The notes below the pieces were generated by a model that had not been told where the DNA came from, did no database searches, and saw only the letters and a program-made list of their open reading frames with translations. The translations under genes and the position numbers were made by a program. Positions 1 to 64,000 of a DNA stretch of 64,000 nt are shown here, one piece after another (within the stretch, counting starts at the first letter, position 1; each line of letters begins with the position of its first letter). This DNA is from Endobacterium cereale (GTDB lineage: Bacteria; Pseudomonadota; Alphaproteobacteria; Rhizobiales; Rhizobiaceae), in the NCBI RefSeq assembly GCF_009617585.1, contig NZ_WIXI01000050.1, positions 434,001 to 498,000 on the forward strand. The letters run 5' to 3'.

Positions 1-1
1 C

Positions 2-403
2 GCCTTTCAGGAAGCCAATCTGGCGCCACCGATAAAAGAACGTGGCGATTATTACCGCTGGATGTTCTTTGCCGCCGGCCCGCTTGAAGCCGCCGTCACC
101 AACAAGACGCTCGGCGTGGAAGTTGCCAGCGACCGTGAACGCATGGTTGGTTACGGCAATTATACCGAGGTCATGTCGACCCTGGAGCGCGCCATCGCAA
201 GCCATGAATTTGTCGGCGGTTATCGTTTTTCCGCCGCGGACGTTTACGTCGGCTCGCAGATCGGCTGGGGCCTGCAGTTTGGCACGATCGAGAAGCGTCA
301 GGCTTTTGTCGATTATTACGGCCGCCTGTCGGAGCGCCCGGCCTACAAACGCGCTACGGAGATCGACGACGCTTTGGTACGTGAGATCAAGGCTGCGGGC
401 TGA
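2..403 (+). CDS. Glutathione S-transferase family protein, C-terminal part
   Basis: The frame is open from the window edge and ends with TGA at 401-403, so only the last 133 residues are visible. The sequence is mostly helical and reads like the all-alpha C-terminal domain of a GST: an ERGDYYRW start, a segment with hydrophobic heptads, then FSAADVYVGSQIGWG. That last piece matches the conserved 'F(S/T)xAD' N-capping box of GST helix 6. The thioredoxin-fold half that would bind glutathione lies outside the window, so substrate and class cannot be judged. Confidence is good for the family and low for any specific role. Confidence 0.8.
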   Translation, partial: AFQEANLAPPIKERGDYYRWMFFAAGPLEAAVTNKTLGVEVASDRERMVGYGNYTEVMSTLERAIASHEFVGGYRFSAADVYVGSQIGWGLQFGTIEKRQAFVDYYGRLSERPAYKRATEIDDALVREIKAAG

Positions 404-490
404 ATTGGTTCCGGACTGCCCCGGCAGCAAAGCAAGCGTCGTTGAGCAGCGCAGCGTCTGCGGCACGATCGGCTCAAGTCAAGCGCGGTG

Positions 491-590
491 TCCGGCTGAA
501 AGGCTGGAGTGATAATTAGGACGCAGCTTTCAGCGCCCGGACGGTATGACCCGCAAATCGCCGGTGTTTTGAAAATCTCAGATCACCACG
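491..590. repeat. Dispersed intergenic repeat, copy A (RIME-like)
   Basis: About 65 bases from 523 (GCAGCTTTCAGCGCCC onward) match 9428-9495 at roughly three positions in four, with the same order of motifs: CAGCTTTCAG, an ATG.C.CGCAAA box, GGTGTTTT and GAAAATC. The 5' part (TCCGG..CTGAAAGG, 491-503) is an imperfect inverted repeat of the core start, as it is in copy B. Both copies are intergenic. Rhizobia carry short palindromic mosaic elements called RIME; membership of that family is my inference. Confidence 0.6.
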
Positions 591-648
591 AGAAGCCTCT
601 GCCCTGTTGCCGGGCAGACCCAAACCACCGTTACCGACGGGTTCACCC

Positions 649-1554
649 TTATTGGATCGACGGTTTTTTCAAGAAGCTGTTGCGATCGGCCGAACTGATG
701 CGCAGCCAGGCTTCGCGGCCATCGCGCAGAACCCGCATAGGAATCTGTGCACCGGCCGGACCGCTGCTCCAGACCTTTCGGTAAAAATCGGCCAGCCCAT
801 CGACTTCACCATCGCGGATTTCGGAGATCACGTCGCCGCGTTTCAAGCCGCCCTGCGCCGCGGGGCTACCTTCGGCAACACTCATGACGACAACCTCACC
901 GTCACTTTCGGCCGAAAACGCACCGAGCCAAGGCCGAGGCTCGCGGTCGATCTCGCCGCGGTTCAGAAGCTCGTCGAGAATGGGTCGTAAAATATCGATC
1001 GGCACGACCATGTTGATATCGGTCACTTCGTTACGCTGGCTCATCTGCAATCGCAGCGAACCGACACCGAGCAGCGTTCCTTCCGCATCGAACAAGCCCG
1101 CACCGCCCCATGAAGGATGCGCCGGAGCGATAAAGATCGCCTCGTCGAGCAGATATTCCCAGTAGCCGGCAAATTCCTGCTTGGCGACGATCGCCGACTG
1201 CACATAATCGCCGGTGCCATCAATAATCACGACCGGTTCGCCAACCTGCGCCTTGGCGGAATCACCCAGCGGCACTGCGGGCAGATCGAGCGGTCCCAGC
1301 GCCTGCAAGAGGCCGAACCCGCTCTCCTGATCATAAGCCATTGGATGGGCTGGTACGACCCGACCATCCTGCAGTGTCAGCCACACATCTTCCGCTTCGG
1401 TAATCAGGTAACCGATAGTCAGGATCAGTCCGTTTTCGCGGATGACGATACCACTGCCTTCACGCCGTGTTCCGAGCGAGCCGGCGGTGAACGCATCTTC
1501 GGGAATGGTGGCACGCACGGCCACGACGGACCGCATAATTCTCTCGATATCCAT
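649..1554 (-). CDS. HtrA/DegP-like trypsin-fold protein with PDZ domain, catalytic triad lost
   Basis: About 301 residues. The order is a trypsin-like fold (about 1-200) followed by a PDZ domain (about 207-285, from PWLGAFSAE). Aligned by eye to HtrA, the His motif TNNHVV reads TIGYLI (Tyr49), the Asp motif reads DQESGFGLL (Gly79), and GNSGGP reads PSWGGAG (Trp149). All three catalytic residues are therefore replaced while the surrounding framework is kept. No signal peptide is visible, unlike periplasmic HtrA, so a cytoplasmic binding role is likelier than proteolysis. I chose the ATG at 1554 because GGGG lies about 9 bases upstream; an ATG at 1572 lacks a ribosome site. It is transcribed away from the next gene, sharing a roughly 215-base divergent region. 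Confidence 0.8.
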   Translation of the reverse strand: MDIERIMRSVVAVRATIPEDAFTAGSLGTRREGSGIVIRENGLILTIGYLITEAEDVWLTLQDGRVVPAHPMAYDQESGFGLLQALGPLDLPAVPLGDSAKAQVGEPVVIIDGTGDYVQSAIVAKQEFAGYWEYLLDEAIFIAPAHPSWGGAGLFDAEGTLLGVGSLRLQMSQRNEVTDINMVVPIDILRPILDELLNRGEIDREPRPWLGAFSAESDGEVVVMSVAEGSPAAQGGLKRGDVISEIRDGEVDGLADFYRKVWSSGPAGAQIPMRVLRDGREAWLRISSADRNSFLKKPSIQ

Positions 1555-1768
1555 GGTTCGAACCCCGAGCATTGGGCAGGCGCACAGCTTGCACCCGCCG
1601 GATCATTGGCATTGAAGGTAAGAACTCATGACGCACCGCGCAAGTGGAAGCTTATACTCTGCAACCACTGCGTCTGCGGATTATTAAGCATTCACTCACG
1701 GATTTATTGCCGAAATTCACGCTCGTGTTACTAATATTTAGTCCAACTTTGGGCTTGGGAGACTTTCC

Positions 1769-2107
1769 GTGAATAAGAAAATCGCTTTCGCTGCAGCCAT
1801 TGCTGCCGGCATCGTCGCGTCTGTCGGTTCGGCACGCGCCGATGACCTTGTCTTCACCCTCAAGAATGCGACCAATTCCACATTGGAGCGCTTTTACACT
1901 TCGCCGAACGGCGTCGATGACTGGGAAGATGACGTTTTTGGTCAGGATGTTCTGGAGCCGGGCCAGAGCGTGAAGATCACTATCGCCGACGGTCGCCGCG
2001 TCTGCAATTACGACATGCGTTTCGAATTTACGGAGGATTCCGATCTCGACACGACCGAGGACACACAGGATCTCTGCAAGATGGGATCCTACACGATCCA
2101 CGAGTGA
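1769..2107 (+). CDS. Small secreted protein of unknown function
   Basis: 112 residues with a clear Sec signal peptide: MNKKIAFAAAIAAG, then GSARA as the probable cleavage site near residue 24. The mature part is acidic (many Asp and Glu) and contains two Cys (about residues 84 and 102) that could form a disulfide in the periplasm. A phrase like FTLKNATNSTLERFYTSP, about hydrophobic strand plus polar turn, suggests a small beta fold. The start is GTG with GGGAG placed about 8 bases upstream. I do not recognise a named family. A strong hairpin follows the stop. Confidence 0.75.
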   Translation: MNKKIAFAAAIAAGIVASVGSARADDLVFTLKNATNSTLERFYTSPNGVDDWEDDVFGQDVLEPGQSVKITIADGRRVCNYDMRFEFTEDSDLDTTEDTQDLCKMGSYTIHE

Positions 2108-2126
2108 CAGGCTCGCCTGGACGCCA

Positions 2127-2164
2127 CCCATGAGGCCATCATGAAACCGATGCGGCCTCATGGG
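2127..2164 (+). terminator. Strong hairpin after the small secreted protein gene
   Basis: CCCATGAGGCC (2127-2137) pairs perfectly with GGCCTCATGGG (2154-2164) around a 16-base loop. There is no T-run behind it, so it is either a weak or factor-assisted terminator or an RNA-stabilising 3' end. Confidence 0.45.
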
Positions 2165-2247
2165 TACCATGCCAATATCTGGGCATTTCCGACCGCGCCT
2201 GCGGCCGCTATATCTTTGTCATTCAAGGCAATGATGGATTCCCCGAT

Positions 2248-3483
2248 ATGACCGATACCGTCCTCGACCGTTTTCTCCGTTACGTCGTCATCGACACCCA
2301 GTCGGACGCCTCCTCGCCCACTCAGCCTTCGACCGCCAAGCAGCTGACGCTCGGGAAGCTGCTGGTGGAAGAATTGCAGGCGATCGGAATTACCGACGCC
2401 CATCTCGACGAACATGGTTATGTCTACGCGACCATTCCGGCCACTTCGGCCAAGAACAATGTGCCGGTTATCTGCTTCTGCTCACATATGGACACCGCCC
2501 CCGACTTTTCCGGCACCGGCGTCAAACCGCAGGTGATCGAAGACTATCAGGGCGGCGACATCGTGCTTCCGGGCGACACGAGCCGCATCATCAAAGCCAG
2601 CGACAACCCGGAACTGGCCAACAATATCGGAAATACGATCATCACATCCGACGGCACGACCCTGCTTGGCGCTGATGACAAGGCGGGCTTGGCCGAAATC
2701 ATGACGGCCGCCGAAATCCTGATGAGCAACCCCGATATCAAACACGGCGCCATCCGCCTTTTGTTCACCCCGGACGAAGAAATCGCCCGCGGCACGGACA
2801 AAGTAGACCTCCAGAAACTCGGCGCTGATTTCGGCTACACGGTCGATGGCGAAACGCCCGGCCATATCGAGGACGAAACCTTTTCGGCGGATGGTGTTGA
2901 TATCGAGATCAAGGGCGTCGCCATCCATCCGGGCTTTGCCTTCGGCCGAATGGAAAACGCCATCCGCATCGCCGGCGATATCATTGCAAAACTGCCGCGC
3001 GACATGGCGCCTGAAAGCACCAAGGGCAAGCAAGGCTTTATCCACCCGACCGGCGTATCCGGCGCGATGGAAGGCGCCTCAATCCACCTCATCATCCGCG
3101 ATTTCGTCGATGCCGGCCTGATCGAAAAGGAAGAGCTGCTCGAAGGCATCGTCAAGGAGGTCATGGCTACCTATCCGGGCTCGACCTACACGTTCAAGGT
3201 CACAGAACAGTACCGCAACATGAAGAACGTGCTCTCTGAGCACCCGCAGATCATGGATTACGCGCTTGAAGCGGTGGAACGCACCGGCATCAAGGCGGTT
3301 CGCGGCAGCATCCGCGGCGGCACCGATGGTTCCCGCCTCACCGCCATGGGCCTGCCCTGCCCCAACATCTTTGCCGGCGGCCACGCCTTCCACTCGCCGC
3401 TGGAATGGGTCAGCCATCAGGATATGGGCAAGGCCGTCACCACGCTGGTGGAACTGGCAAAGATCTGGGAAGAGCGCGCCTGA
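2248..3483 (+). CDS. pepT: Peptidase T (tripeptide aminopeptidase)
   Basis: 411 residues, the usual length for PepT, a cytoplasmic di-zinc aminopeptidase of family M20B that removes the N-terminal residue of tripeptides. The metal-site motifs are in order: CSHMDTAPD (His and catalytic Asp, about residue 80), LGADDKAG (bridging Asp), TPDEEIARG (general base Glu and zinc Glu, about 176) and GGHAFHSPLEW (last zinc His, about 379). The lid domain lies between them. It starts at ATG 2248. The gene is monocistronic and converges on an ABC-F gene with a shared terminator. Confidence 0.95.
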   Translation: MTDTVLDRFLRYVVIDTQSDASSPTQPSTAKQLTLGKLLVEELQAIGITDAHLDEHGYVYATIPATSAKNNVPVICFCSHMDTAPDFSGTGVKPQVIEDYQGGDIVLPGDTSRIIKASDNPELANNIGNTIITSDGTTLLGADDKAGLAEIMTAAEILMSNPDIKHGAIRLLFTPDEEIARGTDKVDLQKLGADFGYTVDGETPGHIEDETFSADGVDIEIKGVAIHPGFAFGRMENAIRIAGDIIAKLPRDMAPESTKGKQGFIHPTGVSGAMEGASIHLIIRDFVDAGLIEKEELLEGIVKEVMATYPGSTYTFKVTEQYRNMKNVLSEHPQIMDYALEAVERTGIKAVRGSIRGGTDGSRLTAMGLPCPNIFAGGHAFHSPLEWVSHQDMGKAVTTLVELAKIWEERA

Positions 3484-3505
3484 TTTTGCGCTGACGTGAG
3501 AATAC

Positions 3506-3533
3506 AAAAAGCGGCCTCGACGGGCCGCCTTTT
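3506..3533. terminator. Bidirectional terminator between pepT and the ABC-F gene
   Basis: GCGGCC (3511-3516) and GGCCGC (3523-3528) pair around TCGACG. AAAAA precedes and CTTTTCC follows, so the hairpin has a U-tract on both strands, matching the convergent genes. Confidence 0.8.
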
Positions 3534-3555
3534 CCATATTCGCAGTAGTAACCGA

Positions 3556-5178
3556 TCAGACGTGCAGGCCGGGCGCCTCATAACCGGTACGCTCGACATA
3601 TTCGGTATAACCGCCACCATACTGGTGAATGCCATCCGGCGTCAGTTCCAGCACACGGTTGGACAGTTCCGACAGGAAATGACGGTCATGGCTGACAAAC
3701 AGCATCGTGCCCTCATATTCCGACAGCGCCTTGATCAGCATTTCCTTGGTGTCGAGATCAAGGTGGTTGGTCGGCTCGTCGAGAACGAGGAAATTCGGCG
3801 GATCGAACAACATGGCCGCCATCACCAGACGCGCCTTTTCACCACCGGACAGCACGCGGCACTTCTTCTCGATATCATCGCCTGAAAAACCGAAGCAGCC
3901 GGCCAGCGCGCGAAGCGAACCCTGCCCGGCGCGTGGAAACTCGCTTTCCAGCCATTCGAACACGGTCTGCTCACCATCCAGAACATCCATGGCATGCTGG
4001 GCGAAATAGCCCATCTTGACGCTGGCGCCGAGGCCCACCGTGCCTTGATCGGGCTCTGTCGAGCCGGCAATCAGTTTCAAAAGCGTCGATTTTCCGGCAC
4101 CGTTGATGCCCATGATGCACCAGCGCTCCTTGCGGCGGATCATGAAGTCGAGGCCTTCATAGATCGTGCGGCTGCCATAGGCCTTGTGCACGCCCTTGAG
4201 GTTGACGACATCTTCCCCCGAACGCGGCGCGGGCAGGAATTCGAAAGCGACCGTCTGGCGACGCTTTGGCGGCTCGACGCGTTCGATCTTGTCGAGTTTC
4301 TTGACGCGGCTCTGCACCTGCGAGGCATGGCTTGCGCGCGCCTTGAAACGCTCGATGAACTTGATTTCCTTGGCCAGCATCGCCTGCTGCCGCTCGAACT
4401 GCGACTGCTGATGTCTTTCGTTCAGTGCACGCTGCTCTTCGTAGAATCCGTAATCGCCGGAATAGGAATTGAGCGATCCGGCATCGATCTCGATGATTTT
4501 TCCGACGATGCGGTTCATGAACTCGCGGTCATGCGACGTCATCAGCAATGCGCCGTCATACCCCTTGAGGAAGGCTTCGAGCCAGATCAGGCTTTCGATA
4601 TCCAGATGGTTGCTCGGTTCGTCGAGCAGCATCACGTCCGGCCGCATGAGAAGAATGCGGGCAAGCGCAACACGCATCTTCCAGCCGCCCGAAAGCTTGC
4701 CGACATCGCCGTCCATCATTTCCTGGGAAAAGCTCAGGCCATCCAGAACTTCGCGGGCACGGCCTTCCAGACCATAACCGTCGAGTTCCTCGTAACGGGC
4801 CTGCACATCGCCATAACGCTCGATGATCTGATCCATTTCATCCATGCGGTCGGGATCGACCATGGCGGCTTCCAGCTCGCGCAATTCCGCCGCGACAATG
4901 CTGACAGGCCCCGCACCTTCCATGACTTCCGCCACGGCACTGCGGCCCGACATTTCCCCGACATCCTGATTGAAATAACCGATCGTTACGCCCTTATCGA
5001 CGGAGACCTGCCCCTCATCCGGCTCTTCGCTGCCAGTGATCATGCGGAAAAGCGTCGTCTTGCCGGCGCCGTTCGGGCCGACCAGACCGATCTTTTCGCC
5101 CCTGTTGAGGGCTGCGGTCGCCTCGATGAAGAGAATGCGGTGGCTGTTCGACTTGCTGATGTTTTCGATGCGGATCAT
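3556..5178 (-). CDS. ABC-F family ATPase (ribosome-associated type)
   Basis: 540 residues with two nucleotide-binding domains and no membrane segment, the ABC-F plan. First domain: Walker A GPNGAGKTT (about 36), signature LSGGWKMRVALA (about 163), Walker B MLLDEPSNHLD. An Arg/Lys-rich linker (about 240-300, QQAMLAKEIKFIERFKARA) corresponds to the P-site tRNA interaction motif region. Second domain: GINGAGKST (about 352), LSGGEKARLVMA, FLVLDEPTNHLD. Members (EttA, Uup, YbiT, YheS) bind the ribosomal E site and help stalled or initiating ribosomes; which subtype this is I cannot decide. A role in translation is family knowledge, not shown by context. Confidence 0.92.
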   Translation of the reverse strand: MIRIENISKSNSHRILFIEATAALNRGEKIGLVGPNGAGKTTLFRMITGSEEPDEGQVSVDKGVTIGYFNQDVGEMSGRSAVAEVMEGAGPVSIVAAELRELEAAMVDPDRMDEMDQIIERYGDVQARYEELDGYGLEGRAREVLDGLSFSQEMMDGDVGKLSGGWKMRVALARILLMRPDVMLLDEPSNHLDIESLIWLEAFLKGYDGALLMTSHDREFMNRIVGKIIEIDAGSLNSYSGDYGFYEEQRALNERHQQSQFERQQAMLAKEIKFIERFKARASHASQVQSRVKKLDKIERVEPPKRRQTVAFEFLPAPRSGEDVVNLKGVHKAYGSRTIYEGLDFMIRRKERWCIMGINGAGKSTLLKLIAGSTEPDQGTVGLGASVKMGYFAQHAMDVLDGEQTVFEWLESEFPRAGQGSLRALAGCFGFSGDDIEKKCRVLSGGEKARLVMAAMLFDPPNFLVLDEPTNHLDLDTKEMLIKALSEYEGTMLFVSHDRHFLSELSNRVLELTPDGIHQYGGGYTEYVERTGYEAPGLHV

Positions 5179-5263
5179 GGCTGCCGGTTCGCAATAAGGG
5201 AAATCGGCTGCCTTATGTCATGGGAGACGGCTTGTGTCGCGGGGTTTTATGCCGACGCGGATA

Positions 5264-5392
5264 TCATTCGGCCGGATGGCGGTCGGGCCGTGTTTTCCGT
5301 TCATTGTAGCGCGAGTACAAGGCGATCCCCATACCGATCGCAGCGACGATCCATGGTAGAACGTACCAGAAGAAAAAATAGGCGGATGTCAT
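5264..5392 (-). CDS. Tiny membrane protein (42 residues), second of a coupled pair
   Basis: Starts MTSAYFFFWYVLPWIVAAIG, one transmembrane helix at about residues 4-26, followed by a short basic, charged tail (SRYNERKTRPDRHPAE). Its ATG overlaps the stop of the upstream gene as ATGA at 5389-5392, which implies translational coupling and a shared function with that two-helix protein. I do not recognise a named family. Confidence 0.6.
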   Translation of the reverse strand: MTSAYFFFWYVLPWIVAAIGMGIALYSRYNERKTRPDRHPAE

Positions 5393-5604
5393 GATCTCAA
5401 TCCTCCGAGAACAAGCCGTCCTGCCAGATGTAATACCAAAGCTGCGGCAATCCAACTGGCAACGGCCGACAGAACACCCCAGGTCAGGCTGATAGCAGCC
5501 ACATGTGAACCCTGCCCTATTGCTCCCACCGCAAGACACGCCGTAGATGCCCTATCGAGCGCCGCAGCGAGATATTTTGTTCGCTCGTTATGCACCAACG
5601 CCAT
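5389..5604 (-). CDS. Small two-helix membrane protein (71 residues), first of a coupled pair
   Basis: After MALVHNERTKYLAAALDRA come two hydrophobic stretches (about residues 20-40 and 43-66) separated by a short turn, so it is a probable hairpin membrane protein. It ends with TGA inside the ATGA overlap that starts the 42-residue partner. The pair lies between the ABC-F gene and tig on the same strand as both but is separated from tig by a terminator. Function unknown. Confidence 0.6.
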   Translation of the reverse strand: MALVHNERTKYLAAALDRASTACLAVGAIGQGSHVAAISLTWGVLSAVASWIAAALVLHLAGRLVLGGLRS

Positions 5605-5680
5605 GACGACCCCACATCATGATCACTGGGCGCATTAATTCTCATTATTGGGCTGTTTCCAACCCACGCCCAAAACATGA

Positions 5681-5710
5681 AAAAGGCCGGGCTGTTTCCA
5701 ACCCGGCCTT
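5681..5710 (-). terminator. Terminator of tig
   Basis: Read leftward, AAGGCCGGG pairs with CCCGGCCTT (5702-5710 with 5683-5691) and runs into TTTT. The loop sequence GCTGTTTCCAAC is part of a 16-base phrase (GGGCTGTTTCCAACCC) that also occurs at 5650-5665. Confidence 0.8.
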
Positions 5711-5733
5711 CCCAATTTCCAATCCGAAAAGGA

Positions 5734-7212
5734 TTATTCGGCGCTGTCTTCAGCGGCCTTCTTCTTCGGAGCAGCCTTCTTCTTCGGAGCGGCTTCTTCG
5801 CCTTCGGCAGCGTCGTCAGCCTTGGCAGCAGCCTTCTTCTTGGAAGCAGCCTTCTTCGGCTTTTCCGAAGCGTCGTCTTCGTCGTCGGCCATCAGCTCTT
5901 CCTTGCTGACGGTCTTGTCGGTGACGTCAACTTCAGACAGCAGCTTGTCGATGACCTTCTCTTCGAAGATCGGCGCGCGCAGCGAAGCGGAAGCGCCCGG
6001 CGTGTTGCGGAAGAAATCGAGGATCTCCTTCTGCTGGCCCGGGAACTGTTGCAGCTGTGCGTAAAGCGCGCGCTGCATTTCTTCTTCGGTCACTTCGACG
6101 CCGGCCTTTTCGCCGATTTCGGAGAGAACGAGGCCGAGACGAACGCGGCGTTCAGCCAGTTTGGTGTATTCGGCGCGGGCTTCTTCCTCGGTCGTGTCTT
6201 CGTCGGCAAAGGTCTTGCCGGACTGAGCGAGGTCGGTGTTGATCTGGCGCCAGATGTTTTCGAACTCGGCGTCGACGAGGCCCTGCGGCGCGTCGAACTT
6301 GTACAGTTCGTCGAGCTGGTCGAGGATCTGACGCTTGACCTTCTGACGGGTCACGTTGCCGTACTGGCCTTCGATCTGGCTGCGAACGATTTCCTTCAGC
6401 TTGTCAGCCGATTCGAGACCAAGCTTGGTCGCGAGGTCGTCGTTGATTTCCAGTTCGGCAGCGGCAGCGACTTCCTTGACGGTGATGTCGAAGGTGGCTT
6501 CCTTGCCGGCGAGGTTCGCAGCCGGATATTCGGTCGGGAAGGTTACGGTGATGACCTTCTCATCGCCAGCCTTGACGCCGACCAACTGGTCTTCGAAGCC
6601 CGGGATGAAGCGGTTGGAACCGATGACCAGTTCGGCATCTTCGGCAGCGCCGCCATCAAAGGCTTCGCCGTCGACCTTGCCGAGGTAGTTCATGGTGACG
6701 CGATCGCCTTCAGCGGCCTTGCCCTTCTTGGTTTCGTAAGAACGGGCGCTTTCGGCGATCTTGAGGATCTGCTCGTTGACTTCGTCTTCAGAAACTTCAA
6801 CGACTTCGCGCGTGACCTTGATGCCGTTGGTCGGCTTCAGTTCGATCGGCGGAATGACTTCGTAAGAGATGCTGAATTCGAAATCGGCCTGCGCGGACAG
6901 GATCTTGTCGGCTTCGGCTTCGTCCTCGGTCATGGAGATCGAAGGCTGCGTCGCGGACTTTTCACCACGATCCGACAGGATCTGTGTCGGGCGCTCGCGG
7001 ACGATCTCGTTGACGAGTTCAGCCATGATCGACTTGCCGTAGGTCTTCTTCAGGTGCGCAAGCGGCACCTTGCCCGGACGGAAGCCGTTGATGCGGACCT
7101 TATCCTTGGCGTCGGCGAGGCGCACGTTCATCTGCGCTTCCATGTCCTTGGCCGGGATGACGACCTTGAGTTCGCGCTTCAGGCCCTCGGAGAGGGTTTC
7201 GGTAACCTGCAT
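5734..7212 (-). CDS. tig: Trigger factor, ribosome-bound chaperone and prolyl isomerase
   Basis: 492 residues. The N-terminal ribosome-binding domain carries the loop GFRPGKVP (about residues 43-50), the signature that docks on ribosomal protein L23. A PPIase (FKBP-like) domain follows (about 160-245; [18 protein letters not shown]), and then the long helical arms that cradle nascent chains. The last 50 residues are an unusual Lys/Ala/Glu tail with repeated APKKKAA and ASKKKAA blocks, common in rhizobial trigger factors and probably disordered. Monocistronic: a terminator follows it and a tRNA gene lies upstream. Confidence 0.97.
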
Positions 7213-7376
7213 TGTCTAACCTTCATATCAAACAGCTGTGTGCACACGGCCGTGGTTTCGATCGCACGGTCCCGGAAACACAGCCGGCCGTGGCTTCAGA
7301 TACAATCTCGGACGCAACCGGGGAGCTACAGCAGTTCTACGGCCTATAAAGGCTCCAACTGCCAACTCCGCGGCTC

Positions 7377-7461
<85 letters not shown>

Positions 7462-7854
7462 GCACCGAACCGCGACGAAAATCCTCAATTCAGAGGCCTT
7501 CCGGAGCGCGCGTCTCTATATCACCCGTTTTTCAGCACGCAAAGGAAAAATGACAGTTTTTGCACGCCCATACAGCCGCTTCCAACGCTTTATATTGCCA
7601 TCGCTGTCATCACCGCCCGCATGCATGCCTGTCGCAGGCATTTCGGAAAGAACCGCAGAAAGCCGCAGATGTGCAGCATTCCGTGCGATTTACCAAAAAG
7701 CAATGCGCTCGCAGCATGGCTCTCTTTCCCAGATTGCACTCCACATTCAGGCCGGATTGTTTATAACAAAGCCATGCAAGCGATACATAACGCTTGCAAC
7801 GGCCGGCAGCCGGATGATCACATCAAATCACCCTCAAGCGTCAGCTTGTGATGC
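7462..7854. other. Non-coding stretch upstream of tRNA-Leu and the small RNA
   Basis: No convincing reading frame on either strand. It must contain the promoters of the leftward tRNA-Leu and the rightward small RNA. A small hairpin, ATGCCTG/CAGGCAT (7625-7641), is the only clear structure. Otherwise I see nothing identifiable. Confidence 0.5.
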
Positions 7855-7977
7855 AAATTCGGGGTCGCGCATCTCCTCCTCCCAAGCGCCTCCTTGATAG
7901 ACTAGCGATCCTCCTCCTCCCGGTCGCTGGTCGTTTTCTACGACGCCCACCGGACCTCCTCCCCCGGTGGGCGTTTC
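7855..7977 (+). ncRNA. Anti-Shine-Dalgarno small RNA, alpha-r14/NfeR1 family
   Basis: Three copies of CCTCCTCCC (7875-7883, 7913-7921, 7955-7963) each sit in a hairpin loop. Hairpin 1 is GCGC (7867-7870)/GCGC (7886-7889). Hairpin 2 is GACTAGCGA (7900-7908)/TCGCTGGTC (7924-7932). Hairpin 3 is the terminator stem CGCCCACCGG (7944-7953)/CCGGTGGGCG (7964-7973) followed by TTT. This three-hairpin layout with repeated anti-SD loops is the hallmark of the rhizobial alpha-r14 RNAs such as NfeR1, trans-acting regulators that pair with ribosome-binding sites of transporter and other mRNAs. The 5' end is estimated from the usual family length of a little over 120 bases; a promoter was not clearly seen. 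Confidence 0.85.
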
Positions 7978-8201
7978 ACATTCAGCAAACATCGGTCAGA
8001 CAGCCCATGCGCAGCAAATCTTGTGTGCGCCTGCCTCCATTTTGCTCATTTCCCTAATCGAACTTAACCAGGCCTGCACTTCACGCATAGGTACCCTTCG
8101 GGAATAGCGCTGTTCAGCCAATTAAATCGATTTATATTCCGACTCATGAAATTGACGCCGGTCAAGAACAGCGCCGGCAAGCCTCAAAAAAGGAACTCGC
8201 C

Positions 8202-8348
8202 ATGAACATCGCTCGCTCGCTCACCAACTGGCGCAAGTATCGTCAGACCGTAACCGAACTCGGCCGCATGTCGGACCGCGAACTGCACGACCTCGGCATC
8301 GGCCGCAACGACATTCGTCGCGTTGCCCGCACCGCCGTCGGCAACTGA
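8202..8348 (+). CDS. DUF1127 small basic protein
   Basis: 48 residues, MNIARSLTNWRKYRQTVTEL and onward. It has the DUF1127 pattern: an aromatic/Arg-rich N-terminal helix, then LGRMSDRELHDLGIGRNDIRRVA. AAGGAACTCGCC supplies the ribosome site. Arg-rich DUF1127 proteins in Agrobacterium and Rhodobacter are implicated in small-RNA turnover and in phosphate or carbon metabolism. A Rho-independent terminator follows, so it is monocistronic. It is close to the paralogue 250 bases downstream. Confidence 0.9.
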   Translation: MNIARSLTNWRKYRQTVTELGRMSDRELHDLGIGRNDIRRVARTAVGN

Positions 8349-8387
8349 TTTCCTCAAGCCCACAAGGGCTTTGATGGATACCAAAAG

Positions 8388-8413
8388 AGCGCCCCTTGCC
8401 GGGCGCTTTTTTT
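8388..8413 (+). terminator. Terminator of the first DUF1127 gene
   Basis: AGCGCCC (8388-8394) pairs with GGGCGCT (8401-8407) around CTTGCC and is followed by TTTTTTT. Confidence 0.9.
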
Positions 8414-8605
8414 GTGCTTTATTCCTGCCACACAATTGCCCGGCACTGCACGACAAAGCGGCAAAGCGCTTTTTTTGTTCAACATCCTGCACATTTGCAT
8501 GGCAGTCGCTGATTTTTTGCACTGCGTTTTGTTGTTCGTCGGTTGTATAAGCTCCTCAGTCGCCGAGGCAAAACGCGCTCGGCATCAGATCACTCGAGGA
8601 AAACC

Positions 8606-8749
8606 ATGAACCCGATCCGCATCGCCAAGAACTGGATCAGCTATCGCCGCACCATGAACGAGCTCGGCAACCTGTCGAACCAGGCCCTGACCGATATCGG
8701 CCTGACGCGCTACGACATCCGTAACGTTGCTGCCCGTTCCTACCGCTAA
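8606..8749 (+). CDS. DUF1127 small basic protein, paralogue
   Basis: 47 residues, MNPIRIAKNWISYRRTMNEL and onward, ending TDIGLTRYDIRNVAARSYR. It is clearly a paralogue of the gene at 8202: same length and same (D/T)xxIGxxRxDIRxVA core. GAGGA (8596-8600) lies 5 bases before the ATG, so this start is preferred to an in-frame one at 8543. It is preceded by its own 190-base leader rather than co-transcribed through the terminator at 8388. Confidence 0.88.
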   Translation: MNPIRIAKNWISYRRTMNELGNLSNQALTDIGLTRYDIRNVAARSYR

Positions 8750-9387
8750 GTATATCCTCGCGGCATGAGGCCGCGTTCATGGGGGATGTCGATTGACCGA
8801 TATCCCTTCGACGGCGCCCACGTGGCGCCGTTCGCATGTCTGGGCATACCTGCCCTCGATTGGCCCTTTTCGCCTTGCGCTCCACACACACTCCGGCAGC
8901 CGTCCTCGCGCGCTCTTAAGCCGCCGCCAGACGATCAGCCCATCCATCGCCCATCGGCGTTGACCTCTCGCTCTGTGTTTCCATGTCGCAATCCGACCAT
9001 TGCCGCAGGACATTTGCGACAAAGACAAAATACATCCGCGCAAAAACAATCACTTGTAAAATAGTTGCGTCTGGTTTCGTCCACCCTCCCAAAACCCATG
9101 CCTACAATTCTCGTGTTCCATCGTGGATACACCGGGAGGCGTCCCGGCGAGTTGGAGCCGGCGCAGGGCATAGGGTGAGACGCAAAACCTCATATCTTGG
9201 GTTCGCGGAAACTGGTTCCCCTCCGGCGACACGGGGGAAACGGCAAGGTGGTCAAACGCCTCTCCGTTTCTGAAGCCCGAAAGAGCGCGCCGGGCGTGCC
9301 TGTGCGGCACACATGATCGCCGGTTCGTGAGCAATCATGGGCACGGCTTTTGCAGAGGGACCGAAGTCGTGGGCAAAAACCGTCCAA
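8750..9387. other. Long structured non-coding stretch before trmFO
   Basis: No credible gene. There are several hairpins: CGCGGC/GCCGCG (8758-8774); a perfect ACGGCGCC/GGCGCCGT (8811-8831); TTCCCC (9216-9221)/GGGGAA (9234-9239); GAAACGGCAAGGTG (9237-9250) with CGCCTCTCCGTTTC (9257-9270); GCCCG/CGGGC (about 9275-9295); GTGCC/GGCAC (about 9296-9310); and CATGATCGC/GCAATCATG (9313-9340). The density from 9216 to 9340 suggests a structured RNA or a leader of trmFO. It does not match 6S, RNase P, SRP, tmRNA or the common riboswitches as I remember them. Confidence 0.45.
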
Positions 9388-9502
9388 CGGGGCACTGAGA
9401 GGTGTCAATTACTCACTAAATTACGAGGCAGCTTTCAGTGCCCCGACCACATGCCTCGCAAAACGGCGGGTGTTTTTTGAAAATCGAAGATCGCCAAGTG
9501 AC
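9388..9502. repeat. Dispersed intergenic repeat, copy B (RIME-like)
   Basis: It matches the element at 491-590. The first palindrome is exact over ten bases: CGGGGCACTG (9388-9397) and CAGTGCCCCG (9436-9445), extendable with one mismatch. The shared core runs from GCAGCTTTCAG (9428) to GAAAATC.AAGATC (about 9495). It lies about 100 bases before the trmFO start and on the sense strand of its leader. Confidence 0.65.
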
Positions 9503-9598
9503 AACTGCGCTCTTATTTCGGGCCTGCTGTGTGTGATGGCAGGGCCGCGCCATGCTTTCCGGTTGGACGGCGAATGCGCGCATGATAATGAGCGCGCC

Positions 9599-11002
9599 AT
9601 GACAAACACGCTCCCTTCCCCCATTCACGTTATCGGCGGCGGCCTTGCCGGTTCCGAAGCCGCCTGGCAGATCGCCAAGGCCGGCGTTCCGGTCATCCTG
9701 CACGAGATGCGCGGCACGCGCGGCACCGATGCCCACAAGACCGACGGCCTTGCCGAGCTGGTCTGCTCCAACTCGTTCCGTTCCGATGATGCGACGGCCA
9801 ATGCTGTCGGCGTCATCCATGCGGAAATGCGCCTTGCCGGCTCCCTGATCATGGCCTGCGCCGACAGGAACCAGGTCCCAGCCGGCGGTGCGCTGGCAGT
9901 CGACCGCGACGGTTTCTCCGATGCCGTCACCGCCGCCATTCACGATCATCCGCTGATCACGGTTGTGCGCGAGGAAGTCACAGGCCTGCCGCCTGCAGAC
10001 TGGGATCTCGCCGTCATCGCCACCGGTCCGTTGACATCCCCGGATCTCGCCGCCTCCATCCAGTCGGAAACCGGCCAGGATGCGCTCGCCTTTTTCGACG
10101 CCATTGCGCCGATCATCCATCGCGATTCGATCAACATGGATGTGTGTTGGTACCAGTCGCGTTACGACAAGGTCGGCCCCGGCGGCACCGGCAAGGATTA
10201 CATCAACTGCCCGCTCGACAAGGATCAGTACGACGCCTTTATCGACGCGTTGATCGCTGGCGACACGGTCGGCTTCAAGGAATGGGAAGGCACGCCCTAT
10301 TTCGACGGCTGCCTGCCGATCGAGGTGATGGCAGAGCGTGGTCGCGAAACCCTGCGTCACGGCCCGATGAAACCGATGGGCCTGACCAATGCGCATAACC
10401 CGACAGTGAAGGCTTATGCCGTCGTGCAGCTGCGACAGGACAATGCGCTCGGCACGCTCTACAATATGGTCGGTTTCCAGACGAAGCTGAAATACGGCGC
10501 ACAGGCCGAGATCATTCGTCTGATTCCCGGCCTCGAAAATGCGGAATTCGCCCGTCTCGGCGGCCTGCACCGCAATACCTATATCCAATCACCGGTTCTG
10601 CTCGACAACTCGCTGACCTTGAAGAGCCGCAAGGGACTGCGCTTTGCGGGCCAGATCACCGGCTGCGAAGGGTATGTCGAAAGCGCGGCTGTCGGCCTGC
10701 TCGCCGGTCGTTTTGCCGCTGCAGAGCGCAAGGGCGAAGCACCGTCGCTGCCGCCGGCCACCACGGCGCTCGGCTCGCTGCTCAACCACATCACCGGTGG
10801 CCACATCATGTCCGACGATGAGCCGGGCAAGCGCTCGTTCCAGCCGATGAACATCAATTTCGGGCTTTTCCCGGAACTGGAACCGGGCTCGATCGTCAAG
10901 CCGGAAGGCGTGAAGCGTTTTCGCGGCAAGGACAAGACGATCATGAAGCGGCAGCTGGTATCCGCCCGCGCGCTGAAAGACTGCAAGGAATGGCTCGGCT
11001 GA
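9599..11002 (+). CDS. trmFO: TrmFO, folate/FAD-dependent tRNA uridine-54 methyltransferase
   Basis: 467 residues. It makes ribothymidine at position 54 of tRNA using methylene-tetrahydrofolate and FAD. The N-terminal dinucleotide site is [15 protein letters not shown] (about residues 10-24). CSNSFRSDD (about 57) holds one redox Cys, and [18 protein letters not shown] (about 355) holds the C-terminal FAD loop and a second conserved Cys. The family is often called Gid. The ATG at 9599 is chosen because the protein starts here in register with the family; the frame stays open upstream through the repeat but has no homology there. A terminator shared with the opposing gene follows. Confidence 0.95.
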
Positions 11003-11035
11003 GCACGCCCCTCGCGGGATACATCGATGACGAAC

Positions 11036-11061
11036 GAAAAAGCCCGCTGATGCGGGCTTTT
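11036..11061. terminator. Bidirectional terminator after trmFO
   Basis: AGCCCGC (11041-11047) and GCGGGCT (11052-11058) around TGAT, flanked by AAAAA on the left and TTTTA on the right. Confidence 0.85.
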
Positions 11062-11090
11062 ACATATGATCAGACTGAGTGTCTGCTGCG

Positions 11091-11561
11091 TCAGACCGTC
11101 GGCTGTTCGCCGGGCCTGCCTTCTTCTGCAGCAGCCTTGTCTGCGGCGCTGACATAATTGCCGAGCAGCCAAAGCCCCACTTCCGCAGCAATCTCCTGGC
11201 TTGGAAACACGAATTCGCCGTTCTGTGTCGGCGCGTCGAGGAACTCGATGACAAAGCCCTTGCCATCGGCATTGCTCGTTGCGCGCGCCCGACCGGGCTG
11301 GATGACATGGCAGGAATAGTGGCGACCGTAATTGCGCATCACGCCGGCCTTGCCGTCATGCAGGCGAATGAAGACGGCATTGCCGTCCGCCGTCTCATGC
11401 AATGCGCGGATCGCTTCCGTCGGAAAGGCGCGCCCGAATTCCAGAATGGCGAGACCCGGATCATGACGTTCGCCGTCTTCGCGATCCTTGGCCATGCGCG
11501 TGACATAATAAGCCAGCGCAACAACGATAACGCCGATGATCAACCAACTGACGAGGCTCAT
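11091..11561 (-). CDS. Membrane-anchored protein of unknown function
   Basis: 156 residues: one N-terminal transmembrane helix (MSLVSWLIIGVIVVALAYYV) and then a soluble mixed alpha/beta domain of about 130 residues containing GRAFPTEAIRALHET and FLDAPTQNGEFVFPSQEIAAE. The start at 11561 is fixed by a strong GGGAGGAAAG site; an in-frame start at 11606 lacks one. It is the last gene of the leftward group beginning with yajC but is separated from the preceding gene by about 145 bases. No family recognised. Confidence 0.75.
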   Translation of the reverse strand: MSLVSWLIIGVIVVALAYYVTRMAKDREDGERHDPGLAILEFGRAFPTEAIRALHETADGNAVFIRLHDGKAGVMRNYGRHYSCHVIQPGRARATSNADGKGFVIEFLDAPTQNGEFVFPSQEIAAEVGLWLLGNYVSAADKAAAEEGRPGEQPTV

Positions 11562-11707
11562 CTTTCCTCCCGAGAAAAACCCGCACCGTTGCGAGCATGC
11601 CGGCACTAGAGCATCAGGCTTGCGCGAGATTGGCCCTGCGACAGGTTAACCCGAATTACTTTATCAGAAATGTTTCTGGCCGCAAAAAAGTGCGCTGCAT
11701 CGACCTG

Positions 11708-12562
11708 TCAGATACTACGGCGCAACAGCGCCGAGACCATGCGCAACTGCCGGCGCCATTGCAGCGGCAACAAGGATTGCTCAAGAACACTTGCGCCCAG
11801 CTTCCGCGCTTTTTTCAAGATAGCATCTGCCGCCGTTGCCGGCAGGAAGGCAGGCATGAGCGATGCCGGTATCTTGCCGGCTGCACGTGCCTTGCCCAGA
11901 TGATCGAGACCAAGGCCGGCAAAGGCCTCGATAGCAGCCGAGATCCGCACCTTGTCGTCGCCGGCCAGGAACGTCTCACGGTCGAGGCCGACGGCCGATA
12001 GCAGATCGAGCGGAATATAAAGCTGGCCGCGCGTCGAGTGGATCGGCATCAGGAGTAGCGCACCCGATATGGCATGGGCAACGCCGGCATGACCGGCAGC
12101 CGTGGCTGACCTTGCCGCATCGGCCGGCGACAGAATGAGCCCGGCAAGCTGGATCAGCGCCGAAGCGGTTTCCCCCGCATAACCTTCGAGCGCATTGCGA
12201 TCCGGAAAAGCGTCGTCATAGAGGTCGAAAATGCGGGCATCGAGCATGTCGACAAAAGTCTGACGCGGCAGGCGGTATGTTTCGACCGCTGCAAACAATG
12301 CTGCAGCAACCGGGTTGGCGTCCGCCTCTTCGTTCGGCCCCTCTTCGAACTGGCCGCGCCACCATTGCAGACGAATCTCGCCGGCCAGCGGCTGGCGGAT
12401 CACATCGCGGATCTTTGCGATTTCGGCATTGAAGGCATAAAGGGCTGCCAGCGCGCCACGCTTGTCTTCCGGAGACAGCAGGCAGGCAAGATAACGATCG
12501 CGGTCGGTTTCGCGAAGCGTGGAGAGGCAGATGTCTGAATTGGCGTCGGCCGATGCGCTCAC
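11708..12562 (-). CDS. Squalene/phytoene synthase-fold protein, NDUFAF6-like
   Basis: 284 residues with the overall squalene/phytoene synthase pattern: the N-terminal RYLACLLSPEDKRGALAALYAFNAEIAKIRD, the RLQWWR box, YDDAFPDRNALEGYAGETAS, and the middle RGQLYIPLDLL. The first Asp-rich substrate motif of true synthases (DxxxD in this helix) reads NAEIAKIRD, so prenyl-diphosphate chemistry is doubtful. Mitochondrial NDUFAF6, a complex I assembly factor, belongs to this fold and is close to such alphaproteobacterial proteins. The adjacent upstream gene is an NDUFAF3 homologue, which supports that reading. A carotenoid or hopanoid enzyme remains a less likely alternative. Confidence 0.8.
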   Translation of the reverse strand: MSASADANSDICLSTLRETDRDRYLACLLSPEDKRGALAALYAFNAEIAKIRDVIRQPLAGEIRLQWWRGQFEEGPNEEADANPVAAALFAAVETYRLPRQTFVDMLDARIFDLYDDAFPDRNALEGYAGETASALIQLAGLILSPADAARSATAAGHAGVAHAISGALLLMPIHSTRGQLYIPLDLLSAVGLDRETFLAGDDKVRISAAIEAFAGLGLDHLGKARAAGKIPASLMPAFLPATAADAILKKARKLGASVLEQSLLPLQWRRQLRMVSALLRRSI

Positions 12563-12585
12563 GGAGCCTTGTCCCTTATGGCGCT

Positions 12586-12972
12586 TCAGTCGACCGCGAT
12601 CAGGGCCGCTGCCACCGGTCGCGATTCCATCAGCATGATATTGTAGGTGCGAACCGCAGCGCCGGTGTTCATCGGGTCCGATGCAATGCCGTGTTCATTG
12701 AACACTGCCTTCAGCGCTTTCGGGATGGGCCGCAGATCATTGCCGGTGCCGAGGATCAGGAATTCGATCTCGCCGGCATCCGCCAGCACCTTCTCGAAGG
12801 CACTCGCGTCAAGCGGCTCGCCTTCCGCAAAATCCCAGCCATAGATGCCGGACGGCAGGCAGAGGATCGAGCCGCGATGCGACATGTCGGCGAAGCGGAA
12901 ACCGCCATTGCCATAAGCATCGATCTCGGCCCGGCCCGGAAAATGTGCGTCGCGGATCTGTAGAGGTTTCAT
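12586..12972 (-). CDS. Mth938/DUF498 domain protein, NDUFAF3-like
   Basis: 128 residues forming one Mth938 domain: RAEIDAYGNGGFRF, then SGIYGWDF, EFLILGTGND and RPIPKALKAVFNEHGI, and MNTGAAVRTYNIMLME. These are the family's conserved blocks. The human homologue NDUFAF3 acts with NDUFAF4 in early complex I assembly. The gene is 23 bases upstream of the NDUFAF6-like gene and 47 bases downstream of yajC, so all three are likely one transcript. The function in bacteria is inferred from the eukaryotic relatives. Confidence 0.85.
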   Translation of the reverse strand: MKPLQIRDAHFPGRAEIDAYGNGGFRFADMSHRGSILCLPSGIYGWDFAEGEPLDASAFEKVLADAGEIEFLILGTGNDLRPIPKALKAVFNEHGIASDPMNTGAAVRTYNIMLMESRPVAAALIAVD

Positions 12973-13019
12973 CGGAAAGGATGCCCTTGCTGGATGTCGC
13001 GACGCCCGGATTGAATGTC

Positions 13020-13376
13020 TTACTTCGCGGCTTCGGTCTTGACCGGCTCGCCCTTGACGCGGACTTCGGCAACATAAGAGCGCAGAACGCGAACGCGGAC
13101 ATTTTCAGCGATTTCGACTTCGACTTCGTTGTCGTCGATGACCTTGGTCACCTTGCCGGCAATGCCGCCGCCGAGAACGACCTGGTCACCGCGACGGATC
13201 GCAGACAGGGTTTCCTGACGCTTCTTCATCTGGGCGCGCTGCGGACGGATCAGGAAAAAATACCAGACGACCATGAGCGGTGCGAAAAGGAAAAGCATTT
13301 CAAGGCCGGAGCCGAATGCGCCACCGGCTGCGGGGGCTGCACCACTGGCTTGGGCAAATGCCTCGGAAATAAACAT
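13020..13376 (-). CDS. yajC: YajC, accessory subunit of the Sec translocon
   Basis: 118 residues: a short N-terminal segment (MFISEAFAQASG), one transmembrane helix (about 25-45, LEMLFLFAPLMVVWYFFLI), then the hallmark IRPQRAQMKKRQETL and the beta-rich cytoplasmic domain RRGDQVVLGGGIAGKVTKV. YajC associates with SecDF-YidC. The start at 13376 has CTGGGAG upstream, and an in-frame start at 13445 would add a non-conserved tail. secD/secF, the usual downstream partners of yajC, are absent here; the next gene is the NDUFAF3-like one. Confidence 0.93.
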   Translation of the reverse strand: MFISEAFAQASGAAPAAGGAFGSGLEMLFLFAPLMVVWYFFLIRPQRAQMKKRQETLSAIRRGDQVVLGGGIAGKVTKVIDDNEVEVEIAENVRVRVLRSYVAEVRVKGEPVKTEAAK

Positions 13377-13576
13377 CGATAACTCCCAGATTGACGCGAT
13401 ACGCGTAGAAAGCCGTAAAGGCCGCCGAAATATAGTAACCACCACCCCGAATGCAACAGAGACACCGGGTCGCGGGCTTGTTCGGCGTACCGTTTCAAAG
13501 CCTCCTACCCTTTCGAGACCTTGAACGCCATGCTACCGCCGGTCGAATACACAAAAAACCCGCACGGGAGCCCGAT

Positions 13577-14461
13577 ATGACCGACGAAAACACCGCTCTT
13601 CTGCTGGCCGAACTGCGCCGCCTCGCCAATGCCGTGGAGCGGCTCGCCGGGCCGCCACCGGCCGTAAACGACTGGAATGCCGCGGATTGTTTCGTCTGGG
13701 TGCCGGCAAACCAGTATCTGCAGCCGGTTCCGCGCCCCAACCGCGTGGCACTGACACTGATCCGCGGTGTCGATCACGTACGCGACATCCTGCATGAAAA
13801 CACGCTGCGTTTTACCGAAGGTTACCCGGCGAATAACGTGCTTCTCTGGGGCGCGCGCGGCATGGGCAAGTCGTCGCTGGTCAAGGCCGTTCACGAAGAT
13901 GTGCGCAAGGCAACCGGCGTTTCGCTGAAGCTGATCGAGGTACATCGCGAGGATATCTCCACGCTGCCGACGCTTCTCGACGTGCTGAAAAACTCCGGCC
14001 AGCGCGTCATCCTGTTCTGCGACGACCTCTCCTTCGACCATGACGACACCGCCTACAAGTCGCTGAAGGCGGCGCTCGACGGCGGTATCGAAGGCCGGCC
14101 GGACAATGTGCTGTTCTACGCCACCTCTAACCGCCGCCATCTCCTGCCGCGCAACATGATGGAAAACGAGCAGTCGACGGCCATCAACCCCTCCGAGGCG
14201 GTCGAAGAAAAGGTGTCGCTCTCAGACCGCTTTGGCCTCTGGCTCGGTTTCCACAAATGCAGCCAGGACGACTATCTGACGATGATCGATGGGTATGCCG
14301 ACCACTTCGATCTCGGCCTCGACCGCGAGACCCTGCACCATCAGGCACTGGAATGGGCAACCACGCGCGGCGGACGCTCGGGCCGTGTGGCGTGGCAATA
14401 CATTCAGGATCTCGCCGGCCGGCTGCGCAAGCCGCTTACTGCCCCCTTGGCCGGCAAATAA
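13577..14461 (+). CDS. P-loop ATPase of the DUF815 family
   Basis: 294 residues. Walker A is GARGMGKSS (about residue 93), Walker B is VILFCDDLSF (about 150), and a sensor-like strand reads FYATSNRRHLLP (about 181). These show an AAA-type fold. An N-terminal coiled stretch (LLAELRRLANAVERLAG) precedes the domain. DUF815 ATPases are widespread and uncharacterised. The start at ATG 13577 follows GGGAG. It is divergent from yajC and convergent with the LysM/LytM gene. Confidence 0.88.
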   Translation: MTDENTALLLAELRRLANAVERLAGPPPAVNDWNAADCFVWVPANQYLQPVPRPNRVALTLIRGVDHVRDILHENTLRFTEGYPANNVLLWGARGMGKSSLVKAVHEDVRKATGVSLKLIEVHREDISTLPTLLDVLKNSGQRVILFCDDLSFDHDDTAYKSLKAALDGGIEGRPDNVLFYATSNRRHLLPRNMMENEQSTAINPSEAVEEKVSLSDRFGLWLGFHKCSQDDYLTMIDGYADHFDLGLDRETLHHQALEWATTRGGRSGRVAWQYIQDLAGRLRKPLTAPLAGK

Positions 14462-14471
14462 ACACCAGACG

Positions 14472-14500
14472 CAAAAAAGCCCGGCACTGCCGGGCTTTTT
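14472..14500. terminator. Bidirectional terminator between the ATPase and LysM/LytM genes
   Basis: AGCCCGG (14478-14484) and CCGGGCT (14490-14496) around CACTG, with six A on the left and TTTTT on the right. Confidence 0.88.
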
Positions 14501-14524
14501 CGTACAACCTTGAAACGCACTACA

Positions 14525-16144
14525 TTACTCAAGGAAAGTGACGGGGTTGACCGGGGTCGCATCCTTGCGAACCTCGAAATGGACCTGCGGACGCTTGGCA
14601 TCGCCACTCATGCCGGACGCAGCAAGCGTCTGGCCGCGCTGAACCTTCTGGCCACGGCTGACATTGATGCTGCCGGCATGGCCGTAAACGGTGACCTTGC
14701 CGTCGTCATGACGCACCAGAACAGTGTTGCCGAGCTGCTTCAGACCGTTGCCGGCATAGATGACAACGCCGTTTTCAGCGGCCTTGATCGGCGTGCCTTC
14801 CGGAACCGAGATATCGATACCGTCATTGCGGCTGCCATTGACGTTGGAACCGTAACCGGCAACCACCGCGCCGTTGACCGGCCAGCGATATTTGCTGATG
14901 CCAGTGGACGCCGGCGAGATCGAAGCAACGTCCGATTTCTTCTCGACATCCGAAACGCTAGCCGATGCGGCAGGCGCCTGTTCGGCGGGCTTTGCAGACT
15001 GCTGCGGCGCAACCGATGCAGTTTCAGTCTTGGCCGGAGCCGCCGGCTTTGCAACGGCCGGCTGGGCCGGAATGGACGCGGTCTTGACCGTATCCGAACC
15101 TGCACCCGGCAGCGTCAGCGTCTGGCCGATACGGATGTTTTCCGTCGACAGATTGTTGGCTGCCTTCAGCTGGTCGATCGGCGTGCCGGTAGCACGCGAA
15201 ATCTTGGCCAGCGAGTCACCCGGCTTCACCGTATAAGTGCCGCCAACCGGCTTGCCACCACCAGCGGGAGGGGTCAGCTTGCCGACTTCGCCCTGCGCCT
15301 TGTCACGCGCCATCTGTGCGCCCGGCAAAACGGCAACCTTCTGCTCCGGCTGCTGCTGCGGCATCGGCGCCTGGCCTTCGCGAGCCAGATCCGTACCGTC
15401 GGCTGCAGCCTTTGCGGCGTTGCGCGGCGTACCATAGGTCGGGATGACTGCGATCTGTCCGGCCTGGACCTTGCCGCCGTTCGCCTTCAGGATTTCCTTT
15501 TCCGGAACGCCGTAACGCTTGGAGAGCGATGCAGCGCTTTCGCCAGGGCGAACCGTCACCTTCGGCGCATTGGCCGTCGTCCAGCCGGATGTCGACTTCG
15601 TGGTATTTGTCACGACATTGTCGGAAGACGGGGCAGCGAGCGAGCGCGGCGCAAGGCCTGCATTCTGCTGACTTGCCGGCATCGGCTGTGCCATCGCCTG
15701 CTGACGGTTTGCTGGCTCAGCGCTTCCCGATGGAGCGGCCAGTTCGGACCGCTGAATGCTGCTCGGGGCAGAAGCGGCACGCGCCGGCGACATGCCGCCG
15801 CCGTAACCGCCATTGTTCTGATACCCGCTGTTACCCTGGTAACCGGCATTGTTCTGGTAGCCGCCGCTATTCTGGTAGCCACCATTGCCATGCTGATTAT
15901 TGTTGGCCATCGGCGCGGACATGCCGCCGCCGTTCAGATCGCCCTGCGGGATCGGAGCCTGACCATAGGCACCACCACCCTGCCGCTGCGGGATGGAGGC
16001 TGTCGACATATTGTCCGTTTTGGAAAACAGATTATCGAAGCGCGTCGCATCAGAACTGCAGCCTGTTGCGGCGCTTGCCAGCAAGGCCAAAGCAGCAAAC
16101 CGCAAGCTCGATTTTCCGACTTTGTATGAACTCTGAAAACGCAT
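14525..16144 (-). CDS. NlpD/DipM-like lipoprotein with two LysM domains and a degenerate LytM (M23) domain
   Basis: 539 residues. The N-terminal signal ends LALLASAATGCSS, a probable lipobox. A low-complexity stretch of Gly/Tyr/Gln/Asn repeats (GGYQNS, AGYQGN, SGYQNN) follows. LysM 1 starts VTVRPGESAASLSKRYG, LysM 2 YTVKPGDSLAKISRATG, and the C-terminal LytM domain is about residues 425-539. LytM metal and catalytic residues are partly lost: the first His is Asn440 (NDGID), Asp444 and His489 (YGH) remain, and the HxH motif reads QVH (Gln520, His522). That is the pattern of EnvC/NlpD/DipM activators of cell-separation amidases rather than an active endopeptidase. The surE-pcm-nlpD order of enterobacteria is preserved. 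Confidence 0.88.
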   Translation of the reverse strand: MRFQSSYKVGKSSLRFAALALLASAATGCSSDATRFDNLFSKTDNMSTASIPQRQGGGAYGQAPIPQGDLNGGGMSAPMANNNQHGNGGYQNSGGYQNNAGYQGNSGYQNNGGYGGGMSPARAASAPSSIQRSELAAPSGSAEPANRQQAMAQPMPASQQNAGLAPRSLAAPSSDNVVTNTTKSTSGWTTANAPKVTVRPGESAASLSKRYGVPEKEILKANGGKVQAGQIAVIPTYGTPRNAAKAAADGTDLAREGQAPMPQQQPEQKVAVLPGAQMARDKAQGEVGKLTPPAGGGKPVGGTYTVKPGDSLAKISRATGTPIDQLKAANNLSTENIRIGQTLTLPGAGSDTVKTASIPAQPAVAKPAAPAKTETASVAPQQSAKPAEQAPAASASVSDVEKKSDVASISPASTGISKYRWPVNGAVVAGYGSNVNGSRNDGIDISVPEGTPIKAAENGVVIYAGNGLKQLGNTVLVRHDDGKVTVYGHAGSINVSRGQKVQRGQTLAASGMSGDAKRPQVHFEVRKDATPVNPVTFLE

Positions 16145-16300
16145 AACCCGACCTACTCGTGACGCAACCAAGTGAGATTGATTAAAGCGCGTTAGTCTTA
16201 CCGTCGGGTTAAAGCTGGCGAAAACTCAGTTTATTTTTGTCAAATTGATAACCATGTCGCCTGTGTTGCAACAAAGACTCACCCCGCCGATACGGCGAAA

Positions 16301-16954
16301 TCACAGCTGCGCGGCGATATGCGGCACGAGCGGCAGATAAGGGACGGTAAAAAGATCTTCGCGTTCGAAACGGCTGCCCGTCTTGGTCAGGCGCACCATC
16401 ATGCAGGTTTCCTCATCGACCATCAGAGGTGCCATCATGGACCCGCAATGCGTCAACTGATCCGCATAAAACCGTGGCATGGTTGGGAAAGCAGCAGTCA
16501 CAATAATGCGGTCGAACGTCCCCTCGCCCGGCATGCCGTTGCCGCCATCGGCCTGACGAATAACGACGCCGCGAATACCGAGCGCATCGATTCGGCCCTG
16601 AGCCTGGGTAACCAACGTCTTGTAGCGTTCGACGGACATAACCCGCTCGGCCATCCGGCCCATGACGGCCGTCATGAAACCGCTGCCTGTGCCGATTTCG
16701 AGCACGCGCTGGCCTGGCTTGACCTGAAGACGGGCAAGGATGCGAACGGCGAGATCCGCACCTTCCATGAAGGAGCCACAGTCGATCGGAATGGTGCGGC
16801 TGGAATAGGCATTGTCGGAAAACTGTGCCGGCACGAATTGCGAACGCGGCGTCTGCTCTACTGCCGTCAGAAGATCGAGATCGGAAATACCTTCGGCCCT
16901 GAGACGCAGAACGAGCGCCGCAAAACCTTCCTTCTCGACCATTCCCGGCTTCAA
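16301..16954 (-). CDS. pcm: Protein-L-isoaspartate O-methyltransferase
   Basis: 217 residues. It is a cytoplasmic repair enzyme that methylates isoaspartyl residues with S-adenosylmethionine. Motif I is VLEIGTGSGFMTAVMG (about residue 83). The N-terminal substrate region is RSQFVPAQFSDNAYSSRTIPI, and the post-I region is MSVERYKTLVTQAQGRI. The frame opens with a TTG at 16954 that has GGAG seven bases upstream; an ATG four codons later (16942) has a site that is too close. The gene lies 29 bases after surE in the same operon. Confidence 0.93.
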   Translation of the reverse strand: MKPGMVEKEGFAALVLRLRAEGISDLDLLTAVEQTPRSQFVPAQFSDNAYSSRTIPIDCGSFMEGADLAVRILARLQVKPGQRVLEIGTGSGFMTAVMGRMAERVMSVERYKTLVTQAQGRIDALGIRGVVIRQADGGNGMPGEGTFDRIIVTAAFPTMPRFYADQLTHCGSMMAPLMVDEETCMMVRLTKTGSRFEREDLFTVPYLPLVPHIAAQL

Positions 16955-16983
16955 GCGGCTACTCCGTTACCAAACTCAGGGCT

Positions 16984-17745
16984 TCAGCCCAGAACCTTCG
17001 CCAACTGATCCTGCACCGAATAATCGGTCAGGTCCAGCTTCAGCGGCGTCACCGAAATACGGTTTTCACGCACGGCGTTAAGATCGGTGCCCTCGCCCGG
17101 GCGACCGGTCCGCGAAGCGAAATACAGCCAGTAATAGGGAAAACCGCGGCCATCCTTGCGCTCGTCCACGGCCAGATCGAAATCGGTCTTGCCCTGTGCG
17201 GTCACTTCGATGCCGGCAACTTCATCCGGCGCGCAAGCCGGGAAATTGACGTTGAGCAGCGTACCGGCCGGCAGTTCAGCCTGAAGCAGCTTGCGGATGA
17301 CACCGACGGCATGGGCTTCAGTGGTCTCCCACGGAACGATCTTGGCACCATCCTGCTTGACATAGGCCTGGCTCAGCGCGATCGACCGCACGCCCTGCAG
17401 CGTGCCTTCCATCGCACCGGCAACCGTACCGGAATAAGTGACGTCGTCGGCAAGGTTGGCACCGACATTGACGCCGGAGAGAACCAGATCCGGCTTGCCA
17501 TCCATCACTTGACGCATGCCCATGATAACGCAATCGGTCGGCGTGCCGCGCAGCGCGTAATGCCGGTCACTGATCTTGCGAAGCCGCAGTGGCTCCGACA
17601 ACGTCAGAGAATGGGCAAAACCACTCTGGTCGGTTTCCGGCGCGACAATCCAGACATCGTCGGAAAGCTGGCGGGCGATCCTTTCAAGGACAGCCAGCCC
17701 TTCTGCGTGGATACCGTCGTCATTGGTCAGGAGAATGCGCATCAT
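16984..17745 (-). CDS. surE: SurE, 5'/3'-nucleotidase
   Basis: 253 residues, cytoplasmic metal-dependent nucleoside monophosphatase. The signature is [16 protein letters not shown] at the N-terminus (the DD pair binds metal), [15 protein letters not shown] (about residue 36), [12 protein letters not shown] (about 77), and [25 protein letters not shown] (about 98), the conserved Asn and Ser site. It starts 6 bases after serS, strongly coupled, and is followed by pcm. Confidence 0.96.
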
Positions 17746-17751
17746 CAGGCC

Positions 17752-19032
17752 CTATGCTTTTTCAATTCGTGTGAGGCCGCCCATGTAGGGCAGCAGTGCA
17801 TCCGGAATTGTGACAGAGCCGTCTTCGTTCAGGTAATTTTCCAGAACGGCGATCAGGCAGCGGCCGACAGCCGTGCCCGAGCCGTTCAGCGTGTGAACGA
17901 AACGGGTCGCCTTGTCTTCCTTGCCGCGATAACGGGCATTCATGCGACGACCCTGGAAATCACCGCAGACAGAGCAGGACGAGATTTCGCGATAGGTATT
18001 CTGACCCGGCAGCCAGACTTCCAGATCGTAGGTCTTGCGCGCGCCAAACCCCATGTCGCCGGTGCACAGCGTCATGGTGCGGAAATGCAGGCCGAGACGC
18101 TTCAGCACCTCTTCGGCGCAGGCGGTCATCCGCTCGTGTTCTTCCAGCGAGCTTTCCTGATCGGTGATTGAGACGAGCTCGCATTTCCAGAACTGGTGCT
18201 GGCGCAGCATGCCGCGTGTGTCGCGACCGGCCGAACCAGCCTCTGAGCGGAAGGACGGCGTCAGCGCAGTGAAGCGCAGCGGCAGCTTTTCCTGATCGAG
18301 AATTTCGTTCGACACGAGATTGGTCAGCGTCACTTCGGCAGTCGGGATCAACCAGCGGCCATCTGTGGTCTTGAACAGGTCTTCCGAAAACTTCGGCAAC
18401 TGACCCGTACCGAACATGGCTTCGTCGCGCACCATCAGCGGCGACGACACTTCCGTGTAACCATGCTCACCGGTGTGCAGGTCGATCATGAACTGACCGA
18501 GCGCACGCTCAAGCCGCGCCAACTGGCTGGTCAGAACGGTAAAGCGCGAACCCGAAAGCTTTGCTGCACGGTCGAAATCCATGTAGCCGAGGGCTTCGCC
18601 GATTTCGAAATGTTCCTTGGCCGGATGGTTCCAGCGCGGTTTTTCGCCGACCACGCGGGCAACGACGTTACCGCCTTCATCCTCGCCGACCGGCACGTCA
18701 TCGTGCGGAATGTTGGGGATACGCGACAGCATGTCGTCGAGGGCGGCGCTCACTTCGCGCTCTTCCTGCTCGGCCGCTGGCATGGTGTCCTTGATTGCCG
18801 CCACTTCAGCTTTCAGCTTTTCCGCCAGCTCCATGTTCTTCTGCGCCATGGCGGCGCCGATTTCCTTGGAAGCGGCGTTACGACGGGACTGCATGTCCTG
18901 CAGGCGAGCAATCACCGCGCGGCGCTTTTCGTCTAGCGCTACGAGGGACGCGGCCTGCGGCTCGGCGCCACGCTTGGCAAGCGCTGCGTCGAGCGCCTGC
19001 GGGTTCTCACGGATCCACTTGATATCGAGCAT
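17752..19032 (-). CDS. serS: Seryl-tRNA synthetase
   Basis: 426 residues. The N-terminal antiparallel coiled coil (about 30-100) reaches the long variable arm of tRNA-Ser. The class II catalytic core has motif 2 [18 protein letters not shown] (about residue 263) and motif 3 [17 protein letters not shown] (about 385). It is followed within 6 bases by surE. Upstream, tatC ends about 100 bases away on the same strand. Confidence 0.97.
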
Positions 19033-19132
19033 CGTCGTTCCACGTCATCGGTCTGGGTATCGGTATGGGCCGCGCCAGCCGGCTCGGCCGTGAGGTTGCT
19101 CCGGCCTGAGCTAAACAGTGTTCCGGAACGAA

Positions 19133-19960
19133 TTAGGCCTTGTCCGCCTGAGAACCGTCAGAGCTTTCGCCGGATTCAGCCAATTCCTGATCCTTGCGCT
19201 TACGCTCCACGAGTCGTGCGGCATAGATGGAAATCTCGTAGAGAAGGATGGTCGGCAGTGCAAGACCGATCTGGGACAGCGGGTCCGGCGGCGTCAGCAC
19301 GGCTGCGACAACAAACGCAATGACAATCGCGAACTTGCGCTTTTCACGCAGCCAGTCGCTGGTCAGAAGGCCGACGCGAGCAAGCAGCGTCGTGACCACC
19401 GGCAGCTGGAAGACGAGACCGAAAGAAACGACCAGCGTCATGATCAGGCTGAGATATTCCGAAACCTTCGGCAGAAGCGAGATCGCCACTTCGCCATCGC
19501 TCGGCGCCTGCTGCATGGCCAGGAAGAACCACATGACCATGGGCGTGAAGAAGAAATAGACGAGCGCCGCGCCCATCAGGAACAGAATCGGCGACGCGAC
19601 CAGAAACGGCAGGAAAGCCGCGCGTTCGTTCTTGTACAGGCCCGGCGCCACGAACTTGTAGAGCTGCGAGGCAATGATCGGGAATGCGATCACCAACGCG
19701 CCGAACATCGCCACCTTCACCTGTGTGAAGAAAAACTCCTGCGGCGCGGTGTAGATCAGTTCGGATTTCGAAAGATCAAGGCCGGCCCAAAGCACAGCCC
19801 ACTTGTAAGGCTGCACGAGAAAATTGAAGAGAGCCTTGGCAAAAAAGAAGCAGACGAGGAAAGCAGCGAAAAACGCCGCCAGCGACCAGATGAGTCGCGT
19901 GCGCAGTTCCAGCAAATGCTCCATCAACGGCTGTGGCTTATCGTCGATATCGCCGGTCAT
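19133..19960 (-). CDS. tatC: TatC, twin-arginine translocase receptor subunit
   Basis: 275 residues with six predicted transmembrane helices. The N-terminal cytoplasmic receptor signature is PLMEHLLELRTRLIWS, with the conserved Glu and Arg that bind the twin-arginine signal. The loop FVAPGLYKNERAAFLPFL and the late segment LTPPDPLSQIGLALP are further family marks. The C-terminal tail is acidic. Its ATG overlaps the tatB stop (ATGA at 19957-19960). The probable substrates in this window include the dehydrogenase small subunit at 45391. Confidence 0.97.
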   Translation of the reverse strand: MTGDIDDKPQPLMEHLLELRTRLIWSLAAFFAAFLVCFFFAKALFNFLVQPYKWAVLWAGLDLSKSELIYTAPQEFFFTQVKVAMFGALVIAFPIIASQLYKFVAPGLYKNERAAFLPFLVASPILFLMGAALVYFFFTPMVMWFFLAMQQAPSDGEVAISLLPKVSEYLSLIMTLVVSFGLVFQLPVVTTLLARVGLLTSDWLREKRKFAIVIAFVVAAVLTPPDPLSQIGLALPTILLYEISIYAARLVERKRKDQELAESGESSDGSQADKA

Positions 19961-20757
19961 GCTTCATCCTTAGGCGCTTTCGCCTTTCTAGGCGCGCGCG
20001 GTGTCTTCATTTCAGCAATACCGACTTCAGGCTGCGCCGCCTTCTTGGCCGATGCCTTTGTCGCTGCTGCTGCTTTTGCTGGTGCGGATTTGCTTGCGGA
20101 GGCCTTCGGAGCGATAGCAACCACCTTCTTCGCAGCAGGCTTGACCTTGACCGGAGCGGAGGCACTTACGGGCGTTTCCCCCTCGGCTTTTTGGCGGGAC
20201 GCACGCGGCTTGCGCACAGGAACGTCCGGAGCGGAGGAAAGCGTATCCGGCACAGTCGCACTCGCGGTCGGCTTTGCCGATGCGGAAGCCATAGGCGTCG
20301 CCACGGCAGCAGCAGGTGCAGATACTGCCGTCTGAACGGGACCGGTTGCCGTCTGCGGCGTAGACTTATCAGCCTCGTCGGCGGCTTCATCCGTCCCCTC
20401 GCCCGTCAACAGCGGATCGTCGGGTGACGTCACGCTTTCGCCAGGCTTCGGAACGGCGGTGGCCTTTTGCAGGTCTTCGCGGATCTCCTGCCCCATCTGG
20501 CGCAGAGGATTGATCGCATCACGCAGCGCATTGGCGGGGTTCAGACTTTTGGCGTCAGAGATCGTCTTACGCACATCGTCCATGTCCGCTTCACGCAGCG
20601 CCTCATCGAACTGGGTGCGGAAATCGCCGGCCATCTTGCGCAGATTGCTCGTCATTTTTCCGAACGCCCGCAACATGGGGGGCAAATCCTTCGGCCCGAC
20701 CACAACGATCAAAACGATCGCTATGACCAAAAGCTCGGTCCAGCCGATATCCAACAT
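19957..20757 (-). CDS. tatB: TatB, twin-arginine translocase subunit
   Basis: 266 residues. The N-terminal single helix MLDIGWTELLVIAIVLIVVVGPKDLP has the TatB-type Glu and Gly-Pro hinge, followed by an amphipathic helix (LRAFGKMTSNLRKMAGDF). The remainder (about 110-266) is an Ala/Pro/Lys-rich, presumably disordered tail, longer than in E. coli but typical of rhizobia. It is preceded by tatA (45-base gap) and overlaps tatC. Confidence 0.95.
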   Translation of the reverse strand: MLDIGWTELLVIAIVLIVVVGPKDLPPMLRAFGKMTSNLRKMAGDFRTQFDEALREADMDDVRKTISDAKSLNPANALRDAINPLRQMGQEIREDLQKATAVPKPGESVTSPDDPLLTGEGTDEAADEADKSTPQTATGPVQTAVSAPAAAVATPMASASAKPTASATVPDTLSSAPDVPVRKPRASRQKAEGETPVSASAPVKVKPAAKKVVAIAPKASASKSAPAKAAAATKASAKKAAQPEVGIAEMKTPRAPRKAKAPKDEA

Positions 20758-20802
20758 TCACGCGGCTCCCGCCGAATCGCGTCTACGAAGAGACGCGTTC
20801 TA

Positions 20803-21018
20803 TTATCTGGTCTTGGTCTCTTCGGCCTGGTGGTCGACGGTGCGGGCATCAACGGTCTTTTTGTCATCCGCCGGTGCGTCGTCGTCAGCCATGCCCTTCT
20901 TGAAGCTTTTGATGCCCTTGGCAACGTCACCCATCAAGTCCGGAATCTTGCCGCGACCGAAGAAGATCAGCACGATGACCAGAACGATCAACCAATGCCA
21001 TACACTGAAAGTACCCAT
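20803..21018 (-). CDS. tatA: TatA, twin-arginine translocase pore subunit
   Basis: 71 residues. It starts [21 protein letters not shown] (transmembrane helix) and continues [23 protein letters not shown], the conserved amphipathic helix with the Phe-Gly/Arg-Gly hinge. The tail is short and acidic. GGAG lies upstream of the ATG. It is the first gene of tatABC, about 180 bases after the end of scpB, so the tat genes may have their own promoter. Confidence 0.96.
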
Positions 21019-21195
21019 TCTCTAACTCCATGGATCGCGCGGCAACCGCGCATTAGGCCCGATGTAAGCGCATTGCCACGATTTTTCAAACACCAAATCG
21101 CCCCATACACTGCGGAAGCGGCTTCTATATGAGCAAGTCGATAACGACTACGTCATCAACAGTGCGCGAGGGCGTCTTCAAAACAGGCAAACGGG

Positions 21196-21924
21196 TTATT
21201 CGTCACCACCGCTTGGCGCAAGAAGACCCAGTTCCTCAAGATCGAGTTGGGTGATCGGGTCTTCATCTTCGGCCAGATCGTCGCCGAATGACGGCACCGG
21301 AATGTTGAAATTCGGCGGAATGCGCCCGGAAAGCAGCCCCGCTCCCTTAAGTTCTTCAAGTCCCGGCAGGTCACGCAATTCCTCCAGACCGAAATGATCG
21401 AGGAAACTGATCGTTGTTCCCAGCGTCACGGGCCGGCCGGGCGAGCGGCGGCGGCCACGGAAACGCACCCACCCTGCCTCCATCAAGACATCAAGCGTGC
21501 CCCTCGACGTCTGCACACCACGGATTTCCTCGATTTCGGCGCGTGTCACAGGCTGGTGATAGGCGATAATCGCCAGGACCTCCAACGCAGCGCGCGAGAG
21601 CTTTTTCACCTCAGTTTCGTCACGACGGATCATGAAGGAAAGATCGGCGGCCGTCCTGAACGCCCAGCGATCCTCGACCCGCAACAGATTGACACCGCGT
21701 CCGGCATAAAATTCTGCAAGTTGCCGCATCACGGAGCCGACATCCGTGCCGCGCGGCAGACGGTCGGCCAGATAGGCTTCGGAGACCGGCTCGGCCGACG
21801 CGAACACCAGTGCCTCGACGGTGCGCTGGACATCCAGATCGGACATGGTGAAGCGTGCGACTTCTCCCTCGCTGGCCGCATCGTCCGTTTCCAATGTCGG
21901 AGCGTCGTCTTCTACCGTCTGCAC
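21196..21924 (-). CDS. scpB: ScpB, condensin accessory winged-helix subunit
   Basis: 242 residues. Two winged-helix domains (about 30-110 and 115-190) include LSRAALEVLAIIAYHQPVTRAEIEEIRG and SRGTLDVLMEAGWVRFRGRR, the strongest family signatures. The acidic C-terminal tail is usual in alphaproteobacteria. With ScpA it bridges the SMC ATPase and organises the chromosome. The start is GTG at 21924, one base after the scpA stop, with AGGAGAG upstream: tightly coupled. Confidence 0.95.
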   Translation of the reverse strand: MQTVEDDAPTLETDDAASEGEVARFTMSDLDVQRTVEALVFASAEPVSEAYLADRLPRGTDVGSVMRQLAEFYAGRGVNLLRVEDRWAFRTAADLSFMIRRDETEVKKLSRAALEVLAIIAYHQPVTRAEIEEIRGVQTSRGTLDVLMEAGWVRFRGRRRSPGRPVTLGTTISFLDHFGLEELRDLPGLEELKGAGLLSGRIPPNFNIPVPSFGDDLAEDEDPITQLDLEELGLLAPSGGDE

Positions 21925-21925
21925 C

Positions 21926-22765
21926 TTAGCTCTCCTGTTCGACCGGCTTCACCGGCGCCGGCCCATTATGTCCCTGCCGCATATAGATCGGTTGGAATGC
22001 ACCGTCCTGACGAATTTCCAGCTTGCCTTCCCGGACCAGCTCCAGAGAAGCGGCAAAAGCGCTTGCCGTCGCCGTCACCCGCTCTTCGGCCGGCATATAT
22101 TGCAGAAGATAGTCCTGTAGCGCGGTCCAATCCGGAATTTCACCGATCATCTCGGTCAGCAATTGCCGCGCCTCAACCAGTGACCATACCTTGCGGCGCT
22201 CGATCGTCACCTGCGTGACCGCCTGCCTTTGGCGCAGGTTGGCATAGGCCGACAAAAGATCGTAGAGGCTGGCATCGAAAGCAGACTGACTGCGCTGCGG
22301 AATATGCTCGGGCGCACCACGCACAAAAATATCGCGACCAATGCGGTTGCGGTTGACCAGCATGGTCGCCTGCTCGCGCATCGCCTCCAGCCTTTTCAGG
22401 CGGAAGGCCAGGATGGTGGCCATTTCCTCGCCGCTCGGGCCATCGTCGCCGCGCACCTGTTGCGGGATCAACAGCTTGGATTTGAGATAGGCAAGCCATG
22501 CCGCCATCACCAGATAATCGGCAGCCAGTTCGATTCGCACCTTACGGGCGCTTTCGATAAACTGAAGATACTGCTCCGCCAGGGCAAGTACCGAAATCCG
22601 CTGCAGATCAACCTTTTGCGTGCGAGCAAGATGAAGAAGCAGATCAAGCGGACCTTCGAAGCCGCTGACATCGATGACAAGCGCCGGGTCGGTGACCGCC
22701 CGCTCATCGGCGTCCTGCCAGAGCTTTTCCATCGGCGTGGCGCTCTTCGATATATCCGTCGCCAT
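21926..22765 (-). CDS. scpA: ScpA, condensin kleisin subunit
   Basis: 279 residues. The kleisin N-terminal signature is FEGPLDLLLHLARTQKVDLQRIS (about residue 36), the SMC-neck-binding helix is LAADYLVMAAWLAYLKSKLLIP (about 81-102), and a C-terminal winged helix (about 200-265) has VTATASAFAASLELVREGKL. It closes the SMC ring together with ScpB. It lies 22 bases after nagZ and is coupled to scpB. Confidence 0.95.
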   Translation of the reverse strand: MATDISKSATPMEKLWQDADERAVTDPALVIDVSGFEGPLDLLLHLARTQKVDLQRISVLALAEQYLQFIESARKVRIELAADYLVMAAWLAYLKSKLLIPQQVRGDDGPSGEEMATILAFRLKRLEAMREQATMLVNRNRIGRDIFVRGAPEHIPQRSQSAFDASLYDLLSAYANLRQRQAVTQVTIERRKVWSLVEARQLLTEMIGEIPDWTALQDYLLQYMPAEERVTATASAFAASLELVREGKLEIRQDGAFQPIYMRQGHNGPAPVKPVEQES

Positions 22766-22787
22766 GCGCCTCTCCTCTGCCCGGCGG

Positions 22788-23804
22788 TTACGACACCGGC
22801 ATCAACGACCAGAACTCTGCCCGCACCGCCGCTTCATTGGCACTATCGGGTTTACGGAAACCGGCCTCTACCGCCTTTGCCCGCCGCAGGGCATCTGATG
22901 CCAGCAGCGGCACCTCGGCCACGACCTGTTTCATTTCCTCCATCACGCCATTGCAATGCAAGACAATATCGCAGCCTCCGGCCACAATGTTGGCGGCGCG
23001 CTCCCCAAGCGTACCCTTCAGAGCATTCATCGAACTATCGTCCGAAATCAGCAGGCCATCAAAACCGATAACGCCGCGAATGATTTCATTGATCACCGTT
23101 CGAGATGTCGTGGCAGGTCGTTCGGGATCGAGGGCAGTGAAAACGACATGGGCGCTCATCGCCATCAACTCGTCCTTCATGGCGGTGAAGGGACGAAAAT
23201 CATGTGCTTCCAGATCCTCACGCGACACGGTCACCACCGGCAATTCGTGATGTGAATCCGCCATGCCACGGCCGTGACCCGGAATATGCTTCATCACCGG
23301 CAACATGCCACCGGCCTTCAGGCCTTCGGCCGCCGCCTTGCCCATTTCGGCCACCGTTTCCGGATCGAAACCATAAGCACGGTCACCGATAACGTTGCTC
23401 GCGCCTTGCACTGGAACATCGAGTACCGGCAGGCAATCCAAGGTGATGCCCAGTTTCGTCAGATCGAAGGCATGCAGACGCGACATCAGCCACGCGGCTC
23501 GCAAGCCCTTTTCCCGGTCGGCACGATAGATGTCGCCCAACACCTGCGCCGCCGGATATTTCTCGATCATCGGCGGGCGAATACGCTGCACGCGGCCACC
23601 TTCCTGATCGATCGAAACAGGCGCATCGGGTCTGCCGACCGCATCACGCATGGCGGCCACAAGATCCGTAATCTGCTGGGGTTCCTGCAGATTGCGGGCA
23701 AAAAGGATAAAGCCCCAAGGCCGTTCGTCCCTGTAAAGGGCGATTTCATCCGGTGTCAGGGCGGTCCCGGCGCAGCCGAGGATCATTGCTTTTGATTCGC
23801 TCAT
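22788..23804 (-). CDS. nagZ: NagZ, beta-N-acetylhexosaminidase of peptidoglycan recycling
   Basis: 338 residues, glycoside hydrolase family 3. It cleaves N-acetylglucosamine from anhydromuropeptides in the cytoplasm; in many bacteria its products signal to AmpR. The signatures are KHIPGHGRGMADSHHELP (about residue 159; Asp-His acid/base dyad) and LLISDDSSMNAL (about 240; nucleophile Asp). The start is the ATG at 23804; the frame stays open upstream without similarity. It follows the SPOR gene through a hairpin terminator, so expression may be partly independent. Confidence 0.95.
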   Translation of the reverse strand: MSESKAMILGCAGTALTPDEIALYRDERPWGFILFARNLQEPQQITDLVAAMRDAVGRPDAPVSIDQEGGRVQRIRPPMIEKYPAAQVLGDIYRADREKGLRAAWLMSRLHAFDLTKLGITLDCLPVLDVPVQGASNVIGDRAYGFDPETVAEMGKAAAEGLKAGGMLPVMKHIPGHGRGMADSHHELPVVTVSREDLEAHDFRPFTAMKDELMAMSAHVVFTALDPERPATTSRTVINEIIRGVIGFDGLLISDDSSMNALKGTLGERAANIVAGGCDIVLHCNGVMEEMKQVVAEVPLLASDALRRAKAVEAGFRKPDSANEAAVRAEFWSLMPVS

Positions 23805-23867
23805 GACAGGATCATAAAGCCAGTCACGGGAAATGCGAGAGCGCTGGTCTTCTTGCGCGGAAAAGGA

Positions 23868-23893
23868 AAACGGGGCCTGTCGGCCCCGATTTT
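23868..23893 (-). terminator. Terminator between the SPOR gene and nagZ
   Basis: CGGGGCC (23871-23877) pairs with GGCCCCG (23882-23888). Read leftward it is followed by TTTTCC. It probably reduces but need not abolish read-through into nagZ. Confidence 0.7.
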
Positions 23894-23914
23894 TAGTATT
23901 ATCCCTTGGTCGGT

Positions 23915-26851
23915 TCAGCGCGCCACGAGGCAGCTGCCGCCGGCAGAACGATAGTTTTCGCAAAGCTGCACGGCCTGATCCTTGCTGCCCGCCGGTATAC
24001 GGACGCGGTAGAAGGTACCCTTGCCGGCGATCTCGGCAGCCTTGATATCGACGCCACGGCCGCCGATGACATTGCCGAACTTCGACGACAGGTTCTGGTA
24101 CGACTTCTGGGCCTCGGCCTGCGACGGCAGCGAGGCAACCTGAATGAAGTATCCACCCGGCCCAACCGATGCCGTCGTCTGCTGCGATGCCGCAGCCTGC
24201 TGTACATTGCCACGATCGGATACAGACGCCACCACGTTGACCGGCTGGTCAACAGGGCGCGATGCGGGAACCGGCCTTGCAGGAGCAGCAACCGGAGCGC
24301 TGGCCGTCACAACCTGTGCCGGAGCAGCAGGCGTAGCCGGGGCGCTCATGGGTGCAGGCTGGGCAGGCGCCACATGCGAGGTCTTCGGAGCAACCGTCGG
24401 CTCGGCAAGAGCCGGCTGAGCCGGCAGCTTTTGCGGAATGGCAGCCTGCTGCACAGGAGCGGCAGGAGCCGAAACTTCCTGCTCGACCAGCGTGCCATCA
24501 GGACGAACCACCATGGTACGTACCTTGCGCGGCATGACGCTGACCGGCTGCTCACCCTGCGGCGCGCCATTGGCCTGCTGCGGCAAGAGACGCGGGTCCT
24601 GCGTGTCGAGATTTTCGGCCATCGCCTCTTCCTCGCCCTGCAAAGGCAGGTTGTCGGAAGTCAGCGTGCGCTGAACAACGTCCATCGGTTCTTCATTGCT
24701 GGAAATCAGGGTTTCCTGTCGCGGCGCATCATTGGCTCCACCGGCAACACGTTCATAGACGGCCTTGTCCTGGTTCGGCACGGTCTTGCCGCCCGGATTT
24801 TCAGGCGCAACCTTGACCGGCTCCTTGTCGGCGGCAATGACCAGCGGTGCACCGCCATCTGCCTTGCCGGGGACGCCGCTTGCATAGAAGGCATAGGCGG
24901 AAAGACCACCGAGCAGAAGTACGCCGGCGATTGCGGCAGGCGCAGCCCAGCGCATTTGGCGACGTGCCACAGGCTCCGCATAACCGTCGTCCTGCTCATC
25001 GCGCGTGCGTCCGCTATCGGGAAGCGGGCTCGACAGGCTGCGACGGAAATCTTCCTCCAGCGCGCGCTCGAAATCGTCGAGGTCGGCATCATAAGCGGAT
25101 TTTGCAGGTGCGACGGCAACAGGCTGAGGCGCCGCCACGGGAGCCGTGGTCGGCGTTGCCCGCGGCATCGGCTGACGCGCGTGTACATTCTGCACAGCAG
25201 CTGCACTGCCACGCGCCAGAGACGGCGCGGCCGGTGCGGATGAGTGCAGAAGGTTTGCAAGTTCCGCATCAAGGTCGATATCGAAATCCGGGTCATGCTT
25301 GGGAGCCGTAACCGGCTCTTCTGCGGGCAGTTCCGGTACCTCCACCTCAACCATGCTTTCGACCTGCTCATCGCCATCAGCGATGAGCGTCGGATCAAAC
25401 TGGTCGTTATCGAACTCGGCGACCACAGGCTCATTCACGGCCGCAACAGCGATCGGAGCGACAGCAGCCGTCGGCGCATACGATGTAGCAGCCGTATAAG
25501 ACGCAGCCTGCGAAACAGCCATAGCAGCAGGCTGATAGGCAGGTTCCGGCTGGCGCGTTGCTTGAGACGGCGCGGCCGGAGCTGGGTCAACTAAAACCGG
25601 GGCGACTGTTACCGGTGCCGGCTTGTCATCGACAGGCGACATCTCAGAGAAATCAAGATCCAGATCCTCAAGCGCCAGCTCGAAATCATCATCGATCAGA
25701 TCGGCATCGGTAGCCGATGGCGCGGCAATGACGGCAGCCGGTTTCTGGGCGGAGAAATGATCAGCGTCATGGACGATCTCACCGAGCGGCGAAAACGACG
25801 CAGCAGGCTTCTCTGCGTTTTCGGTACGAGCGTGATCGACGGCCAAAGGCTGCGGCCGCACTGGTTCGACACGTGCTTCGGCGGAAATCGGCTTCGGCAT
25901 TTCGAAAACCGGCAGATCGATCCGCGCCTGTTCGACAGGCAATGCGATCGGCTTGTTTTCAACCGGCTCAAACTCCTCGCCGGTCAATTCGCGCTCAAGG
26001 CTGCTCCAGATCGACTCATTGGATTCTGCCAGGATTGGCGCTGGGGATTCTGCCGGGATTACTTCAGGTGCCTGCCTGACCGGCTCAGCGGGCCGGCTGA
26101 CAGCGATCGGTTCAACCGGCAGGGCCACTTGCGCAGGTTCGACCGGCGACGGGCGGTAGCTTTCACGCGATGGCGTGTCGACGCGCTGGAAGTTGGCGAT
26201 CGGCATGCGGAATCCGGGCTTGTAGCCCTTTTCTACCGTACGCGCCAAAGGCTCGGCTGTGACCGCAACCTCGGCAACGAAAGGCGCGGGCTGCTGGACC
26301 GGTTCGATCGGCTGCAAAGGAGATTGCGCCTCCGACTGTTCAGCCGGTTCGAATTGCGCCTGAGAAGCAGGAGCAAGAGACGATTCCAGCTCGGCCACGA
26401 GGTCCGCATGTGAGAACGGAGGCTTCTGATGGATCGGCATAGCCGGAGCGCCGGCGGCCAGATCAAACGGAAGATGCTGCAGCGGCGGAGCAGGCTCGAC
26501 CGACTGCGGATATGATGGCTGCTCGAAGGACGGCTCAGCACGCTCGACAGGCACCGGGCGCGGAGCATCCATGAACGGCACCTCCACCGGCTGGCGTGCC
26601 TGGACAGGTGCACCGACAGCGCCGATATCATTGGCGGGATCGAGGCGCGGAGCGTCGTAACGCTCGAATTCGCGCATCAACTCGTCTTCGAGATTAAACT
26701 CGGGTTCACGGCGCGGTGCCGCAGCCTGCGCCGATGGTCGTGCCGACCTGTCTTCGTAACCAACGATACGGGCGAGTTCCGCCAACGGATCGTTTTCCGC
26801 AAAGATGTCCGGACCATCGTGCCGGCCGAGTGCAAGGTTGTTGTCTGCCAT
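23915..26851 (-). CDS. Large SPOR-domain cell-envelope protein
   Basis: About 978 residues. A long N-terminal cytoplasmic region (about 1-640) is rich in Pro, Ala, Glu and Val and probably disordered, with conserved-looking islands (MADNNLALGRHDG; EFNLEDELMREFERYD). A single transmembrane helix follows (WAAPAAIAGVLLLGGLSAYAFYA). A periplasmic Ala/Pro linker leads to the C-terminal SPOR domain (last about 80 residues, GGYFIQVASLPSQAEAQKSY), which binds glycan strands stripped of peptides at the septum. The size and extreme linker are typical of rhizobial members in this locus. The start at 26851 matches MADNN; an ATG four codons earlier is possible. Confidence 0.9.
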   Translation of the reverse strand: MADNNLALGRHDGPDIFAENDPLAELARIVGYEDRSARPSAQAAAPRREPEFNLEDELMREFERYDAPRLDPANDIGAVGAPVQARQPVEVPFMDAPRPVPVERAEPSFEQPSYPQSVEPAPPLQHLPFDLAAGAPAMPIHQKPPFSHADLVAELESSLAPASQAQFEPAEQSEAQSPLQPIEPVQQPAPFVAEVAVTAEPLARTVEKGYKPGFRMPIANFQRVDTPSRESYRPSPVEPAQVALPVEPIAVSRPAEPVRQAPEVIPAESPAPILAESNESIWSSLERELTGEEFEPVENKPIALPVEQARIDLPVFEMPKPISAEARVEPVRPQPLAVDHARTENAEKPAASFSPLGEIVHDADHFSAQKPAAVIAAPSATDADLIDDDFELALEDLDLDFSEMSPVDDKPAPVTVAPVLVDPAPAAPSQATRQPEPAYQPAAMAVSQAASYTAATSYAPTAAVAPIAVAAVNEPVVAEFDNDQFDPTLIADGDEQVESMVEVEVPELPAEEPVTAPKHDPDFDIDLDAELANLLHSSAPAAPSLARGSAAAVQNVHARQPMPRATPTTAPVAAPQPVAVAPAKSAYDADLDDFERALEEDFRRSLSSPLPDSGRTRDEQDDGYAEPVARRQMRWAAPAAIAGVLLLGGLSAYAFYASGVPGKADGGAPLVIAADKEPVKVAPENPGGKTVPNQDKAVYERVAGGANDAPRQETLISSNEEPMDVVQRTLTSDNLPLQGEEEAMAENLDTQDPRLLPQQANGAPQGEQPVSVMPRKVRTMVVRPDGTLVEQEVSAPAAPVQQAAIPQKLPAQPALAEPTVAPKTSHVAPAQPAPMSAPATPAAPAQVVTASAPVAAPARPVPASRPVDQPVNVVASVSDRGNVQQAAASQQTTASVGPGGYFIQVASLPSQAEAQKSYQNLSSKFGNVIGGRGVDIKAAEIAGKGTFYRVRIPAGSKDQAVQLCENYRSAGGSCLVAR

Positions 26852-26919
26852 TCCCTCGTCCACTTACCTACGCGTAACAATTGCATATGCCAGCGCAATA
26901 TGGGGAAATGGTGGCAATT

Positions 26920-28677
26920 CTACCGCATTTCTACCGGAGCGTCAGTGCCCGCAATGGCGAGCCCTGACTTCAACACGGAAGCAACGGCATGCACCAACCC
27001 AAGTCTGGCTATACTCGATTCTCTATTTTTGTCGTTAATAAATCGTAAGTCCACGTTCTGATTGCCTTTGGCCCAGTGTCCGTGGAAGGCGCTGGCAAGG
27101 TCATATAGATAGAAAACAACGCGATGCGGCTCCTGCGCCTGCGCTGCCGCTTCGATGATCCGCGGGTATTCCGACAGCTTGGCGACCAGCTGCAACTCGT
27201 TCGGATCGGTAATTCCGGCCACCGAATCAGCAAGATTGAGCGAATCGATATCAAGATCCGGGAACGCCTCGCGCGCCTGCCGGAAGACGGACATGCAGCG
27301 GGCATGCGCATACTGCACGTAGAAGACCGGGTTGTCCTTCGACTGTTCCGTCACCTTGGCGAAGTCGAAATCGAGCGGTTCGGAGTTCTTGCGATAGAGC
27401 ATCATGAAGCGGACGCTGTCGGAACCGACTTCATCGACCACTTCACGCAAGGTCACGAAGTTGCCGGACCGCTTCGACATCTTCACCGGCTCGCCGTCAC
27501 GCAGAAGGGAGACCAACTGGCAAAGCAGGACCGTGAGCTTCGACCTGCCTTCCGAGACGGCACGCGCCACGGCTTCCAGCCGCTTCACGTAACCTCCATG
27601 GTCGGCGCCAAGCACATAGATCATCTCTTCGAAACCGCGATCGAACTTGTCCTTGAAATAGGCAACGTCGGCAGCGAAATAGGTATAGCTACCGTCAGAC
27701 TTAATGAGCGGACGATCGATATCGTCACCCACTTCAGTCGAACGGAACAGCGTTTGTTCACGATCTTCCCATTCTTCCGGCAACTGCCCCTTCGGCGGCG
27801 GCAACGCGCCACGATAGACATGACCCTTGAAGGTCAGGTCGTTGATCGCCGTGCGGATCTTCTGGGCGCCGTCGGCATGCAAGGTGCGTTCGGAAAAAAA
27901 GACGTCATGATGTACATTGAGAGCGGCGAGATCCTCGCGAATCAAGGCCATCATCGCATCAATCGCCCTGTTCTTGACGATCGGCAACCAGTCTTCCTGC
28001 GGCATGTTGTGAAGGCGCGTGCCGTATTCCTTGGCCAGCTCCTGACCGACCGGCACAAGGTAGTCGCCGCCATATGAGTCTTCGGGCCATTCCCCGATGG
28101 TTTCGCCAAGCGCCTCGCGGTAACGCAAAAATACAGACTTCGCCAACTTGTCGATCTGACCGCCGGCGTCGTTGATGTAATATTCCTTGGTGACGTCGTA
28201 ACCGGCAAAGCCCATCAGGTTGGCAAGAGCGTCACCAACGACAGCGCCGCGGCAATGGCCGACATGCATCGGGCCGGTAGGGTTGGCGGAAACGAATTCG
28301 ACATTGACCTTTTTGGCGCCGCCGATCGTCGAGCGACCGTAATCGGTACCATCAGAGATCATCACGGCGAGCACGCGCTGCCAGTAGCCGGTCGAAAGGC
28401 GGATATTGATGAAACCGGGACCGGCCACCGACACTTCGCTCACGTCGGCATCCGAACGCATCGCTTCGGCGATCAGATCAGCCAGTGCCCGTGGATTGGT
28501 GCCGAGCGGCTTTGCCAGCACCATCGCGGCATTGGTCGCGACATCGCCATGGCTCTGGTCTCGTGGCGGCTCGATGGTGATGCGGCCGAAATCGAGCTCG
28601 GCGCGCTTTTCCTTCACGATATCCAGAGTTTCCAGGGCGGCTTTGATCCGCAGGTCGAAATCGGCAAAAAGGTTCAT
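26920..28677 (-). CDS. argS: Arginyl-tRNA synthetase
   Basis: 585 residues, class I synthetase. The N-terminal Add1 domain (about 1-110) recognises the D-loop. The HIGH-type motif is [16 protein letters not shown] (about residue 129), and the KMSKS-type loop is [13 protein letters not shown] (about 395). The C-terminal DALR anticodon-binding domain holds the [10 protein letters not shown] and [12 protein letters not shown] blocks. It lies 62 bases downstream of dgt and 68 bases upstream of the SPOR gene. Confidence 0.97.
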
Positions 28678-28739
28678 CGTCTACAATCCGCGCGGCAGGC
28701 AAATGCACCCCCGCGATAAAGGTTCATGTGGCGGGGTGC

Positions 28740-29957
28740 CTAACGCAATTCGGGGGTGCGGTCAAACAAACGCTGGTGCGCTTTCACCGCATAAGTATCG
28801 GTCATGCCGGCCAGATAGTCGCCTACGTGGCGTGCCCTTGCTGCCTCGCTGAGATCGGGCATGTGACTGACCCAGTAATGGCTCTGCATCTCCTGCGGCG
28901 CGGCCATATAAGCCCGGAAAAGATCGCAGACGATATCGGCCGCACCGGCGCGGATGCGCATGATATCCGGGTGTCGATAGATGCGACTGAACAGCAGCTT
29001 CTTGATCTGCCGGTCCGTCTCCGCCATCTCTGTGGAAAAGGTCGCCATGGCGAGATCGGCACCACGAATATCGGCGGCGCTTTGAGGTTTTAGCGTGCCC
29101 AGCCGCTCCTGCGCGACACTGATCACGTCCTCGACCATATGGGTAATCTGCCGCCGCATGATCTCGTGGGCGAAACGGCTCGGCTCGAGCGTCGGATAAC
29201 GATCGTGGACCTCGCGCATCATGGAGGCCAAAAACGGAACCTCCTCCAACATATCGAGCGTCAGGAAACCGGAACGCAAGCCATCGTCGATATCATGGGT
29301 GTTGTAGGCGATATCATCGGCAATCGCCGCCACCTGCGCCTCAAGGCTGGCGAAGCTTGCCAGTTCCAGATCGTGGATTTCGCAATAGTCGAGGATCGGC
29401 TGCGGCACCGGGCCTTTGATGCCCTCTCCCGCTTTCGTCATCATCGGACCATTGTGCTTGACCAGACCTTCGAGGCTCTCCCATGTCAGGTTCAAGCCGT
29501 CGAAATCGGCATAGCGGCGCTCCAATTTCGTGACAATGCGCAGCGACTGGGCATTGTGATCGAAGCCACCATAGGGTTTCAGCATCTCGTCGAGCGCGTC
29601 CTCGCCGGTGTGACCGAATGGCGTATGGCCAAAATCGTGGACAAGAGCCACGCCTTCCGCCAAATCCTCATCAATCTTCATGGCACGCGCCAGGGCACGG
29701 GCAATCTGCGCCACCTCGATCGTATGTGTCAGGCGTGTACGATAATGATCACCGTCGACACCGATGAACACCTGCGTCTTATGTTTCAGGCGGCGAAATG
29801 CCGTTGTGTGGACGATGCGGTCACGGTCACGCTGAAATTCCGATCGTGTCAGGCTTCCCGCTTCGGGAAACAGGCGGCCGCGCGAGGTCCATGGATCGGC
29901 GGCAAAAATCGCCCTTTCCCCGCTTCCAAAACCCAGACTGCGTGTATCGATCGTCAT
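28740..29957 (-). CDS. dgt: Deoxyguanosinetriphosphate triphosphohydrolase-like HD protein
   Basis: 405 residues. It is an HD-domain phosphohydrolase that removes triphosphate from dNTPs, helping control nucleotide pools. The metal motifs are [18 protein letters not shown] (His), [18 protein letters not shown] (His-Asp pair, about residue 107) and [18 protein letters not shown] (final Asp, about 208). The N-terminal [24 protein letters not shown] is a family mark. It begins the leftward operon with argS, divergent from erpA. Confidence 0.93.
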
Positions 29958-30083
29958 TCAAAAGCCTTCCAACACGGTACGAAGCATTGACGCGCCATTT
30001 AACCCTTCATACCTATAGAGCAACAAGGCTATAATGCCGATGACGATAATCTCGCCGGACCTTTACTCCGGAAGGAGCCAGAA

Positions 30084-30428
30084 ATGACCACTACCGCCAT
30101 GACAAGCGATGTCACCCTTTCAGACGCGGCTGCCAAGCGCATTGCCCAGATTGTCGGCGCCGATGCCGGCAAGCAGGCACTGCGCGTATCCGTCGAAGGC
30201 GGTGGCTGTTCCGGCTTTTCCTACAAGTTCGATCTGGTGGAAGACCAGCAGGACGACGACGTCGTGATCGCCAAGGGCGATGCCAAGGTTCTCGTCGACA
30301 GCATGTCTCTCGTCTACATGGCCGGTTCGGAAATCGATTTTGTCGACAACCTGCTCGGCCAGTCTTTTCAGATCAAGAATCCGAATGCTGTCGCAAGCTG
30401 TGGATGCGGCACGAGTTTTGCCATCTGA
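30084..30428 (+). CDS. erpA: ErpA/IscA-type iron-sulfur cluster insertion protein
   Basis: 114 residues of the A-type carrier family. The three cluster ligands are in GGCSGFSY (about residue 44) and the C-terminal CGCGTSF (about 108-110). The core VTLSDAAAKRIAQIV and LLGQSFQIKNPNA blocks match HesB/IscA. It delivers Fe-S clusters to apo-enzymes. GGAAGGAG precedes ATG 30084. It is the first gene of the rightward group with xthA. Confidence 0.92.
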   Translation: MTTTAMTSDVTLSDAAAKRIAQIVGADAGKQALRVSVEGGGCSGFSYKFDLVEDQQDDDVVIAKGDAKVLVDSMSLVYMAGSEIDFVDNLLGQSFQIKNPNAVASCGCGTSFAI

Positions 30429-30448
30429 GACGGTTCCGAAAGTCTTTT

Positions 30449-30495
30449 CCCTTCCAATGCGCGGGCCTTGCGATAAAAAGGCCCGAACGGAAGGG
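30449..30495 (+). promoter_or_regulatory. Two-tier hairpin over the xthA ribosome-binding region
   Basis: Outer stem CCCTTCC (30449-30455)/GGAAGGG (30489-30495); inner stem CGGGCC (30462-30467)/GGCCCG (30480-30485). The only purine-rich ribosome site before the xthA ATG (30507) is the GGAAGGG arm, so the fold could limit translation. Confidence 0.45.
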
Positions 30496-30506
30496 ATATC
30501 TGGCCC

Positions 30507-31295
30507 ATGAAAATCGCGACTTGGAACATCAACGGCGTCAAGGCACGTATCGACAACCTGCGCGCATGGCTGACCGAATCGGCGCCAGATATCGCCTGCC
30601 TTCAGGAAATCAAATCCATAGACGAAGGTTTTCCGCGTCTGGAAATCGAGGCGCTCGGCTATCATGTCGAAACCCATGGCCAGAAGGGTTTTAACGGCGT
30701 CGCCATCCTGTCAAAGACCAAACCCGACGAAGTAATCCGTGGCCTGCCGGGCGACGACAACGACGAGCAGTCGCGTTACATTGAGGCCGTCTTTTCCGTT
30801 CCGAGCGGCGCTATCCGCGTCGCATCAATTTACCTGCCGAACGGCAATCCAGCCGACGATCCGGTCAAATACCCCTACAAGCTCGCCTGGATGGAGCGAT
30901 TGCGCCTGCATGCCGCCAACCTGCTTCTGCTGGAAGAACCGCTGATTCTTGCCGGTGATTACAACGTCATTCCCGAACCGCATGATTGCTTCGATCCGGC
31001 CGTCTGGGCCACCGACGCGCTTTTCCTGCCGCAGACACGCGCTGCCTTCCGCCGTCTGGAGGCACTCGGCCTCACCGACGCCGTGCGTGCTACGACCGAC
31101 GCGACGAAACTCTACACATTCTGGGATTATCAGGCCGGTGCCTGGCAGAAGAACAACGGCATTCGCATCGACCACCTGCTTCTGTCGCCAGAGGCCATCG
31201 ACAGGCTGAAATCGACCTCGATCGAGAAGTCTACGCGCGCCTGGGAAAAGCCGTCCGACCACGTGCCGGTATCAGGCGAATTCGATTTCGCCTAA
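30507..31295 (+). CDS. xthA: Exodeoxyribonuclease III family AP endonuclease
   Basis: 262 residues, an endonuclease/exonuclease/phosphatase fold acting in base-excision repair. The metal and catalytic motifs are MKIATWNINGVKAR (Asn), ACLQEIKS (Glu, about residue 35), LAGDYNVIPEPHD (Asp and Asn, about 150), and RIDHLLLSPEA and SDHVPV (final Asp-His). It starts at ATG 30507. The exoR neighbourhood (dgt, erpA, xthA, exoR) is the arrangement I associate with Agrobacterium and Rhizobium. Confidence 0.94.
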   Translation: MKIATWNINGVKARIDNLRAWLTESAPDIACLQEIKSIDEGFPRLEIEALGYHVETHGQKGFNGVAILSKTKPDEVIRGLPGDDNDEQSRYIEAVFSVPSGAIRVASIYLPNGNPADDPVKYPYKLAWMERLRLHAANLLLLEEPLILAGDYNVIPEPHDCFDPAVWATDALFLPQTRAAFRRLEALGLTDAVRATTDATKLYTFWDYQAGAWQKNNGIRIDHLLLSPEAIDRLKSTSIEKSTRAWEKPSDHVPVSGEFDFA

Positions 31296-31316
31296 GTTTC
31301 GATATGCGGAGGCACC

Positions 31317-32091
31317 ATGCGCTTCTACCGCCCGAAATTCCAACTCGCAGCTTTGCAGCCTCCACAGGATCGCCTCGTCTCTAAGCTTGGCGGCAGCCCG
31401 TGGGGCTTTCCACAGTCACGGTGGTCGACATGCAACGATTGCGGCCACCCGATGAGCATGGTGGCGCAAGTCGAACACGCACCTCCGATGATCGATATCG
31501 GCGTCTCTGGCAGTGTGCTGCATCTCTTCTACTGCGCCAACCTGCTCTGCATGAGTTATGGCAATCCAAGCTCTTGCAACGCGGTCACTCACCTGCCAGG
31601 AAATAGGAACGGGATTAACCGAACAACCGCTGAACGAGGACGGCGAGCGGGTCGTCAACGACGAGGTATGGATTTCTGGTTGGGATACCCATGACGACAT
31701 CGTAACGGCAGAGCAAATCCCCTCATTCTATGACGAGCAGATTTATACGCGCCTTCCTGAAGATACGGCTCATCCTTGCGACGTTGATCTTGCCTGGCAT
31801 ACGAAAGCCGGCGGCGTTCCATACTGGACCGGTCATGGCGTGACGCTCGACCGGGCCTATACGCCCTGCCCGCCTTTCGAGCTTTTGCTGCAATTCCACG
31901 AAACGGTCTATCTCGAAGGTGAGGTTGCGATCGAGGAATTGGCAGATACATCAATCAACCTCTACCAACACGACAACTTCGGGCAGGTCTCCTACTGCGT
32001 CAATTTCGCCAATCTGGGAACCGGTACGGGATTTGTCTTCATCGACCGCACAGCTAATCCTCCTCTGGTGAGATGGCACTGGAGTCCGTGA
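31317..32091 (+). pseudogene. Frameshifted DUF1963/YwqG-like gene
   Basis: The 5' part, from ATG 31317, reads RFYRPKFQLAALQPPQDRLV, then WSTCNDCGHPMSMVAQVEH, the zinc-ribbon-like Cys pair and 'PM..AQ' of YwqG-like proteins, and HLFYCANLLCM. The rest of the family-like sequence (WHTKAGGVPYWTGHGV, CPPFELLLQFHE, DNFGQVSYCVNFA) continues only in the frame one base over, open from before 31558 to 32091. The switch must occur around 31560-31610. Two coherent halves in different frames mean a recent indel, a sequencing error or a programmed shift. I see no obvious slippery heptamer. Confidence 0.7.
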
Positions 32092-32136
32092 CTTTCACAA
32101 ACATCTCCAAAAGCATCAAAGTATGTTCTCACAACG

Positions 32137-32162
32137 AAAATTGGGGCCCAAAGGCCCCATTC
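32137..32162 (-). terminator. Terminator of exoR
   Basis: GGGGCC (32143-32148) and GGCCCC (32153-32158) around CAAA. Read leftward the stem runs into AATTTTCG, placing it about 30 bases after the exoR stop. Confidence 0.7.
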
Positions 32163-32189
32163 TCGTCTTCATGCCTACCTCTAAGCAGC

Positions 32190-32984
32190 TCAGTCGCCGC
32201 TTCGCTCAAGGCTCTGAGCAAGAGCGACTGCGTTGCGACGATCGTTTTCCGTGGACAGTGAGAAGGCATCTTCCTGCATCTGCTGCATCCACGGGCAATC
32301 CTTCTTGTTGCAACGATCGAGCGCTGCCGTCATGAAGGCGAGGCCGCGCAAGGTCTGGCCTTCGTCAAAAAGGATATTGCCGAACACTGCCATGGCTCCG
32401 GCATGGCCGCTTTTGCGGGCCTGATTGAGCCATTTTTTGGCCTGCTGGACATCAACCCGGCCGCCCTCACCTGCCAGCATCATGCGGGCAAGCCGGAACT
32501 GCGCCTCGGAGACACCGAAGGCGGAAGCGGCCTGGAAATACAGCTGACGTGCCTGAAACAGGTCAGCCTTCACGGGCGTGCCGGGAATACCTTCGCGATA
32601 ATAACCGGCCAGCGAAAGCAGCGCATTGATAAAGAAACCGGTATCCTCCGAACCCGGCTCCACGCCTTGGCTGGCGATATCACTGTAAATCTTGAAAGCT
32701 TCGAAATCGTTCTGCACGACCCCGTCGCCATAGGCATACATGTTGGCAAGCGCCCAGCGCGAACCTGTATGGCCCTTCTCGGCAGCATAACGATAGGCCT
32801 CGACGGCGTCCTTCTTCTGACCGTTCTTGTAGGCCTTGAAACCGAACTTGAAGAGGTCGAAGGGGCCGGATTCTTTATTGACGCCGGCGTTCATGTCGAA
32901 CGCAAATGCCGGAACCGCCGTCGCGGATGCCAGAATGAGCCCGATGAAAAGAGCCCGCAGAGAGCGTATATCAGTCTTCAGCAT
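32190..32984 (-). CDS. exoR: ExoR, periplasmic inhibitor of the ChvG/ExoS-ChvI system
   Basis: 264 residues. The signal peptide ends TAVPAFAF (about residue 28). The mature protein is built of Sel1-type repeats (AVEAYRYAAEKGHTGSRWALANMYAYGDG; SEAQFRLARMMLAGEGG; AKKWLNQARKSGHAGAMAVFGN). This is the known ExoR architecture and length. In Sinorhizobium and Agrobacterium, ExoR binds the periplasmic part of the ExoS/ChvG kinase and holds it off; acid triggers ExoR proteolysis, derepressing succinoglycan synthesis, motility changes and virulence genes. It is monocistronic with its own terminator. Confidence 0.95.
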   Translation of the reverse strand: MLKTDIRSLRALFIGLILASATAVPAFAFDMNAGVNKESGPFDLFKFGFKAYKNGQKKDAVEAYRYAAEKGHTGSRWALANMYAYGDGVVQNDFEAFKIYSDIASQGVEPGSEDTGFFINALLSLAGYYREGIPGTPVKADLFQARQLYFQAASAFGVSEAQFRLARMMLAGEGGRVDVQQAKKWLNQARKSGHAGAMAVFGNILFDEGQTLRGLAFMTAALDRCNKKDCPWMQQMQEDAFSLSTENDRRNAVALAQSLERSGD

Positions 32985-32989
32985 GGCTC

Positions 32990-33516
32990 AGACTTCTTCC
33001 GCCTCGCAGTTTCCCGGCTGCAGCACGAAGCCGCACCCTGCCGGTAAAGCGGCGGCTGCACCCGAAGCAGGTGCAAAGTCCCATCCCATGCTCATGCCGA
33101 TACTCCAATACACACTCTGGCCCCTATTTTCGGAATAGCGGCGATCGTGATTGACCGCCACCGTCCCGGGGAGCTGAACCGCTGTTTCATCGGAGGAACA
33201 ATAATCATGGTTTTCGGCAAGACTGCGACCTTGAGCCGCATTAGCAAGCATGAAAACGCCACCGAGGGTCGCATATCCCTGCGCGCCTTGATTCAATGGC
33301 ATTTCTTTCGAATAACCGCCCATGTTTCCCCGACTACGAGCCCCGCCCCCGAGGTCCGTGAATTCCGTTGCAACTATCGCTGCTCCTCCTTTGTGGCGGG
33401 AAATGGACAAATTCCACCACAAAGATGCTGGCAATGATTGTCGCAAGGAGATGTTGCCAAATCGTCACATTTATTCGGCGAAGTTCCGATTTTTTGTCAC
33501 AATATGCACACGTACA
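32990..33516. other. Non-coding stretch upstream of exoR
   Basis: About 530 bases. A leftward open frame of up to 152 codons (to 32988, just before the exoR start) has no recognisable domain, no clear ribosome site and odd composition, so I do not call it. The region should hold the exoR promoter and leader. Confidence 0.4.
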
Positions 33517-33542
33517 AAAGGTCCGGTTGGAAACCGGACCTT
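33514..33542 (-). terminator. Terminator of the FadL-like gene
   Basis: AAGGTCCGGTT (33518-33528) pairs with AACCGGACCTT (33532-33542). Read leftward it is followed by TTTTGTACG. Confidence 0.85.
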
Positions 33543-33572
33543 CTCTGCATTTCAAGTTTATAGAGTCGAAAC

Positions 33573-34856
33573 TTAGAACTTCACTTTAACTGAGCTCGAG
33601 ATAGCCGCCACGAGATCATTGTCGAAGTCGTAATGCACATCGTTGCCCACTGTTGCTCCGTCGATCGTTACCGTGCCGGATGAACCGCTGGTGAGGAGAC
33701 CGAGGACGCCCGCAAGCCTGAACTCGACATTCTTGGTCGGAGCGTAGGAGACGCCTGTACCGAGGGTCCAGGTGTCTGTCTGCGTTCCATATCCCTGCGA
33801 CGTTCCGCGATCCCAGGTCAGGGAAACGGCACCGCTCCACTGCTCATTGAACTTGTGGCCGATACCGCCGCTGACCGTCCAGCCATCGCGGTACCCGAGA
33901 TCCAGCGATGTCGCGACGATGCCCGGACCACACAAGGTGGGAGCGCCGGGTACGGAGCAACCGAAGGTCACCCGCTGGAGCTGGCTCCAGTCGGTCCACT
34001 TGACCGAACCGAAAGCAAGCCAGTCAGGTGCAATACCGGACTGAACCTTCAATTCCAGAGAATCGGGCATCGCCTGAGACCCGAAAACCGGGAGAATGCC
34101 GCCATTTGGCAAGGGAAGCGGGACCTGGCTGAGATTTAGCGTACCGGTGATGTCATCAAGCTTCACTTCGCTATTGTAGACGAGGCTTGCCCGCAGAGCG
34201 TATTCGGGAATCTCGTAGGCGACGCCGGCACGCCAGCCCCACCCGTCGCCCTCCAGATCAAGACGGCCGATACCATTGCGACCACCAGTCAGGATAGGCG
34301 GTATGCCCGTCAAATCCTGAACGAGACGCTCCTTGAAGCCATAGACTTCCTGGTAAAACGCACCGCCAATCAGGCGAAGCTGACCCGGGCCCGCATCGAA
34401 ACGATAGGAGCAGGTCAGCGCATAGTTACGGCTGTTGACCTTGGTCTCGATATTCTGGTTGGCACCCGCCCAGTTTCGGCCGGGCTTCAGATGCGCCCCC
34501 CACGGCTGCGAATAGTCGAACATGCAGTCCGCGTTTTCGACGCCGCCTTTTATGCCCAGGCGTGTAGTCCAGTAGCTTTCACTATCATCCGCCGTGTTGG
34601 GAAGTCCATTGAGGTTGCCACCCGGGCGCGCTCCAGGCGGTGCGGCCACCAGGGCCGGATCGTCGACCACATTCTTCAATTCGCGCTGAGGCGCCACATA
34701 TGTTGTAGCAGCTTCCGCAGCCACCGAAGATGGATCGAAAAGCAGGTCGATATTATAACCGCCCCGTTCAAGCCCGCCCGCAAAAGCAGGCGCCTGTACG
34801 GCAAGAAATCCGCCAGCAGCAAGAAAAATTGTTGCAGTCTTTTTGTTAAACGTCAT
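33573..34856 (-). CDS. FadL/OmpP1-type outer-membrane transport protein
   Basis: 427 residues. The signal peptide is MTFNKKTATIFLAAGGFLAVQAPAFA. The mature N-terminus GGLERGGYNIDLLFDPS resembles the FadL plug ('..ER.G.n...lf.d'). Alternating beta strands (ALTCSYRFDAG, WGWRAGVAYEIPEYALRASLVY, WLAFGSVKWTDWSQL) lead to a C-terminal strand ending in Phe (SSSVKVKF), the outer-membrane insertion signal. Relatives import long-chain fatty acids or other hydrophobic compounds. The start is set by GGGAGGAGCGGG before ATG 34856. Monocistronic; a cluster of repeated CGCCAA sites lies upstream. Confidence 0.9.
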   Translation of the reverse strand: MTFNKKTATIFLAAGGFLAVQAPAFAGGLERGGYNIDLLFDPSSVAAEAATTYVAPQRELKNVVDDPALVAAPPGARPGGNLNGLPNTADDSESYWTTRLGIKGGVENADCMFDYSQPWGAHLKPGRNWAGANQNIETKVNSRNYALTCSYRFDAGPGQLRLIGGAFYQEVYGFKERLVQDLTGIPPILTGGRNGIGRLDLEGDGWGWRAGVAYEIPEYALRASLVYNSEVKLDDITGTLNLSQVPLPLPNGGILPVFGSQAMPDSLELKVQSGIAPDWLAFGSVKWTDWSQLQRVTFGCSVPGAPTLCGPGIVATSLDLGYRDGWTVSGGIGHKFNEQWSGAVSLTWDRGTSQGYGTQTDTWTLGTGVSYAPTKNVEFRLAGVLGLLTSGSSGTVTIDGATVGNDVHYDFDNDLVAAISSSVKVKF

Positions 34857-34946
34857 GAGAACCCGCTCCTCCCAGCAAGTGATGGGAATCAGTGTGATGC
34901 AGTCCCTGCCAAATAACAACTTTGCGTGACATTCGGAATATCTATG

Positions 34947-35028
34947 CATACGCCAAAAAATTGACGTGACCTTTTGAGGATAGTACCAATTTGGCGCATA
35001 TGCGAAATTTCGTTTTAACATACGCCAA
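34947..35028. promoter_or_regulatory. Triple CATACGCCAA-type site upstream of the FadL-like gene
   Basis: CATACGCCAA occurs at 34947-34956 and 35019-35028, and an inverted near-copy, TTGGCGCATA, at 34991-35000. They fall in an AT-rich stretch 90-170 bases upstream of the gene start and share the core GCCAA. Probably a regulator's binding cluster; the regulator is unknown. Confidence 0.5.
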
Positions 35029-35118
35029 TAAGTCTAGGCTTTTTAGAATTTTATCACGCAACTAACGGTGTATGTGCCTGTTCAGCAACATCATGGCGTT
35101 TTAAATTCATCCCCAGAC

Positions 35119-35152
35119 ATAAAAGGGCGCGTTGCTTCGGCAACGCGCCCTT
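35119..35152 (-). terminator. Terminator of valS
   Basis: A perfect 13-base stem, AAGGGCGCGTTGC (35123-35135)/GCAACGCGCCCTT (35140-35152), closed by the tetraloop TTCG. Read leftward, TTTTATG follows. The rest of the 34857-35187 gap is the FadL-like promoter region. Confidence 0.93.
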
Positions 35153-35187
35153 GAGCTTACAAACCCTTCAATTTTAACGAAAAAGAA

Positions 35188-38106
35188 TCAATCGGCCTCG
35201 TTCAGCCGCTGCAAAGCCGTCAACAGGCTGGCACGCTGGATCTCCAGCTCAGCTAGCCGCTCGCGCTCGGCCGCCACCACTTCCGGATCGGCATTGGCAA
35301 CGAATTTTTCGTTCGACAGCTTTCCCTTTGCACGCGCGATGTCCGCGTCCACCTTCGAAAGTGTCTTTTCGATCCGCGCGCGTTCTGCCGCAAAGTCGAT
35401 CAGACTCCCGAGCGGCAGGCACGCAGTCGCCTCGCCGACCACGACCTGAGCCGCACTCTTCGGCGCCGTACCCGCCAGCGAAATGGCATCGACACGGGCC
35501 ATGCGGCGGATTGCTGCATCGTGGCGCTGCAGACGTCCCTCTGTCAGTTCGCTGGCACCAACCATGATCAGCGGCGCCGTTGCGGACGGCGGCACGTTCA
35601 TTTCCGAACGGGCCGAGCGCAGACCGGTGACGAGATCAACCAGCCAGTTGATCTCGGATGCAGCCGCCGCATCGGCAAATTCCGGCGCAGGCCAATCTGT
35701 GTGGCACAGAAGGTTGTCACGGCTGTCGGTATGCGCCCACAGTTCTTCCGTCATGAACGGCATGAACGGATGCAGCAGCTTGTAAATCTCTTCGAGAACG
35801 TAAGCGGCACAGCCCTGCGCTTCCTTCTTGGCGGCTTCGTCCTCGCCCATGAAGATCGGCTTAAGAAGCTCCAGATACCAGTCGCAGAACTGATTCCAGA
35901 CGAAACGATAGAGCGAAGACGCTGCCTCATTGAATCGATGCGATTCAATCGCCTCGGTGACGTCACGGATGGTGATGCCAAGTTCTGTCAGAATCCAGCG
36001 GTTGACCGTCAGCGTTGTCGCATCCGGAATGAAGTGCGGGTCGCGCTTCACGCCATTCATCTCGGCAAAACGCGTCGCGTTCCACAGCTTGGTGCCAAAG
36101 TTGCGGTAACCGGCGATACGGGCCGGATCGAGTTTTACGTCACGCCCCTGCGCCGCCATGATGGCAAGCGTGAAGCGCAGCGCGTCGGCACCGTATTCAT
36201 CGATCAGTTCAAGCGGATCGATGACGTTGCCCTTCGACTTCGACATCTTCTGGCCGTTCTTGTCGCGAACCAGCGCGTGAACGTAAACCGTGTTGAACGG
36301 CTCGACCGCATTGCCCTCTTCATCCTTCATGAAGTGAAGGCCCATCATCATCATGCGGGCAACCCAGAAGAAGATGATGTCGAAACCGGTGACAAGAGTG
36401 TTGGTCGGGTAATAACGCGCCAGTTCCTGCGTGTTGTCCGGCCAGCCAAGCGTCGAGAACGGCCACAGAGCCGACGAGAACCAAGTATCGAGAACGTCCT
36501 CGTCACGCGTCAGGATCGAACCCGGCTCATAGTTTTCAAGCTTCTCCTGAACCCATGCCTTCCACGGGCCTTCATGGGCCAGGTAATGCTGGACAGCGGC
36601 GTCGAGCGCCTCTTCCTCCGATTTTTCGACAAAGCACTGACCATCCGGGCCGTACCAGGCCGGGATCTGATGGCCCCACCAGAGCTGGCGCGAAATGCAC
36701 CACGGCTCGATGTTCTCCATCCAGTCGAAATAGGTCTTCTCCCAGTTCTTCGGAACGAAGTTGGTGCGGCCTTCGCGAACGGAGGCGATCGCCGGCTCGG
36801 CCAGCGTCTTTGCATCGGCAAACCACTGGTCGGTCAGCATCGGCTCGATGACGACGCCGGAGCGATCGCCGAACGGCTGCATGATCTTCTTTTTCTCGAC
36901 ATAAGGAATGTCGTTGCCTTCGGCATCCTTGATCGTGACGGCAAGGCCTTCGGCATTGATCGTTTCGATGATCTTTGCACGGGCAACCATACGGTCGAGA
37001 CCGCGATATTCTTCCGGAACGAGGTTGATCTCATCGACCTCGGATTCGCTCGGCAACTCACCGGTCTTGGTGATGTCGGCGGCCTTTGCCGCACATTCGG
37101 CATAGGTTTCGCCGTCGGTGCGCATCGCGGCAACCGTATCCATCAGGCGATAAAGCGGGATCTTGTTGCGCTTGGCGACCTGATAGTCGTTGAAATCATG
37201 CGCACCGGTGATTTTTACCGCACCCGAGCCAAAATCCTTTTCCGGATATTCGTCGGTGATGATCGGGATCAGGCGGCGATGTTCCTTCGGTCCAACCGGA
37301 ATTTCGCACAGCTTGCCAACGATCGGCGCATAACGCTCGTCGGACGGATGAACGGCAACGGCGCCGTCACCCAGCATGGTTTCCGGGCGGGTTGTGGCGA
37401 TCGAGATATAGTCGCGTTCTTCGGACAGCGTGACGTTTCCGTCCGCATCCTTCTCGACATAGGTATAGGTTTCGCCGCCGGCCAGCGGGTACTTGAAGTG
37501 CCACATATGGCCGTCGACTTCCTTGCTCTCGACTTCGAGATCGGAAATCGCCGTTTCAAACTTCGGATCCCAGTTGACCAGTCGCTTGCCGCGATAGATC
37601 AGGCCCTGCTTGTAGAGCGTGACAAAAACCTCGAGAACGGCCTTGGAAAGCCCCTCGTCCATCGTAAACCGTTCGCGCGACCAGTCACAGGAAGCGCCAA
37701 GACGCTTCAGCTGGTTGAAGATCAGGCCGCCCGATTCTTCCTTCCACTCCCAGACTTTTTCGATGAACGCCTCGCGGCCAAGGTCACGGCGCGTAACATT
37801 GCTGCCATTTTCGGCCAGCTTGCGCTCGACAACCATCTGCGTGGCGATACCGGCATGGTCCATGCCGGGCTGCCAAAGCACGTCCTTGCCGCGCATGCGC
37901 TCGAAGCGGACCATGATGTCCTGCAGCGTGTTGTTGAGCGCGTGGCCCATGTGCAGCGAACCGGTGACGTTCGGCGGCGGGATAACGATGGTGAAGGTTT
38001 CCGCACCCGGCTTGGCATTGGCGCCGGCACGAAAAGCGTTGGCTTCGTCCCATGCGGATGCGATTTTCGGTTCGACGGCGGCGGAATCAAAGGTCTTATC
38101 GAGCAT
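35188..38106 (-). CDS. valS: Valyl-tRNA synthetase
   Basis: 972 residues, class I. The HIGH motif is PPPNVTGSLHMGHALNN (about residue 45), KMSKS is GQKMSKSKGNVIDP (about 560), and tryptophan-rich WCISRQLWWGHQIPAWY is at about 424. The CP1 editing domain (about 190-350) should hydrolyse Thr-tRNA-Val. The C-terminal coiled coil (about 900-972; ERARIEKTLSKVDADIARAKG) is typical of bacterial ValRS. It lies downstream of popZ but behind a terminator. Confidence 0.97.
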   Translation of the reverse strand: MLDKTFDSAAVEPKIASAWDEANAFRAGANAKPGAETFTIVIPPPNVTGSLHMGHALNNTLQDIMVRFERMRGKDVLWQPGMDHAGIATQMVVERKLAENGSNVTRRDLGREAFIEKVWEWKEESGGLIFNQLKRLGASCDWSRERFTMDEGLSKAVLEVFVTLYKQGLIYRGKRLVNWDPKFETAISDLEVESKEVDGHMWHFKYPLAGGETYTYVEKDADGNVTLSEERDYISIATTRPETMLGDGAVAVHPSDERYAPIVGKLCEIPVGPKEHRRLIPIITDEYPEKDFGSGAVKITGAHDFNDYQVAKRNKIPLYRLMDTVAAMRTDGETYAECAAKAADITKTGELPSESEVDEINLVPEEYRGLDRMVARAKIIETINAEGLAVTIKDAEGNDIPYVEKKKIMQPFGDRSGVVIEPMLTDQWFADAKTLAEPAIASVREGRTNFVPKNWEKTYFDWMENIEPWCISRQLWWGHQIPAWYGPDGQCFVEKSEEEALDAAVQHYLAHEGPWKAWVQEKLENYEPGSILTRDEDVLDTWFSSALWPFSTLGWPDNTQELARYYPTNTLVTGFDIIFFWVARMMMMGLHFMKDEEGNAVEPFNTVYVHALVRDKNGQKMSKSKGNVIDPLELIDEYGADALRFTLAIMAAQGRDVKLDPARIAGYRNFGTKLWNATRFAEMNGVKRDPHFIPDATTLTVNRWILTELGITIRDVTEAIESHRFNEAASSLYRFVWNQFCDWYLELLKPIFMGEDEAAKKEAQGCAAYVLEEIYKLLHPFMPFMTEELWAHTDSRDNLLCHTDWPAPEFADAAAASEINWLVDLVTGLRSARSEMNVPPSATAPLIMVGASELTEGRLQRHDAAIRRMARVDAISLAGTAPKSAAQVVVGEATACLPLGSLIDFAAERARIEKTLSKVDADIARAKGKLSNEKFVANADPEVVAAERERLAELEIQRASLLTALQRLNEAD

Positions 38107-38175
38107 TTCCTGACCCGTTTTTCTTTTATGAATGAGATGGTGGGTTGTTACGTATGTGGGGCGGGTGAAGTCAAT

Positions 38176-38203
38176 AAAAAAGCCGCCCCGTCGCCGGAGC
38201 GGC
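38176..38203 (-). terminator. Terminator of popZ
   Basis: Read leftward, GCCGCTCCG and CGGGGCGGC pair (one G-T) around a GCGA loop (38182-38203) and run into six T. Confidence 0.8.
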
Positions 38204-38239
38204 CATATTCAATGACGTACAACAGCGATCAGCGACCGA

Positions 38240-39127
38240 TTAACGGCGTGGACCGCGTGCCACGCGCTCGATTTCCTCACGCACGAGACGCTCGACGAGC
38301 GTCGGAAGATTGTCGTCCAGCCATTCCTGCAGCATCGGGCGCAGCATGTCCTGCGCGATCTCCTCGACCGACTGCTGGTTGAAGCCATCGAGCATATCCG
38401 CCAGTTCGCCGAACGAGCGGGCAACCTGCGCGCCGGCTTCGGCGGACATCAGGTTGGCGGCGGCTTCGATCTTGGCTGGCAGGCTTTCGGCTTTCGGCTC
38501 CGCCATAGGTAAATCAGAATTCATTTCAGGCTCTTCAGCAACGGGGGCAAGCTCAAAGGTCGTCGCCTCCGCCGGGCGTGGCTCAACGGATTTCTCGACG
38601 ATACGCGCCATTCGCTCGGGCTCGGCGGGCGCATCATCTGGAATGAACCCGGCAACGCCGAGTTCTGGAATCGGCGGAAGAACCGGCCGTGGCAACGGTC
38701 TCGGCTGCGATGAAACAACCGGCTGAGGAGCCTGTTCGGCAGATTTTTCAGCGTCCCTCGGTGTGTCTGACGGCACTTCAGGTGTCCGGCCCGAGGCCGC
38801 GCGAACGCGGGCAGCCACGTCGGCCAGCGACAAAGCTCGCTCCGGCACCGCGGTTGCGGCAGAAGGCTGGGTAGAAAAATCATAGGCCTGATGCGCAGGC
38901 TTTTCGGCAACATCGTCGCGCACCGGCACGCCCGGATCGTTCGCGGCCATTTCAGGCACGAACGTGTTGTCGCCAACATCTTCCGATGCACGATCCTCGT
39001 CGCTGTAATCGGAAAAATCACCACGCGCGGCACCATCAGCCACAGGCTCGTTGCTTTCGATAATCCGGCGAATGGACGCCAGGATCTCTTCCATGGAGGG
39101 TTCACGCGCTACGCTTGGCTGAGCCAT
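38240..39127 (-). CDS. popZ: PopZ-like polar organizing protein (DUF2497)
   Basis: 295 residues with the three-part PopZ plan. A short conserved N-terminal helix EPSMEEILASIRRIIESNE (residues about 9-27) contacts client proteins. A long acidic Pro/Glu/Ala linker (about 30-215) follows. A C-terminal helical oligomerisation region ends the protein (about 225-295; SFGELADMLDGFNQQSVEEI, LQEWLDDNLPTLVERLVREE). PopZ self-assembles at a cell pole, anchors ParB/parS and recruits signalling proteins; in Agrobacterium it marks the growing pole. It is followed by a terminator and then valS. Confidence 0.93.
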   Translation of the reverse strand: MAQPSVAREPSMEEILASIRRIIESNEPVADGAARGDFSDYSDEDRASEDVGDNTFVPEMAANDPGVPVRDDVAEKPAHQAYDFSTQPSAATAVPERALSLADVAARVRAASGRTPEVPSDTPRDAEKSAEQAPQPVVSSQPRPLPRPVLPPIPELGVAGFIPDDAPAEPERMARIVEKSVEPRPAEATTFELAPVAEEPEMNSDLPMAEPKAESLPAKIEAAANLMSAEAGAQVARSFGELADMLDGFNQQSVEEIAQDMLRPMLQEWLDDNLPTLVERLVREEIERVARGPRR

Positions 39128-39203
39128 ACTCTTCCCCGATCTGACGGTTCATGGATCCGGAGCCTCAAGGATACGCGAGGACGAATCACCGGCATTTTAA
39201 CGG

Positions 39204-39235
39204 AAAAGCCCGCCTCGAAACAATCGAAGGCGGGC
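39204..39235 (-). terminator. Terminator of the second isoaspartyl methyltransferase-like gene
   Basis: GCCCGCCTCG (39208-39217) pairs with CGAAGGCGGGC (39225-39235, one bulged A). Read leftward it runs into TTTTCCG. Confidence 0.75.
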
Positions 39236-39288
39236 CAGTCATGCTGCGCATGCACAGATTTGTTCGGCGCGTTCACACCGATACTTGA

Positions 39289-39936
39289 TCAGAAAACGAA
39301 CTCTTTGGTCTTCAGGAAACCTGGCAAAGGACGGATCGAGGAGTTGAACTGCGGGGTCGCCGAAACGCCGCCGCTTTCCTTGGTGAACAAAGTCGCGAAT
39401 GCCGAATTGCCATGGCCGACAACAGCAATCAGTCGACCACCATCGCGCAGCTGGTCGAACAATGCAGCCGGAACCTCTTCGACAGCGCCGCTGATGAAGA
39501 TTATATCATAAGGGCTTTCGGCATAATGGCCTTTCGCCATGTCGCCGGTGACCGCAACCACATTGCCATAACCGGCAAGCGAGGCCTTGGCCTGCTCCAC
39601 CAGCGCTTCCTCGCCATCGATGGTGACCACAGCGCCGGCCAGATGCGAAAGCAGGGCCGCCGTGTAGCCGGTGCAACAGCCGATCTCGAGCACGGCATCC
39701 TCGCGCGTGACCGCTGCCATCTGCAAAAGCTTTGCAAGCGGCGAAGCGGCCAGCACATAGCGGCCCGGCGTCACTTCGATATCGTTGTCGATATAGGCGA
39801 TCGGCTTGACGGCATCCGGCACGAAGGCTTCACGCGGAACGGCAAGAAACGCCTTCAGAACCGAGTGGGACGTCACATCGGTCGTACGGATCTGGTTATC
39901 CACCATGGTGATCCGTGCTTTTTCGTAATCGGTCAT
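39289..39936 (-). CDS. Isoaspartyl methyltransferase-like protein, second paralogue
   Basis: 215 residues. It is an S-adenosylmethionine methyltransferase fold: motif I is VLEIGCCTGYTAALLSHL (about residue 82), preceded by the Pcm-type REAFVPDAVKPIAYIDNDIEV segment. It differs from the pcm at 16301 in having Cys-Cys in motif I and a different N-terminus (MTDYEKARITMVDNQIRT), a rhizobial subtype usually found near popZ/tolC. The substrate is uncertain. It is behind its own terminator. Confidence 0.82.
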   Translation of the reverse strand: MTDYEKARITMVDNQIRTTDVTSHSVLKAFLAVPREAFVPDAVKPIAYIDNDIEVTPGRYVLAASPLAKLLQMAAVTREDAVLEIGCCTGYTAALLSHLAGAVVTIDGEEALVEQAKASLAGYGNVVAVTGDMAKGHYAESPYDIIFISGAVEEVPAALFDQLRDGGRLIAVVGHGNSAFATLFTKESGGVSATPQFNSSIRPLPGFLKTKEFVF

Positions 39937-40191
39937 GCTTCTGCGCCTCTTAAAAGCGGTCCAACTGCCCCCGTATTACTGAGGGCGCTATCCGCTTTCA
40001 AGCCATCGCTTGAGTCCGAGGGAAAAAACACATTCGGCCGGCCTTCTTTCGGAGCTCCACCTTTCAATCACGGCTCAAATCCCAGGAACTGAAGAACCAG
40101 CCAGACTGCGGCCATTAACGTAAAATTCACTATGCGCTGGACCTTTGCGACAGCTTATGGCGATAGAGTGTCACGTCTTCAGGAGATAGAA

Positions 40192-40485
40192 ATGCCCGAC
40201 ACCGTCACCGCTCACCAAAGTATAGACAATGTAACGTCACCCAGAAAATTCTGGTCCGTTCGCGACGACGGCGCACCCGTCAAGTTTGTGGACATGATCA
40301 CCGAATGTCGCCACCACAATACTGTCGCTTACATCTCGCTCGGATCGGCCATCATCGATCTCGATGGCTCACCGACAGTGGAAGTGGCTGCCCGGCTCAG
40401 GTTCGATCGGAAAACAGCAATAAACCTGCACACAATGCTCGGAACGATGATCGCTGAAATGATGCGGAACGATGAAAAACCGTGA
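40192..40485 (+). CDS. Hypothetical protein, 97 residues
   Basis: Starts MPDTVTAHQSIDNV; the central part KFVDMITECRHHNTVAYISLGSAIIDLDG and the end DRKTAINLHTMLGTMIAEMM suggest one compact alpha/beta domain. AGGAGATAG places the start at 40192 rather than at an ATG 60 bases earlier. Not recognised. A 7-base hairpin (CCGTGAT/ATCACGG, 40480-40500) overlaps the stop. Confidence 0.65.
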   Translation: MPDTVTAHQSIDNVTSPRKFWSVRDDGAPVKFVDMITECRHHNTVAYISLGSAIIDLDGSPTVEVAARLRFDRKTAINLHTMLGTMIAEMMRNDEKP

Positions 40486-40500
40486 TTTCTGACATCACGG

Positions 40501-40870
40501 ACCATCCGCGAACTTTGAATTACTGCTGCAGATTGCCTCATCAATCCCACGCTTGAACGGTCAAAGACAGATCTTTGGTGCGCGCGAGCGTGGCGACCAT
40601 AATGTCGAGAGATCAAAACACAGATATATCGCCCTGATCACGCCATCTTTCTCTCAACGGGCCTGCATCATTTCGGAACAGGCATTTCTCCACGTCGCGG
40701 TGACAGTAGTTACAGATTGTCCGACCATGGGAATCTGAGCGTTTCAGAATGTGAGCAGATACGGAACGGGCATCACCATGAAAAAAGGATGCAGGTTCAG
40801 AATGAAGGGGCTTGCGTGCCCCATAGATTCGTTCTAAACGCCCCTCACCGCACGCTTTTATCTACCGGAT
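40501..40870. other. Non-coding stretch before tRNA-Cys
   Basis: No supported gene: the open frames are short, lack ribosome sites and have no recognisable content. It should contain the tRNA-Cys promoter. Nothing else identified. Confidence 0.4.
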
Positions 40871-40944
40871 GGCCTCGTGGCGGAGTGGTGACGCAGAGGA
40901 CTGCAAATCCTTGCACCCGAGTTCGATTCTCGGCGAGGCCTCCA
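40871..40944 (+). tRNA. tRNA-Cys, anticodon GCA
   Basis: Acceptor arms GGCCTCG (40871-40877) and CGAGGCC (40934-40940) pair; discriminator T and encoded CCA follow. The anticodon loop CTGCAAA gives GCA. The T arm is GAGTTCGATTCTC. T at the discriminator position is normally U73 in tRNA-Cys, supporting the identity. Confidence 0.97.
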
Positions 40945-41212
40945 TCTTCTTATCTTTTATAGTCAGTTGAAAGACCTGAATATTTTCAGGCGTTGCATTC
41001 GGAGCGGCGTAAGCGCCGCCTCAAGAGCAGCAGCTGCGCCATTTCCCGCCTTTATTTAGACCTTTGACAGTCTGGACTTATGCCCGCCCCTCTGTCAAAA
41101 GCGCCACAGAACGCGACTGCCGTTAGCTTTAGAACGGGGTCGGGTGACCGATTGACGTCACGTCGCTGCCGCGAGATCACGCAGGCCGTTCTGCAATCCC
41201 TCTCTGTTCAGA

Positions 41213-41494
41213 TCAGGCCGGCCAGTAATTGTCCGAGGTAAAATCGGTTGGGATTTTCACAAACCGTGCAATCGCCTGAGCCGCATATTCGATCTGCATA
41301 CGCAGATAGCGAATCTCCACGGGCATCGGCGCGCCCGTCGCCAACTCCCTCACACGCCAGGCATCATAACCACTTGCGTTGATCCGGCGCTCCGCCTCCT
41401 TGCGCACGTCCTGTGCGGTTGGCGCGGCTGATCGCGTTGTTTCGTCCGAGCCCCTGTTTTTCCGGCCGCCTTCGATCACTGTCAGTTTCACCAT
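41213..41494 (-). CDS. Hypothetical protein, 93 residues
   Basis: Starts MVKLTVIEGGRKNRG with AAAGGCGG upstream. The N-terminal third is basic and probably flexible. The rest (AQDVRKEAERRINASGYDAW, VEIRYLRMQIEYAAQAIARF) is helical and ends FTSDNYWPA. No family recognised. The genes around it face the other way, so it is monocistronic. Confidence 0.65.
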   Translation of the reverse strand: MVKLTVIEGGRKNRGSDETTRSAAPTAQDVRKEAERRINASGYDAWRVRELATGAPMPVEIRYLRMQIEYAAQAIARFVKIPTDFTSDNYWPA

Positions 41495-41650
41495 GTCTGC
41501 CGCCTTTCACGCTCGACACCCTGATGAAAAACAAGTTTGCGCCCGCTTCCTTGCGCGTTTCTGACCGGCGGACTATCGAAAACCATCGAGGAAAAATCAC
41601 AGGAAACCGCTGCGCTGGCGCAGAACAATCAAATCTGCTAAAATAACCGT

Positions 41651-41680
41651 GTGTTGGAGAGCTGAGGAGATCTCCAACAC
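41651..41680 (+). other. Leader hairpin before the 34-residue membrane protein
   Basis: A perfect 10-base stem, GTGTTGGAGA (41651-41660)/TCTCCAACAC (41671-41680), with a 10-base loop containing GAGGAGA. It lies 108 bases before the small gene at 41789 with no T-run, so it looks like leader structure rather than a terminator. Confidence 0.4.
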
Positions 41681-41788
41681 CGCTTCGCACCCCGCGGAGC
41701 GTGCAACGCAAGAGGTGGATTTGCGGCGGATCAATGCCCAACAACCTCGATAACGTAAATTTGTCATGCGGTAAGAGGAGAAACCGTC

Positions 41789-41893
41789 ATGCAATATTTT
41801 GAATTTGTCACAACCATAAACCCGTTTGTACTGGGCGTGCTCGCCCTGGTTATCTGCGTGGGCATGTACGATCACTTTGTTGCGCATAAATAA
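41789..41893 (+). CDS. Single-helix membrane micro-protein, 34 residues
   Basis: MQYFEFVTTINPFVLGVLAL continuing VICVGMYDHFVAHK: one transmembrane helix (about 10-27) with short polar ends. GAGGAG (41775-41780) lies 8 bases before the ATG. Strong ribosome site, clean helix and a structured leader make it a credible gene despite its length. Function unknown. Confidence 0.65.
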   Translation: MQYFEFVTTINPFVLGVLALVICVGMYDHFVAHK

Positions 41894-42018
41894 GACTTGC
41901 AGCCGAAATGTCGTCGGCTAACGATCACGACGGTTCGCTGATTGGCGAACCGTGAGGTCTGTTTTCGCGTCGCAACAAAGCTGCTAGACAATCACACCGC
42001 ATCAACACGGAGGTGAAT

Positions 42019-42663
42019 GTGCAGCAGTCGGTCGAATTTGAAGATACCTCGCGCTCCCTGACGGAGACATTGCAGGCGCTTGTCAGCGGCATACGTGGTC
42101 AATCGATCACCCTGCGTGAACTGATGGATGCCGTCGGCGAACAGGGGCTGCTTCTGCTTTGCGCGATCGCTTCCCTGCCCTTCCTCATTCCCGTTTCCAT
42201 TCCGGGTGTCAGTACCGTCTTCGGCGCAGCGATCATCCTTGTCGGTGTCGCGGTCTGCCTGAACAGGCTGCCTTGGCTGCCAAAACGTATTCTCGACCGC
42301 AAACTCGACACCGCAAAACTGGTACCCGCCCTTGAGCGCGGCATCGGCATCGTCGGCAAGTTCGACCGCTACGTGAAGCCGCGCATGATGCAATTGACCG
42401 GCAGCGCCGTCGCCAATCGCATCAATGCGCTGGCGATTACGGTTGGCGGCATTCTTTTGATGTTCCCGCTCGGCCTCATTCCGTTTTCAAACACACTGCC
42501 GGCGGTCGCCATCCTGCTTCTGGCCATCGGCATGATCCAACGCGACGGATTAATCGTGCTCGGCGGCTATGCGTTTCTGATCGGCACGAAAGTCTATTTT
42601 GCCGCCCTCGCTTATGCCGCCTTCAGCGCCGGTCAGGGCCTGATGTCGATATTCAGCTCCTGA
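42019..42663 (+). CDS. ExoD-like membrane protein
   Basis: 214 residues. After a soluble start (SLTETLQALVSGIRGQSITLRELMDAVGEQG) come the ExoD-family blocks LLLCAIASLPFLIPVSIPG and VSTVFGAAIILVGV, with about four to five transmembrane helices. The end is MIQRDGLIVLGGYAFLIGTKVYF. ExoD was found in Sinorhizobium as affecting exopolysaccharide production and nodule invasion; its biochemical role is unknown. I place the start at GTG 42019, since GGAGG (42009-42013) is correctly spaced for it; a GTG at 42013 would overlap that site. Confidence 0.88.
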   Translation: MQQSVEFEDTSRSLTETLQALVSGIRGQSITLRELMDAVGEQGLLLLCAIASLPFLIPVSIPGVSTVFGAAIILVGVAVCLNRLPWLPKRILDRKLDTAKLVPALERGIGIVGKFDRYVKPRMMQLTGSAVANRINALAITVGGILLMFPLGLIPFSNTLPAVAILLLAIGMIQRDGLIVLGGYAFLIGTKVYFAALAYAAFSAGQGLMSIFSS

Positions 42664-42695
42664 TCGAACCCCAGCGACAGAATCACCTAAATCAG

Positions 42696-42735
42696 AAAGC
42701 CCGCGAAAATTTCAGCAATTTTCGCGGGCTTTTGC
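42696..42735. terminator. Bidirectional terminator after the ExoD-like gene
   Basis: A 16-base perfect stem, AAAGCCCGCGAAAATT (42696-42711)/AATTTTCGCGGGCTTT (42717-42732), loop TCAGC, with a T-run on the right and A-rich left flank. It separates convergent genes. Confidence 0.92.
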
Positions 42736-42737
42736 GT

Positions 42738-43025
42738 TTATCGGGTATCGCGAGGGCGTCGCCTCGCCCACCAGACAGCGATTCTGCGTCGCCTGCGACG
42801 CACGAATGCCAGGTCGACAGAGAGGACGAGAAGACCAAGCGGAACCATCCAGAAGCCAAGAATAGGCAAAAAACCGAGGCAGCCGCCGATCACCAATAGA
42901 ACCCCGAGCGTGACGCGACCGATACGGCTGCGCGGCATGGGAATGCGAAAACGCCCCAGCATCAGCTTTCCATCCCGGGGATCGATCCCGAAACCAGAGC
43001 TTCTTTCCTCATGTGCCGCTGTCAT
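42738..43025 (-). CDS. Small membrane protein of unknown function
   Basis: 95 residues. A soluble start (MTAAHEERSSGFGIDPRDGKLMLGRFRIPMPRSR) leads to two hydrophobic helices (IGRVTLGVLLVIGGCLGFLP and GFWMVPLGLLVLSVDLAFV) and a very Arg-rich tail (RRRRRRIAVWWARRRPRD). GGAGG fixes the start at 43025. A longer in-frame opening would run through tRNA-Asn and is not real. Similar two-helix proteins are common in rhizobia; the role is unknown. Confidence 0.75.
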   Translation of the reverse strand: MTAAHEERSSGFGIDPRDGKLMLGRFRIPMPRSRIGRVTLGVLLVIGGCLGFLPILGFWMVPLGLLVLSVDLAFVRRRRRRIAVWWARRRPRDTR

Positions 43026-43171
43026 CTGGCCTCCATTTCTGCAGTTATTCACAGGCGGAAGTGGGAAGCCGCGGTGGATAAAACAAGTTCTGTCATTTTT
43101 TTGAAAAAACCGCTTGGCAAATCGTCCAAGCCTTTGTATTACCCCGCTCAACGCCGCGGCGACGCGGTTTT

Positions 43172-43246
43172 TCCCTGGTAGCTCAGCGGTAGAGCATTCG
43201 ACTGTTAATCGACAGGTCGCCGGTTCGAATCCGGCCCGGGGAGCCA
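43172..43246 (+). tRNA. tRNA-Asn, anticodon GUU
   Basis: Acceptor arms TCCCTGG and CCGGGGA pair (one G-T), followed by G and CCA (43243-43246). The anticodon loop CTGTTAA gives GTT. The D arm is GCTCAGCGGTAGAGC and the T arm CCGGTTCGAATCCGG. Confidence 0.98.
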
Positions 43247-43252
43247 AATTCT

Positions 43253-43285
43253 AAGGGGTTCGCTTTTATTAGCGGACCCCTTTCT
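43253..43285 (+). terminator. Terminator of tRNA-Asn
   Basis: AAGGGGTTCGCT (43253-43264) pairs with AGCGGACCCCTT (43271-43282, one G-T) around TTTATT and is followed by TTTC. Confidence 0.75.
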
Positions 43286-43671
43286 CATTTGAAGCAACGA
43301 CTTAGCGCCTCGATCCTTGATCGCCGCGCCTAAAGAGCTTCAGAGCGCTTTGCTCCATCCCGACTGCCACACTGCCTTCGCACAACCATCCTGCTGATAT
43401 CATCAACAGCTTGATAAACGCCGTGAATCCCCGTTGCGCACCCGCAGATTTTGGCGATTGCAGTTCACCAAAACACAACCAATGCACCAACATCATCCAT
43501 CTGGGGGGCGGATCAGGTCGTCAGACAAGTGGCTGAACCAGCCATGATACGGTTATGGCGAGAAGATCTGTGGGGCAGACTGACGAACGCTGACACGTTC
43601 CCACTCCGCACGCCCCTCCTTTGGCCGCATGAACAGGGCTCAAGTGACAGAGCAAGACGGAAAGGTTGATG
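43286..43671. other. Non-coding stretch before the DUF805 gene
   Basis: No supported reading frame on either strand and no clear structure. It presumably carries the promoter of the DUF805 gene. Confidence 0.4.
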
Positions 43672-44193
43672 ATGGGAAGTTTTTCTATTTGGCACTGGCT
43701 GATCATCTTGATCCTGCTTTTCGTGCCGCTGATTTTCGTGCTGCAGAGCCCACCGCCGGGAGCCAACCGTTTCGGTTCTCCGCCAAAGGCAATGAGCTTC
43801 GGCGAAGCCATCGCCAGCTTCTTCCGCAACTATGTGAACTTTTCGGATCGCGCCAGCCGTTCGGAATTCTGGTACGCAACCTTGTTCAATGTCATCGTCC
43901 ACTTCGTCCTGGGATTTGTCGATCCGTCGGAGGTCGTCTCGTCGATATGGGGACTTGCCACATTCTTTCCATCGATCGCTATCGCCGCACGCCGTCTGCA
44001 TGACATCAATCGAAGCGGTTGGTACCAACTTCTGTCATGCTTGTTTCCGATCGGCACGATCGCGTGGATAGTCTGGGCGTGCCAAAAGCCAAGCGACGCT
44101 GACACATCGATCCGGCACTCCGACCCAACCCCACCCGCACCGCCGACCCGCAATGGCGCGAGCGGCAGCAGGACATTCGGACAATTGCGCTGA
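43672..44193 (+). CDS. DUF805 membrane protein with TatA-like N-terminus
   Basis: 173 residues. The first 22, MGSFSIWHWLIILILLFVPL, closely resemble the first residues of TatA in this window ([20 protein letters not shown]). Then comes a DUF805 domain: FFRNYVNFSDRASRSEFWYATLFN, two more helices, ARRLHDINRSGWYQLL, and a helix GTIAWIVWACQK. The tail is Pro/Thr-rich. The domain is common, membrane-bound and uncharacterised. GGAAAGG is best spaced for the second of two adjacent ATGs. Confidence 0.85.
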   Translation: MGSFSIWHWLIILILLFVPLIFVLQSPPPGANRFGSPPKAMSFGEAIASFFRNYVNFSDRASRSEFWYATLFNVIVHFVLGFVDPSEVVSSIWGLATFFPSIAIAARRLHDINRSGWYQLLSCLFPIGTIAWIVWACQKPSDADTSIRHSDPTPPAPPTRNGASGSRTFGQLR

Positions 44194-44282
44194 AGAAATC
44201 GGCAGAAGGCAGGGCGGCGCCATTTTCCCGCTTCCACGGCCTTATCGTGACGGATATGGTTTTGAGAATGCCGTGCTGCCTA

Positions 44283-44531
44283 TCAGGTGATCTGCATGAG
44301 AAGAGATTTGATCTTTTCCGACTCCGGCAATTCCGGTGCATGTTCGAGTTTCGTGCGCGCCCGATATTTCGTGTCGGATGCGTACCAATCGATCAGGCCG
44401 GAAGCCACGTCGAGCGCTGCGGCGTCCGTTTTATCGACGCCGTTCTCTTCGCACCAGGCGGTGTGAAACCGGTCGATCTCTTCCAGGTCATCGGAAGATA
44501 AGACGGTTGTCGATCCCATGGTCGAAATCAT
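44283..44531 (-). CDS. Hypothetical protein, 82 residues
   Basis: Starts MISTMGSTTVLSSDDLEEID with AGGGA about 8 bases upstream. The body is helical and acidic (RFHTAWCEENGVDKTDAAAL, SGLIDWYASDTKYRARTKLE). A few rhizobial proteins have this DxxEIDRFHxAWCExNG pattern but I know no function. It converges with the DUF805 gene. Confidence 0.65.
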   Translation of the reverse strand: MISTMGSTTVLSSDDLEEIDRFHTAWCEENGVDKTDAAALDVASGLIDWYASDTKYRARTKLEHAPELPESEKIKSLLMQIT

Positions 44532-44631
44532 AGCTGGTCCCTGCGCGCTCACGCATCTCATTAAAAGTGTTCGCGCATAACGATTTCATGTGGACTTTGT
44601 TCCAGAACGGGGCAACGGACGCCCCGCGCCC

Positions 44632-45075
44632 TCACCCTTTGCTGTCCAGAATCGCGCTGAACACCTTCATGTCCTCCAGAAAATTCTGGAAACGTTCCTT
44701 GCCCATCGTCTCATAAATCCGGCTTCTGGCCTTCAGCGCCGCATCATGCACCGTCTGCAGCACCAACTCGCCTTCCGGCGTAATGTAGAGCATGCGTGCA
44801 CGACGGTCGTTGCGGTCTACCTCCCGGCGTATCAGACCATCCCGCTCGAGAATTTCCACGCATTTCGTCACGGATGAGCGGTCGAGCGCGATGCGCTCGC
44901 CCAGCGCATTCTGCTGGATGCCCGGCTCGATATAGGTGAAGGCGAGCGCGCTGTACTGGGTCGGGGAAAATCCGTGCTCGGCCGCCTGCTCGGTAAACAG
45001 CGCCAGTGCCACCTGCTGGCAACGGCGCAGCAGGATTCCGTGGGTATTCAACATATGGTCGGCGGTTACGATCAC
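44632..45075 (-). CDS. MarR-family transcriptional regulator
   Basis: 147 residues with the winged-helix core: FSPTQYSALAFTYIEPGIQQNALGERIALDRSSVTKCVEILERDGLIRREVDRNDRRARMLYITPEG spans the recognition helix and wing, including the conserved DxRA-like DRNDRRAR. Members are dimeric repressors relieved by small phenolic or other ligands. It is divergent from the three-gene dehydrogenase, with an inverted repeat TTGACATAGGTCAA between them, so it probably controls that operon and itself. Confidence 0.92.
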   Translation of the reverse strand: MIVTADHMLNTHGILLRRCQQVALALFTEQAAEHGFSPTQYSALAFTYIEPGIQQNALGERIALDRSSVTKCVEILERDGLIRREVDRNDRRARMLYITPEGELVLQTVHDAALKARSRIYETMGKERFQNFLEDMKVFSAILDSKG

Positions 45076-45099
45076 AGAAATCCTCTCCCATGCGACAGA

Positions 45100-45113
45100 T
45101 TGACATAGGTCAA
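45100..45113. promoter_or_regulatory. Candidate MarR operator
   Basis: TTGAC (45100-45104) and GTCAA (45109-45113) form a 5-4-5 inverted repeat 25 bases upstream of the MarR start. A second small palindrome, CCAACTATTTGG (45141-45152), lies nearer the dehydrogenase. The rest of the 315-base divergent gap shows no gene. Confidence 0.55.
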
Positions 45114-45390
45114 TTGGTGGCGTAACTGATCATCAGCTATCCAACTATTTGGCGCGGTGGAGGACTGCGCTGTCTCGCGACAGCGTCAGTGGGTCCGCTC
45201 GCGCCTTTTTTCGTGACTTTCGCATGCCCGAGATCCGTCAGCAATTTGCAGCTTCCAGACGCCAGGCGCTCCGCGCCACGGTGAAGGGCGCGACATTGCC
45301 CGACATTGCGCGGCGATGCAACGCGCCGGCCACGCCGGAAACCCGTTTCCCGTGGGCTAAAGGCTCACTTTCTTCATGGTCAGGACAGAG

Positions 45391-45936
45391 ATGACGAGAC
45401 AGTCGAACGATCCAAACGGCAAGCTGGTGATGTCGCGCCGCGGCATGCTGCTCAGCGGCGCCACCCTTCTTGCCGGCACCCTTGCGGCGTCGCTCTGTCC
45501 GACCATATCGCTGGCAGCCGTCGATACGGGTGCACAGAGCCGTTTCATGCAGCTTTCCAGCCTTCTGATCAATCACCAGCTCAACCCCGATGTCGGCGCG
45601 CGTATCGCCGAAACGGCAACCGGTGAGTACAAGAATTTTGCCGGCATGCTGGATGCCATCATCGCCATTGCCGAACAGAAACAGGCAAAGACGGTCGAGG
45701 ACTTCTTTGGCGATATCCCGGAAGGTGAGCTTAGGGACTTTGCCCACTGGGTGATCTTCGCCTGGTACAGTGGCTGCTCCTCGGAAAAACGTAACGCCAA
45801 GGTGTTCACCTACGAAGAAGCGCTGACCTTCAAGACCACCAGCGACATCCTCACCATCCCCTCCTACGGCATTTCCGGCCCCAACCTCTGGACCCGGCCC
45901 AATCTGCCGCTCTCGGCCCCGATGCCGACTTTCTGA
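45391..45936 (+). CDS. Sugar/alcohol dehydrogenase small subunit, FAD-SLDH family
   Basis: 181 residues. The twin-arginine signal SRRGMLLSGATLLAG (about residues 15-29) ends near SLAA, so it is exported folded by Tat and probably carries the flavoprotein, which lacks its own signal. The mature part (QSRFMQLSSLLINHQLNPDVGARI; DFAHWVIFAWYSG; the end YGISGPNLWTRPNLPL) matches the small subunit of membrane-bound FAD sorbitol/fructose/gluconate-type dehydrogenases. AGGA before 45391 is preferred over an ATG at 45376. Confidence 0.88.
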   Translation: MTRQSNDPNGKLVMSRRGMLLSGATLLAGTLAASLCPTISLAAVDTGAQSRFMQLSSLLINHQLNPDVGARIAETATGEYKNFAGMLDAIIAIAEQKQAKTVEDFFGDIPEGELRDFAHWVIFAWYSGCSSEKRNAKVFTYEEALTFKTTSDILTIPSYGISGPNLWTRPNLPLSAPMPTF

Positions 45937-45962
45937 CGACCCCACGAAGAAGAAGTTTTCCC

Positions 45963-47597
45963 ATGGTTACCAAGACAAGTGCCGACGTCGTTATCGTCGG
46001 AACGGGCGTCGTCGGCGTCGTGATCGCCGAACAGATGCTCGATGCAGGCCATTCCGTCCTTATGATCGAGGCCGGCCCGCGTGTTTCCCGCGCCGAAGTG
46101 GTCGAGAACTGGCGCAATTCGCCACTCGGCGTCAAGGGCGACACCTCCGTCGCCTATCCGTCGCGCCCCTGGGCGCCGCATCCGATGGGTGGTGAAAAGC
46201 CCGAGGACGCTTATCTGCAATTCAGCGGACCCGATGCCTATGACCAGACCTTCATCCGCTACGCAGGTGGCTCGACGTGGCACTGGGCCGGCACGTCCTG
46301 GCGCCTGACGCCCGAAGATATGCGCATCAACTCGCTTTATGGCGTCGGCCGCGACTGGGCATTCGATTACGAGACGCTGGAACCCTACTACGTCCGGACC
46401 GAACACAAGCTCGGCATCTGCGGCCCCGCAGATCGCACGCAGCAATGGCCACAGACCGGAACCCGCTCCGCCCCCTACCCGATGCCGGCCCTGCCGTTCT
46501 CGCCGGGCGAAGTGAAGTTTACTGAAGTCGTGAAAACGCTCGGTTACAACAACATCCCGGTCGCGCAGGCGCGCAACAGCGGCATGCCTTATGATGGCCG
46601 CCCGGCCTGTTGCGGCAACAACAACTGCGTGCCCGTCTGTCCCGTCGCCGCCAAATATGATGCTGAAACCGCGCTGCATCGCCTGGAAAAGAAGGGCGCC
46701 ACACTGCTCGTCGATTCGGTCGTCTACAAGGTGGAGACATCAGCCCAGAACAAGATCGAGGCGGTGCATTTCTACGACCAGCACAAGCAGTCGCACCGCA
46801 TCAGCGGCAAGCTGTTCGTGCTCGCCTGCAACGGTCTCGAAAATCCGAAACTGCTCTTGATGTCGACCGACGACCGCAACCCGAACGGGATTGCCAACTC
46901 GTCCGATCAGGTCGGCCGCAACATGATGGATCACCCGGCCCGCTCGTTCACGGTCACCACCAAGGAGCCGTTCTGGTCGGGCATCGGCCCGGTCGTCAAT
47001 TCCGGCATCATGGAAACCTCACAAGGCTCGTTCCGCTCGGAACATGCCGGCGCCTATTTCCGCTACAACAATTTTGCCCGTAACCGCTTCGTCACCTTCG
47101 CGGCCCTGAAAAAGGGTCTCGTCGGCAAGGCGCTGGACGAGGAAATCCGCCGCATGACCGCCTGCACGGCCGATATCGTCGCCGCGCACGAAATTCTGGC
47201 AGACCCGAACAACCGCCTCACGCTGTCGGACAAGAAGGACTGGCTCGGGCTGCCGAAACCATCGATCCACTATGATGTCGGCGATTACGTACGCAAGTGC
47301 TGGGAGGTCTATTCCCAGCCGATCGGCAAGCAGATTGCCGAGGCGATGGGTGCGACCGACATCAAGATCAGCCCGAAATTCAACAACAGCAAGCACATCA
47401 TGGGCGGAACCATCATGGGCAAGGACGCTTCCAACTCGGTCGTCGACGTCGACTGCCGTGCGCATGACCATGAAAACCTGTTCATCCCGGGCGGCGGCGC
47501 AATGGCGGCTGGCGCCTGCGGCAACAGCACCATCACCATGGTCGCCCTCGCCCTCAAGGCCGGCGACGCGATGGTCGACCAGATGCGGGGCGCATGA
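45963..47597 (+). CDS. GMC-family FAD dehydrogenase large subunit with Fe-S cysteine motif
   Basis: 544 residues. The FAD-binding Rossmann motif is VVIVGTGVVGVVIAEQMLDAG (about residue 10). RYAGGSTWHWAGTSWRLTP (about 99) is the second GMC block, and the C-terminal active-site region is HIMGGTIMGKDASNSVVD and GGGAMAAGACGNSTIT. CCGNNNCVPVC (Cys216, 217, 222, 226) reproduces the CCxxxxCxxxC [3Fe-4S] motif of the heterotrimeric FAD glucose and fructose dehydrogenases, which passes electrons to the cytochrome subunit. The substrate cannot be read from sequence: sorbitol, gluconate, 2-ketogluconate and fructose are all possible. Confidence 0.93.
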   Translation: MVTKTSADVVIVGTGVVGVVIAEQMLDAGHSVLMIEAGPRVSRAEVVENWRNSPLGVKGDTSVAYPSRPWAPHPMGGEKPEDAYLQFSGPDAYDQTFIRYAGGSTWHWAGTSWRLTPEDMRINSLYGVGRDWAFDYETLEPYYVRTEHKLGICGPADRTQQWPQTGTRSAPYPMPALPFSPGEVKFTEVVKTLGYNNIPVAQARNSGMPYDGRPACCGNNNCVPVCPVAAKYDAETALHRLEKKGATLLVDSVVYKVETSAQNKIEAVHFYDQHKQSHRISGKLFVLACNGLENPKLLLMSTDDRNPNGIANSSDQVGRNMMDHPARSFTVTTKEPFWSGIGPVVNSGIMETSQGSFRSEHAGAYFRYNNFARNRFVTFAALKKGLVGKALDEEIRRMTACTADIVAAHEILADPNNRLTLSDKKDWLGLPKPSIHYDVGDYVRKCWEVYSQPIGKQIAEAMGATDIKISPKFNNSKHIMGGTIMGKDASNSVVDVDCRAHDHENLFIPGGGAMAAGACGNSTITMVALALKAGDAMVDQMRGA

Positions 47598-49039
47598 TCA
47601 TGAAAAGCGTAAAAATTTTCGCACTTGCGGCACCGCTGGCATTTGCTGCCCTCGCTCCGGCATCGGCTCAGGAAACCAAAGGTCAGTTTTCCAAGGAACT
47701 GATCGAGAAGGGTCGTTATCTGGCGACCGCTTCCGACTGCGTCGCCTGCCACACCAACCATGCCGGCGGCAAACCGATGGCGGGCGGCCTGCCGATGTCG
47801 TCGCCGGTCGGCACGATCATCTCCACCAATATCACCCCGTCGAAGGAATTCGGCATCGGCAACTATACCGAAGCGCAGTTCGCCGATGCGGTACGCAAGG
47901 GTATTCGTGGCGATGGCGCCAACCTTTACCCGGCCATGCCCTATGTGTCCTATTCCAACATGACGGATGAGGACATTCACGCGCTCTACGCCTATTTCAC
48001 GCAGGGCGTTCAGCCAGTGGAGGAAAAGGCGCCGGAAACCAGCCTCCCCTTCCCCATGAACATCCGCGCCTCGATGATGGGCTGGAACATGCTGTTCCGT
48101 CCGAACGAGACGCACAAGGACGATCCGGCACAATCGGCCGAGTGGAACCGCGGCAAATATCTGGCCGAAGGCGCTGCCCACTGCAGCACCTGCCATACGC
48201 CGCGCGGCGTCTTCATGCAGGAGCAGAAGGACCTGAACCTCACCGGCGGCCAGATCGGCCCATGGTTCGCGCCTGACATCACCAATGACAAGGTGCATGG
48301 CATCGGCTCATGGACGCAGGAAGACCTGGTCACCTATCTGAAGACCGGACGGCTCGATCATCGTGCACAGGCGGCCGGCAGCATGGCGGAAGCCATCAGC
48401 TACTCGTTCCAGCACCTGACGGATACGGACCTGAACGCGATCGCCACCTATGTCCGCAGCATCCCCAACCCGAGCGCTTCGAAGGCATCTGCCCCGACAC
48501 GTTTCGATCAGGGCAAGGCCGGCAACGACCTGTCCGGTTTCCGTGGCAAGGATTACGCTGACGGCATCAAGGCCGACCACGCCGGTTCGGCACTCTACAC
48601 CGCCAACTGCGCCTCCTGCCACGGATACAACGCGCAAGGGACTGCTGACGGTTATTACCCGAGCCTGTTCCACAACGCAGCGACGGCCGGCGACAATGCG
48701 ACGAATGTCATCGCCGCCATTCTGTATGGCGTCGACCGGCACACAAAGGACGGCCATGTCTTCATGCCGCCTTTCGGCGATCAGCCGAACACGGTCAACG
48801 CGCTCACCAATGTCGAGGTGGCATCACTGTCGAACTATATCCTAAAGGATTACGGCAATGCCAAGCTCGCGGTGACGCCGGAGGATGTGCAGTTGATCCG
48901 CGACGGCGGCCCAAGCTCGCAGCTGGTGCTGTTCGCGCGCATCGGCATGGGCGTGGGCGCCGCTGCCGCCCTGATCGTTCTGTGTGCCGCCGTCTGGCTC
49001 TTCCGTCGCAAGCGCTCACAAACGCAAACCGCCGCGTAA
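47594..49039 (+). CDS. Triheme cytochrome c subunit of the dehydrogenase
   Basis: 481 residues. The signal peptide ends LAPASAQ. Three heme sites are CVACHTNHAGG, CSTCHTPRG and CASCHGYNAQG, each heading its own class I cytochrome c domain. A C-terminal anchor (LVLFARIGMGVGAAAALIVLCAAVWLF) and a basic tail hold the complex on the periplasmic face of the membrane, from which electrons go to ubiquinone. Its start overlaps the flavoprotein stop as ATGA. A strong terminator follows. Confidence 0.95.
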   Translation: MIMKSVKIFALAAPLAFAALAPASAQETKGQFSKELIEKGRYLATASDCVACHTNHAGGKPMAGGLPMSSPVGTIISTNITPSKEFGIGNYTEAQFADAVRKGIRGDGANLYPAMPYVSYSNMTDEDIHALYAYFTQGVQPVEEKAPETSLPFPMNIRASMMGWNMLFRPNETHKDDPAQSAEWNRGKYLAEGAAHCSTCHTPRGVFMQEQKDLNLTGGQIGPWFAPDITNDKVHGIGSWTQEDLVTYLKTGRLDHRAQAAGSMAEAISYSFQHLTDTDLNAIATYVRSIPNPSASKASAPTRFDQGKAGNDLSGFRGKDYADGIKADHAGSALYTANCASCHGYNAQGTADGYYPSLFHNAATAGDNATNVIAAILYGVDRHTKDGHVFMPPFGDQPNTVNALTNVEVASLSNYILKDYGNAKLAVTPEDVQLIRDGGPSSQLVLFARIGMGVGAAAALIVLCAAVWLFRRKRSQTQTAA

Positions 49040-49062
49040 TAGCGGCGGCACTGCCGTCAAAG

Positions 49063-49100
49063 AAAAAAGCCTCCCGTCGAAAGATCGGGAGGCTTTTTTT
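49063..49100. terminator. Bidirectional terminator after the cytochrome c gene
   Basis: AAAAAAGCCTCCCG (49063-49076) pairs with CGGGAGGCTTTTTT (49086-49099) around TCGAAAGAT. Confidence 0.93.
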
Positions 49101-49137
49101 GTATTTACAGCACGTCGCAGCCGATCTGTTTCATGCT

Positions 49138-50493
49138 CTAGAAAAGCTCGGCAACGGCCGACGCATTGGCCGCGACCATGGCCTCCGGCAGTGTCAGCGT
49201 CGAGTAGACACGGTTTCTGCCGTTGCTCTTGGCCAGGTAAAGTAGCTGGTCGGCAGCGTTGAGATTGTTGTCGAAACTTTCGCCTGTCTCGGTCTCGACC
49301 ACGCCGATAGAGACGGTGACGGAAATCTCGTGCTTGTTGACCTCCATCACCAGTTCCTCGATCTGCTGGCGAATGCGCTCGCAGAAGGAATGCGCCTGGA
49401 AGGCGTCGGTATTGCGCAGATAAAGCGCGAATTCCTCACCACCCAACCGGGCGGTAAAATGTTTTGCCGGCGCACAGGTCTCGGCCAGCGTATCGGCCAC
49501 CATCTTCAGCACCCGATCGCCCGCTTCGTGGCCATAGGTGTCGTTGATCTTCTTGAAGTGATCGATATCCAGAATGGCAACGCTGCTGCAATGATCAGGC
49601 GCTCTTGCATCTTCCATCTGCCGCGTTTTTTCGAAAAAGCAGCGGCGATTGGCAAGCCCGGTCAGATAGTCGCGATCGGCAAGGTAACGCAGCCGCTGGA
49701 TCTGCTTCAGCGTCTCGATATTGTTGTCGATGCGGCACTGCAACTCTTCGGGCACGAACGGTCGGTAGATGAAATCGCAGGCACCAGCCTTCAGGAAGCT
49801 CGCTGAAAGCCAGCGGTCGGTCGAGGACGACACGCCGACGATCCGCATTTCCTCCGAAGAACGCGTCTCGCGGATGCGCCGGGTCAGTTCATAACCGTCC
49901 ATATCGGGCATGTGGTAATCCGTCACGACCAGATCGATCTTTTCCTCGACCTCCAGGATCTCCAGCGCCTGTTTGCCTGAGAGCGCCTCGAGAACCCGGA
50001 AATTCTGACGTGTCAGGATCTCCACAAGGCCGGATCTCGCAGAACGCGCATCATCGACGACCAGGATCGTGAAGGCACTGTTGGACAGGATACGTGCCAC
50101 AGTCTGAATGACGGTCTCGATCGTCCGCGGACCATCCTTGACGATATAATCGATGATCTTTTTCTGAGCGTAACGCTCACGCGCCTCCGGGTCGAAGATC
50201 GCCGTGAAAACGATCGTCGGCACACTGAAGTCGCCAAGCAGCCCCAGGATCTCGCCGCGCGGCGAATCCGGTAGGTTGAGGCCCGTCAGAGCCAGCGTGA
50301 ACTGCTCGCTTTCCAGACAGGCACGCGCAGCAGCGTGGCTGTTACAGCAAACAACTTCGGCTCCGGTCTCTTCTTCCATCCGCTGCCGAAGCAGCATCGT
50401 CATGGCCGGAGAATCTTCGATAAGCAAAATACGATTATGCTGGTCTTTTGTTGTCACGGCGTTTGCACGACGCGAGTCTTTTCTGGCTGCCAT
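49138..50493 (-). CDS. PleD-like diguanylate cyclase with two receiver domains
   Basis: 451 residues: REC1 (about 20-135), REC2 (about 142-258), GGDEF (about 272-440). The active loop is RLGGEEFAL (351-355), competent for c-di-GMP synthesis. REC1 has Gly71 where the phosphate-accepting Asp should be (LALTGLNLPD), so it cannot be phosphorylated. REC2 has Asp192 (VVTDYHMPD), though the conserved Lys is Arg (YRPF). The product-inhibition site RxxD upstream of GGEEF reads PAKH and is absent. No kinase is adjacent. The start at 50493 (MAARKDS) has GGTGGGG upstream. Confidence 0.93.
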   Translation of the reverse strand: MAARKDSRRANAVTTKDQHNRILLIEDSPAMTMLLRQRMEEETGAEVVCCNSHAAARACLESEQFTLALTGLNLPDSPRGEILGLLGDFSVPTIVFTAIFDPEARERYAQKKIIDYIVKDGPRTIETVIQTVARILSNSAFTILVVDDARSARSGLVEILTRQNFRVLEALSGKQALEILEVEEKIDLVVTDYHMPDMDGYELTRRIRETRSSEEMRIVGVSSSTDRWLSASFLKAGACDFIYRPFVPEELQCRIDNNIETLKQIQRLRYLADRDYLTGLANRRCFFEKTRQMEDARAPDHCSSVAILDIDHFKKINDTYGHEAGDRVLKMVADTLAETCAPAKHFTARLGGEEFALYLRNTDAFQAHSFCERIRQQIEELVMEVNKHEISVTVSIGVVETETGESFDNNLNAADQLLYLAKSNGRNRVYSTLTLPEAMVAANASAVAELF

Positions 50494-50618
50494 CAACCCC
50501 ACCGCAATAACAGTCACCCCAATCCCGCACGTTTGTAGAGGGCAACGTATTACCAACCGATTATAGTGGAAGTAAAATTGCGAGCGTAAAGAACATTTTA
50601 GAGCAAAAGCTCATGTTG

Positions 50619-51413
50619 TCATGGACACCAATTGGTAAAACGACCACCTTTCGGTTGCGCTAAACCTTCCTGTACAAGCTGATCACCAATCGACTTTCCG
50701 CCGCGCATAGCAACACGCAATTTTGCACCAGACTGTTCACGGTCACCGCTGTCGGAGAGAACAAGGTCAAACGGCCCGGCATCAAGAAGTTCGCGCAACC
50801 GGACTTTTGCTCGAAAACCACGCTGGCGCTCCGCATCACATCTGGCGGATTCCGCGCTGGGCACATCGACGTCAGCCAATCTTACGGCCGTCTTGTCGTG
50901 CCAGAACACACCGGATTCGGCGATGCAATTGTTCAGACCCGAACGACCGCAATAATAGAACTGCCCCTTGAAGCCAGCACCTACCATTTTGGCACCTCCA
51001 TCGGGCGCCAACGCCTTTGCGCCGTTCACAGAGGGAATTACCGGCGGCGGCAATGAGGCCAGCATTGGTTTTGCCGTCGGCTGGGGAGCAGTGACAGGCA
51101 CGGATCGAGAAGGAATCGAAGCCGGTGGCACGGGCACGTTACCGGAAGGCGTGGCTAACGCCGATCGGTTGCCCTGCACGGGCGCAGGCGGAGACGGACG
51201 TGGCGTCGGCTGCGGTTTTGCCGCCTCCTGCCGGCTCGCACTGGTCGCCGATGGCTTTGCCGGCGGCAGATAGCGCGCAAGGTCGTCGCGATGATCGTAA
51301 ATAACGATCCCGGCGACAACCAGGGCTGCAGCTCCGTACCACGGCGCCATGCCGCCCTTTGCCTTGGTTGAACGACGCGTTTTGCGCGCCCTGCCCGTGG
51401 CTGCCTTTGCCAT
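50619..51413 (-). CDS. Membrane-anchored thermonuclease-like (SNase-fold) protein
   Basis: 264 residues. A basic N-terminus (MAKAATGRARKTRRSTKAKG), one transmembrane helix (WYGAAALVVAGIVIY), a long Pro/Ala/Ser linker (about 45-150), and then a C-terminal SNase-like domain (FYYCGRSGLNNCI, KTAVRLADVDVPS, RGFRAKVRLRELLDAG, VQEGLAQPKGG). The Glu of the nuclease motif (normally after 'D.PE') is Ser, so activity is doubtful. Four Cys in the domain suggest disulfides and a periplasmic location. The start at 51413 is the conserved-looking MAK. Confidence 0.72.
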   Translation of the reverse strand: MAKAATGRARKTRRSTKAKGGMAPWYGAAALVVAGIVIYDHRDDLARYLPPAKPSATSASRQEAAKPQPTPRPSPPAPVQGNRSALATPSGNVPVPPASIPSRSVPVTAPQPTAKPMLASLPPPVIPSVNGAKALAPDGGAKMVGAGFKGQFYYCGRSGLNNCIAESGVFWHDKTAVRLADVDVPSAESARCDAERQRGFRAKVRLRELLDAGPFDLVLSDSGDREQSGAKLRVAMRGGKSIGDQLVQEGLAQPKGGRFTNWCP

Positions 51414-51760
51414 GACATGCTCCTTCACATCTTTTGCGACGGAGTATCGTTAATAAATCTTTCCGAATGGTTGGCATGGTCATCCGCAGCGTGTCGATTT
51501 GATGCAGATTTTTATGTGATCCACAGGCTTGAAATATAAGGCGTCTCACGAATTGTAGCGACGAGACGGCCCGAAACGTGACACTTGCCTCTGGAAATGC
51601 GGATTTCCCCCCTATATGCAGGGGTCTACAGATTCCTGTGTCAGATTTGATCACGTGCGTATGCCGCGACCTTCGCGGCTGTGTTGAGCCAGTTTTGCGC
51701 AAGCCCTGAGTTTTAGGGTCTCGTCACCGGAATGAGTCCGGCCCCAACGAGGACAATGAT

Positions 51761-51925
51761 ATGTCGAATGAGACGGACCATAACCGCCACGAGCCGAGCG
51801 ATTCGGCGATTGCGCTTTTCCTGCAGGACAACGATCCTGACCAGCTGACCGACATTTTGGTCGCTGCACTCGATGAAGCCTTCCGCATCATGGAACAGGA
51901 TATCCGCACCGAAACCTTCCACTGA
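51761..51925 (+). CDS. Small acidic protein, 54 residues
   Basis: Starts MSNETDHNRHEPSDSAIALF and ends EAFRIMEQDIRTETFH; a strongly acidic, helical protein (LQDNDPDQLTDILVAALDEAF). An AACGAGGA site lies about 7 bases before the ATG. No family recognised. A hairpin (GTGAGCCGG/CCGGCTCAC, 51934-51959) follows and overlaps the end of the opposing gene. Confidence 0.55.
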   Translation: MSNETDHNRHEPSDSAIALFLQDNDPDQLTDILVAALDEAFRIMEQDIRTETFH

Positions 51926-51955
51926 GATTTGTCGTGAGCCGGCAAGATCTCCGGC

Positions 51956-52201
51956 TCACGCTGCCAGCAGCGCCTTCAGTTTCTCGAAACGCCGGCGCGC
52001 CCGCGCCAATTGCTTTGCGGCGGCAATCGGCTTGTCGATAATCTCTTGCAGCGATTCCACAAGAAGACTGGCAGCATCGCTCTCGCCGGTCCCGACCGGT
52101 ACATTCTCCACGATCTCGCGCGCAAAGTTGTACATTTGTCTGTAGCTGGCGATTTCGGCTGCGACCTCGCTCCAATCGCGCTTCTGTCTGCTCATATCCA
52201 T
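51956..52201 (-). CDS. Hypothetical helical protein, 81 residues
   Basis: MDMSRQKRDWSEVAAEIASY, then LLVESLQEIIDKPIAAAKQL and ARARRRFEKLKALLAA; almost all helix with a basic C-terminus. A second start two codons later is equally possible. Not recognised; converges with the 54-residue gene. Confidence 0.6.
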   Translation of the reverse strand: MDMSRQKRDWSEVAAEIASYRQMYNFAREIVENVPVGTGESDAASLLVESLQEIIDKPIAAAKQLARARRRFEKLKALLAA

Positions 52202-52356
52202 CCGTCTCTTTGATCATCAAATCAGGTCGGAAACGCGCCAACTGGGTAAAATGCCCGTCTTTATCGAAATCCTTAGTCAATCTCGGATTAACCTGTAACC
52301 GTTGCGTGAATTAGAATTATCTGAATAATCGCAAGCACTTGAAAGCTGCGGAGGCC

Positions 52357-53742
52357 TTACCCCTTGGCAGGCAAACGCACCCGCACCGTCAGCCCCTCTA
52401 AGCCCGGTCCATCCGCGAGCTCCACCGTGCCGCCATGTAGAACGGCGATCTCCTCCACGATCGGCAGGCCGAGGCCACTTCCCGGCCGATCCTGCAAAGC
52501 ACCGCGCTCGAATCGGGTCAGTGCCTCGCTGCGTCGCTCAGCGGGAATGCCCGGACCATTATCCTCGACCTCCAGCACAGCCTCATGTGCCGTCCGTAGC
52601 GTGCGCAACGTCACCACCGCGCCCTCGCCTGCATAGAGCACAGCATTGGAGATCAGGTTTTTCATCAACTCGGTCAGAAGCAGCGGCTCCGCCTTCACCA
52701 AGACAGGCTCTTCGCCCTCGAAACCGAGATCGATACCGGCCTCGGCCGCCAGCACGACATGATCCGCCGTCGTGGCTCGCGCCAGAGCCGTCAGGTCTAC
52801 CGCAGCAAACCCGTCCTTACGTGCGCGCGCCGTCGCATCAATTCGTGCCATCAGAAGAAGTTGACCCAGCGTTCGTTCGGCATCGGCCACCGCCTCGTCC
52901 GCTTTTAGTGCCGCCCGTCGCGCCTCCTCCAGATCGGTTGCGCGTGTCGCCAGCGCCAACTGGGTCCGGATGACCGCAAGCGGCGTGCGCAACTGGTGGC
53001 TGGCATTGCCGGTGAAGTGACGCAGTGCATCCAGCGCCGATTGCAACCGCACCATGAAGGAATTGACCGTATCGACCAGTTCCTGCACTTCTTTCGGCAC
53101 CCTGTCGGCGATCGGCGCCAGGTCGTCGGGACTGCGATGCGCAATCGCGCCGCCCAGACGGCTCAGCGGCCGCAGAGATACGGTCACCGCGATCCAGACG
53201 ATCAGTGCGGCACCGACGATCAGAAACGCAAGCCGCAGAGCAGAATGCAGCAAGATCGAGTTTGTAAGCTGCCGCCGGGCGATCGTCGTCTCCGCAACCG
53301 TTACCATGAAAGGCATGGAATTGATGCCAGTCGAGGCCGACCGCGCCAACGTCGCCACGCGGATCGGCTCGCCACGAAAGGTAGAGTCGAAAAATGCCGT
53401 CGGCTGTCCTTCATAGCGCGCGAGGAACGGCAGGTTCTTGTAGCCGGTGATGAAAGTGCCGGGCGGCCCGTCGACCCGGTAGAAAACCCTGTCCTGCGCC
53501 GCCGAGGTGAGCATTTCCAGCGCCACATAGGGAATATCGACTTCGAGCTTTCCGTCTTCCGACACGACCACCCTTTCGGCAATCGCCAGTGCCGAACCGG
53601 CAAGAACCCGGTCGGACACATCGTTCGCCGTCTCGCGTGCTTCCCGCCATGTATCGGACAATGCCAATGCCCCCAGCACGCCCGCTGAAGCCAGCAGCCA
53701 TGCCAGCAGACGCCGACGAATGGAAAACATCCCAAGCTTCAT
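52357..53742 (-). CDS. tctE: TctE-like sensor histidine kinase
   Basis: 461 residues. TM1 (about 9-29), a periplasmic domain of about 140 residues of the TctE N-terminal type, TM2 (about 168-190), HAMP, and a dimerisation box ASHQLRTPLAVIRT with the phosphoacceptor His (about residue 249). The ATPase domain has NLISNAVLYA (N box), VEDNGPGIP (G1) and GSGLGLPIVEEIA (G2). It is encoded 37 bases after its response regulator. A tricarboxylate transporter operon lies 1.5 kb away, so citrate-like ligands are likely signals. Confidence 0.88.
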   Translation of the reverse strand: MKLGMFSIRRRLLAWLLASAGVLGALALSDTWREARETANDVSDRVLAGSALAIAERVVVSEDGKLEVDIPYVALEMLTSAAQDRVFYRVDGPPGTFITGYKNLPFLARYEGQPTAFFDSTFRGEPIRVATLARSASTGINSMPFMVTVAETTIARRQLTNSILLHSALRLAFLIVGAALIVWIAVTVSLRPLSRLGGAIAHRSPDDLAPIADRVPKEVQELVDTVNSFMVRLQSALDALRHFTGNASHQLRTPLAVIRTQLALATRATDLEEARRAALKADEAVADAERTLGQLLLMARIDATARARKDGFAAVDLTALARATTADHVVLAAEAGIDLGFEGEEPVLVKAEPLLLTELMKNLISNAVLYAGEGAVVTLRTLRTAHEAVLEVEDNGPGIPAERRSEALTRFERGALQDRPGSGLGLPIVEEIAVLHGGTVELADGPGLEGLTVRVRLPAKG

Positions 53743-53779
53743 GCGGTTATTGTGGGTTTAGAAGGGTACAGTTGAAAAC

Positions 53780-54457
53780 TCACCGGCCCGCCGCCGCGCC
53801 TTCGAGATAATAACCGATGCCGCGCGCACTCTTCACCGTCAGTCCATGCGGCTGAAGGCGGCGGCGCAGGCGGCTGACATATTGTTCGATCGCATTGGCG
53901 GACAGATCCTCGTCAAAGCCGGTCATGGAACCGATGATCGCTTCCTTGGAGACCACCTTGCCGGCACGCAAAAAGAGAAGCTCGAGCAAACCCAGTTCAC
54001 GCGCCGGAATATCGAGAGGACGCCCTTCGCTGGAAAAGCTGCGCGAGGTCAAATCGAAGGTGACGCCGCCATAGCCGATCTGCGACGAGCGCATACCGGC
54101 CTGCCGACGCAGCAGCACGCGGATGCGGGCTTCCAGTTCGGAAATGTCGAAAGGTTTGGTGAGATAATCGTCCGCACCGAGATCGAGGCCCTTCACCCGT
54201 TCTTCAGGCGCACCACGCGCGGTCAGGATGATGACCGCCGCGCGGTTCTGGCGCGATCGCATGGCGCGCAGGACATCCAGCCCGTCCATTTCGGGGAGGT
54301 TGAGATCGAGAATGACGAGATCGAAATTCTGGGCGGCGGCCACGGCTTCGGCGGACGCGCCGTCATGGACGACATCCACCACATAGCCGCTGCCACGCAG
54401 GATCGTTGCCAGCCCGTCGGCCAGCGCACCATTGTCCTCCACCAGCAAGATACGCAC
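53780..54457 (-). CDS. tctD: TctD-like OmpR-family response regulator
   Basis: 225 residues. The receiver has acidic pocket LLVEDNG, phosphoacceptor Asp in LVILDLNLPEMDG (about residue 50) and Lys in YLTKPF (about 101). The winged-helix DNA-binding domain (about 125-220) includes VVSKEAIIGSMTG and VSRLRRRLQPHGLTVKSARGIGYYL. I prefer the GTG at 54457 (MRILLVEDN, with GGAGG 8 bases upstream) to ATG starts further out that lack sites. It pairs with the kinase downstream. Confidence 0.88.
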   Translation of the reverse strand: MRILLVEDNGALADGLATILRGSGYVVDVVHDGASAEAVAAAQNFDLVILDLNLPEMDGLDVLRAMRSRQNRAAVIILTARGAPEERVKGLDLGADDYLTKPFDISELEARIRVLLRRQAGMRSSQIGYGGVTFDLTSRSFSSEGRPLDIPARELGLLELLFLRAGKVVSKEAIIGSMTGFDEDLSANAIEQYVSRLRRRLQPHGLTVKSARGIGYYLEGAAAGR

Positions 54458-54545
54458 CGGCGACACCTCCATTTTCGCAAGGCCGAGAATAGCGGCAATG
54501 CGACGAAATGTCACCGGTGTTCAAGGGTTTAAGAACGACAGATTA

Positions 54546-55052
54546 TCAACGGGAGCCGAGGTAATCCATCTTGCCGATCGGCACGCCCTTGTGACGCAGA
54601 ATGGCGTAGGCCGTCGTCACATGAAAATAGAAATTCGGGATGGCGAAACCAAGAACGTAATCACGCGCCGTAAAGGTTTTGGAACCGCTGCCGGTTTTCA
54701 ATACCACTTCGATCTCGTCCTTGCCGTCCATGGCCGATGCCTCGACCGCCTTCAGGATCTCAACTGTCTTTTCGATACGCGCGTGCAGGTCGGCAAAGGT
54801 GACTTCCTCATCGGCCATCGGCACGTTGTCGATACCGGCCACGCGCACCGCCACGAACTTCGCCGTATCGCTCGCGCGCTGGATCTGCGCGGTGAGCGGA
54901 CCCATGTCCTCGATCAGGCGCGCTTCCAGCAGGGTCTTGTGCTCCAGTCCCTTTTCATCGGCAAATGCCTCGCCTTTCTTCAGAATGGCGGAAAGGTTCT
55001 CGAAAGAGCGGATGAAGGCAGGCAGCGTAACATCATAGAGAGAAAGCGACAT
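54546..55052 (-). CDS. DUF1993 protein (DinB-like fold)
   Basis: 168 residues: MSLSLYDVTLPAFIRSFENL, the HKTLLEARLIEDMGPLTAQIQ segment, and the end NFYFHVTTAYAILRHKGVPIGKMDYLG, a clear DUF1993 pattern. The family is a four-helix bundle related to DinB with a possible metal site (His residues in HKTLLEARL and FHVTTAY). Function unknown. It sits between tctD and the solute-binding protein gene but need not be part of that system. Confidence 0.85.
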   Translation of the reverse strand: MSLSLYDVTLPAFIRSFENLSAILKKGEAFADEKGLEHKTLLEARLIEDMGPLTAQIQRASDTAKFVAVRVAGIDNVPMADEEVTFADLHARIEKTVEILKAVEASAMDGKDEIEVVLKTGSGSKTFTARDYVLGFAIPNFYFHVTTAYAILRHKGVPIGKMDYLGSR

Positions 55053-55224
55053 GGGATCTGGTCCTGAAATTGGCCTTGGCGGGATGCCGAAGCGAAAAGG
55101 CCGAGCACAGGTAAGCACACCATTTCCTCAGACAAGCGGCAAAAAATTTGTTTTTCGAACGGTTGTGTTTGCGCGAACAGCCCCCATGCTTGTCGTTTGC
55201 CAGGCAGTCGGGCATGCTCTGAAG

Positions 55225-56298
55225 ATGAAGGCTTTTACCCTCCCGCTGTTTTTCACGCTCCTCTGTCCCATCGCCGCGTCGGCGACGGAGGAAACGCTGT
55301 TTCCTGCCCTCTCCGGCCATGCGGATGCGCGAGAACTGAAAGTCTACTCCTCGCTCGACCGGCCGCTGGCGACGCCGATGATCGCCGGTTTCCAGAAGGC
55401 CAACCCGGATATCGCCATCCGCTACGAGGAAATGCTGACCGGCGAGATCTACGACCGTATCGTGCACGAAACCGATGCCGGCCAGAAAACCGCCGATTTC
55501 GCCTTTTCCTCGGCCATGGATCTTCAGGTCAAACTCGCCAATGACGGTTATGCTCAGGTCAGCGACATGCCGATGAGTGAGCGCTGGCCGGAATGGGCAA
55601 ACTGGCGCGATACGGTCTATGCGCTCACCTTCGAGCCGGCCGTCTTCGTCTATCACAAGCCAAGTTTTAAGGACACGCCGCCGCCATCCACCCGCGCAGA
55701 ACTGATCGACTATCTGCAGAGCCAGGGCGATGCCGTCCACGGCCGTATCGGCACCTATGATATCGAGCGCTCCGGCGTCGGGTTTCTGTTCATGTCGCGG
55801 GATCAGGAACAGTTCGGTGATATCTGGTCGGTCGTCAGGGCCATGGGCGCTGCCGGCGTCAAACTCTATTCCACCAGCGAGGCCATTCTCGAACGCGTCG
55901 CCGATGGCCGTTTCGTGCTCGGATATAATATTGTCGGCTCATACGCCTCCAACTGGGCAAGCCGGCACCCGAATATCGGCATTCTCCTGCCCAAGGATTA
56001 TACCGTCGTGATGTCGCGCATCGGCCTCGTGCCGCAGGCGGCGGCCTCTCCAGACCTTGGTCGAAAGTATCTGGAATTCTTCATGTCGAAGGAAGGCCAG
56101 ACTATCCTCGCCGTCGATGTGCAGATCCCCGCCGTCAGCCCGGATGTTGCCGGCGCCAATACCGGCACAGCTCTGCAAAAGATTCTCGGCGGGCAACTAA
56201 AACCAGTCCCTGTCAGTCTCGGGCTCATGGTTTATCTCGATCAAGTGAAGCGTGCGCGCCTGATTTCGCACTGGAACGACGTTCTCAGGCGCCAATAA
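55225..56298 (+). CDS. Periplasmic ABC-type solute-binding protein (AfuA-like)
   Basis: 357 residues. The signal peptide is MKAFTLPLFFTLLCPIAASA. The mature protein has the class II binding-protein plan: ELKVYSSLDRPLATPMIAGF, the hinge LTFEPAVFVYHKP, ERSGVGFLFM, LGYNIVGSYA, and FMSKEGQTILA. It resembles Fe3+/phosphonate-type AfuA proteins, but no permease or ATPase genes are adjacent. Such orphans next to TctDE-type kinases may act as ligand sensors for the kinase; that is inference. The start is at ATG 55225. Confidence 0.85.
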   Translation: MKAFTLPLFFTLLCPIAASATEETLFPALSGHADARELKVYSSLDRPLATPMIAGFQKANPDIAIRYEEMLTGEIYDRIVHETDAGQKTADFAFSSAMDLQVKLANDGYAQVSDMPMSERWPEWANWRDTVYALTFEPAVFVYHKPSFKDTPPPSTRAELIDYLQSQGDAVHGRIGTYDIERSGVGFLFMSRDQEQFGDIWSVVRAMGAAGVKLYSTSEAILERVADGRFVLGYNIVGSYASNWASRHPNIGILLPKDYTVVMSRIGLVPQAAASPDLGRKYLEFFMSKEGQTILAVDVQIPAVSPDVAGANTGTALQKILGGQLKPVPVSLGLMVYLDQVKRARLISHWNDVLRRQ

Positions 56299-56336
56299 AC
56301 ACTATTTCCACTTGCCAAACGCCAAGCACAGGCGAA

Positions 56337-56355
56337 GTGTCAGTTAGATGTCAGC
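56337..56355 (+). promoter_or_regulatory. Tandem TGTCAG site, candidate TctD box
   Basis: TGTCAG occurs at 56338-56343 and 56349-56354, one helical turn (11 bases) apart, 150 bases before tctC. Direct hexamer repeats with this spacing are what OmpR-family dimers bind. Confidence 0.55.
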
Positions 56356-56507
56356 TTCATATGTTGGCTTAACAAATGATCGGTGGACGCGTGGAGGCGG
56401 AAACCGGTGGATATGGGAGAGAGACTTTTAAGCTGGGCAAACCCGGCACCGCTCCTCCTGTCTCCAGCAAAGACACCGCGCCTGAAGGCGCCTTTGGAGG
56501 AAGACAC

Positions 56508-57452
56508 TTGAAACACTTTTTGATCGCCTCGTTCATGGCTGGTGCAATGGCACTGCCGGCTTATGCTGCCGACTACACCATCGTGGCACCTGCAGCGCCT
56601 GGCGGCGGCTGGGACCAGACGGCCCGCTCGCTGCAGGCCGACCTGCAGAAGGAAAAGATTTCCGGTAAGGTTCAGGTCGTCAACGTACCGGGCGCCGGCG
56701 GCACGATCGGCCTCGCGCAGTTCGCCAGCCAGCAGAAGGGCAACGCGAACTCGCTGCTCGTCGGCGGTTACGTCATGGTTGGCGCCATCCTCACCAACAA
56801 GGCTCCGGTCACGCTCGACGCCATCACTCCGATTGCACGCCTCACCGGTGAATACGAAGCCGTCGTCGTTCCGGCCGCTTCCGAAATCCAGAACATCGGT
56901 CAGTTGATCGAGATGCTCAAGAAGGATCCGGGCGCGGTTTCATGGGCTGGCGGTTCTGCCGGCGGCACCGACCATATCGGCGCAGGCCTGATCGCCAAGG
57001 CAGCCGGCGTTGATCCGACCAAGATCAACTACATCGCCTATTCGGGCGGCGGCGAAGCACTGGCGGCTATCCTCGGCAACCAGGTCACCGCCGGCATTTC
57101 GTCTTACGGCGAATTCGAGCCGCAGGTTAAGGCCGGCACGCTGCGTCTTCTCGCCGTCTCCAGCGCCGAGCGCATCGAAGGTGCAGATGCTCCGACGCTG
57201 AAGGAATCCGGCCTCGACGTTGTTCTCGAAAACTGGCGCATGGTTGCCGCTGCTCCAGGCATTTCCGAAGAGCAGAAGGCCGCCATCACCGCTGACGTTG
57301 AAAAGCTGGTGAAGTCCGCCACCTGGCAGGAAACGCTGACGACCAAGAAGTGGCAGGACACGTTCCTCGCCGGCAAGCCGTTCGAAGAACAGCTCGCCAA
57401 GGACATTGCCGCAACCGAAACCATTCTCAAGGACATCGGACTGGTTAAATGA
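56508..57452 (+). CDS. tctC: TctC, periplasmic tricarboxylate-binding protein
   Basis: 314 residues. A TTG start with a perfect GGAGG 7 bases upstream is followed by a signal peptide (MKHFLIASFMAGAMALPAYA) that none of the upstream in-frame ATGs would give correctly. The Bug/TctC-fold marks are IVAPAAPGGGWDQTARSLQ (residues about 22-40; ligand loop), NVPGAGGTIGLAQF, GGSAGGTDHIGAGLIA and YSGGGEALAAILGNQV. It delivers citrate or related carboxylates to TctAB. It is the first gene of tctCBA and overlaps tctB by ATGA. Confidence 0.93.
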   Translation: MKHFLIASFMAGAMALPAYAADYTIVAPAAPGGGWDQTARSLQADLQKEKISGKVQVVNVPGAGGTIGLAQFASQQKGNANSLLVGGYVMVGAILTNKAPVTLDAITPIARLTGEYEAVVVPAASEIQNIGQLIEMLKKDPGAVSWAGGSAGGTDHIGAGLIAKAAGVDPTKINYIAYSGGGEALAAILGNQVTAGISSYGEFEPQVKAGTLRLLAVSSAERIEGADAPTLKESGLDVVLENWRMVAAAPGISEEQKAAITADVEKLVKSATWQETLTTKKWQDTFLAGKPFEEQLAKDIAATETILKDIGLVK

Positions 57453-57940
57453 CCACTGGTAACCACAACCATACCCACGCGCGCCGCCCTGATTGGGCGG
57501 CGCTTGCCGTGGCCGTCGTTCTCTCCGCCATCGCCGCCGTCATCTTTTTCGATGTGAACAGGCTGGAAAGCAGCGGCGGATATTCCGGTATCGGTCCGGC
57601 AACCGTTCCCGAAGTCATTGCCTTCTGTCTTGTCGGACTGGCGATCTGGACGGTCGTCGCCGCCTTCCGTGGCGATTTCCCCGAGCGCGAGCATCAAGAA
57701 TTCCCGCCCGTCATCTGGATCGTTGGTGGCCTTGCCGCCCAGATGCTGCTTCTGACGACTGCCGGCTTCTCGATCGCGACAGGCATCCTGTTCGCCATGA
57801 CTGCCGCAGGCTTCGGCAAGCGCAAGCTCTGGATCTCCATCCCCGCAGGCATCGCGCTTGCATTCGTCGTCTGGATCGCCTTCGCACAGCTTCTGCAGCT
57901 ATCGCTTCCGGCCGGTCCGCTGGAGCGACTGTTCTTCTAA
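57449..57940 (+). CDS. tctB: TctB, small membrane subunit of the tripartite tricarboxylate transporter
   Basis: 163 residues with four transmembrane helices (about 16-35, 56-72, 90-110, 130-150). It starts MTTGNHNHTHARRPDWAALA; GGYSGIGPATVPEVIAFCLVGL is the TctB signature around helix 2. The start overlaps the tctC stop. Confidence 0.9.
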   Translation: MTTGNHNHTHARRPDWAALAVAVVLSAIAAVIFFDVNRLESSGGYSGIGPATVPEVIAFCLVGLAIWTVVAAFRGDFPEREHQEFPPVIWIVGGLAAQMLLLTTAGFSIATGILFAMTAAGFGKRKLWISIPAGIALAFVVWIAFAQLLQLSLPAGPLERLFF

Positions 57941-57973
57941 GGCGTGATGCACCCGCATCGCTCATCACGCCTT
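57939..57973 (+). other. Intercistronic hairpin between tctB and tctA
   Basis: AAGGCGTGATG (57939-57949) pairs with CATCACGCCTT (57963-57973), starting at the tctB stop. It is followed within a few bases by T-rich sequence (TTTGTTTTC), so it may cut transcription or stabilise the upstream mRNA; tctA begins about 80 bases further. Confidence 0.5.
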
Positions 57974-58051
57974 AGGCCTTTGTTTTCTCGCATGTCGTGA
58001 TCGCGAACCGCTCAACCGGTGCGCCTGGCATGCTCTAGGAAGTAAGCCTCG

Positions 58052-59569
58052 ATGAATACCTTCGATTTCCTTTTGCAGGGTCTTGCGATCGCCGCACAGC
58101 CGATCAACCTGTTCTACGCCCTGATCGGCGTCACGCTCGGCACATTGGTCGGCGTCCTGCCCGGCATCGGCCCGGCGCTGACGGTTGCGCTGCTCCTGCC
58201 CGTCACCTACCAGCTTGATCCGGCCGGTTCGCTGATCATGTTTGCCGGCATCTATTACGGCGGCATGTATGGCGGCTCGACCACGTCGATCCTCTTGAAC
58301 ACCCCCGGCGAAAGTGCGTCTATCGTCACCGCGCTCGAGGGCAACAAGATGGCCCGCGCCGGCCGTGGCGGCCCCGCTCTTGCAACAGCCGCCATCGGAT
58401 CGTTCGTTGCCGGCCTGATCGCAACGATAGCACTCGCCTTCATCGCTCCCTTCGTCGTCAAATTCGCGCTCGCCTTCGGCCCCCGCGAATATTTCGCGCT
58501 GATGGTTCTCGCCTTCGTCACCGTATCGGCAGCCTTCGGCGATTCGACGCTGCGTGGTCTGACATCGCTGTTTATCGGTCTGGCGCTCGCCATCATCGGC
58601 ATCGACCAGTTGACCGGCCAGACGCGCATGAGCTTTGGCATTCCTGATCTGCTCGATGGCATCGAAGTGACGACGCTGGCCGTTGCCATGTTCGCCATCG
58701 GCGAAACGCTCTATGTTGCCGCTCAGGGCAGCCGCGCGCCTGAAAAGGTCGAGGCAGTCAAGGGTTCGCTGTGGATGACCAAAAAGGATTGGGCTCGCTC
58801 GTGGAAGCCCTGGCTGCGCGGCACGGCGATCGGCTTTCCGATCGGCGCCATGCCGGCCGGTGGCGCGGACGTGTCGAGCTTCCTGTCTTACTCGGCGGAA
58901 AAGCAGTTCTCCAAACACCCGGAAGAGTTTGGCAAGGGCGCCATCGAAGGCGTTGCGGGGCCGGAAGCCGCCAATAACGCTTCGGCCGCCGGTACGCTCG
59001 TACCGTTGCTGACGCTCGGCCTGCCGACCACGGCAACGGCTGCGATCATGCTCGCCGGCTTCCAGCAGTTCGGCCTGCAGCCGGGGCCGCTCCTGTTCGC
59101 CACCAATCCGCAGCTCGTCTGGGGCCTGATCGCCTCGCTGCTGATCGCCAATTTCATGCTGCTGGTTCTGAACCTGCCGCTGATCGGCCTGTGGGTGCGC
59201 CTGCTGACCATCCCGAAGCCCTGGCTCTATGCCGGCATCCTGATGTTCGCGACGCTTGGCACCATCGGCGCCAACCCGTCGGTGTTCGAACTCGGCATGC
59301 TGCTCGCCTTCGGTCTGCTCGGATATGTCATGCGTGTCATGGGGTATCCTATCGCACCCGTCGTCGTCGGCCTCATCCTCGGCCCAATGGCAGAACAGCA
59401 GTTGCGCCGTGCGCTGTCGATCAGCCAGGGCGACCCCACCGTGCTCGTCAGCTCGCCGATTGCCGCGACGCTGCTCGTGCTGGCGGTTCTGGCGCTGGTC
59501 GTGCCGCTGATCATGCGTGCTCGCGGCCGTGGTGAAGTGCTGTCGCAGGTCGCCGGCGCGGAAGACTGA
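58052..59569 (+). CDS. tctA: TctA, large membrane subunit of the tripartite tricarboxylate transporter
   Basis: 505 residues with about twelve transmembrane helices. TctA signatures are [21 protein letters not shown] (about residue 30), [21 protein letters not shown] (about 68), [24 protein letters not shown] (about 257), and [26 protein letters not shown] (about 298). It forms the proton- or sodium-coupled carboxylate channel with TctB. Followed by a strong terminator. Confidence 0.95.
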
Positions 59570-59590
59570 TAAAACAAGGCCTCCCAAGGC

Positions 59591-59634
59591 AAAAAAACAC
59601 CCCGCCCGGTTCGCCGGCGGGGTGTTTTGTTTTC
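59591..59634. terminator. Bidirectional terminator after tctA
   Basis: AAAACACCCCGCC (59594-59606) pairs with GGCGGGGTGTTTT (59616-59628) around CGGTTCGCC, with A-run left and GTTTTC right. Confidence 0.92.
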
Positions 59635-59651
59635 AATGAGAAAGAAAAGGC

Positions 59652-60296
59652 TCAAAGGCCGAGGATATCGCCGAGCAGGCCCATCTTGGAGCCGGACAGG
59701 ACGATCGGCGCAAACAGCACCGACAGGCACAGGCAGGGTTTTGTCATGCCCGCCACCGGGCGATGATCGAGATCCTCATCCGCCACCGACACATCGCCGC
59801 GGCCGAACGTGCCGCGATGATCGTGAAAATCACCATCCAGCACCAGCGTCAGCTCAAGCCCTTCATGGGTATGATTCGGTAACGCCCTGCCCGGCCGCGC
59901 CCACAGGAGCGACATTTCCGAGCCGTCATCCTTGTCATGCTCGATCATATGCTGCTTCAAACCCGGCAGTTTGGTCTTCCAGGGCACATCTGCAAGATCG
60001 TAGCCGAGATGATCACGGAGCGCCTGCGGAAGGACATGGTGTTTTTCGCGCGGCTGAACCAATCGCAGCGCTGGAGACGGTGACCGCATGATGTTTTCCA
60101 TGCAGCGATCACCGCTGACCAGCGCGCGTGTTTTAGCCGCTTCCAGCGATTCACCGGCAAACGCTTCAAGCGTTCTGGCCATCATCGCGGAAGACGGTTT
60201 CATCTCGATATGAGACGCTACCAGCACACGCGCGGGTTCGGGCAGATCACCCGCCACATATTCGGAAATCAATGCGTCAAGCATGGCGACCGTCAT
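59652..60296 (-). CDS. ChrR-like cupin protein lacking zinc cysteines
   Basis: 214 residues. The N-terminal anti-sigma-like part (MLDALISEYVAGDLPEPARV) keeps His29, but the HxxxCxxC zinc motif reads HIEMKPSS (Lys33, Ser36). The C-terminal cupin domain (about 100-200) has PNHTHEGLELTLVLDGDF and GDVSVADEDLDHRP with plausible metal ligands. In Rhodobacter, ChrR binds sigma E through its zinc domain and senses singlet oxygen through the cupin. Here no ECF sigma gene is adjacent. It may have a different partner or only the cupin role. Confidence 0.85.
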   Translation of the reverse strand: MTVAMLDALISEYVAGDLPEPARVLVASHIEMKPSSAMMARTLEAFAGESLEAAKTRALVSGDRCMENIMRSPSPALRLVQPREKHHVLPQALRDHLGYDLADVPWKTKLPGLKQHMIEHDKDDGSEMSLLWARPGRALPNHTHEGLELTLVLDGDFHDHRGTFGRGDVSVADEDLDHRPVAGMTKPCLCLSVLFAPIVLSGSKMGLLGDILGL

Positions 60297-60642
60297 TGAG
60301 CCACCTCGACAACGGTTTCGGCCTCAAACGCGCGGGCATCCATGCCTTTTGCTACACACAATTTCCGACACTGCCAGGCCATTGCCTGCATCACTTCGCA
60401 ACCTTCCTGTATCCCTGCCTCCGCAACAGGGGAAATTTCCCCATAATGTGGGGGTAATTGCGGCAAGCCGCCAGTCCTGAAAAATTAGGGGTAGTGAAGA
60501 AATTAAGCCTGTCCCATTTCCAGAAACAGAATTTCTTGCGTCTGCGCCATTGTCCGTAGACAAGACGGTTACTAGGTCGTGTACTCTCGCCTTCGTCTGT
60601 AGATACACGGCACGCCCATTAAGTGAAAGAAAAGGCATTTCC
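60297..60642. promoter_or_regulatory. Divergent region of the ChrR-like gene and cysK, with a 14-base palindrome
   Basis: No gene. A perfect palindrome, GGGGAAATTTCCCC (60429-60442), is followed by ATAATGTGGGGG, so CCCC..GGGG can also pair. It lies between the two divergent starts and could be an operator for either. Confidence 0.45.
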
Positions 60643-61680
60643 ATGACCCCGCATTCCTCGGTGCTCAGCGTAATCGGCAACACTCCCCTGATTCGCCTGA
60701 AAGGCGCCTCGGATGCGACCGGCTGTGAAATCCTCGGCAAGGCGGAATTTCTCAATCCGGGACAGTCGGTCAAGGACCGCGCCGCGCTCTACATCATTCG
60801 CGATGCGGAAAAGCGTGGCCTGCTGCGTCCGGGCGGCGTCATCGTCGAGGGCACAGCCGGCAATACCGGCATCGGTCTGACGCTGGTTGCCAAGGCGCTC
60901 GGTTATCGCACGGTCATCGTCATTCCCGAAACCCAGAGCCAGGAAAAGAAGGACGCCCTGAAACTGATGGGTGCCGAACTCGTGGAAGTGCCGGCGGTTC
61001 CCTACAAGAACCCCAACAATTACGTCAAAGTTTCCGGCCGCCTCGCAGAACAGCTGGCCAAGACCGAGCCGAACGGCGCCATCTGGGCCAACCAGTTCGA
61101 CAATGTCGCCAATCGCCAGTCGCATGTGGAAACCACCGCGCAGGAAATCTGGCAGCAGACCGACGGCAAGATCGACGGTTTCATCTGCTCGGTCGGCTCC
61201 GGCGGCACGCTCGCCGGCACTGCCGAGGGTCTTCGCGCCCACAATGCGTCCATCAAGATCGGTCTGGCCGACCCGGATGGCGCCGCTCTTTATGAGTATT
61301 ATGCCAATGGCGAGTTGAAGTCCGAGGGCAGCTCGATCACCGAAGGCATCGGTCAGGGCCGTATCACCGCCAATCTCGAAGGTTTCGCCCCCGATTTCAG
61401 CTATAAGATCAGCGATGTGGAAGCGCTGCCCTACGTCTTCGACATGGTCGAGAACGAGGGCCTGTGCCTGGGTGGCTCCACCGCCATCAATATCGCTGGT
61501 GCGGTTCATCTCGCGCGTGATCTCGGGCCCGGGCACACGATCGTCACGATCCTGTGCGATTACGGCAACCGCTATCAGTCAAAAATGTTCAACCCGGAAT
61601 TTCTCAAATCCAAGGGACTGCCGGTGCCGCAGTGGATTGCCAAGTCCAGCAAGATCGCCGCTCCCTTCGAAGCTGTTTGA
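60643..61680 (+). CDS. cysK: Cysteine synthase A (O-acetylserine sulfhydrylase)
   Basis: 345 residues, PLP-dependent. The start block is MTPHSSVLSVIGNTPLIRLK, the Schiff-base Lys is in NPGQSVKDRAALYI (about residue 44), the substrate loop is EGTAGNTGIGL (about 72), and the phosphate-binding Gly/Ser loop is SVGSGGTLAGTAEGL (about 185). It makes cysteine from O-acetylserine and sulfide. It heads a likely operon with the AlaX-like gene (7-base gap) and the sulfurtransferase gene. At 345 residues it is longer than E. coli CysK, as in other alphaproteobacterial members. Confidence 0.94.
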   Translation: MTPHSSVLSVIGNTPLIRLKGASDATGCEILGKAEFLNPGQSVKDRAALYIIRDAEKRGLLRPGGVIVEGTAGNTGIGLTLVAKALGYRTVIVIPETQSQEKKDALKLMGAELVEVPAVPYKNPNNYVKVSGRLAEQLAKTEPNGAIWANQFDNVANRQSHVETTAQEIWQQTDGKIDGFICSVGSGGTLAGTAEGLRAHNASIKIGLADPDGAALYEYYANGELKSEGSSITEGIGQGRITANLEGFAPDFSYKISDVEALPYVFDMVENEGLCLGGSTAINIAGAVHLARDLGPGHTIVTILCDYGNRYQSKMFNPEFLKSKGLPVPQWIAKSSKIAAPFEAV

Positions 61681-61687
61681 GATCCAG

Positions 61688-62434
61688 ATGACCACGACAC
61701 TCCTGTTCCGCGACGATTTCTATCTCTCCACTGCCGAAGGCACGGTCACCGTGCTGCACGAGGATGGTGCGATCGAACTCGACCAGACCTGCTTTTATGC
61801 GACTTCCGGCGGCCAGCCGGGTGATATCGGCTTTTTCGAACGTGCCGATGGGTCTCGCATCGAGATCGCCACCACCCGCAACGGCGCCACCAAGGACATC
61901 ATTCTGCATGTTCCGGCTGAGGGCCAGCAGCCACCGCTGGTGGGCGAAAAGCTGACGATCCACATCGACTGGCCGCGCCGCTACAAGCTGATGCGCATGC
62001 ACACCGCCTGCCATATTCTGTCGGTCGTCTGCCCTTACCCGGTCACCGGCGCCGCCGTCGGCGAGGATGAATCGCGCATCGATTTCGACATGAGCGACAT
62101 TCCCGACCCACTCGACAAGGCGACGGCCACCGAGCGGATGATGGCGCTCGTCAACGAAAATCATCCGGTTTACCTGCAATGGATCACCGACGAGGAACTG
62201 GCCGCCAATCCGGATCTGGTCAAATCCAAGAACGTGCGCCCGCCGGTCGGCCTCGGCCGTGTCAGCCTCGTCTGCATCGGTGAAAATTCCAGTATCGACA
62301 GCCAGCCTTGCGGCGGCACACATGTGTCGGAAACGCAGGAAGTCGGTGCCGTCTACATTTCCAAGATCGAAAAGAAGGGCAAGGAGAACCGCCGGTTCCG
62401 TATCCGCTTCGGCACACCCGAAGAAACGGCCTGA
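61688..62434 (+). CDS. AlaX-type alanyl-tRNA editing protein
   Basis: 248 residues. The N-terminal beta domain is related to the AlaRS editing region (DQTCFYATSGGQPGDIG). The zinc site is HTACHILS (HxxxH, about residue 105) and CGGTHV (CxxxH, about 204). It hydrolyses Ser- or Gly-charged tRNA-Ala in trans. It starts 7 bases after cysK at ATG 61688. Freestanding editing next to cysteine synthesis is common in rhizobia and may guard against mischarging. Confidence 0.92.
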   Translation: MTTTLLFRDDFYLSTAEGTVTVLHEDGAIELDQTCFYATSGGQPGDIGFFERADGSRIEIATTRNGATKDIILHVPAEGQQPPLVGEKLTIHIDWPRRYKLMRMHTACHILSVVCPYPVTGAAVGEDESRIDFDMSDIPDPLDKATATERMMALVNENHPVYLQWITDEELAANPDLVKSKNVRPPVGLGRVSLVCIGENSSIDSQPCGGTHVSETQEVGAVYISKIEKKGKENRRFRIRFGTPEETA

Positions 62435-62471
62435 ACGCTACTCTGATATTGCCATACAAAGGGAGACTGCC

Positions 62472-63890
62472 ATGAGCGGAGCAAAAAGCCGTTTCGTCGT
62501 ATCCGCTGACTGGGTTGAAAAACAGCTCGGCACAAGGGGGTTTCGCGTTATCGACGCCGCCTGGTATCTGCCTGCGCATAATCGCAATGGTGCCGCCGAA
62601 TATGCCGGCGGCCACATCCCCGGCGCGGTGTTTTTCGACCAGGACGTGATTGCCGACCACACGACCGGCCTGCCGCACAGCCTGCCCTCGCCCGAATATT
62701 TTGCAGAGGAAATCGGCAAGCTCGGCATTTCCGAACACGACACGATCGTTGTTTACGACGGTCCCGGTTTCTTTTCCGCGCCGCGCGTGTGGTGGATGCT
62801 GCGAACCATGGGTGCCGAAAACGTCTATGTGCTCGATGGCGGCCTCGACGGCTGGAAGGCGGAAAACCGCCCGCTCGAAACCGATTTGGGCGAACCGGTA
62901 CCGACAACGTTTACCCCGCATTTCCGCCAGCGCCGTGTCACGAGCTTTTCGGAAATGCGCGCCGTCGTCGATAGCCGCGTTCGGCAGGTGGTCGATGCCC
63001 GCGGTGCCGGCCGTTTTACGGGAGACGAAGCCGAACCGCGTGCCGGAATGCGTTCCGGCCATATGCCCGGCGCCCGCAGCCTGCCCGCCACAAGCCTGTC
63101 GGCCAATGGCCACTTCCACGATCTCGCGACGCTGAAGCGCATGATGGATGAGGCCGGAATCGATCTCTCGCAACCGGTCGTCACCAGCTGCGGCTCGGGC
63201 GTCACCGCCGCCGTCATCACGCTGGCGCTGGAATCGCTCGGCCATACCGACAATTCGCTCTATGATGGATCGTGGTCGGAATGGGGTTCGCGCAGCGACA
63301 CCAATATCGTCACCGGTCCGGCCGAGCCGATCGAGCGCAAGGAATCACAGCCGCTCAAGGCACACATCACCCGCCTGGAAATGACGGCGGCGCCAAAGAA
63401 CAGCCTGCCGATCCCGGCAAACATACAGACGGCGCTGATGAGCGTGCAGGACATGCCGCTCAGCTATTATCGTTATCTCTACCGGCAGGTGGGAAAACGC
63501 TGGCACTGGTATGAACGGCTGCGCATGAGCGATGCGGAACTGTCGGAAATCCTCAACAGTTCCAAAGTCAGCGTCACCGTGCTTTACGTCAACGGCGCAC
63601 CGGCCGGCTTTTTCGAATTGAACAAGCTGAATGACGATCTTGTCGAACTTTCGTATTTCGGCCTGTTCGAACGCGCTATCGGCATGGGCATCGGCAAATG
63701 GTTCCTGCTGCAGGCGCTTTACGCCGCATGGCAGGACAATCCGAAAAAGGTCACCGTCAACACCAACACGCTCGACCATCCGCGCGCATTGCAGCTTTAC
63801 CAGATGATGGGCTTCTCGCCGGTCGGCACCAGCGAAGCCTGGGTGCCGCCGATGTCGGATGCCGAACTGCTGATGGCGCTTGATCGCTAA
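62472..63890 (+). CDS. sseA: Mercaptopyruvate sulfurtransferase fused to a GNAT acetyltransferase
   Basis: 472 residues in one uninterrupted frame. Residues about 8-285 are a two-domain rhodanese. The inactive first half has EYAGGHIPGAVFFD. The second half carries the catalytic Cys240 in SCGSGVTAAV, the 3-mercaptopyruvate sulfurtransferase loop, and ends GSWSEWGSRSDTNIVTGPA. After a short linker (EPIERKESQPLK) comes a GNAT domain (about 297-472): VTVLYVNGAPAGFFELNKL, then the acetyl-CoA loop region AIGMGIGKWFLLQAL, and TNTLDHPRALQLYQMMGF. The two are usually separate genes. An internal ATG at 63381 could also start the GNAT part alone. No frameshift or stop separates them. Confidence 0.9.
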   Translation: MSGAKSRFVVSADWVEKQLGTRGFRVIDAAWYLPAHNRNGAAEYAGGHIPGAVFFDQDVIADHTTGLPHSLPSPEYFAEEIGKLGISEHDTIVVYDGPGFFSAPRVWWMLRTMGAENVYVLDGGLDGWKAENRPLETDLGEPVPTTFTPHFRQRRVTSFSEMRAVVDSRVRQVVDARGAGRFTGDEAEPRAGMRSGHMPGARSLPATSLSANGHFHDLATLKRMMDEAGIDLSQPVVTSCGSGVTAAVITLALESLGHTDNSLYDGSWSEWGSRSDTNIVTGPAEPIERKESQPLKAHITRLEMTAAPKNSLPIPANIQTALMSVQDMPLSYYRYLYRQVGKRWHWYERLRMSDAELSEILNSSKVSVTVLYVNGAPAGFFELNKLNDDLVELSYFGLFERAIGMGIGKWFLLQALYAAWQDNPKKVTVNTNTLDHPRALQLYQMMGFSPVGTSEAWVPPMSDAELLMALDR

Positions 63891-63966
63891 AAACAGGGCG
63901 CAAGGATTTGCAGTCCTTTCACCTCAGGCAAGAAACGGGTGGCGGCCGACCGGCATCCGTTTCATC

Positions 63967-63988
63967 TCTCCCGAAACCGAACGGGAGA
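63967..63988 (+). promoter_or_regulatory. Hairpin enclosing the ribosome site of the last gene
   Basis: TCTCCCG (63967-63973) pairs with CGGGAGA (63982-63988). The second arm is the GGGAGA ribosome-binding site of the ATG at 63994, so its folding would mask translation initiation. Confidence 0.45.
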
Positions 63989-63993
63989 CAGAC

Positions 63994-64000
63994 ATGCACA
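63994..64000 (+). CDS. Start of a further gene, cut by the window edge
   Basis: An ATG at 63994 with GGGAGA six bases upstream begins Met-His; nothing more is visible, so the product cannot be named. Confidence 0.4.

What the first reader, a model, noticed from the sequence alone, without database searches (positions are those of the whole stretch)
62472..63890. Single-frame fusion of mercaptopyruvate sulfurtransferase and a GNAT acetyltransferase
The sequence shows a complete rhodanese pair with catalytic CGSGVTA loop running without a stop into a complete GNAT domain through a linker of about 12 residues. From knowledge of rhizobial genomes I expect these as two neighbouring genes; a fusion would tie persulfide production to acyl transfer, perhaps on a common substrate next to cysK. 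It may instead reflect loss of a stop codon.
Basis: partly seen in the sequence, partly recalled or inferred. Interest (0 to 1): 0.7.

Follow-up and report, generated by a model that had tools for sequence, protein, structure and literature searches.

The report
Fused sulfurtransferase-acetyltransferase enzyme in rhizobia
Two neighbouring enzyme genes that most rhizobia keep apart, a sulfur-transferring enzyme and an acetyl-transferring enzyme, are joined here into one long protein; the join is real and shared with related genera, but what the joined protein does has not been tested.

Summary
Window 62472-63890 (+) is one open frame of 472 codons: a complete 3-mercaptopyruvate sulfurtransferase (MST), a linker of about 13 residues and a complete GNAT domain. 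It is not a sequencing error: the same stop-free frame occurs in 16 of 57 genomes of the genus and 18 of 394 drawn from the family, including all sampled members of three other genera. Other relatives carry the two genes separately, at the end of a cysK-alaX-MST-GNAT cluster, so the fusion joins operon neighbours. The halves have different histories: one branch (100/100) separates the 24 fused from the 20 split MST rows tested, but the same split is rejected for GNAT (p-AU 0.023). The window's clade has a fused-type MST although rpoB and valS place it apart from the other fused Neorhizobium, so recombination has probably moved the fusion between lineages. Most active-site positions are kept in 42 of 42 fused loci. 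I conclude that it is a real bifunctional protein, probably in cysteine/3-mercaptopyruvate metabolism. The GNAT substrate is unknown and coupling of the two activities is untested.

The parts
62472..63890 (+). MST-GNAT fusion gene, 472 codons plus stop
62472..63311 (+). MST part, residues 1-280 (two rhodanese domains)
   Evidence: NCBIfam PRK11493 285.9 bits, cut-off 250; Pfam Rhodanese, two stretches; PDB 1urh 7.7e-70
63189..63209 (+). catalytic loop CGSGVTA, residues 240-246
   Evidence: C240, S242 and R181 identical in 42 of 42 fused loci; R190 42 of 42
63312..63350 (+). inter-domain linker, residues 281-293
   Evidence: column counts; dN/dS 0.417 over residues 279-293 against 0.188 (MST) and 0.193 (GNAT)
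63351..63887 (+). GNAT part, residues 294-472; begins with strand 295-304, whose sequence the separate GNAT proteins also have
63672..63695 (+). acetyl-CoA motif region RAIGMGIG, residues 401-408
   Evidence: G404, G406, G408 in 42 of 42; position 401 varies (H 30, E 9, R 3)
62460..62465 (+). Shine-Dalgarno-like AGGGAG upstream of the MST start
   Evidence: sequence
60643..61680 (+). cysK-type gene (PRK10717), first gene of the conserved cluster
   Evidence: 573.4 bits, cut-off 387; upstream on the same strand in 57 of 57 genus loci
61688..62434 (+). AlaX-like tRNA-editing gene, second gene of the cluster
   Evidence: AlaXM model 183 bits, under its cut-off of 300; Pfam tRNA_SAD 42.9 bits, cut-off 24; upstream on the same strand in 57 of 57 genus loci

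Best explanation
The gene encodes one bifunctional protein formed by in-frame joining of two adjacent operon genes, an MST and a GNAT acetyltransferase, which other members of the same gene cluster (cysK - alaX - MST - GNAT) encode separately. The N-terminal half should carry sulfur from 3-mercaptopyruvate on Cys240 as a persulfide and pass it to an acceptor. The C-terminal half should transfer acetyl from acetyl-CoA to an amine, most likely of a small sulfur or beta-substituted amino acid made or consumed by the same cluster. The likeliest effect of fusion is to fix the two activities at equal amounts and in one place, not to form a channel. The fused MST type probably arose once and has since been moved between lineages by recombination, which may also have undone the fusion. 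Shown: the frame, the intact domains, the conservation, the cluster and the discordant histories. Inferred: both activities, the substrate class, the benefit of being fused, and the direction of each exchange.
For: Single frame and complete domains. Fused in 16 of 57 genus genomes and in 18 of 394 family genomes, 4 of 109 genera (counted in its capped list, best scores first). MST key residues 42 of 42; GNAT glycines 42 of 42. dN/dS 0.188 (MST) and 0.193 (GNAT), linker 0.417. cysK and alaX upstream in 57 of 57 genus loci, fused or not. A GNAT relative on the same strand within about 650 bp downstream of MST in 20 of the 29 class-level loci L177-L205, which are the best scoring of that search, so the association is wider than the fusion. 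No in-frame ATG/GTG/TTG in the window gene between residues 270 and 306 except M304, which has no Shine-Dalgarno. MST: one branch, 100/100, parts the 24 fused from the 20 split rows; window clade + split Neorhizobium rejected (p-AU 5.9e-85), all Neorhizobium together rejected (0.0005). GNAT: that same parting rejected (0.023). rpoB rejects window clade + other fused Neorhizobium (0.016) and split Neorhizobium + Rhizobium (1.4e-5). All. valS rejects window clade + other fused Neorhizobium (0.0009). The window clade shares an upstream ChrR-like gene with 21 of 27 split genus loci and with 0 of 10 other fused genus loci checked, as expected if a fused MST entered a split-type locus.
Against: No activity, substrate or protein product has been measured. 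The GNAT is close to no characterised acetyltransferase: best Foldseek hit VipF 6wqb at TMq 0.68 and 14% identity; the window domain reaches no NCBIfam cut-off. The weak NCBIfam matches among the 42 family members point elsewhere than sulfur amino acids: RimI in 17, PaiA spermidine/spermine acetyltransferase in 11 (best 6.3e-9), mycothiol synthase in 12. Position 401 of the acetyl-CoA motif is not conserved. gyrB does not reject window clade + other fused Neorhizobium (p-AU 0.115). The split Neorhizobium as one clade without the window clade is not rejected by rpoB (0.06) or gyrB (0.08), so nesting is not proven. valS also rejects window clade + all split Neorhizobium (7.9e-28), because three of 11 carry another valS. 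In the 109-row trees starred branches do not rule out a single origin of the fused state for either half. The AU tests were made after the trees had been seen. The two halves of GNAT alone do not settle the window clade's place; alaX groups it with neither genus group. Split forms are the majority in the genus, so fusion is not required.
Confidence: 0.6

Rival explanations
1. Substrate channelling or a common substrate: the GNAT acetylates a thiol amino acid or its persulfide held by the MST half, so persulfide production and acetylation act on one molecule.
For: All sampled genomes of three genera are fused. The gene association reaches beyond the family. cysK lies in the same cluster.
Against: The linker is variable. 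pTM 0.72 with high pLDDT suggests no confident fixed domain arrangement (my reading). Of 57 genus genomes 41 do without fusion. The GNAT substrate is unknown.
Confidence: 0.14
2. The fusion is selectively neutral: a stop was lost, both domains work as before, and fused and split alleles replace each other by ordinary recombination.
For: Fused and split forms coexist in one genus, in the window's clade with a flanking gene shared with split loci, and the two halves have different histories.
Against: All sampled genomes of three genera are fused (7 of 7, 5 of 5, 3 of 3), and the frame has stayed open over divergence down to 69% protein identity to the window protein among the 29 fused relatives aligned.
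Confidence: 0.13
3. Two products from one frame: internal initiation or proteolysis in the linker still yields free GNAT.
For: The linker is the least conserved of the three parts. A few fused loci have an in-frame start with a Shine-Dalgarno-like stretch, for example L005 residue 295.
Against: In the window gene the only candidate start is M304, without a Shine-Dalgarno; starting there would remove most of the strand 295-304 whose sequence the separate GNATs keep. Proteolysis was not testable.
Confidence: 0.1
4. Sequencing or assembly error, or a very recent stop loss in this isolate.
For: None found.
Against: 42 distinct loci share the stop-free frame, with a nearly constant distance between the domains in the 24 fused loci printed.
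Confidence: 0.01

Closest known systems
3-mercaptopyruvate sulfurtransferase SseA (E. coli, PDB 1urh) and human MPST (3olh, 4jgt)
   Same: Residues 8-278 align with 1urh almost end to end, with the CGSGVTA loop and both arginines.
   Different: Those are separate enzymes of about 280-300 residues; here a GNAT follows on the same chain.
Separate sseA and GNAT genes of Sinorhizobium, Rhizobium and most sampled Neorhizobium
   Same: Same order, same cluster, same domains. A Sinorhizobium meliloti record annotates them as sseA and 'GNAT family N-acetyltransferase'.
   Different: A stop ends MST, and GNAT begins afresh within tens of bases.
Leishmania major MST (PDB 1okg), a three-domain MST
   Same: An MST with an extra domain; a weaker match here (1.9e-21); the paper's title was seen only in a reference list.
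   Different: Whether its extra domain is related to GNAT was not tested; recalled as a different fold.
Persulfide dioxygenase-rhodanese fusion protein
   Same: A natural bacterial fusion of a rhodanese to another enzyme; the paper's title was seen only in a reference list.
   Different: The partner is a dioxygenase; here it is an acetyltransferase of unknown substrate. Not compared by sequence.
GNAT proteins VipF (6wqb), SpeG, PaiA, AAC(3)
   Same: Same overall fold.
   Different: 12-20% identity over the 50 listed matches, so no guide to the substrate.

Membership tests
3-mercaptopyruvate sulfurtransferase (NCBIfam PRK11493) | score over the curated equivalog cut-off | tested here: met
   285.9 against 250
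3-mercaptopyruvate sulfurtransferase (NCBIfam PRK11493) | CGSGVTA-type loop (MST type, not the rhodanese type; the distinction is recalled) | tested here: met
   residues 240-246; C240 and S242 in 42 of 42 fused loci
3-mercaptopyruvate sulfurtransferase (NCBIfam PRK11493) | two substrate-binding arginines (recalled as Arg178/Arg187 in E. coli, Arg188/Arg197 in human) | tested here: met
   R181 and R190 align with arginines of 1urh and 3olh and are in 42 of 42
3-mercaptopyruvate sulfurtransferase (NCBIfam PRK11493) | sulfur transfer from 3-mercaptopyruvate | not testable with these tools
   needs an enzyme assay
GNAT acetyltransferase (Pfam PF00583) | score over the gathering cut-off | tested here: met
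   23.9 against 20.7; 42 of 42 members of the domain alignment match at E up to 0.01
GNAT acetyltransferase (Pfam PF00583) | GNAT fold | tested here: met
   model pLDDT 88.7; 153 PDB matches at E up to 0.001, the 50 listed nearly all named acetyltransferases
GNAT acetyltransferase (Pfam PF00583) | acetyl-CoA motif Q/R-x-x-G-x-G/A (recalled) | tested here: inconclusive
   both glycines 42 of 42; first position H 30, E 9, R 3
Any GNAT family named in NCBIfam | curated cut-off | tested here: not met
   best for the window domain 14.7 bits against 219
AlaXM (neighbouring gene, NF040865) | score over the equivalog cut-off | tested here: not met
   183 against 300; called AlaX-like only

The most novel reading that the evidence does not exclude
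The fused protein is a true two-step enzyme: the GNAT acetylates a cysteine-derived compound, or its persulfide, produced or used at the MST site. This would make acetylated sulfane-sulfur carriers a controlled product in Agrobacterium and its relatives, with fused and split alleles traded by recombination to tune that flux.
Probability: 0.1. Interest if true: 0.7.

Novelty: new variant of a known kind. Interest (0 to 1): 0.4.

Why it matters
MST is a source of protein and small-molecule persulfides, and its acceptors in bacteria are poorly known (general knowledge). A natural fusion, and a gene association seen beyond the family, both point to one particular partner, an uncharacterised GNAT. 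Because fused and split forms of the same gene pair occur within one genus, in the same gene cluster, the effect of fusion can be tested directly.

Tried and rejected
Artefact: rejected by 42 distinct fused loci. Programmed stop readthrough in split relatives: 15 of 41 split genus loci are in frame, against 19 and 7 in the other two frames, about the one third expected by chance, so there is no sign of a kept frame. Simple vertical inheritance of the MST half: rejected if rpoB and valS stand for the species. Whole-operon transfer into the window clade: only partly supported. cysK (support 86, not starred) and MST lean to the fused relatives, alaX does not, and the 3' part of GNAT and the DNA after it are slightly closer to split relatives. 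A breakpoint inside GNAT could not be placed. Secondary fission as the only reading of L051: not firm. Its MST lies inside the fused group in the protein tree but just outside the 24 fused rows in the DNA tree (support 84). Substrate by structure: the listed Foldseek matches are general GNATs. Literature: nine searches listed no paper on an MST-GNAT fusion by title or abstract start; four of the lists were capped below the number of papers found. Passages of three papers were seen by term search only and hold no 'acetyltransferase'. The library holds only open-licence PMC papers, so this does not show that the fusion is unpublished. The first rpoB tree was wrong because some antisense frames were picked; one search replaced it.

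Full report
Observation. The window frame 62472-63890 (+) reads 472 residues without an inner stop. Residues 7-280 match the NCBIfam 3-mercaptopyruvate sulfurtransferase equivalog over its cut-off, and E. coli MST 1urh aligns over residues 8-278 at 7.7e-70. The C-terminal part matches Pfam Acetyltransf_1 over its cut-off. The predicted structure (mean pLDDT 92.8) has a strand at residues 295-304 before the rest of the GNAT. Separate GNAT proteins of relatives have the same segment in sequence (A-H-V-T-x-L-E-M and the like), so it belongs to the GNAT and the linker is residues 281-293.

It is not an artefact. In the window's genus 57 genomes were searched: 16 have the stop-free fusion, 15 have both genes in one frame with one stop between them, and 26 have the genes in different frames. 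In a draw of 394 genomes of the family, 378 had any match and 18 had the fusion, in 4 of 109 genera: 3 of 8 drawn from the window's genus g1, 7 of 7 from g18, 5 of 5 from g107, 3 of 3 from g97 (counted in its list of matches, which is capped but ordered best first). In 241 genomes drawn from the class, the window's own included, only the window's was fused, and 8 others had both genes in one frame with one or two stops (likewise capped). One g1 genome also has a match starting at the same coordinate as in a Neorhizobium sp. NCHU2750 plasmid record. These names are inference.

Constraint. In the 42 distinct fused loci kept (13 refetched copies and three that repeat other loci were dropped), MST Cys240, Ser242, Arg181 and Arg190 are identical in 42 of 42. 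GNAT G404, G406 and G408 are identical in 42 of 42, but position 401 of the motif varies. Pooled over 211 of the 861 pairs (those with a synonymous difference of 0.05-0.55 in MST), dN/dS is 0.188 for MST, 0.193 for GNAT and 0.417 for residues 279-293. Both domains are under similar purifying selection while the linker drifts. The window gene has no likely internal start for a free GNAT.

Setting. cysK (60643-61680) ends 7 bases before the AlaX-like gene (61688-62434), which ends 37 bases before MST. Both are upstream of MST on the same strand in 57 of 57 genus loci. In the 29 further class-level loci fetched (L177-L205, the best-scoring rows), a GNAT relative lies downstream on the same strand within about 650 bp in 20 of 29. 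The association is thus wider than the fusion. A ChrR-like gene stands upstream of the cluster in the window and its three close relatives, and in 21 of 27 split genus loci checked, but in 0 of 10 other fused genus loci checked (the stretches held upstream are about 0.5 to 2.7 kb long). A downstream gene with the start 'AMPT...DAYG' is seen in the window's clade, in one other fused genus locus (L167) and in several split loci (only 16 loci were printed).

History. Trees of 109 loci put the MST of all 42 fused genes in one group that also holds one split gene, L051 (support 94). The GNAT of fused genes falls in more than one group, although starred branches do not rule out one origin. A careful DNA analysis used 44 rows: 24 fused (4 of the window's clade, 10 other Neorhizobium, 4 Agrobacterium, 6 Allorhizobium-like) and 20 split (14 of 27 Neorhizobium loci with long flanks, 6 of 10 Rhizobium loci). 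For MST one branch (100/100) parts the 24 fused from the 20 split rows, so that split Neorhizobium join Rhizobium. Holding the window clade with split Neorhizobium is rejected (p-AU 5.9e-85), and so is holding all Neorhizobium together (0.0005). For GNAT that same parting of fused from split is rejected (0.023), the window clade with split Neorhizobium is rejected (0.0125), and all Neorhizobium together is rejected (0.040). For rpoB (55 of 57 genomes had a match), split Neorhizobium with Rhizobium is rejected (1.4e-5), the window clade with the other fused Neorhizobium is rejected (0.016), and the window clade falls with split Neorhizobium (92/92, not starred); split Neorhizobium alone as a clade is not rejected (0.06). 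valS (29 of 30 genomes; one fragment dropped) rejects the window clade with the other fused Neorhizobium (0.0009), and also with all 11 split ones (7.9e-28), since three of these carry another valS. gyrB (29 of 30; one fragment dropped) rejects neither the first (0.115) nor a clade of split Neorhizobium alone (0.084).

Reading. The simplest account is one origin of the fused MST type, with later recombination. Split Neorhizobium carry a Rhizobium-type MST beside a GNAT related to those of fused genes. The window's clade carries a fused-type MST in genomes, and beside an upstream gene, that resemble split species. L051 has Rhizobium-like cysK, alaX and GNAT around an MST of the fused type or its nearest sister. 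The genome of L051 stands with Agrobacterium in the rpoB DNA tree (98*). So it is either a fusion undone or a lineage that was never fused.

Limits of that reading. Sliding identities differ by only a few percent outside the MST. The GNAT halves analysed apart do not settle where the window clade belongs. alaX follows neither group. The species markers are three single genes, and the groups were named after trees had been seen.

Function. From general knowledge of MST, the N-terminal half should make a persulfide on Cys240 from 3-mercaptopyruvate. The GNAT fold is clear (153 PDB matches at E up to 0.001, best VipF at TMq 0.68 and 14% identity), but no substrate family is indicated for the window domain. 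Among the 42 family members weak matches to RimI (17), mycothiol synthase (12) and PaiA (11, best 6.3e-9) are seen, which would fit protein, thiol-cofactor or polyamine acceptors as well. The cluster with cysK suggests sulfur or beta-substituted amino acids as the acceptor class; this is inference. High pLDDT with pTM 0.72 suggests that the two domains are not held in one confident arrangement, which argues mildly against a built-in channel. I therefore prefer 'two activities fixed in ratio and place' over 'shared substrate', without proof.

Known or new. MST and GNAT are both well-known families. I found no paper on their fusion in nine searches of the held library, most of it seen as listings only. 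The protein is presumably present in sequence databases, since sampled Agrobacterium genomes carry it. I rate it as a new variant of a known kind.

Noticed in passing
L051 (Rhizobiales bacterium AFS000508): Split gene pair with an MST of the fused type (or its sister) between Rhizobium-like alaX and GNAT; a fusion undone by recombination, or a lineage never fused.
   Followed up: partly
L291-L319 (valS loci): The genus holds two clearly different valS lineages; three of 11 sampled split genomes (G001, G016, G026) carry a valS that groups with Agrobacterium, Rhizobium and Allorhizobium-like genomes.
   Followed up: no
L002 1411-2025 (-): A second, separate GNAT of 204 residues in the same genome, 37% identical to the fused GNAT over residues 299-451, next to a gene for a membrane protein that looks like an M50 peptidase (the last by eye).
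   Followed up: no
window 58052-59569 (+): A TctA-like transporter gene near the cluster; among the loci held it was found only in the three close relatives of the window. Most loci reach too little upstream to judge.
   Followed up: partly
G029 contig C3:221480-222334: Several genus genomes carry a further MST, 39-46% identical, without a GNAT half in the match; one such place has the start coordinate of an sseA on a Neorhizobium plasmid record.
   Followed up: no
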